Part shown: positions 1 to 32,706 of the stretch, piece after piece
Layout: each line of letters opens with the position of its first letter
Position numbering within the stretch: the stretch's first letter is position 1
Assembly (NCBI GenBank): GCA_020063185.1
Contig: JAGUUY010000214.1
Span: forward strand, 1-32,706
Reading direction: 5' to 3'
Origin: Bacillota bacterium
GTDB taxonomy: Bacteria > Bacillota > Desulfotomaculia > Desulfotomaculales > Ammonificaceae
Length of the DNA: 32,706 nt
The notes under the pieces: generated by a model
The model's database searches: none
Seen by the model: the letters and a program-made list of their open reading frames with translations, nothing else
Told to the model about the DNA's origin: nothing
Position numbers and translations under genes: made by a program

Positions 1-12
1 AGGAGGTGCCTT

Positions 13-345
13 ATGGTACGGTTTCGTAAATTCTACGAAAGAGTTGTGAACCAGACAAACGCAAAGGACGCCGGCAAGCTTGCGACGTTCGGCGTCGAGT
101 GCACTTATCTGCCCGACCCGCCGGAGGACTTTGACGAGTTCGAATTCAGGACTGCGCTTGGGGATATAACCGTAGTTATTATGGTAACGGTGGAAATGGG
201 GAAGATAAAGAGGCTTTTGTTCAGTGCCGCGGACCCGGAGGACCCCGACATGACCCGCAGTCTGACCGAAGCGCAGTTGGAGACCCTCCTGGCGGAGAAA
301 GGAGACCGGTTGGCTGCGTTTTTCGAATACATAACCCAGGCTTAA
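13..345 (+). CDS. Hypothetical protein (110 aa)
   Basis: ORF preceded by AGGAGG at the start of the window; acidic small protein; no family recognised. Confidence 0.6.
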   Translation: MVRFRKFYERVVNQTNAKDAGKLATFGVECTYLPDPPEDFDEFEFRTALGDITVVIMVTVEMGKIKRLLFSAADPEDPDMTRSLTEAQLETLLAEKGDRLAAFFEYITQA

Positions 346-717
346 TCTTTAAATTTTTTTAGTAAGGGTTCAAGGTCCGAAATGCATCAGCTCAGTGTAC
401 ATCTGAACGGTGAACAGATACTTGTCTTTGCCCAAAACTACGTTTCTTGACCACTGACAATAAACAACCGGTACCAGCCCTATCCCGGCGCGGCGCATTA
501 ATTTATAACCGGCGCGGTGATGGGGTGTTTTGTTAAGTACGCTCCGCTCCGTCCGTCGTCATCCTTCGCGCTCTGCTTGCCTTCAGCCACTCAGCACTTA
601 ACTCATCCGATAATGATGGCGTACATCTAATAGTAACGTATATTCGAGTGCTGGATTCGGCCGAATCGTTGCATTTGTGGTATACTGTTTGGAAAACCGT
701 TTTACCAGAGGGCAGAG

Positions 718-2220
718 ATGTTTTACGAAAGCACCAGGGGTGGGACCGCACGGGTCGGCGTGGCGCAGGCAATTCGTGAAGGAATAGCTCCGGACGGGGG
801 CCTTTACGTTCCAGGTCTTTTGCCGCCGGTGGATTTAGGGGCGATCACCGAATTCCCAATGTACTCTTACCAGGGGTTGGCGGAGCAAATCATGACCCCC
901 TTTCTCTCCGGGTTTTCCAAAGCGGAAATAAGACACTGTATAGACGCGGCTTATAACACAAGCAAGTTTGATGATCCGGCTATCGCGCCGCTTCACCCTT
1001 TCGGTGACGGATCTTACATACTTGAACTGTGGCATGGACCGACCTATGCCTTCAAAGACATCGCCCTGCAGATTCTCCCGCACTTTCTGGCTCTTTCCGT
1101 AAAGCGGACAGGGGGTGGCGGTGAGACTGTAATCCTGGTGGCGACGTCCGGCGACACCGGTAAGGCGGCCCTTGAAGGTTTCAGGGACGTACGGGGCACG
1201 AAAATAATCGTTTTTTTCCCCAGTGAAGGTGTCAGTGAAATTCAGAAAAGGCAGATGATCACTCAGGAAGGCGGGAACACCTTTGTTCTGGCGGTGGAAG
1301 GCAATTTTGACGATGCTCAGGCAGGGGTCAAAGATATATTTACCGACCCTGGCCTTAGGGAGCGGCTCAAAACCGGTGGTTTTGAGTTTTCTTCGGCGAA
1401 CTCGATCAACTGGGGAAGGCTCCTGCCCCAGATCGCATATTATTTTTCCGCCTACGCCGCGCTTATTCGTGACCATACCGTAAAGCCCGGGGAAAAAATA
1501 AATTTCGTAGTACCGACAGGTAATTTCGGCAACATTCTGGCCGGTTTTTACGCCTGGGAAATGGGTCTCCCCGTAAACCGGCTGGTGTTGGCGGCGAACG
1601 CGAACAACGTACTATCCGATTTTATTAAAACGGGTGTGTACGACCGGCGACGGTCGTTTTGGAGGACAATATCGCCGTCAATGGACATTCTCGTCTCCAG
1701 TAATCTTGAGCGGTTGCTCTACCAGTTGACCGGTCGCGACGCGGCCAAAATCCGGGTGTGGATGCGGGAGTTGACGGAAACGGGCGCGTACAGCGTTGAC
1801 GAGGGCGCTCACGAGCGTATTCAGGGCTTTTTCTGGTCCGATTGGGCCAAGGATGTGGAGGCGCTCGAGGCGATCAGGGAAACGCATTTCCAATACGGGT
1901 ATGTGCTCGATCCGCATACGGCGGTGGCCCGTGTGGTTTACGAGCGGTACAGGGACCGCTCCGGCGATACCAAGAAAACGGTCGTCCTTTCCACCGCAAG
2001 CCCCTTCAAATTCAACCGGCATGTTGTCTGCGCGCTTTTGGGTGAGAATGCCGGCACTGGCCGTGGTGAGTTCGAACTGCTCGACCTGCTTGCCGCTTAC
2101 ACGGGATGGCCGGTACCGGAGGGGTTAAAAAACCTTGAGCAGCAGCCTGTCCGCCACGAACGGGTGGTTAGCCGTGAAGAAATGAAGGAAGCGGTCCTGC
2201 AAATCCTCGGCTTATCGTGA
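718..2220 (+). CDS. thrC: Threonine synthase (PLP-dependent)
   Basis: 500 aa ORF; MFYESTRGG..., PLP-lysine context HGPTYAFKDIALQ, SGDTGKAALEGF, PTGNFGNILAGFYA, typical of ThrC. Confidence 0.95.
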   Translation: MFYESTRGGTARVGVAQAIREGIAPDGGLYVPGLLPPVDLGAITEFPMYSYQGLAEQIMTPFLSGFSKAEIRHCIDAAYNTSKFDDPAIAPLHPFGDGSYILELWHGPTYAFKDIALQILPHFLALSVKRTGGGGETVILVATSGDTGKAALEGFRDVRGTKIIVFFPSEGVSEIQKRQMITQEGGNTFVLAVEGNFDDAQAGVKDIFTDPGLRERLKTGGFEFSSANSINWGRLLPQIAYYFSAYAALIRDHTVKPGEKINFVVPTGNFGNILAGFYAWEMGLPVNRLVLAANANNVLSDFIKTGVYDRRRSFWRTISPSMDILVSSNLERLLYQLTGRDAAKIRVWMRELTETGAYSVDEGAHERIQGFFWSDWAKDVEALEAIRETHFQYGYVLDPHTAVARVVYERYRDRSGDTKKTVVLSTASPFKFNRHVVCALLGENAGTGRGEFELLDLLAAYTGWPVPEGLKNLEQQPVRHERVVSREEMKEAVLQILGLS

Positions 2221-2274
2221 CATGATTAATTCCGGCGGCAAATAGCATAACCTCGGGCCCGTGCCAGGACAATA

Positions 2275-2304
2275 AAAGACGCCGTAAATACGAGCGTCTT
2301 TTTA
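2275..2304 (+). terminator. Intrinsic terminator after thrC
   Basis: AAAGACGC - 11 nt loop - GCGTCTTT followed by TTTATTT. Confidence 0.8.
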
Positions 2305-2383
2305 TTTCAAAACCTCTGAACAGTGTAATTTAAACACTTAAGGGTAAAATAACTATGAAATTTTATCTCGGGAGGTGAAAGGC

Positions 2384-2617
2384 TTGTTATCGGAAAAGGA
2401 AGTAATGGAAATGGGAGAGAGAATCATGGGGCACATCAGCCTCATCGAGAAATTCGGGGTATACGCCCAGCAGTGCCCCGACCCCCAGGTACGGGATCTC
2501 TTGAACCGGCACCAGCAAATTTTACAGAACCACTATCAGGCCATGATGGGGTTTATGCAAAACGTGCAGAACGTACCGGGGGGATTCACGCAACCGCAGT
2601 GGGTTAACCCGAGTTAA
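2384..2617 (+). CDS. Spore coat-like protein (short)
   Basis: ORF track starts at GTG 2375, but that GTG overlaps the SD GGAGGTG (2371-2377); TTG 2384 (LSEKEVMEMGERIMGHISLIEKF...) is the likelier start. Glutamine/methionine-rich helical protein paired with the next coat-like gene. Confidence 0.6.
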   Translation: MLSEKEVMEMGERIMGHISLIEKFGVYAQQCPDPQVRDLLNRHQQILQNHYQAMMGFMQNVQNVPGGFTQPQWVNPS

Positions 2618-2641
2618 AGAAAACGAAAGGAGGGAGTCCGG

Positions 2642-2983
2642 ATGCCATTTCAACAGCAGCTTAGCCCGGCCGGCATGGCGATAGACTGCCTGAACAATAT
2701 GAAGTACCTGGTATTGAGAGACGCGTTCGGTATTGTGGAAACGGCAACACCGCAACTGAAACAGACCATTAACCGGATGAATCAAGACCACGTGGCTATG
2801 GCGGACGACTGGTTCAGGCTCATGAACAACCGCGGGTGGTATCAGGTGCCGCAGGCCAGGCCGGACATCGTAAGCCAGCTTATGAGTCAGGTCCAGACCA
2901 TTACCGCACAGGCGAGAATTTCACCGGCACAATTCGGGCAGCAGCAGTTCCAACAGCCTACCGGTTATTACCGGACCACTTAA
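2642..2983 (+). CDS. Spore coat protein, CotF-like
   Basis: MPFQQQLSPAGMAIDCLNNMKYLVLRDAF... with Q/M-rich C-terminus; CotF-type helical pattern; SD GGAGG upstream. Confidence 0.7.
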   Translation: MPFQQQLSPAGMAIDCLNNMKYLVLRDAFGIVETATPQLKQTINRMNQDHVAMADDWFRLMNNRGWYQVPQARPDIVSQLMSQVQTITAQARISPAQFGQQQFQQPTGYYRTT

Positions 2984-3007
2984 CCGCAAGCAAGAAAAAA
3001 AAGAAGG

Positions 3008-3034
3008 AACGGCCGCAACGGCCGTTTTCTTTTC
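3008..3034 (+). terminator. Intrinsic terminator after coat genes
   Basis: AACGGCC-GCAAC-GGCCGTT followed by TTCTTTT. Confidence 0.75.
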
Positions 3035-3103
3035 ATAATCTACACCCCGTTATACAGGAGCATGTGGGCGCGGTTTCAGAGTTTAGCGGGAGACGGCCCG
3101 ATG

Positions 3104-3550
3104 TTAACCTGCAACAACGTTAAGCGGCTGTTTTATGTCTTTTGCAGCAAGCAACTGGTCGACGGTCATATCGTTGACCGGTCGAAAGTTCCATACCGCA
3201 AAATAAGCGTCGTAAGCGGCGTGGTAACCGAATGGTTTATCAGCGCCCACCATCGCCACGTCCCAATCGGCGTTGAAGTAGACCTTGAATGCATACTTCA
3301 GCGTATCCATAGAATCGAACTCCGGCATGTCCAGCCAGACCAGCCCAAGGTTGCCGACGGCAACCACCCGCCGCGGGACAATTCATCCTGTTTCGTAGAA
3401 ATATACCTCGGTGACGCATTCGGCGGTAAGCTTTGCGAAAGTTGCACCGTGCATGGTGCCGAAAACTACGAAAGGGCTTTGTACGGTTGCTTCCAGAGCA
3501 TTCTTGCATTGGCCGCAGCCCAGGGCTACGGTCAGGAAATTATGGTTCAA
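3104..3550 (-). CDS. Unknown protein with one in-frame TGA (3383-3385): candidate selenoprotein or interrupted gene
   Basis: Reading minus from TTG 3550 (upstream GAGAGG): MNHNFLTVALGCGQCKNALEATVQSPFVVFGTMHGATFAKLTAECVTEVYFYETG-[TGA]-IVPRRVVAVGNLGLVWLDMPEFDSMDTLKYAFKVYFNADWDVAMVGADKPFGYHAAYDAYFAVWNFRPVNDMTVDQLLAAKDIKQPLNVVAG. Same frame on both sides of the TGA; codon usage looks coding on both sides. The ORF track only lists the part after the TGA (3104..3367). Confidence 0.6.
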
Positions 3551-3743
3551 GGAAAACACCCTCTCAACCGAAGAAAATATTGGGGAAAAGAAGTGTGATA
3601 TGAAAGTGGCGGCTAATCACCTTTCTCTGGCACTTCAATTGTACCCCTAAAGATATCTTACTACAAGATTTCATAACAACCGTTAAGTAAGGCTTATAGA
3701 CGGCCGATATTTTAAAAGAGTCGCTAAAAAGGAGGGAATTTAT

Positions 3744-5315
3744 TTGGCGCGCGTATTCTCCCTGCGGCGAGTTTTGAGATTTATGGTGACCCTCACTATA
3801 TGCTGGGTGGCATTCGCCTGCACGGTAGCCGGTGTGTATTTCAGCAGAAACGAGGTTCTCGGGGCGATGGAGGATTCGCTGAAAAGCGACCTTGCGCTGA
3901 GTTACCAGGTAGTAGACAAGAAGTATCCCGGCGCCTGGTCCGTGAAGGACGGTAAAATGTACAAGGGCAGCGTCCTGATGAACGATAACACTGCCCTGGT
4001 TGACCCCATACAGGAGGTGACGGGAGATGCGGCGACCCTGTTTATGGGTGACACGCGTATCACTACAACGGTACGCGACGAAACAGGCCAACGTAAGGTG
4101 GGAACACAGGCTGCGCCGAACGTGGTCGAAAAGGTTCTGAAACAGGGTCAGCCTTATTACGGACAAGCGGACGTAGCCGGTACCAAGCATATGACCGCCT
4201 ATATGCCGCTGACCGACCGGACGGGTGAAACTGTGGGGATGTGGTTTGTAGGTGTCCCCATGACCCGGGCGTCCCAGGTGGTAACGCAGGTCAGCTTGTC
4301 AATCGCCTTTATTGGCTTCTTATCGTTTATTGTCGGCATGGCGATGATGATCCCGCTTACCAATTTCATCAGTAAACCTATCCGGGGCGCCGCGGATACC
4401 CTCAACAATGTGTCGCTGGGCGATCTGACAATGCACATGAAGGACCAGCGCTTCCAGTCCTTAAATATATTGGCTGCCGCGGCGAACAACATGATAAATC
4501 AGTTAAAGAACCTTGTACACCGCGCCCAGGATACGGCGGGGCAGGTTGCGGCTCAAAGTGAAGAGCTTTCGGCATCCGCCGAGGAGGTGACGGCCACCAT
4601 TGAGAACATCGCCGCCTCCGTTGAGGAACTTTCTAAAGGCGCTCAAGAAACCGCCGCCTATGTGCAGACCGCGGCCGATATTTCAGACAGGGTTCAGCGG
4701 GAAGCGGAGGAAGGCGCGCAGGCCGTAGACGCCGCGGTGCAGCAAATCAGGAGCGCGCAGCAGACCGTGGACCGGGGTACGGAAACGGTTAAAGATCTTG
4801 GTGAACGGTCGGCGGCTATCGGACAGATTACGGAAGTCATTAAAGGAATCGCCGATCAGACCAACCTGCTGGCGTTGAATGCGGCCATTGAAGCCGCGAG
4901 AGCCGGAGAATACGGTCGCGGCTTCGCCGTGGTTGCCGAGGAGGTACGCAAACTTGCGGAGCAGTCCGCACACGCGGCAGAGGAAATTACCGGCATTATC
5001 AGTGAAATACAAAGAGGTACGGCAGGAGCCGTACAAGCAATGGACCGCGCTTCTGTAGAGGTGCACGAAGGAGTAAGCGCCGTGGCGCAAACTCAGGACC
5101 GATTGAAGAAGATTTTGGACGGTATCACCCAGACCCTTAAGGACATCCGAGGTATTGCCGAGTCGACGGAACAAGCCAGCAGGTCAACCCAGAGTGTGAC
5201 TCACTCTACGCAGGAAATGACTCAAATGGCGCAGCAGGTAGGTCAACTCGCGCAAGATCTGGCTAAACGGTCCGGTGACCTGCAGGACGCCGTAAGGGTT
5301 TTCAGGCTGAAATAA
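3744..5315 (+). CDS. Methyl-accepting chemotaxis protein with periplasmic Cache-like sensor
   Basis: N-terminal TM, extracytoplasmic domain, second TM ([23 protein letters not shown]), HAMP, and MCP signalling hairpin [40 protein letters not shown]. Confidence 0.95.
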
Positions 5316-5326
5316 CATCCTGATCA

Positions 5327-5360
5327 TAAAAAAGACCCCGCCGTTGAGCGGGGCTTTTTT
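5327..5360. terminator. Bidirectional intrinsic terminator between MCP (+) and groEL (-)
   Basis: CCCCGC-CGTTGA-GCGGGG flanked by A-tract on the left and T-tract on the right. Confidence 0.85.
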
Positions 5361-5370
5361 ATTTTTTAGT

Positions 5371-7011
<1,641 letters not shown>

Positions 7012-7053
7012 TTACTTTCCCTCCTTAATAATTAACCTTGAGCAGTTTCGAAA

Positions 7054-7335
7054 TTAAAGGACTCCTAAAATATCGCCCTCGCGCAAGATAAGGTACTCCT
7101 CGCCGTCGAGTTTAACCTCGTTTCCGGCGTACTTCGAGTAGAGTACCTTGTCCCCTACCTTCAGGTCGATAGGTATGCGCTGCCCGTTATCGAGGAGACG
7201 ACCGGAACCGACCGCTGTTACCTCACCTTTCTGCGGCTTTTCCTTGGCTGTGTCCGGCAGCACGATGCCGCCTTTTGTCACCTCTTCCATCGGCAGTGGT
7301 TTAACCACCACCCGCTCTCCTAAAGGCCTGATCAA
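7054..7335 (-). CDS. groES: Co-chaperonin GroES
   Basis: [39 protein letters not shown]... Confidence 0.98.
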
Positions 7336-7368
7336 CGATGACCCCTCCTTATGATGATTATGTTGTTA

Positions 7369-7395
7369 TTAGCACTCGTTTAAGTTGAGTGCTAA
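7369..7395 (-). promoter_or_regulatory. CIRCE operator (HrcA binding site) upstream of groES-groEL
   Basis: TTAGCACTC-N9-GAGTGCTAA, exact match to the CIRCE consensus, 34 bp upstream of groES start. Confidence 0.97.
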
Positions 7396-7692
7396 CAAGT
7401 ATAATAGCGAAATTCTTAGTCAAAGGTAAACCGGCGTTACGAAGTAAAATCGGCCCTCTGCTATCATTTCAGCTTATTACAACCACAATCCGCTTGCTTT
7501 TTAATTATTACAGCCAATATTATGTAATATTGTTTCTGGAACTCTTTCGGAAACTATTGTTACCATTTCCAAAAAAACTATGCGGTAGTGATAAAAGCCA
7601 ACGGCGAGGTTGACCGGATAAGAATTGCCGCGTTGGTTTACTTTGAAAAAAGACTTTCCACGGCGCAAATATTACTGCTTAACCCGATTGCT

Positions 7693-7721
7693 TTGACAGC
7701 GCAAGCAGGGAACGATATTCT
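7693..7721 (+). promoter_or_regulatory. Predicted sigma-A promoter for the 5-FCL/NuoE/NuoF/FdhA run
   Basis: TTGACA (7693-7698) - 17 nt - TATTCT (7716-7721). Confidence 0.6.
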
Positions 7722-7808
7722 AGTAAAGACCAACGGCTTAAACTGGTTTTACTCGTTGGCTTATTTATTGGATAAGCCTATACTTTCTTTAGGGAGGAGA
7801 AATAAAGG

Positions 7809-8414
7809 GTGACCTTCCCCCGCCCGAAGGAGTACAAACGGGACCTGCGCCGCACGGTTTTGACACGGAGGGTCGCCGTTACGGCCGAACATGCTGCGGC
7901 CGCCGGCAAAGCGATTCAGCATTGCATTTTAGGGCTGCCGGCCTTTCAGGACGCCGCTGTGGTAATGGCCTACGCGCCGGTACGCAACGAGGTGGAAACG
8001 GGGGGCCTGATAGAAAAAGCGCTTTCAGCGGGGAAGCGTGTTGCCCTGCCGGTAACCGAAACTAGCCGGAAAGTGATTTACCCCAGGATCATAACGCGTT
8101 ACCCGGAGGATTTAGTCCCCGGCCCGTTCGGGATTGCTGAACCCTGCCCGTTCTGCCCGGTTGCGGCGGCGGAGGAAGTCGACCTGATTATAGTCCCAGG
8201 GGTCGCGTTTGACGCAAGAGGGTTTAGGCTCGGGTACGGTGAAGGATATTACGACCGTTTTTTCCCCCTGACAAGCGGCGTGTCCATCGGTATTGCCTAT
8301 AGTTTTCAATTGGTAGACACTGTCTTCCCGGAAGAGCACGACTGGCCGGTGGATTTTGTGATCACGGAAGAAATAACAATAGAAACAGGTGCGGGGGCGA
8401 ATAGACGGACATGA
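7809..8414 (+). CDS. 5-formyltetrahydrofolate cyclo-ligase
   Basis: KEYKRDLRRTVLTRR..., VIMAYAPVRNEVETGGL, IIVPGVAFDARGFRLGYGEGYYDRF (family signature); SD GGGAGGAG; ends overlapping the next ATG. Confidence 0.93.
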   Translation: MTFPRPKEYKRDLRRTVLTRRVAVTAEHAAAAGKAIQHCILGLPAFQDAAVVMAYAPVRNEVETGGLIEKALSAGKRVALPVTETSRKVIYPRIITRYPEDLVPGPFGIAEPCPFCPVAAAEEVDLIIVPGVAFDARGFRLGYGEGYYDRFFPLTSGVSIGIAYSFQLVDTVFPEEHDWPVDFVITEEITIETGAGANRRT

Positions 8415-8887
8415 ATAAAAACGCCGCGCCGGCGGTAGAAGACCCAAACCTCATTCTGATAATCGACAGGTATCGGGGCAGACCGGAACAGTTGATTACC
8501 GCGCTCCTGGCCGTACAACGGTACTGCGGTTATCTTCCGGAAAACGTGATGCGCGCTCTGGCCAAAGAGTTGCGGGTCCCTTTCAGCAAGGTTTACGGTG
8601 TCGCCACCTTCTACTCCCAGTTCCGGCTCAGGCCCAGGGGACGGCACCTGGTGAGCGTTTGTCTCGGGACAGCCTGCCAGGTAAGAGGCGGGGAACGCAT
8701 TTACCGGATTTTAAAACGGGAGTTCGGGGTGAGACTCGGAGGGACAACGTCCGATAACCGATACACCCTCGAAACAGTGTCTTGTGTCGGCGCTTGCAGT
8801 ATGGCGCCGGTGGTTGTCATTGACGAAGATCATCACGGCCGGCTCACGCCGGAAAAAGCGTTGCGCATGATCAAAAAGTACGAATAA
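8411..8887 (+). CDS. NuoE-like [2Fe-2S] thioredoxin-fold subunit
   Basis: ALLAVQRYCGYLPENVMRALAKELRVPFSKVYGVATFYSQFRL...CLGTACQVRGG...CVGACSMAPVVVID: C-x4-C / C-x3-C cluster ligands. Confidence 0.93.
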   Translation: MNKNAAPAVEDPNLILIIDRYRGRPEQLITALLAVQRYCGYLPENVMRALAKELRVPFSKVYGVATFYSQFRLRPRGRHLVSVCLGTACQVRGGERIYRILKREFGVRLGGTTSDNRYTLETVSCVGACSMAPVVVIDEDHHGRLTPEKALRMIKKYE

Positions 8888-8912
8888 CAGACCGTAGAAG
8901 GGCTGAGTTGAT

Positions 8913-10865
8913 TTGAGGTCTTTAATCGATAAATGCTGTGACGAGTGCAAACATTCGAAAGAAACTCCATGCTCTGATTATGTCATCTGCAGGCTTGAAG
9001 GGCCGATCTGTCACAGCGACCAGGTTTGCGCGGCCCGGCGCCGTGAGTTGCTTGTGCGCGCCGTCCCCCAGCCGGGCTTCGGATGGCGTAAGGTACTTGT
9101 GTGCGGTGGGCTTACTTGCGGTTCAGCGGGGGCTTTTGGTTTGCTTCACGTCTTTCGTGGCGAAATGGAAAGGCAGGGGTTGGGGGAAGAAGTCAGCGTC
9201 GCACTTTCCGGCTGTATGGGTTTTTGCGAGCAAGGACCCATCGTGATCATCGAACCGGATAAAACATTTTACCGGCGGGTCACGGCTGAAGACGTGGCGG
9301 ATATTGTTTCCACACACCTGAAGGATAACCAGTTGGTTGACAGGCTGCTGTACCGCGATCCGCAAACAGACGCCGTATGCCCCACCTACAGCGAAATTCC
9401 GTTTTACCGGTCGCAAATGAAAATTGTACTGGAGCACTGTGGGTTTATTAACCCCGAGGATATTGGTGATTACATCGCCGCGGGCGGTTACCGCGCCTTG
9501 ACCAAGGCGTTGACCGGGATGTCCCCGGAGGAAGTGCTGTCAGAGGTAAAAAAATCCGGGTTAAGAGGCCGGGGCGGCGCTGGGTTCCCCACGGGAAGGA
9601 AATGGGAAACGGCGCGTAAGGCGACGGGAAAGCAACGTTATGTTATTTGCAACGCCGATGAAGGAGACCCGGGAGCTTTTATGGACCGCGCCGTCCTTGA
9701 GGGCAACCCGCACTCGGTGTTGGAGGGTATGCTCCTATGCGCGTATACCGTCGGCTCCAGCGAAGGGTACATATACGTCCGGGCGGAATACCCACTCGCG
9801 GTGCAACGTTTGCGGATAGCGATTGAACAGGCGGAACGCTGCGGGCTCCTGGGAGAGAATATCCTGAACTGCGGGCTGGATTTTAACCTGCATATCAATG
9901 AAGGCGCCGGCGCTTTCGTGTGCGGAGAATCTACGGCCTTAATGGCTTCCATTGAAGGCAACCGCGGGGTTCCGCGCATCAAAGTCCCACGGTCGACCGA
10001 GAAGGGTCTATACAGGCAGCCCACGGTTCTCAACAACGTTGAGACTTTTGCGAACATACCGAAGATAATTACCAACGGCGGCGAATGGTACGCTTCGATC
10101 GGGACGGAGAGAAGTAAGGGGACCAAAATTTTCGCCCTCAGCGGGAAGGTCCGGAATACGGGTCTTGTCGAGGTGCCCATGGGTATTTCGCTGCGCAAAC
10201 TTATCTTCGACATCGGCGGTGGAATCAAGGGAGGGAGGCAGTTTAAAGCCCTCCAGATCGGCGGTCCTTCGGGAGGGAGCCTCCCGGAGGATATGCTCGA
10301 GCTGGCGATTGATTACGAATCGCTGACCGGCGCCGGGGCGATGATGGGTTCGGGCAGCATCGTCGTTATGGATGAAGATAACTGCATGGTCAATATGGCG
10401 CGTTATTTCTTAAACTTTACCGAGCGCGAGTCCTGCGGGAAATGCACTCCCTGCAGGGAAGGGACCACCCGGATGCTGGAAACCCTCGAGCGGATATCAC
10501 GCGGGGAGGGAAGCCTTGGCGACATTCCGTTTTTAGAATACCTCGGGGGCGTGATCAAGACGACCTCCTTCTGCGGTTTGGGCACATCCGCGCCGAACCC
10601 GGTCCTCACGACAATGAGTTATTTCCGCAGTGAGTACTTACGTCACATAAACGATAAACGCTGTCCGGCGGGTGAGTGTGTTGCTCTCCGTCAGTTCGTG
10701 ATCGTTACCGAGAAATGTACCGGTTGCGGCGCGTGCTCCTTCGTATGTCCGGCCAAAGCTATCACCGGGAAAAAGAAAAAACCTTACCGTATTGACCAAG
10801 ACGGGTGTATCAAGTGTGCGCGTTGCTATGAAGTCTGTAAACCCAAGGCCATATTAAGGCGTTAA
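8913..10865 (+). CDS. NuoF-like NADH/FMN subunit with extra N-terminal Cys-rich region and C-terminal 2x[4Fe-4S]
   Basis: TTG start; SGLRGRGGAGFPTGRKWE, NADEGDPGAFMDR, CGEETALM-like CGESTALMASIEGNRG, ESCGKCTPCREG, and C-terminal CTGCGACSFVCP / CIKCARCYEVCKP. Confidence 0.94.
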   Translation: MRSLIDKCCDECKHSKETPCSDYVICRLEGPICHSDQVCAARRRELLVRAVPQPGFGWRKVLVCGGLTCGSAGAFGLLHVFRGEMERQGLGEEVSVALSGCMGFCEQGPIVIIEPDKTFYRRVTAEDVADIVSTHLKDNQLVDRLLYRDPQTDAVCPTYSEIPFYRSQMKIVLEHCGFINPEDIGDYIAAGGYRALTKALTGMSPEEVLSEVKKSGLRGRGGAGFPTGRKWETARKATGKQRYVICNADEGDPGAFMDRAVLEGNPHSVLEGMLLCAYTVGSSEGYIYVRAEYPLAVQRLRIAIEQAERCGLLGENILNCGLDFNLHINEGAGAFVCGESTALMASIEGNRGVPRIKVPRSTEKGLYRQPTVLNNVETFANIPKIITNGGEWYASIGTERSKGTKIFALSGKVRNTGLVEVPMGISLRKLIFDIGGGIKGGRQFKALQIGGPSGGSLPEDMLELAIDYESLTGAGAMMGSGSIVVMDEDNCMVNMARYFLNFTERESCGKCTPCREGTTRMLETLERISRGEGSLGDIPFLEYLGGVIKTTSFCGLGTSAPNPVLTTMSYFRSEYLRHINDKRCPAGECVALRQFVIVTEKCTGCGACSFVCPAKAITGKKKKPYRIDQDGCIKCARCYEVCKPKAILRR

Positions 10866-10878
10866 GGGGTGTAACTGT

Positions 10879-13566
10879 TTGTCTAGAGAAATCACCTTAA
10901 TGATCAACACCCGGGAAATTACCGTGCAGGAGGGCAGCACCATTCTTCAAGCCGCCCGCAAGGCCGGTATTTATATTCCGACGCTTTGCGAAGATCCCGA
11001 GCTGACCCCCTGGGGCGGTTGCCGGCTGTGCATCGTGGAGGTGCGCGGCGCGAAAAACTTGCCGGCTTCGTGCATCACGCCGGTCAGACAGGGGATGGTG
11101 GTGGAAACGGAGAGTCCGGCGGTTCGCCACGCGCGGCGTACGTTGATCGAACTGCTCCTGGCGAACCATCCCGAGGACTGTCTGGCCTGCGAGCGGACGG
11201 GTGAGTGTGTCCTTCAGGACATGGCCTACCATTACGGCGTCAGGCGCACCAGCTTTGCCGGAAAGCGGCGCAGCTACGAAATTGAAAACGGTAACCCTTT
11301 TATTGTAAGGGACATGAATAAGTGCATCATTTGTGGGCTTTGCGTACGCGTCTGCAGCGAGATCGCGGGCCTGAGCATCATCGACTTTACGAATAGAGGC
11401 TTTAACACCAAAATCACACCGGCGATGGACCTGCCTCTTGAAAAATCGGACTGTGTTTTCTGCGGCAATTGTGTCGCCGTCTGCCCGGTAGGGGCGCTGG
11501 CGGAAAAACCGATCTGGGGTCAGGGCAGGCGCTGGGAAGTTAAAAAGGTTAGAACGGTCTGTCCATACTGCGGTACCGGCTGTTCTTTTGACCTGAACGT
11601 GAAGGAAAATCGCGTTATCGGTGTGAGTTCCACCACGGAAGCCGCGGTCAACGGGCGGTGGCTTTGCGTTAAAGGAAGGTTCGGTTTCGGCTTCATCCAC
11701 CACCGGGAACGGCTGCAAATGCCGCTCATACGCAGCCCGTACCTTTTCAGTAAGGTAACCTGGGACCGGGCGATCGACGTTGCAGTGGGGAAATTTAAAG
11801 CGATAAAGTCGAAATATGGTCCGGAAGCCATAGGTATACTAGCATCCGCACGCTGTACGAACGAAGAGAATTATTTACTTAATAAATTTGCCCGGGCGGT
11901 GATCGGCACCAACAACATCGACCACTGCGCCCGTCTCTGACATTCGCCGACGGTCGCCGGTCTGGCGGCAGCGTTCGGCAGCGGAGCAGCAACCAATACC
12001 CTCGCTGAAATTGAGGACGCCGATTTCATCCTGGTACTCGGCAGCAATACCACCGACACACACCCGGTGATAGCGATCCACGTGCAAAAAGCGCTGCGCA
12101 AAGGGGCAGTGCTCGCGGTGGTGGACCCGAGGCTTACGGAAATAGCCGCACGTGCCCATTATCACCTGCAGATTAAGCCCGGGACCGATATCGCGCTGCT
12201 TAACGGGCTGGCCAATGTAATTATCGCGGAAGACTTGTGGGATAAAGAATTTGTCGCCGGCCGTACGGAAAACTTTAAAGCTTTCGAGGACGTAGTAGGG
12301 GCTTATCCACCGGAAAAGGTAGTCCGGACCTGCGGTGTTTCGGAACAGATGTTAAGAGCGGTCGGCGTCGGTTACGCCGGGGCGCAAAAGGCGGTCATCC
12401 TCTATACCATGGGAGTGACCCAGCATACCTGCGGGACTAATAACGTAATGGCAGTTGCTAACCTGGCGATGTTGTGCGGCCACGTAGGTAAGGAATCCTG
12501 CGGCGTGTACCCGCTGCGGGGCCAGAATAACGTCCAGGGGGCTTGCGATATGGGCGCCCTGCCCGGTCTTCTTCCGGGCTACCAGCCTCTTAACGACCCC
12601 AAGGTGCGCGCCAAGTTCAAAGCGGCCTGGAACGCTCCGTTGCCCCGTAAAGAGGGCCTTACCGCACCCGAAATGTTTGAGGCGGCCGCGGAAGGCCGAA
12701 TAAAGGCGATGTATATCGTAGGGGAAAACCCGCTGCTCACGGAAGCTGACGGCAACATGGTCAAAAAGGCCCTGCAAAAACTGGAATTATTGGTAGTCCA
12801 GGACCTCTTCCTGACGGAGACTGCGCAGTATGCGCATGTTGTCCTGCCCGCGGCGAGTTTTGCCGAGAAAGAGGGTTCCTTTACCAACACTGAACGGCGG
12901 GTACAAAGAGTACGACAGGCAATCCCGCCTGTGGGAGAAGCAAAACCGGATACGGAAATCATTTGCCTGATGGCACGGGCCATGGGTTATTCGATGTGGT
13001 ACAGCTCGCCCATGGATGTGATGGCTGAAATAGCCAGTCTGACCCCGATTTACGGGGGTATTTCGTACGCGTACCTTGAGAAGGAAGGCCTTTTTTGGCC
13101 CTGCCCTACCCCCGGCCATCCCGGGACGAGGATTCTGCACCAGAAGCGTTTTGTACGGGGGAAAGGCATGTTCCACCCGGTTAGTTTTGTGCCACCCGAC
13201 GAGCAACCCGATTCGGAGTACCCGCTGCTGATGATCACCGGGCGGTACCTGACACATTACCATTCCGGATCGATGACCCGCAGAACACCGCTTGGTTTCT
13301 ACCAACAAACCTGGGTGGAATTGAACGGGGAAGACGCGGCACGCTTAGACATTAGTTTCCGGGACAGGGTGACCCTGACCTCCCGCTGGGGAACGGTGAA
13401 AATGATGGCGACAGTCAATGAGAACCTCCCCAGGGGGATTGTATTCGCCACGTTCCACTCCGCCGAAAACCCGGTCAATGTTCTGGTTGGTCCGTTGCGG
13501 GACCCGAGGGCCGGAATTCCCGCGTTCAAGGGCGTGGCCGTAAGGGTCGAAAAATCGACGAGATGA
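10879..13566 (+). CDS. fdhA: Selenocysteine-containing formate dehydrogenase catalytic subunit (full length, with Sec at TGA 11938-11940)
   Basis: Two ORF-track entries (10879..11940 and 12067..13566) are one frame: ...NNIDHCARL-[TGA]-HSPTVAGLAAAFGSGAATNTLAEIEDADF...; CARLUHSPTV is the known Sec motif of FdhA. N-terminal NuoG-like [2Fe-2S] ferredoxin and CPYCGTGC 4Fe-4S motif. Confidence 0.96.
11941..11969 (+). promoter_or_regulatory. Bacterial SECIS element of fdhA
   Basis: GTCGCC-GGTCT-GGCGGC hairpin (11953-11969, one G.U) 12 nt after the TGA; loop GGTCT matches the E. coli fdhF-type SECIS loop. Confidence 0.85.
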
Positions 13567-13582
13567 GAAAGTACGAGTTCAA

Positions 13583-13910
13583 GCTAATGCGGCGCGAATT
13601 ACGGGTCAGTTCGAAGTTCACAGTTCAGCTAATACTGCATCAATTAAAAGTCAGTTCAAGGTTCGAGGTTTGCTAATACTGCATGAAAAATGGGTCGGTT
13701 CGAATTTAGGGAACCCCGAACCGTGAACTGGTGAACTGGTGAACTGTGAACCGACCCTAAAGATCCATCAATCTAAGCACTAACCGTGAACCGTGAACCA
13801 TGAACTGTTGAACTTAGAACGGACCCCGAAGGACTCATCCTCTTAAACGTAGAACTTAGAACTGCAGCACTTAGAACTGTAAACGTTGAACGTTGCGCGT
13901 TGAACGTCGC
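13583..13910. repeat. Degenerate intergenic repeat block
   Basis: Three imperfect ~44-45 nt units starting GCTAAT at 13583, 13628, 13672, followed by many GAACT/GAACC words (GTGAACTGGTGAACTGGTGAACTGTGAACC). Confidence 0.85.
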
Positions 13911-13913
13911 GGT

Positions 13914-14612
13914 CTATGTTGAGAGTTTTTCCGGGTGAGTGTAAACATTGAACCGCTCGCCGCGGACGAAACCGATAGCGGTAATACCTTCATCCGCCGC
14001 GATAATGAGGCCGCTGGAAGTCGGTGCGGCGGGGGAAAGGACGACCCGGAGCCCCGCACGGGCAACGCGCGTGAGCACCCCGTGAGTAAGGCGCCCGCTA
14101 AAAGCCAATATGAGGCTCTCAGGAGCAAGGCTTTCTTGCAGCATAAAACCGGTGATTTTGTCCAGCACGTTGAACCTTCCCGTATCTTCCGTCGTGAATA
14201 GCACGTTCCTCTGCCGGGCGATAAGGCCGCAATGCACGGCGCCGGTTAACCTGAAGAGATGGTTCCGGGCTAGTATGTCCGCCAGGTGCACGACCAGTGC
14301 CGGCGTTACGTGCGGGTTCTCATGCCGTCCGGGCTCAAATGGAGGGGGACTCGACAAGTGGCGCTTTACACGCGCTTCGTTTTTTTCGGGGTCTATAGAC
14401 AGCTGATCCAGGTCGGCGCCATTCTTGATGAGCCCCGAATGAAAAAGGTATCCCAGGACCAGCAGTTCCAATTGGGCAGGGAGGCAAGATAGGCCCCCGA
14501 CGTGCGCGCCGTCCAGGTAAATGTTGAGCGGGACTTCACGGATCACCGTATCCTGCGTTCCCTCCCAATTACCTGTCGTATAGCGGTTTACAAAACGGTT
14601 GACGGTAACCAC
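13914..14612 (-). CDS. fdhD: Formate dehydrogenase accessory sulfurtransferase FdhD
   Basis: FdhD-like GLSCLPAQLELLVLGYLFHSGLI, LTGAVHCG, TTEDTGRFNVLDKITGFML, GLIIAADEGITAIGFVRG. ORF track start is 14663 but GTG 14612 has SD AAAGGAGGAGG. Confidence 0.92.
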   Translation of the reverse strand: MVTVNRFVNRYTTGNWEGTQDTVIREVPLNIYLDGAHVGGLSCLPAQLELLVLGYLFHSGLIKNGADLDQLSIDPEKNEARVKRHLSSPPPFEPGRHENPHVTPALVVHLADILARNHLFRLTGAVHCGLIARQRNVLFTTEDTGRFNVLDKITGFMLQESLAPESLILAFSGRLTHGVLTRVARAGLRVVLSPAAPTSSGLIIAADEGITAIGFVRGERFNVYTHPEKLST

Positions 14613-14698
14613 CGTTTTCCTCCTCCTTTGAGGGTAAAAAATTCCATAAGACGCAGGTGTCAAAACTATTATAAACTGGGTGGGGGAGTGATAAAACA

Positions 14699-14893
14699 GT
14701 GAAACAAAAAACGTTCGCCGATATTCCTGGGGAAGTACTGGAAGCGGTACGCCTTGCAGCCCCGGAGAAGAACATAACCTGCGTAGCGGCGCACAGACTG
14801 GCGGTGGAGCTAAAGGTTCCGATACGCATGGTCGGTGAGGCGTGCGACGCGCTGGGGATTAAAATTAAAGAATGCCAGTTGGGGTGCTTTTAG
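14699..14893 (+). CDS. Small protein (64 aa) ending KECQLGCF, helix-turn-helix-like
   Basis: GTG start with GGGGAG upstream, divergent to fdhD; MKQKTFADIPGEVLEAVRLAAPEKNITCVAAHRLAVELKVPIRMVGEACDALGIKIKECQLGCF. Confidence 0.75.
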   Translation: MKQKTFADIPGEVLEAVRLAAPEKNITCVAAHRLAVELKVPIRMVGEACDALGIKIKECQLGCF

Positions 14894-14894
14894 T

Positions 14895-15055
14895 TAAGTA
14901 GTCAGAAGCCAGAAGTCAGAAGTCAGAATGTAGAAGGTAGGATGTAGAAGTCAAGAGGCCGTTGGGCATAAATGCTTTCCATTCCCTTTTTTATTCCCGG
15001 ACTTAATTATTCTGAATACTATATTCTATATTCTATATTCTGACCATAAAGGTCT
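14895..15055. repeat. Degenerate intergenic repeat block
   Basis: GTCAGAAGCCAGAAGTCAGAAGTCAGAATGTAGAAGGTAGGATGTAGAAG ... TACTATATTCTATATTCTATATTCTGACCATAAAGGTC. Confidence 0.8.
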
Positions 15056-15062
15056 ATCCGTC

Positions 15063-16088
15063 TCAGCTTAAAAGACTTTCCAAGGTCAGGTCGGCGGAGG
15101 CATTCAGGGTAAGGGGCGCGAAGTCGCCGCGCATATAACGATAATAGCCCGCCGCCGCAACCATGGCCGCATTGTCCGTGCAGAACGCCGGCCGTGGGAC
15201 AACGAAACGGATGTTCCGCAGGGCCGCCTGCTGTGCAAAAAGCTTCCTCAGCGCACCGTTGGCGGCCACGCCGCCTGCCAGCAGGAGGGTTTCCACCCCG
15301 TAACGGGAGGCGGCCGCAAAAGCCTTCGCTGCCAAGACGTCAACCACTGCCGCTTGAAAACTGGCAGCCATATCGGCCCGGTTTAAAATTTCCCCCTTTT
15401 GGCGCGCGCGGTTTACATAATTAACCACCGCCGTTTTTAGCCCGCTGAAACTGGTATCAAACGCCTCATCTTCAAGCAGCGCCCTAGGCAACGATATCGC
15501 CGCCGGGTCCCCCTCCAGCGCCAGGCGTTCGACCAGGGGTCCGCCGGGGTACCCGAGTTCCAGTACCCGCGCTACCTTGTCGAAACATTCGCCGGCGGCA
15601 TCGTCGCGGGTCTGTCCGATTAACGAAAACCGCCCGTGACCGGCAGCGTAAACGAGGTCCGTGTGCCCTCCTGAAACTACCATGGCAACGAACGGGAAAC
15701 TCATCTCAGGCTCTTCAAGGAAGCCGGCGTATATGTGGGCCTCGATGTGGTCGACGGCAATCAAAGGAATCCCCAGGGCGAAGCTGAGACTCTTGGCGGC
15801 CATCAGGCCGACGAGCAGAGAGCCCAAAAGACCCGGGCCCTGTGTTACGGCAACGGCATGGATTTCACTCCAGCCGATGCCGGCGTCCGACATGGCCGCA
15901 TTAATTACCGGGTTCAAAGTCTCAATGTGACTTCGGGAGGCCACTTCGGGGACTATGCCGCCGAAGCGCCTGTGGATTTCGACCTGGGAAGCCACCACAT
16001 TAGAAAGCGCGGTGCGGCCGTCGGCGACGACACTCGCGGCGGTCTCGTCACACGAGGTTTCGATGCCCAGGATAAGTGCGCTGTTCAT
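15063..16088 (-). CDS. tsaD: tRNA N6-threonylcarbamoyladenosine transferase TsaD
   Basis: ILGIETSCDETAASVV, GGIVPEVASRSHIE, VDHIEAHIYAGF, GGVAANGALR. Confidence 0.97.
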   Translation of the reverse strand: MNSALILGIETSCDETAASVVADGRTALSNVVASQVEIHRRFGGIVPEVASRSHIETLNPVINAAMSDAGIGWSEIHAVAVTQGPGLLGSLLVGLMAAKSLSFALGIPLIAVDHIEAHIYAGFLEEPEMSFPFVAMVVSGGHTDLVYAAGHGRFSLIGQTRDDAAGECFDKVARVLELGYPGGPLVERLALEGDPAAISLPRALLEDEAFDTSFSGLKTAVVNYVNRARQKGEILNRADMAASFQAAVVDVLAAKAFAAASRYGVETLLLAGGVAANGALRKLFAQQAALRNIRFVVPRPAFCTDNAAMVAAAGYYRYMRGDFAPLTLNASADLTLESLLS

Positions 16089-16579
16089 TTATCTCGCTCC
16101 CAGCCGCTTATTTTGCCGGCCGACGGCCATCCTTGTAAATGCTCCAGCCACATGATGATGGCGTCTTCATTGTTGTCCTGGTAGTACCGTTTGCGCAAAC
16201 CTTTCTCCACGAAACCAAACTTATGGTACAACTTTCTGGCCGCCATATTACTGGGGCGTACCTCAAGGGTCATCCGGTTTAAGCCGTTCTCGACAGCGCG
16301 CCTGATTAATTCCTGCAAAATTCGCTGTCCTACTCCCTGTCTCCTGATGGCGGGATTAACCGCAATATTGGTAATGTGCCCTTCGTCCGCGACCAGCCAC
16401 ATTCCGCCATAACCGACCGCAAGCTCACCCGAAAGGGCAACGACGTATACCCCGAGTTCGTTCAAAAGAATTTCAAATAAGAAGGTTTCCCTGTTCCATG
16501 GAAGGGGGAAAGAGACACGTTCGATACTCAGAATTTCGTCAACGTGTTCCGGGCGCATTGACGTTATGTTAACTTTCAT
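16085..16579 (-). CDS. rimI: Ribosomal protein S18-alanine N-acetyltransferase
   Basis: GNAT fold: ITNIAVNPAIRRQGVGQRILQELI, LEVRPSNMAARKLYHKFGF; between tsaD and tsaB. Confidence 0.92.
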   Translation of the reverse strand: MKVNITSMRPEHVDEILSIERVSFPLPWNRETFLFEILLNELGVYVVALSGELAVGYGGMWLVADEGHITNIAVNPAIRRQGVGQRILQELIRRAVENGLNRMTLEVRPSNMAARKLYHKFGFVEKGLRKRYYQDNNEDAIIMWLEHLQGWPSAGKISGWERDK

Positions 16580-17265
16580 GCTTTAAATCCTCCCGTAATT
16601 CCGGGGGGGCGGAGGTATTCGGGTTTTAACTTATAGTCGGCCGGCGGGTTGACAGCCATCTCCCTGAACGCCAGAGCCGCAACTACGGCGCCGCGCGGGT
16701 AATCAAGGAATTGAGGGGAGCGTATTACACCTGAGTCCGGCGGAAAAGAGAGGCTTTCCTTAAACGTGCGAACTCCTTCGCCGACGAGCATGATGCAGGG
16801 GAAACGCTTCAACTCTTCCTTCACTTTATGCGGGGAGGCGGCGAAAGGAGGTACAGCCGGCGTCATTTTTCCGTCGGCAACTTCGTAAACCGCGGCGTAA
16901 ACTTCATCCCGGCGGGAGGTGAGGATCGGGCAGACGGGCAGGTTATGCGAAAGTAACGGCGCTGCCAGGACCATGAGTGTGGACACCCCGACGAGGGGTA
17001 TTTTCAAGACTTCGGCGAGGGTTCTGGCCGTAATCAGACCGATGCGGAGACCGGTAAAAGAACCGGGACCGATGGAAACCGCGATACCCGTCAGGTCGCC
17101 TAGATTCACGTCGGCGTCGGCAAGAACGTCGCCGATAAACGGCAGTAAGCGTACGGAATGGAGGCGCTTGCCGTAAGCGGAGCGTTCCGAAAGGATACCG
17201 TGCGGCGCGTATACAGCAACGCTCAGGACATCTGTTGCCGTTTCAATCCCCAGGGTAAAGGACAC
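16576..17265 (-). CDS. tsaB: tRNA threonylcarbamoyladenosine biosynthesis protein TsaB
   Basis: LGIETATDVLSVAVY, GIAVSIGPGSFTGLRIGLITARTLAEVL. Confidence 0.94.
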   Translation of the reverse strand: MSFTLGIETATDVLSVAVYAPHGILSERSAYGKRLHSVRLLPFIGDVLADADVNLGDLTGIAVSIGPGSFTGLRIGLITARTLAEVLKIPLVGVSTLMVLAAPLLSHNLPVCPILTSRRDEVYAAVYEVADGKMTPAVPPFAASPHKVKEELKRFPCIMLVGEGVRTFKESLSFPPDSGVIRSPQFLDYPRGAVVAALAFREMAVNPPADYKLKPEYLRPPGITGGFKA

Positions 17266-17730
17266 GCTTCAATTCCTCCAAAATAACCCGTGACCGGCGC
17301 CCGGTACTCTTAAAACGAATGAACCTGAGTTCCTCTTCTCCGGGTACCCGCTGCAGTTCCACCTCGACCCGGTCCTCGGGAAGCGCCGTGGCGACGCGTT
17401 CGGCCCATTCGACGACGCAGACACCGCCGCCGCCGAAGTACTCTTCGCTACCGAGTTGTTCGAGATCAGCGGGGCCGTCCAAGCGGTAGGCATCGAAATG
17501 GTAAAGCGGCAGCCGCCCTTCGTACTCGCGGATCAGAATAAAAGTGGGACTGGTCACCCTTTTCGTTATTCCAAGACCCCTGGCAATTCCCTGGGTGAAA
17601 CATGTTTTTCCGGCGCCGAGGTCTCCCGAGAGGGCGATTATGTCGCCGGGGTTGTTCAGCCGGCCGAGTTGTTCACCCAACGCCCTGGTGGCTTCCGGAG
17701 AATTTGTTTTTGTTTCGAGGCTCGCCAACT
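17243..17730 (-). CDS. tsaE: tRNA threonylcarbamoyladenosine biosynthesis ATPase TsaE
   Basis: LSGDLGAGKTCFTQGIARGLGITKRVTSPTFILIREYEGRLPLYHFDAYRL. ORF track extends to 17878 into thiL; a TTG near 17730 with upstream GGGAGCGG is the likelier start (not certain). Confidence 0.88.
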
Positions 17731-17781
17731 TTGCCGCTCCCGTTTTGGCACAGTATTGCGTATTTAGCGTATTATTAACCG

Positions 17782-18807
17782 TTACGGCCGAGACCCGCGG
17801 TCTTTTCCCCCGGCGGATGAAAAATGCTGGTAACCTCCGGTTAACGCGGTCAGGCTGCCCTCGGCAAGCACCAGCCACACACCTTCACCATCCAGGACCC
17901 TTCCTACCGGACGGCAGTCGGCGCCGCATGCCAAAAGAGCGGCTGATATCTCACCCATTGCTCCGGGCGCTACGGTGAAAAGCAATTCGTAATCCTCGCC
18001 GCCGTAAAGCGCCCAGTCGACCGGGTCCTTACCGGCACGGCGGGCTACCAGTTCCGCCGCGGGTTCCACCGGAACCGCCGCTTTATATATGTGACAGCCG
18101 ACACCGCTCGCCAGGGCGATATGGTTTATATCCGAGGCAAGGCCGTCGCTGATGTCTATCAGGCCGTGGACGCCGCTCAACCCGCCCAACACCATTCCGG
18201 CAGCCACCCGCGGCTCCGGACGGCGATGTTTTTTGAGCAAGAGATCCCTGAGCGGTTCCGGACACGGAAATTCCTCGTTCCCCTGAAGGAAAAGGCCCCC
18301 CGCGGACCCGCCAAGGGACCCGGTGACGCAGATAATATCACCGGGCTGAGCGCCGCTCCGATAGCGTACCCCGTCGGGCGCCGTTTCTCCCAGCAGGGCC
18401 ACGTTTACAATCAGCACGGGCGCGCTTGTGATATCTCCGCCTACAACAACCACACCGTAATTGGCAGCAACTTGTCTCAGCCCGCGGTACATAGCGTCCG
18501 CATCTTCTACGTCGAAATCATCGGGCAGGCCCACCGTAACCACGGCGTAGGTGGGTTTTCCACCCATAGCCGCAATGTCGCTGATGTTTACGGCCATAGA
18601 TTTATAGCCGATATCCTCTACCGTAATATATCGGCGGTCGAAATGCACTCCTTCAACAACGGCGTCCGTGGTAAACAGCAGCAGGAATTCGCCGCTGTCC
18701 AGTACGGCCGCGTCGTCACCGATCCCTTTAACAACCCCGCCTCCGGTTTCCATCCCTGACGTGAGCCGGGCGATCAGCCCGAATTCCCCTATTTCGTGGA
18801 TTTTCAC
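17782..18807 (-). CDS. thiL: Thiamine-monophosphate kinase
   Basis: GIGDDAAVLDSGEFLLLFTTDAVVEGVHFDRRYITVEDIGYKSMAVNISDIAAMGGKPTYAVVTVGLP; SGLASDINHIA; YGGEDYELLFTV. Confidence 0.95.
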   Translation of the reverse strand: MKIHEIGEFGLIARLTSGMETGGGVVKGIGDDAAVLDSGEFLLLFTTDAVVEGVHFDRRYITVEDIGYKSMAVNISDIAAMGGKPTYAVVTVGLPDDFDVEDADAMYRGLRQVAANYGVVVVGGDITSAPVLIVNVALLGETAPDGVRYRSGAQPGDIICVTGSLGGSAGGLFLQGNEEFPCPEPLRDLLLKKHRRPEPRVAAGMVLGGLSGVHGLIDISDGLASDINHIALASGVGCHIYKAAVPVEPAAELVARRAGKDPVDWALYGGEDYELLFTVAPGAMGEISAALLACGADCRPVGRVLDGEGVWLVLAEGSLTALTGGYQHFSSAGGKDRGSRP

Positions 18808-18832
18808 TTTATTTTTAACCTCAGCCTTATTA

Positions 18833-20131
18833 TCAACAACTGCTTTTAGCAGTACCCAGAAAGTCGCTGATCAACCTCATCGCGCAGAATTCACCGCACA
18901 TGGTGCACTCGCGGATCCCGGCGGGGTTACGTTCTTCGCGCAGACGCCGGGCTTTTTCGGGGTCGATGGCGAGCGCAAGCTGGCGGTCCCAGTCCAGGGC
19001 CTTTCGGGCTTGGGCCATGGACAGGTCCCATGCGCGGGCCCCCGGAATCCCTTTGACGAAGTCCGCCGCATGACCGGCTATTCTCGCCGCAAAAACGCCT
19101 TCGCGAACGTCTTCGACAGTGGGTAGGCCGAGATGTTCCGCCGGGGTAACGTAGCAAAGAAAATCGGCGCCCGCCGTTGCCGCGACGGCCCCACCGATAG
19201 CGGAGACAATATGGTCGTATCCCGGCGCTACATCCGTGACCAGCGGCCCTAACACGTAAAACGGCGCTTCGCGGCAGAGGGATTTTTGCAGCGCCACGTT
19301 CGCGGCTACCTGGTCGAGCGGGACGTGCCCGGGTCCTTCAACCATTACCTGTACCCCCCGATTGCGCGCCCGGTCAACCAACTCGCCCAGGATTATCAGT
19401 TCCTGAAGCTGCGCCCTGTCGGTAGCGTCGGCCAGGCAACCCGGCCTTAATCCGTCGCCAAGGCTCAGGGTGACATCGTACCGCAGGCAGATTTCCAAAA
19501 GGCGGTCGAACTCCGTGTAGAGAGGGTTGTCAAGGCGGTGATGGAGCATCCAGCCCACGATAAAGCAACCGCCGCGGCTTACGACGTCCGTGATACGTCC
19601 CTGCCGTCGCAGGCGTTCCACGCTGCCGAGTGTGACACCGCAGTGGACGGTTATAAAATCAACGCCGTCGGCCGCATGGCGCTCTATTACTTCGAATAGG
19701 CCGTCGGCGGTCAGGGCAATGATGCTGTCATGCAGCCGGAGTGCCTCGACCGCCGCCTGGTAAATCGGGACCGTGCCGACCGGGACGCGGCTTTCGGTGA
19801 GGGTCTGCCGCCGGAGAGCGTCCAGGTCACCGCCGGTGCTCAAATCCATCAGCGCGTCGGCCCCGGCCCCCAGGGCCGCCCGCAGTTTCAGAATCTCCTG
19901 CCCGGTGTCCGGAAAACGGGGTGACGTGCCGATGTTCGCGTTCACCTTCGTACTTAGCCCTTTACCGATCCCCCGGGGAGTGAGGTTCAGGTGGTTGATG
20001 TTGGCAGGAATGACGATAGTGCCGTCGGCCACACCTTTGCGGACGAACTCGGGCTGCACACCCTCCCGGTCAGCGACTGCGGTCATCGCTTTGGTAATTT
20101 CGCCTTTACGGGCGGCTAAAAGTTGTGTCAA
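18833..20131 (-). CDS. thiC: Phosphomethylpyrimidine synthase ThiC
   Basis: [61 protein letters not shown]-terminal [11 protein letters not shown]. Confidence 0.97.
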
Positions 20132-21168
20132 ATAGACCCCTCCATTTGTCTGCGCAGAAGACTTGCCGCTTCCGCCACCTGAACCGCGCCGGAAACCGCG
20201 CTGACCACCGCGACGTTGGACCCGCCGGCCGCGACGATCCGGCCGACGTTGTGCGAGGTGATCCCGCCGATGGCTACTACAGGCAGCCGCACAACCCTTA
20301 ATACTTCAGTTAGAAGGGCTGTTCCCACCGGCTGCAGGTCCGGTTTGGTCGGTGTCGGGAAAATAGGTCCCACCCCGATATAGTCCGCGCCTTGCCGTTC
20401 CGCGGTGATTGCTTCGTCTACGGAATGCGTGGAAACGCCGATGATTGCATCGTCCCCAAGCAGTCTGCGGGCGGCGGCGATCGGGAGGTCCGCCTGGCCG
20501 AGGTGTACACCGTCTGCACCGGCAAGTACGGCGATGTCCAAACGGTCATTAATGATCAAGGGTACGCCTCTGTCACGCGTCAAGCCCCTCAGGTCCTCTG
20601 CCGAAGTTAGAAAATCGAGGGCTGAGAGACTTTTTTCACGGAGCTGGATTATCCCGGCGCCACCTGCAATGGCCTGGCGGGCGACATCCAGTACCGGACG
20701 GGAAGCGGTATGCGCGGTACCCACGATTACATAAAGTTTTAGACTCCTCAGGCGTAAGACCTTCGCTGCGGCCGCCGTTTTTGCCGCCAAGCGCTGCTCA
20801 AGCTCGTAGGCCGCATAGCGGAGACGTTTGAACACGTCAACGGCTTCCGGAAAGAGATTGCGGGCGGTCTCTTCCAGTACGCGCGCCGCCTCCTGCACCC
20901 TTCTCACGTTCGCAGTTACAACCGCTTCCGGACGTTCGTGTTCATTTGAGGCGTACGCGGCGCCGAAATCCCCACTCACGTCGCGTGCCGGAAGGAGCCT
21001 GCGGTAATAGCGGTCGGTAACGGCTCGGAGTTCATGCCGTGCGGATCTGGCTTCTTCGGCCAACGCGGCGTCACGGAGCTTGAAGCGGGAAAAGTCCTCC
21101 AGGACGCGAAGCCCTTCCCGGGCACGGTTTAAATTAACGTCTACAACGCGAAGTAAATCGTTTTCCAT
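20128..21168 (-). CDS. thiE: Thiamine-phosphate synthase with N-terminal extension domain
   Basis: C-terminal Thi[68 protein letters not shown]-terminal ~125 aa helical domain [23 protein letters not shown]. Confidence 0.93.
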
Positions 21169-21254
21169 CCGACTGCATCACCCCGGCCTCCAACCTTTTA
21201 ATTCTCCAACCCTAAGAACAATAATGCCCCTCGGAAGGGGGCGGGAATCCTCCC

Positions 21255-21440
21255 ATTCCCTCCGCTGGAATTATCCAGTTCAGGTTCCAAGGGTAAAACC
21301 GGACATACTGAGGTGTAATCAGGAGTCTGGTTTTTCTCAGCCCGGCACTTGGTTATCGCGCGCACACCAGGTTGAGCGGACTTCCAAACGCGGCGTCGGA
21401 AGACGCAACGAAAATCCGGGTGCCGGACACCCCTATGGGG
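21255..21440 (-). promoter_or_regulatory. TPP riboswitch (THI element) upstream of thiE-thiC
   Basis: Minus strand: AGGGGTGTCCGGCAC ... GTGCCGGGCTGAGAAAAACCAGAC ... ACCCTTGGAACCTGAACTGGATAATTCCAGCGGAGGGA; conserved CTGAGA and ACCTGAACTGGATAATTCCAGCG. Confidence 0.93.
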
Positions 21441-21487
21441 TAAAAGTACATATTCATCTTTGGCGGAAAACGTTTAAATCAATACTT

Positions 21488-21892
21488 TCAACCCATCGCG
21501 GCGGCGCTCGGCGTATCAACTTCACTTTTGCCGCTCACGACATCTTGTAGAATGTTCCTGATGGCCGCCATGTCGAAAGGTTTGCCCAACAACGCCAGGG
21601 CTCCTTCTTTGAAGGCCCTGGTCACAGAGTCGACCTCCGGGCAGGCGGTCATCATCACTACCTTCGTTTCCGGAGTAATCCCGCGAAGCTCCCTTAGGGC
21701 GCCGAAACCATCCAATACCGGCATTTTGACGTCAAGAAAGACTATGTCCAGTCGAGACATGCAGGCGATTTTTACCGCCTCGCGACCGTTTGCGGCAAGC
21801 ACGGTAGTGTGTCCTTCGTTAAGAAGGAAGGCATTCAAAATATCCAGGATTTCAGGATCGTCGTCAACGACCATTATTCTAAGCTTTTCCAT
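21488..21892 (-). CDS. Stand-alone CheY-like response regulator receiver
   Basis: MVVDDDPEILDILNAFL, DIVFLDVKMPVLDGFGALRELR, KVVMMTA, LGKPFDM. Confidence 0.93.
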   Translation of the reverse strand: MEKLRIMVVDDDPEILDILNAFLLNEGHTTVLAANGREAVKIACMSRLDIVFLDVKMPVLDGFGALRELRGITPETKVVMMTACPEVDSVTRAFKEGALALLGKPFDMAAIRNILQDVVSGKSEVDTPSAAAMG

Positions 21893-21999
21893 CAGTTTGT
21901 ATCAATCCCCGATACAGAATTAGCGGCATTAGACATGATTTGCGCTGGTAAGCAATATTAAATCCGATTCGGTGCGATGACGGATAATCCTGCCGGAAA

Positions 22000-22737
22000 T
22001 CAAATTTTCTTGGTGCAGTCGCAAGTAATACTGGCTGCAGTTAACGCCGAAAACAGCTTCAGGAACAAAGGCGCCTTTTCCCACATCCCTTCGGGGTGAA
22101 ATTGAACACCGACGGCAAAGGCATGAGCGGGCGATTCAACAGCTTCTATTACGCCGTCCAGTGATCTGGCCGCAATAGTAAATCCGGGCGCAACGCGGCC
22201 GACGGCCTGGTGGTGAAAAGTATTGACCCGTAACCGGCGGACGCCGAAAATCGCGGCCAACTGCGAATCCGGAGTGATATCAATCAGGTGGGTTGCGTAC
22301 CAGCGGGGGGCGTTTTGAGTATGCTGCAAAGGCTGGCGCACCGCGAAGGAAACGTCCTGGAAAACAGTCCCGCCTGCAGCGACGTTCAGCACCTGCATCC
22401 CGCGGCAGATACCAAGGATGGGAATATGCCGCTCCAGGGCAACCCGGGCGAGGTAGAGTTCATAAGCGTCCCGGCGGGGGCTGATAGTTTTCGTGCAGGG
22501 CAATGCCTCCTCACCAAAAAATACCGGGTCAAGGTCACCGCCGCCCGAAAGCAGCAAAGCGTTAATATTTTGCAGGCTTACGATCGCCGACTCCGGGGGC
22601 AGCGGGGGAAGGATAACCGGTATTCCTCCTGCCCGGTCCACCGCGTCCACGTAGCAACGGCTGAGGCAAAATTGCTCTTCTTCTTCATGAAAAGCAGACG
22701 TGATCCCGATTACGGGTCGCATAGCACTACCTTCCAT
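22000..22737 (-). CDS. Gamma-glutamyl-gamma-aminobutyrate hydrolase-family class I amidotransferase (peptidase C26)
   Basis: RPVIGITSAFHEEE, LLLSGGGDLDPVFFGEE, PILGICRGMQVLNVAAGGTVFQD, VGVQFHPEGM. Confidence 0.92.
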   Translation of the reverse strand: MEGSAMRPVIGITSAFHEEEEQFCLSRCYVDAVDRAGGIPVILPPLPPESAIVSLQNINALLLSGGGDLDPVFFGEEALPCTKTISPRRDAYELYLARVALERHIPILGICRGMQVLNVAAGGTVFQDVSFAVRQPLQHTQNAPRWYATHLIDITPDSQLAAIFGVRRLRVNTFHHQAVGRVAPGFTIAARSLDGVIEAVESPAHAFAVGVQFHPEGMWEKAPLFLKLFSALTAASITCDCTKKI

Positions 22738-22828
22738 CCCAGATTAAGGCCTCCGTATCCGCCGCATACGAAAGTCAGGGACGACCGGCGGCCGCCCCTG
22801 ATAAGGGTTGTATTGCTGATGGCGCAGG

Positions 22829-23320
22829 TTATCGGTCTTTAACTCTTTCCGCGCCCCTGACAAGAGCGACCTTGCCGGTGCGGACCATCTCCAGAATGCC
22901 GTGTTCATTTAAGACGGCGCACAAGGCGTCAATTTTTTCTTCGTCGCCGGTCATCTCCACTACCATCGTCTCTTTACCTACATCTACGATATGCGCCCGG
23001 AAGATTTCTACGATATCCAAAATATCCGAGCGCTGTGAGGGGTCGGCTTTAACCTTGATCAGAGCAAGTTCGCGTTCAATCACGTTGTTTTCGAGGTGCT
23101 CGACTTTCAGGATGTCAATCAGCTTCGACACCTGTTTTACCACCTGGTCGATAACCCGGTCATCTCCCTGGACGACCAGGGTGAGACGGGATACGCTGGG
23201 CTCCTCCGTATGGCCGGCGGTAATACTTTCGATGTTAAAAGCACGCCGGCTTAAGAGACCTGAAATTCGCGCCAGCACCCCCGGTTTGTTGAGCGCCAGT
23301 ACCGCCAGGGTGTGTTTCAA
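22829..23320 (-). CDS. ilvN: Acetolactate synthase small (regulatory) subunit
   Basis: MKHTLAVLALNKPGVLARISGLLSRRAFNIESITAGHTEEPSVSRLTLVV: ACT domain of IlvN/IlvH; SD AGGAGGTG. Confidence 0.95.
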   Translation of the reverse strand: MKHTLAVLALNKPGVLARISGLLSRRAFNIESITAGHTEEPSVSRLTLVVQGDDRVIDQVVKQVSKLIDILKVEHLENNVIERELALIKVKADPSQRSDILDIVEIFRAHIVDVGKETMVVEMTGDEEKIDALCAVLNEHGILEMVRTGKVALVRGAERVKDR

Positions 23321-23479
23321 AGCGCAGCACCTCCTTAAAATAGTTCGAAGTTAGGCTAAAAAAGAACTGACTTTCAGGTCGGTTCGAGGTTCTTATTTTA
23401 CCTTATATTGATGGCCCGGCACTCAGCGCAGCATTCGAACTTTGAAAGAGACACCTGAGTGCCGGCCTTGAGGGACTCC

Positions 23480-24817
23480 CTAAAACTTCGTCAGGTACTC
23501 GGTGATCTCCCAGTCGTGGACCGTCGTCCGGTAACGGTCCCACTCGATTCTTTTGGCGGTAATGAACCGTTGAAATACATGTTCTCCCAATGCGTGGCGC
23601 ATTACCGGGTCACGTTCGAGTTCCGCGACGGCGTCATACAAATTGGAGGGCAAGGTATCTATCCCTTGTTCGCGGCGTTCGGCTTCACTCATTTCGTAAA
23701 TGTTCTGATCGCAGGGGGCTGGGGGTTCAATACCCTGTTCAATTCCCTCCAGACCCGCCTGCAGGCAGGCGGCCAGGGTGAGGTACGGGTTGCATGAAGG
23801 GTCCGGGCTCCGCAGTTCCAGGCGCGTGGACATGCCCCTTTTCGCCGGCACTCTAATGAGCGGACTCCGGTTACGGCAAGACCAGGCGATATAGACGGGG
23901 GCCTCGTATCCGGGGACAAGCCGCTTGTAGGAGTTGACGGTCTGGTTGGCCAGGGCCGTAATCGCCTTGATGTGTTTCAAAAGCCCACCCATAAAGTGGT
24001 AGGCCGTTTTACTTAGCTGCAGCGGTCCGTCAGGCTGATAAAAAGCGTTCTCCCCGTTTTTCATCAGTGAAAGGTTGGTATGCATCCCCGAACCGTTAAT
24101 CCCGAACACCGGTTTCGGCATAAAAGTGGCGTGCAAGCCGTGCTTTTGGGCGAGCGCCCGCACCACGAACTTGAAAGTCACGATTTTATCCGCGGTGTCC
24201 AGGGCGTCGGAGTATTTAAAGTCGATTTCATGCTGGCCCGGCGCCACCTCGTGGTGGGAAGCCTCGATTTCGAAGCCGAGTTTCTCCAACGTGAGTATGA
24301 TATCCCGCCGCGCTTCCTCGCCGAGGTCGACGGGGGCGAGGTCAAAATACCCGGCGCGGTCGTGCGTTCTGGTGGTCGGGCGGCCGTCGGCGTCCACGAG
24401 AAACAGGAAGAACTCGGCCTCCGGACCCGCGTGCATGGTATACCCTTGCTGTGCGGCGAGTCCGGTCGCCCGGCGCAGGATGTAGCGCGGGTCGCCGGCG
24501 AAGGGAGTGCCGTCCGGGTTGTAAATGTCACAGATGAGCCGCGCCACAGCGCCTCTCTCCGAGGAACGCCACGGAAAAATTACGAAGGTATTGGGATCGG
24601 GACGCAGGTACATGTCCGATTCCTCAATTCTTACAAAGCCCTCAATCGAAGAACCGTCAAACATGAGCTCACCCGCCAGGGCCTTATCGAGCTGGTCGAT
24701 AGGGATGGCCACGTTTTTTAACACGCCAAAAATGTCGGTGAACTGGAGGCGGATGAATTTTACGCCCTCATCGCGGGCGGCTAAAATAACGTCTTCTTTT
24801 AAAACTTGTTCCTTCAC
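23480..24817 (-). CDS. glnA: Glutamine synthetase type I
   Basis: [103 protein letters not shown]; catalytic residues intact. Confidence 0.97.
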
Positions 24818-24994
24818 TTATTCACCTTCCTACCGATTTTTAATTCGATCATCGTGTAGTCGAAAAAAATATAACACGACTGAATTGCCCAAGACAATAG
24901 ATTTGACAAAAGCCGGACAACGAAAATGGGTACGCCGCAACGCCGGCATACTACCGACAGCTTCCGTAGTCATAAACGATTCTGTACGTCGGTT

Positions 24995-25072
24995 CACCGA
25001 TACGGTGGTACCCCGGTGGCAAGCCGGGAAGGCTCCTGCTTTCGGGCCAGGTTTCGTATCACTCCTTTCGGA
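24995..25072. other. Multi-hairpin intergenic sequence (possible structured RNA, unassigned)
   Basis: CACCG-ATA-CGGTG, CCCGG..CCGGG, CCTG..CAGG, TCC-TTTC-GGA, and long-range GATACG (24999-25004)/CGTATC (25055-25060). Confidence 0.35.
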
Positions 25073-25104
25073 TAAAAGGTCCGGTAAGTCTGTATAAACA
25101 AAGA

Positions 25105-25132
25105 GCCTCCGCAGTTCTTAACTGCCAGAGGC
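25105..25132 (-). other. Hairpin downstream of gltB-domain-2 gene
   Basis: GCCTC/GAGGC outer and GCAGTT-CTT-AACTGC inner stem. Confidence 0.6.
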
Positions 25133-25147
25133 GTCTTTGCCGCTTAT

Positions 25148-25168
25148 AAAAAGGTACAACGCTGTACC
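25148..25168 (-). terminator. Intrinsic terminator downstream of the GltB-domain-2 gene
   Basis: Minus strand GGTACA-GCGT-TGTACC followed by TTTTTAT. Confidence 0.7.
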
Positions 25169-25249
25169 CGTTTATATAGAGACCATTCAGCCTACCTCTT
25201 ACCGGTCAGGCTTCGGTCTTGTTTTGGATACATAAATTCACGCCTGAAA

Positions 25250-26839
25250 TTACCCGAGAATGAGCTCCACCTCTTCGGCGTCAACGTCCATTATATACCT
25301 TACGCCGGAAATTTCGGCCGCCTCGCGGGTAAGCGCCGCAACGTCGTCACGGTCGATGAGGTCCAGCCTGAACTTACGCGCGCCGCACATCAGTTGGCGC
25401 ATCCCCTGGGCAAGCCGCTGGAAATACGTGTAAACACCGACGGCGCCTATCGGCAGGCGCTTCAGGTCGTCGCCCAAAATCTTCTTAAGTTCGGTGGCGC
25501 CGATGAACACCTGGTCCACAGTGTCGCCGTACTTCTGGTATTCCGCGGCGACCTTTCCTTCTTTCAGCGCTTCACCTACGGTTTTGCCGACCATTGCGGC
25601 GGCAAGGGGAGCGCGGGCCAGCCCGACCGCTTTCATGTAAGGAGCGCCGATGGCGATGGCTTTAAAAACGTGGTCCTCCAGGCTGAAACCTCCGGCCATA
25701 GCCAGGGGCGGGAGGTACCTTCCCTTCTTTGCCAGGGTGTCCATGTAATTGGCGAGGAGGGCGTGAAGATAAAGTGTCGGTACGCCCCACTCGTTCATCA
25801 TCCGCCAGGGGCTCATCCCGGTGCCGCCGCCGGCGCCGTCAACCATAAGCAGGTCGAGCTTTGCGTCGGACGCGTATTTCACCGCACGCGCCAAATCGGC
25901 GGGACGGTAGGCGCCGGTTTTCAGGAAAATGTACTTTGCGCCCGCCCGGCGGAGTTCTTCCACGCGTTTCATAAAGGACTCCTGTTCCACCATCCCGATG
26001 CGGGAGTGCCGCTCGAACTCTTTAAAGGCGCCGGCTTCGAAAGCTGCCTGCACGGCGGGATCCTGGGGGTCGGGCAACACGATGTAGCCGCGGCTTTTAA
26101 GCTGCAGGGCGCGTTTGAGGGTGTTGAGTTTGACCTCACCGCCGATGTCTTTCGCGCCTTGTCCCCATTTCAGCTCTACCGTGGTGACGCCGAACTTATC
26201 GATAACCCACTCCTGGACGCCGAGCCGCGTGTCTTCGACGTTTGCCTGAACCGCGACGAAGCCCTCGCCGTTCGACCAATTTGTGTAGGATTTTATCCGG
26301 TCTTCCATGGCCGGTGATTTGACGATCCGGCCTTTTTTAATCTCCGCTTTCGGGTCCATGGCACAGACGTTTTCACCAATAATAATGCCTATTCCGGAAA
26401 TGGCGGCCCCGGCGGCCAGGTGACTCCAGTTATTGGCCGCTATGTTTGTGGACCCCATAGCAGCGATAACAATCGGGTAACGCAGTTTTAGACTACCGTC
26501 GGACCCGACGGCGCTTTGCAGGTCCACCACCGGGAAAATCGCCTTGTCCGGGTCGGGGTCGACACCGTGAGCGCCGACCGCAGTTCCCATAATGCTGAAG
26601 TGTGAATAGTCCACCGGATACTTCTTTTGCGACGCGGAAGTGGTTTTCCCGAAAGGCTGCGGGTAGAGCACCTCTTTGCCGCGAATCGCGGAGCGCCCGA
26701 CTTCGCACAGTCCGGGGCAGCCGTCTAAACATGTGACGCACATACCGCTCGCGGAACTCTGAGTGTGTGTACGCAGCTTGGTTAACGTGGCTGCGGAAGC
26801 GTTGATACCGAGACTATACATTGCTCCATCATCCTCCAA
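25250..26839 (-). CDS. Glutamate synthase FMN-domain protein (GltB domain 2, archaeal-type) with N-terminal Cys cluster
   Basis: CVTCLDGCPGLCEVGRSAIRGKEVLYPQPFG, GQGAKDIGGEVKLN, KYIFLKTGAYRPADLARAVKYASDAKLDLLMVDGAGGGTGMSPWRMMNEWGVPTLYLHALL. Likely start at MYSLGIN (internal ATG). Confidence 0.9.
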   Translation of the reverse strand: MEDDGAMYSLGINASAATLTKLRTHTQSSASGMCVTCLDGCPGLCEVGRSAIRGKEVLYPQPFGKTTSASQKKYPVDYSHFSIMGTAVGAHGVDPDPDKAIFPVVDLQSAVGSDGSLKLRYPIVIAAMGSTNIAANNWSHLAAGAAISGIGIIIGENVCAMDPKAEIKKGRIVKSPAMEDRIKSYTNWSNGEGFVAVQANVEDTRLGVQEWVIDKFGVTTVELKWGQGAKDIGGEVKLNTLKRALQLKSRGYIVLPDPQDPAVQAAFEAGAFKEFERHSRIGMVEQESFMKRVEELRRAGAKYIFLKTGAYRPADLARAVKYASDAKLDLLMVDGAGGGTGMSPWRMMNEWGVPTLYLHALLANYMDTLAKKGRYLPPLAMAGGFSLEDHVFKAIAIGAPYMKAVGLARAPLAAAMVGKTVGEALKEGKVAAEYQKYGDTVDQVFIGATELKKILGDDLKRLPIGAVGVYTYFQRLAQGMRQLMCGARKFRLDLIDRDDVAALTREAAEISGVRYIMDVDAEEVELILG

Positions 26840-27014
26840 AACATCAAATAATCAAGCGATTAGTTCTTTATCTCTTAATTAAATCGGTTACCAATACCTG
26901 TTCTGATACAGCTTTAAATTTTGTCGGCTCCGTTTGCTTCTTGCCTCTGATCCTGGAGTTTAGTTCCCACTTGCTTAATCATCCAACTTCTAACCTCTTG
27001 CATCCAACCTCTAT

Positions 27015-28328
27015 TCATGGTAGGTAACGCTCAATTTCCCAAGGGTGAATCTCCGCCAGAAAGCTGTTCCACTCCCTTTCTTTTTGTTGAATGTAAAGCC
27101 CGTGTATTAATTCCCCCAGGGAAGCCTGCGCCCAGGCGTCGCCTTTCAGCGCTTCTATGGCCGCCCCAAGGTGCCGGGGAAGACTCTCCCGGGACTGCCG
27201 CCGGTCATCGCTCGACGGCTCGTCAACCACAAGCACGCCGCGGTCCAAAGCTTCGGAAACGGCTTCCATGCCGGCTTTGAGAAGCAGTGACAAAACCAGG
27301 TAGGGATTACTCGTGGCATCAGGAATCCAGTACTCAAGCGCGAGACCGTCTCCGGTGACCGCGGCCGCCAGCATGCCGGTTCTGTCATCCAGTGACAATC
27401 CGGCGTAGACCGGTGCAAGCCTGTCGTTAAGGTAAAGCCGTTTATAAGACATTACCGAGGGGCAGCTCAAAGCGGTTAAACTACCGGCGCGTCTTATGAT
27501 ACCCCCGGCAAAGGCGCGTGCGGTACCGCTCAGGCCCCATAAGTCATTCTCGTCAACAAAAAGGTTGCGGTCCTCTTCTCTAAGGGTAAGGAACAACGAA
27601 ATCCCCGCGCCGGGGTGTTCCTTAAAAGGTTTTGGTATAAACGACGCATACAGGCCATGACGTTGGGCGACGGATTGGATGACGAACTTGGAAGTGACGA
27701 TCTTGTCGGCCATTGCGGCCATAACGTCAGTTTTCAGGCAGATACGGTTCTTACCGGGTGCGCCGCCGTGGTGCGAGAAGGACACTTCGATGCCCATTTC
27801 ATCAAGGGTGTTGACCATGTCGCGCCGGGCGTTTTCCCCCATGTCCAGAGGTGTAAGGTCGCACAACCCCGCGTAATCCTGCGGCGTCAGAATCGGCCGG
27901 CCGCGTTCGTTAACGTGGAAAAGAAAGAAGTCGATCGCTGCGCCGACGGCCAGTTGTTGCGGCGTCCCGGTTTCGGCCGCCAGTTCCGCCAGCAGCCCGC
28001 GCGAGCAGCCCTTGAAAACCGCCCCCGTTCTGGTATAACCGTTACAGATCAATCTCGCCACAGCGCCGTCCCGCGGGCGCCAGGGAAACAGAATGAAAGT
28101 ATTATGGTCGGGCCGCAGGTAGACCTTTTCCTGCATCTCCGGCAAGCCGAAGACGGAACCGTCTACGACCACCTGGTCGGAGAGTACCCTGTCAAGTTCG
28201 GTTACCGGCAAGGCAAAATTTTTGAAGCGTCCAAAAACATCGGTAAACTGCAGCCTCAAGAAACGGACGTGGTGCTCCTGCACAAGTTCCCTGATGTCGG
28301 CTGAATAAGGCAATTTATACACCCCCAT
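27015..28328 (-). CDS. Glutamine synthetase-like protein with degenerate active site
   Basis: End-to-end similarity to the neighbouring GlnA (FLRLQFTDVFGRFKNFALPV..., [25 protein letters not shown]..., MSYKRLYLNDRLAPVYAGLS...) but catalytic residues replaced. ATG 28328 per ORF track; TTG 28313 with GGGGGTG upstream is an alternative start. Confidence 0.9.
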   Translation of the reverse strand: MGVYKLPYSADIRELVQEHHVRFLRLQFTDVFGRFKNFALPVTELDRVLSDQVVVDGSVFGLPEMQEKVYLRPDHNTFILFPWRPRDGAVARLICNGYTRTGAVFKGCSRGLLAELAAETGTPQQLAVGAAIDFFLFHVNERGRPILTPQDYAGLCDLTPLDMGENARRDMVNTLDEMGIEVSFSHHGGAPGKNRICLKTDVMAAMADKIVTSKFVIQSVAQRHGLYASFIPKPFKEHPGAGISLFLTLREEDRNLFVDENDLWGLSGTARAFAGGIIRRAGSLTALSCPSVMSYKRLYLNDRLAPVYAGLSLDDRTGMLAAAVTGDGLALEYWIPDATSNPYLVLSLLLKAGMEAVSEALDRGVLVVDEPSSDDRRQSRESLPRHLGAAIEALKGDAWAQASLGELIHGLYIQQKEREWNSFLAEIHPWEIERYLP

Positions 28329-28332
28329 CTAC

Positions 28333-28378
28333 AAAAAAACCCCTCCAGAGTTTCAGCATAAACCGAAACTCAGAGGGG
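28333..28378 (-). terminator. Intrinsic terminator immediately upstream of GS-like ORF (leader attenuator)
   Basis: Minus strand CCCCTCTGAGTTTCGGTTTATGCTGAAACTCTGGAGGGG then TTTTTTT. Confidence 0.88.
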
Positions 28379-28403
28379 ACGTCATTGCCCCAAAGCTATT
28401 TGG
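28375..28403 (-). promoter_or_regulatory. Candidate ANTAR dual-hexaloop antiterminator RNA
   Basis: Minus strand P1 CCAA-AUAGCU-UUGG then P2 GG(GG)C-AAUGAC-G(U)CCCC; both hexaloops have A1 and G4; P2 shares CCCC with the terminator 5' arm. Confidence 0.75.
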
Positions 28404-28441
28404 CGTAACCCGGTTAGATTCGAATCAATCCAACTAAAAAT

Positions 28442-28469
28442 ATTATAAACGGTGATGAACCAAAATCAA
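28442..28469 (-). promoter_or_regulatory. Predicted sigma-A promoter for the GS-like leader
   Basis: Minus strand TTGATT - 16 nt - TATAAT. Confidence 0.6.
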
Positions 28470-28492
28470 GCCGTTAGTCGAAAAAGTTTTAC

Positions 28493-29077
28493 TTAATTCT
28501 TCCCGAAAGACGCAATTATCTCCTTGGCAACCTTCGCCATCGGCTGTCTCCGGTTCATGCTCAGGTGCCGGATGTAACCGTAGGCTTCCCGTTCGGTCAT
28601 TCCTTTTTTTTCTTCGAGCAGACCGCGGGCCTGCTCTACGAGTCGCCGCTCCTGCAGGGTTTTTTGCAGTTTTATGTTTTCCCGCTCGATTGCCGTAAGA
28701 CGCTGGAAGTTCGCCACGGCTACCTCTACCGCTACAGCGACGTGATTTTCGTCGAAGGGCGGCTGGAGATAGGCCAGGACCCAGCCCTTTTTCGCATATT
28801 CAAGAATCGACGTTTCGCTCCGGGAATAGATGACCACGGCCATTAGCCTGTGGTCCTCTAAAATTTGGGCCGCACCGGCTCCCCCGTAATCGGGGAGAGA
28901 AGCGTCGATGATAAACACGTCCGGGTGGATCTCAAAAGCAAGGCGCAAAGCCGCGCGGGCTTCAGTGGCTACCGCCACCACGTTGTGCCCGAGGCGCATA
29001 AGAATATCACGTAGATGGACCCGCTCCGAGGGTTCCGCGATGGCAAGCAAAACCCGGTACCCGTACATGCGACTCAC
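28493..29077 (-). CDS. Receiver-ANTAR response regulator (RNA antiterminator)
   Basis: YRVLLAIAEPSERVHLRDILMRLGHNVVAVATEARAAL... receiver-like; C-terminal ANTAR LQERRLVEQARGLLEEKKGMTEREAYGYIRHLSMNRRQPMAKVAKEII. GTG 29077 with GGGAAGG SD preferred over ORF-track 29128. Confidence 0.93.
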   Translation of the reverse strand: MSRMYGYRVLLAIAEPSERVHLRDILMRLGHNVVAVATEARAALRLAFEIHPDVFIIDASLPDYGGAGAAQILEDHRLMAVVIYSRSETSILEYAKKGWVLAYLQPPFDENHVAVAVEVAVANFQRLTAIERENIKLQKTLQERRLVEQARGLLEEKKGMTEREAYGYIRHLSMNRRQPMAKVAKEIIASFGKN

Positions 29078-29302
29078 TAACCTTCCCAGTCCCCATTTTA
29101 ACACAAGTGAGAAATTATAGTTAATCAAATGACCGTGCGTACGGTGGTCCCGGGGTTAACGGCGGGGCATGTGTCGAAACCCGTGCCGCTCCTGCGGCTA
29201 TGCAGCGGTTATGGCTTATGTTATGCTCAAAGCGACCGGCTGTCTTGCACCTGGCTTACATACCCTCGGCAGCAGGACGGCTCAGAAAGCAGGGATTGAA
29301 TT

Positions 29303-30502
29303 TTGACACCAGATAAGTGCGACATACTGGTAGTCGGCGGGGGTATCATCGGATTGACCGTCGCCAGAGAGTTGCTGCGCCGTGGCGCGGAAGATGTGTT
29401 GCTGATTGAAAAGGAAGCGGCGCCAGGTAAGCACGCCAGCAGCAGGAACAGCGGCGTGCTTCACGCCGGTGTTTACTATGCCCCGGATAGTCTAAAAGCC
29501 AGGTTTTGTGCCGAGGGTAACCGCCGGATGAAGGAATATTGCCGGGATAAAGGGCTGCCCCTCTTGGACACTGGAAAGGTCATTGTCGCAAGAAAGGCTG
29601 GGGAGGTACCGGTACTGGAGGAACTTGCACGGAGGGGACGGGCGAACGGTATTGAAGTGAGGGAGATCGGGACACAAGAACTCAACGAAATCGAGCCTCA
29701 CGCCAGGACCTTTGAGAAGGCCCTCCATTCTCCCAACACCAGCGTTGTTGACCCAGGCAAGATTCTACAAGCGCTGGAAAACGAACTGCTGTCTTCCGGG
29801 CGGGTGACGATCCGTTATAACACGGCGTTTATCGGGCTAGCACGCGGCAGGAGTGCGGTAACCAGTATCGGGAGGGTGATGTTTAGCAGAATAATTAATG
29901 CGGCCGGGGCTTACAGCGATTTTGTCGCGCACGCTTTCGGCACAGGACGTGAGTACCGCATCCTCCCTTTTAAAGGCACTTATAAAAAACTGCGACCGGA
30001 AGCCGTTCACCTTGTTCAAACAAGTATTTACCCGGCGCCGGACCTCAGGAACCCGTTTTTGGGTGTACATTTTACCAGAGGAGTCTACGGCGAGGTCACC
30101 ATAGGCCCGACCGCCGTTCCCGCCCTCGGGAGGGAGAACTATGGACTTTTTAAAGGTGTGGGGCCGGAGTCCTTAGGAATACTCTGCCGCGATGCCGTTC
30201 TCTTTCTTGCCGACGACTCCTTTAGAGCGGTTGCCCTCTCTGAAATGCGGAAATACTCGCCGTCCGTTTTCGCGGCGGAGGCGAGCCGACTGGTACCCGC
30301 CATCGGGAAGAGAGACATCGTACCTTGCGGTAAGGTTGGGATAAGACCGCAGTTGGTTGACTGGCGGAAGAAAAGGCTGGTCGGGGACTTTGTGGTGTTG
30401 AAGGACGGCGCCGACGCCGTACACGTGCTGAACGCGATCTCCCCGGCATTCACCTCGGCAATGCCTTTCGCGGGGTATGTGGTCGACTTATTGCTTGGGT
30501 GA
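29303..30502 (+). CDS. FAD-dependent oxidoreductase, L-2-hydroxyglutarate oxidase (LhgO)-like
   Basis: CDILVVGGGIIGLTVARELLRRGAEDVLLIEKEAAPGKHASSRNSGVLHAGVYYAPDSLKARFC; DAO-family fold. Confidence 0.88.
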   Translation: MTPDKCDILVVGGGIIGLTVARELLRRGAEDVLLIEKEAAPGKHASSRNSGVLHAGVYYAPDSLKARFCAEGNRRMKEYCRDKGLPLLDTGKVIVARKAGEVPVLEELARRGRANGIEVREIGTQELNEIEPHARTFEKALHSPNTSVVDPGKILQALENELLSSGRVTIRYNTAFIGLARGRSAVTSIGRVMFSRIINAAGAYSDFVAHAFGTGREYRILPFKGTYKKLRPEAVHLVQTSIYPAPDLRNPFLGVHFTRGVYGEVTIGPTAVPALGRENYGLFKGVGPESLGILCRDAVLFLADDSFRAVALSEMRKYSPSVFAAEASRLVPAIGKRDIVPCGKVGIRPQLVDWRKKRLVGDFVVLKDGADAVHVLNAISPAFTSAMPFAGYVVDLLLG

Positions 30503-30529
30503 ACGGAACGTGCAACGTCCGGCGTGCGA

Positions 30530-30775
30530 CGTTAAACTAGACGTATGGACCTTTAAGGTCCGTTCGAAGTTCGAAGTTAAGAGACAGAAGCCAGAATAAA
30601 GAATATAAAATATAGAATTCAGAAGTCAGAATTCAGAAGTCAGAAATTCGTATTCCGGCTTCTGAATTGTGACTTTTGACTCGCGACTTGTGACTCGTAA
30701 CTGACAGCTGACGGCTGTATGCTGACAGCTATTAAGACTTTTGACTCGTGACTCGCGACTCGTGACTCGTTTATT
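30530..30775. repeat. Degenerate intergenic repeat block
   Basis: GGACCTTTAAGGTCCGTTCGAAGTTCGAAG; GAATTCAGAAGTCAGAATTCAGAAGTCAGAAATTC; GACTCGCGACTTGTGACTCGTAACTGACAGCTGACGGCTGTATGCTGACAGCT; GACTCGTGACTCGCGACTCGTGACTCG. Confidence 0.85.
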
Positions 30776-32706
30776 CCAGCGGTTCGTTTTCCACGAGGCT
30801 CCAGACGCCGCAAGGGCAGGCGGCGGCGCAGAAGCCGCACCCGATACATTTATCGGGGTGCGCAGTCATTTCAAAGCTTCCGTTGCCGTTCTCCCGCCGC
30901 GAAATCGCCGCCTGCGGGCAGATATTGACGCAGACCCCGCAATCCCGGCAGGTCCCGCACGAAGAGCATTGCCGCGCGCACTCGGCCTCGTCGGCAAAGC
31001 GCTCTAAACGGGGGTCAAAATATTCGAGCTTGACGCGGGCATAATCGATTACCTCCCGCGTGCCACCCTGAGCCGAAATTCGGTCCTCCAGTAAGTCCGA
31101 GATCGCCAGGGCCGCTTTTCGGCCCGCGCCGATAGCATCCGTAAGCAGGCCGAGCTTTACGGCGTCACCGATGGCGAAAATCTGCGGGTCGGTGGTCTGA
31201 TAAATATCGTTAACCTTGATGAACCCGCGTTCCACCGCCACACTTTTGGGGAGAAAATCCAGGTCCGGGCTGTCGCCGATCGAAATTATGACCGTATCGG
31301 CGGGGATTATCTCGCCGGTGGTCAGCTCAAGACCGTCCTCGGTCACCGCTTTACTAAAACACGGCCACCTGAATTTTGCGCCCACGGCCTCGGCGGCGGC
31401 GCGCTCTTTTCCGAAAGAGAGCGGCTCCTGGACGTCGACAAGGGTTATTTCTTCCGCACCAAGCCGGTGTGCTTCCGTAGCGGCGTCGCAGCCGACGTTA
31501 CCCGCGCCGATAATCACCACGCGCTTACCGACCTCGGCCCGGTCCGCCTTGCTCTCACGGAGAAAGGTAAGGGCGGGCACCAGCCTTTCCTTCCCGGGAA
31601 TAGGCAAAAACCGCGGCTTTTGGGCACCCACGGCAATTACGATAAAGTCGTATTCCGATTTAAGTTGCTCGATTTCCTGCGGCCCAGGACGCTGTTTCAG
31701 GTGCACATGGGGGATGACCTTTCTTACCCGTTCGAGTTCGGCCTGGAGTACTTCCTGGGGAATTCGCGACTTTGGGATGAGGAAAGAAAGCTTGCCTCCG
31801 GGGGCCTGTTCGGTATCGTAAATGACGGCTTCATGGCCGAAGCGCCGGAGCTGCCAGGCAATGGAAATGCCCGCCGGTCCGCCGCCGACGACGGCCACGC
31901 CCTTACCCGTAACCGGGGGAAAAAGGGGCAGATCGGCCGTAAGGCTGGCTTTACCTAACTGGCTAACATCCGGAGGCGCCATGTCGGCCATCTTCCGGGT
32001 GCACCCCTGCATGCAAAGGTTCGGACAGAGGTAGCCGCAGACCGTTGCCGGAAAAGGTGTGTAAGTAAGCGCAAGGTCGACCGCTTCACGAAATCGCCCT
32101 TCACGGACCAACCGCCAGCGGTCGTGGACGGGTATCCCTGTCGGACAACTTGCCTCACAGGGAGCCTTGTATGCACGGTTTTCCCAAACCGGTACAAAGC
32201 GGCGCAACTGCCCTGTTGTGATAACCGGGACCGGACCGTGGCTCGGGTCCAACAGATCGCCGAGCAGACCTCCCCGCCCGAGTTCTTGATGCCAGACCTC
32301 CCGGTTGAAAACACTCATCGGACGCCTTGATTGCATAAGTTTCTCGTGCGGGCTGCGCGCCGCCAGCAGGCGCCACTCCTCCCGCCGGGACAACCGGTCG
32401 TATAGATCGTCAGCGCCGATGGTTTCCAAAAAAGCACGGAGGTTGCCGGCGAGCCAATCCCAGTCCGCGTCGGAGACGGGTATGAGTTTGGCGTCCGCCT
32501 GGCTGTAACCGCTACAAGGACCGCGGAAATAGATCCTGCCGCCGACCATACCTACACAGGGGCGGTATCCCAGGACATTTGCGGGGTTCTGAGGGTTATG
32601 GCCGCATATTACGGCAATACCGCCTGCCATGAACTCCGCAAAGTAGTCGCCGGCGGACCCCAATACCCAGAGTTCCGGCGGGTCAAAACGGGGGTTATGT
32701 TTAGTC
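30771..32706 (-). CDS. GltB domain-3 (GXGXG) / GltD-type NAD(P)-FAD oxidoreductase / 2x[4Fe-4S] ferredoxin fusion, 5' end truncated by window
   Basis: ORF track begins at 32663 but the frame stays open to 32706 (TKHNPRFDPPELWVLGSAGDYFAEFMAGGIAVICGHNPQN...VGMVGGRIYFRG = GXGXG C-terminus); then CEASCPTGIPVHDRWRLVREGRFREA, GKGVAVVGGGPAGISIAWQL, ferredoxin CSSCGTCRDCGVCVNICP and CIGCGFCAAACP. Confidence 0.92.
   Translation of the reverse strand, partial: TKHNPRFDPPELWVLGSAGDYFAEFMAGGIAVICGHNPQNPANVLGYRPCVGMVGGRIYFRGPCSGYSQADAKLIPVSDADWDWLAGNLRAFLETIGADDLYDRLSRREEWRLLAARSPHEKLMQSRRPMSVFNREVWHQELGRGGLLGDLLDPSHGPVPVITTGQLRRFVPVWENRAYKAPCEASCPTGIPVHDRWRLVREGRFREAVDLALTYTPFPATVCGYLCPNLCMQGCTRKMADMAPPDVSQLGKASLTADLPLFPPVTGKGVAVVGGGPAGISIAWQLRRFGHEAVIYDTEQAPGGKLSFLIPKSRIPQEVLQAELERVRKVIPHVHLKQRPGPQEIEQLKSEYDFIVIAVGAQKPRFLPIPGKERLVPALTFLRESKADRAEVGKRVVIIGAGNVGCDAATEAHRLGAEEITLVDVQEPLSFGKERAAAEAVGAKFRWPCFSKAVTEDGLELTTGEIIPADTVIISIGDSPDLDFLPKSVAVERGFIKVNDIYQTTDPQIFAIGDAVKLGLLTDAIGAGRKAALAISDLLEDRISAQGGTREVIDYARVKLEYFDPRLERFADEAECARQCSSCGTCRDCGVCVNICPQAAISRRENGNGSFEMTAHPDKCIGCGFCAAACPCGVWSLVENEPLE

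Follow-up and report, generated by a model that had tools for sequence, protein, structure and literature searches.

In the window, as we call the whole stretch of 32,706 nt that was analyzed (contig JAGUUY010000214.1, Ammonificaceae, order Desulfotomaculales), a gene for an ANTAR protein and a glutamine-synthetase-like (GS-like) gene are separated by a leader with a promoter, hexaloop hairpins and a terminator. This raises the question whether the leader works as an ANTAR-responsive attenuator and, if it does, whether two hexaloops take part, as the initial annotation proposed, or only one.

Architecture of the leader

All elements lie on the minus strand. A sigma-70 type promoter (28442-28469) consists of the -35 element TTGATT (28469-28464), a 16-nt spacer and the -10 element TATAAT (28447-28442). 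The upstream gene on the same strand, ANTAR1, ends at 28493, 24 bp upstream of the -35 element. Behind the promoter the hairpin GGGGC-AAUGAC-GUCCC (P2, 28376-28391) carries a hexaloop (28381-28386) with A at position 1 and G at position 4 (A1/G4), and its 3' arm serves at the same time as the 5' arm of an intrinsic terminator (28333-28380). The terminator stem runs from 28378 to 28340 and is followed by seven T at 28339-28333 (seven U in the RNA). Its fold of -27.0 kcal/mol (z = -6.5) is far above chance strength; a generic terminator scan overlooked it because the stem is interrupted, and it was found by folding. A further A1/G4 hairpin, CCAA-AUAGCU-UUGG (P1, 28390-28403, loop 28399-28394), is present in the sequence, and when the 36-nt segment was folded P2 was predicted and P1 left out. 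The promoter, both hexaloops, the strong terminator and the adjoining ANTAR gene are all located where the initial annotation had placed them, and the arm common to P2 and the terminator indeed makes the two folds mutually exclusive. In Rfam, searched at the gathering cut-off and at E <= 10, no relevant family was found for the leader.

The putative controlled gene encodes the GS-like protein (27015-28328, minus strand; Pfam Gln-synt_C, 2.8e-69), and the next gene on this strand a protein with a glutamate-synthase FMN domain (25250-26839, minus strand; Pfam Glu_synthase, 2.4e-15). A scan for two A1/G4 hexaloops with an overlapping terminator returned the leader under study, the leader of glnA and one weak match in a coding sequence. 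The short P2 pattern was too unspecific for a genome-wide search, giving 35 matches and 32 in the control.

Conservation of P2 and the terminator in relatives

Orthologues of ANTAR1 are present in most of the 60 related genomes searched. Downstream of 28 ANTAR1 genes, the one in the window included, a sigma-70 promoter is followed after 17-64 nt by GGGC-AAnGnn-GUCC overlapping a terminator, and the gene after the leader is usually GS-like. From wider loci a set of 39 leaders was assembled, the window's and 38 from relatives, nearly all of them directly 3' of an orthologous ANTAR gene and nearly all with a promoter at the equivalent position. The ANTAR1 cluster retains a leader of this class also at L080, from which the GS-like gene has been lost, and at L062, where the leader has a new position.

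Across the 39 leaders the P2 loop is invariant for A1 and for G4 (39/39 each), with A2 in 38 and C6 in 32. The pair 5-20 of P2 occurs as GC (19), AU (14), UG (1) and GU (2) and never as a mismatch. In 35 of 36 leaders the base common to hairpin and terminator finds a partner in either structure, and substitutions are compensated; the three-way combinations are G-C-G (19), A-U-A (9), A-U-G (4) and others, and covariation of the terminator reaches 0.530 versus 0.258 in shuffles. That this common base keeps its pairing speaks clearly for selection on both of the mutually exclusive folds. The reading as an ANTAR-type attenuator, in which a hexaloop hairpin competes with a terminator next to an ANTAR gene and in front of nitrogen genes, is therefore upheld by conservation with covariation.

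An ordinary terminator of ANTAR1, followed by an unregulated gene and containing the hexaloop by coincidence, would also account for a strong stem about 110 bp past the ANTAR1 stop codon, and terminators are common. However, this leaves the promoter before the terminator and the gene after it, the invariant A1/G4 loop and the three-way covariation that keeps both folds without explanation, as well as the concentration of matches to the leader model described below in genomes with ANTAR genes. We regard it as very improbable.

Upstream of the promoter a palindromic TTGTATACAATAT-like sequence, absent in the window, was observed in many relatives, for example at L013, L016-L020, L022-L029 and L032. 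It is a candidate operator for some DNA-binding regulator.

One hexaloop or two

The window offers a standard for comparison. In front of glnA (23480-24817, minus strand; TIGR00653, E 1e-174, score above the curated cut-off), a canonical glutamine synthetase in which all catalytic residues are kept, lies a dual-hexaloop ANTAR leader (25116-25175, minus strand), by which glnA is presumably controlled, composed of P1 GGGUAC-AGCGUU-GUACCU and P2 GGC-AAAGAC-GCC with a loop-to-loop spacing of 25 and a terminator at 25104-25132 (minus strand, -16.9 kcal/mol).

When the A1/G4 loops named in the initial annotation were compared in orthologous leaders, the loop of P2 held throughout whereas that of P1 did not. 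Defining P1 as a hexaloop [AG]..G.. on at least 4 bp at a spacing of 13-40, a rule that an unconventional P1 could escape, it was found in 4 of the 39 leaders (1.1 expected from shuffles), the window being one of the four. Among leaders upstream of glnA genes at the same loci it was found in 26 of 29 (1.3 expected), and there its helix covaries. The sister genome, whose ANTAR1 is 72% identical, has no P1 in its leader. The distance from -10 to P2 shrinks to 17-20 nt in several relatives, where P1 is impossible because the approximately 14 nt of RNA before P2 are too short for it.

The P1 of the window is also energetically weak, with -1.4 kcal/mol. The two hairpins overlap, as had been pointed out initially, and two bases of the P2 stem are common to both; pairing of P1 costs P2 two base pairs and lets it drop from -6.7 to -0.1 kcal/mol. 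The linker is 0 nt and the spacing 13, compared to 17-25 in genuine dual leaders. Measured against the description of ANTAR target RNAs in PMC3369931, the leader has the A1/G4 hexaloop hairpin (AAUGAC in P2, conserved as above) and its overlap with an intrinsic terminator, but an upstream P1 of at least 3 bp separated by a linker is missing, as the linker is 0 and the hairpin unconserved.

Two covariance models were built, R1 from P2 and terminator of leaders of this class with P1 unscored, and R2 from dual leaders. In the window's genome R1 gave one strong match, the leader itself (E 2.5e-9), and R2 gave three, namely the glnA leader (E 4.7e-6) and two leaders at a second ANTAR gene. R2 did not match the leader under study when the genome of the window was searched at E <= 5, and over 41 loci it recovered many dual leaders and zero of the other class at E <= 0.1.

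In the canonical dual arrangement an ANTAR protein would take AUAGCU first and AAUGAC next, with P2 shortened to 3 bp while P1 is paired. Two A1/G4 loops are indeed present here, and the dual form is the norm in the literature (PMC3369931, PMC8934654), with one such leader at glnA in the same window. Against this stand the lack of P1 in almost every relative, the sister genome included, the missing linker and short spacing, the unfavorable energies and the failure of R2 to match, and EutV already failed with a 3-nt linker (PMC3369931). We consider this arrangement unlikely, and the dual-hexaloop architecture claimed initially is not borne out. Because P1 is rare, has no room in several relatives and is energetically weak, we named the class solo and judge the P1 of the window to be most likely accidental and probably without function.

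Within the order the second pair of the solo P2 stem is an invariant G.U, although the class was gathered by a rule that includes this pair. As a diagnostic mark it serves in this order alone, because G.U is found in dual leaders elsewhere. The missing P1 is not accounted for by a difference in P2 stability (solo -5.6, dual -6.2 kcal/mol). The search for a conserved P1 substitute upstream of solo P2 yielded only a weak excess of GTAAAT (7 versus 1.0 expected, unadjusted) and promoter-like words. One family (f29: L133, L134, L138, L152, L158, L163, L172) has a conserved segment CTGTTTGACACGGC...CACCAACAGTAAC upstream of solo P2, which could form a large hairpin that is not a hexaloop.

Co-occurrence of solo leaders and ANTAR genes

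Of 399 genomes taken as a sample of the phylum, 87 had an R1 match. ANTAR genes were found in 83 of these 87 and in 120 of the 312 others (odds ratio 33, Fisher p 7e-24). Within the order five genomes lack ANTAR genes; R1 was absent in four of them and gave one weak match in the fifth. Of the 70 matches examined from outside the order, 45 have P2 and no P1, a count to be read with the training of R1 on solo leaders in mind. Genes after solo-type leaders beyond the order include ammonium transporters and glutamate dehydrogenase. Under the fixed rule seven distant matches have no A1/G4 P2, and the majority of these carry G as the first loop base; GAUGAC/GAUGAA-type loops, which have G1 and keep G4, were seen at L131, L136, L149, L166 and L188. 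This suggests that A1 is replaceable by G in some lineages.

Four genomes positive for R1 had no ANTAR match, as would be expected if P2 were the target of another, non-ANTAR RNA-binding protein or of a ligand acting as antiterminator. One of the four is, however, a terminator-only match. Moreover, the P2 loop AAnG(A/G)n is common to solo leaders and the canonical dual ANTAR leaders of the same loci, the leader adjoins ANTAR1, and the co-occurrence is strong, which leaves such a non-ANTAR antiterminator little credibility.

The ANTAR proteins

ANTAR1 (28493-29068, minus strand) is predicted to be an RNA-binding protein with a pseudo-receiver and an ANTAR domain (Pfam ANTAR, 9.6e-18; Response_reg, 3.4e-7). 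The start is an ATG at 29068; a longer frame with a TTG start extends to 29128. The closest solved structures are Rv1626 and EutV. The EutV residues that contact RNA, taken from the structure paper (PMC8934654), namely R142, E146, E160, Y164 and M172, are kept in ANTAR1 and near invariant among its orthologues, as is appropriate for an ANTAR regulator.

The receiver is incomplete. The phospho-Asp is kept, but the acidic pair (D9 to I, D10 to A) and the conserved Lys (K104 to P) are gone, which sets the protein apart from phosphorylated two-component regulators of the EutV type. Receiver residues are incomplete also in most ANTAR1 orthologues and in ANTAR2. The regulation by a phosphorylated ANTAR protein assumed initially thus finds no backing in the receiver, and a switch by phosphorylation is improbable. 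Given the pseudo-receiver of ANTAR1, we favor a protein or ligand interaction as the probable signal, in the manner of AmiR and AmiC. AmiR, which is controlled by AmiC, likewise combines an ANTAR output with a receiver without phosphorylation residues.

The genome (1.94 Mb, 82% complete) contains a second ANTAR gene, ANTAR2, on another contig (C21). One dual leader lies upstream of ANTAR2 and another behind it, before a gene with an amidotransferase domain, and R2 matches near ANTAR2 were seen in many relatives. Since R2 matches upstream of ANTAR2 itself, autoregulation is suggested.

The GS-like protein

The initial term GS-like can be made more precise, in that the protein is a conserved glutamine synthetase paralogue which lacks key catalytic residues. 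For the roles of these residues we presume what is generally attributed to them in Salmonella numbering (flap E327, S53, metal ligands). In the window's protein the flap residue E327 is replaced by L, S53 by V, E129 by A, E131 by D, E212 by G, E220 by R and H269 by S; the other metal ligands are thus lost too. In the ANTAR1-linked paralogues (L053-L092) E327 and S53 are each missing from all 37 copies and E357 from 35 of them; all 61 other GS genes of the loci keep E327 and S53. With catalytic residues missing, the product does not conform to an active type I glutamine synthetase and is probably not a working enzyme; we hypothesize that it has a regulatory role.

Further features of the window

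A candidate TPP riboswitch (RF00059, 39.6 bits, E 1.9e-6) lies before the ThiD2-ThiE gene at 21238-21379 on the minus strand; the match has long insertions and is under the Rfam gathering score of 54.3. In the gene for the formate dehydrogenase alpha subunit (10879-13566, plus strand) an in-frame TGA (11938-11940) is found within HCARL*HSPTVAG. Because this TGA falls at the usual selenocysteine site, the frame probably represents one selenoprotein rather than two genes.

Discussion

Judged from sequence, the leader is likely to attenuate transcription in response to an ANTAR protein, by way of a single hexaloop. In the proposed mechanism, RNA polymerase would start at the TTGATT-16-TATAAT promoter and, by default, the nascent RNA would fold the terminator and transcription would stop before the GS-like and glutamate-synthase genes. 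An active ANTAR protein would bind the P2 hexaloop through A1 and G4; the bound 5-bp P2 would keep the strand GUCCC, so that the terminator is blocked and the operon transcribed. A second hexaloop would not be needed, and none is conserved. ANTAR1, about 100 bp upstream, is the likeliest binder, with ANTAR2 as the alternative.

In the dual-hexaloop RNAs of E. faecalis (eutP/eutG/eutS/eutA-EutV), nasF-NasR and amiE-AmiR, an A1/G4 hairpin likewise has a 3' arm that is the terminator's 5' arm, and an ANTAR gene and nitrogen genes are near. The class described here differs from these in its one hexaloop, its G.U second pair within the order and, in several relatives, a 5' leader too short for P1. 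ANTAR RNAs have been reported in Desulfotomaculum reducens and D. acetoxidans, presumably of the same order, at glutamate/glutamine synthase genes (PMC3369931, Fig. 9). The glnA leader of the window is of that dual kind, and the search in that study demanded two hairpins.

What counts against a solo reading is that antitermination by E. faecalis EutV required both hairpins and was lost on a change of the linker (PMC3369931, PMC8934654). Two hexaloops are considered necessary since P1 must recruit the protein before P2 is transcribed (PMC8934654). The same work, the only one on single-hexaloop ANTAR antiterminators that our literature search found, redefined the unit of binding to comprise one hexaloop and expected single-loop sites only where transcription sets no time limit. 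The single-hexaloop sites proposed for EutX/rli55 and mycobacterial RNAs (PMC8934654) resemble our leader in having one hexaloop as minimal binding unit; however, they were proposed for sequestering RNAs or situations without a time limit, whereas the loop in the window is located at a transcription terminator. The solo class at terminators would therefore be a variant unforeseen by the published dual-hexaloop model.

A wider view is tentative and, on balance, rather doubtful: solo-hexaloop attenuators might be widespread in Bacillota, with an ANTAR dimer acting on one loop during transcription without a recruitment hairpin, and the dead GS might serve the pseudo-receiver ANTAR protein as its ligand sensor, reading the glutamine state in an AmiC-AmiR-like way and closing a feedback loop.

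Conserved single-loop leaders at terminators and dual leaders lie side by side in these operon clusters and so provide a natural experiment on the two-hexaloop requirement. The ANTAR regulons for ammonium assimilation are probably larger than searches for two hairpins have shown, and leaders of ammonium transporter and glutamate dehydrogenase genes are among those that such searches would have passed over.
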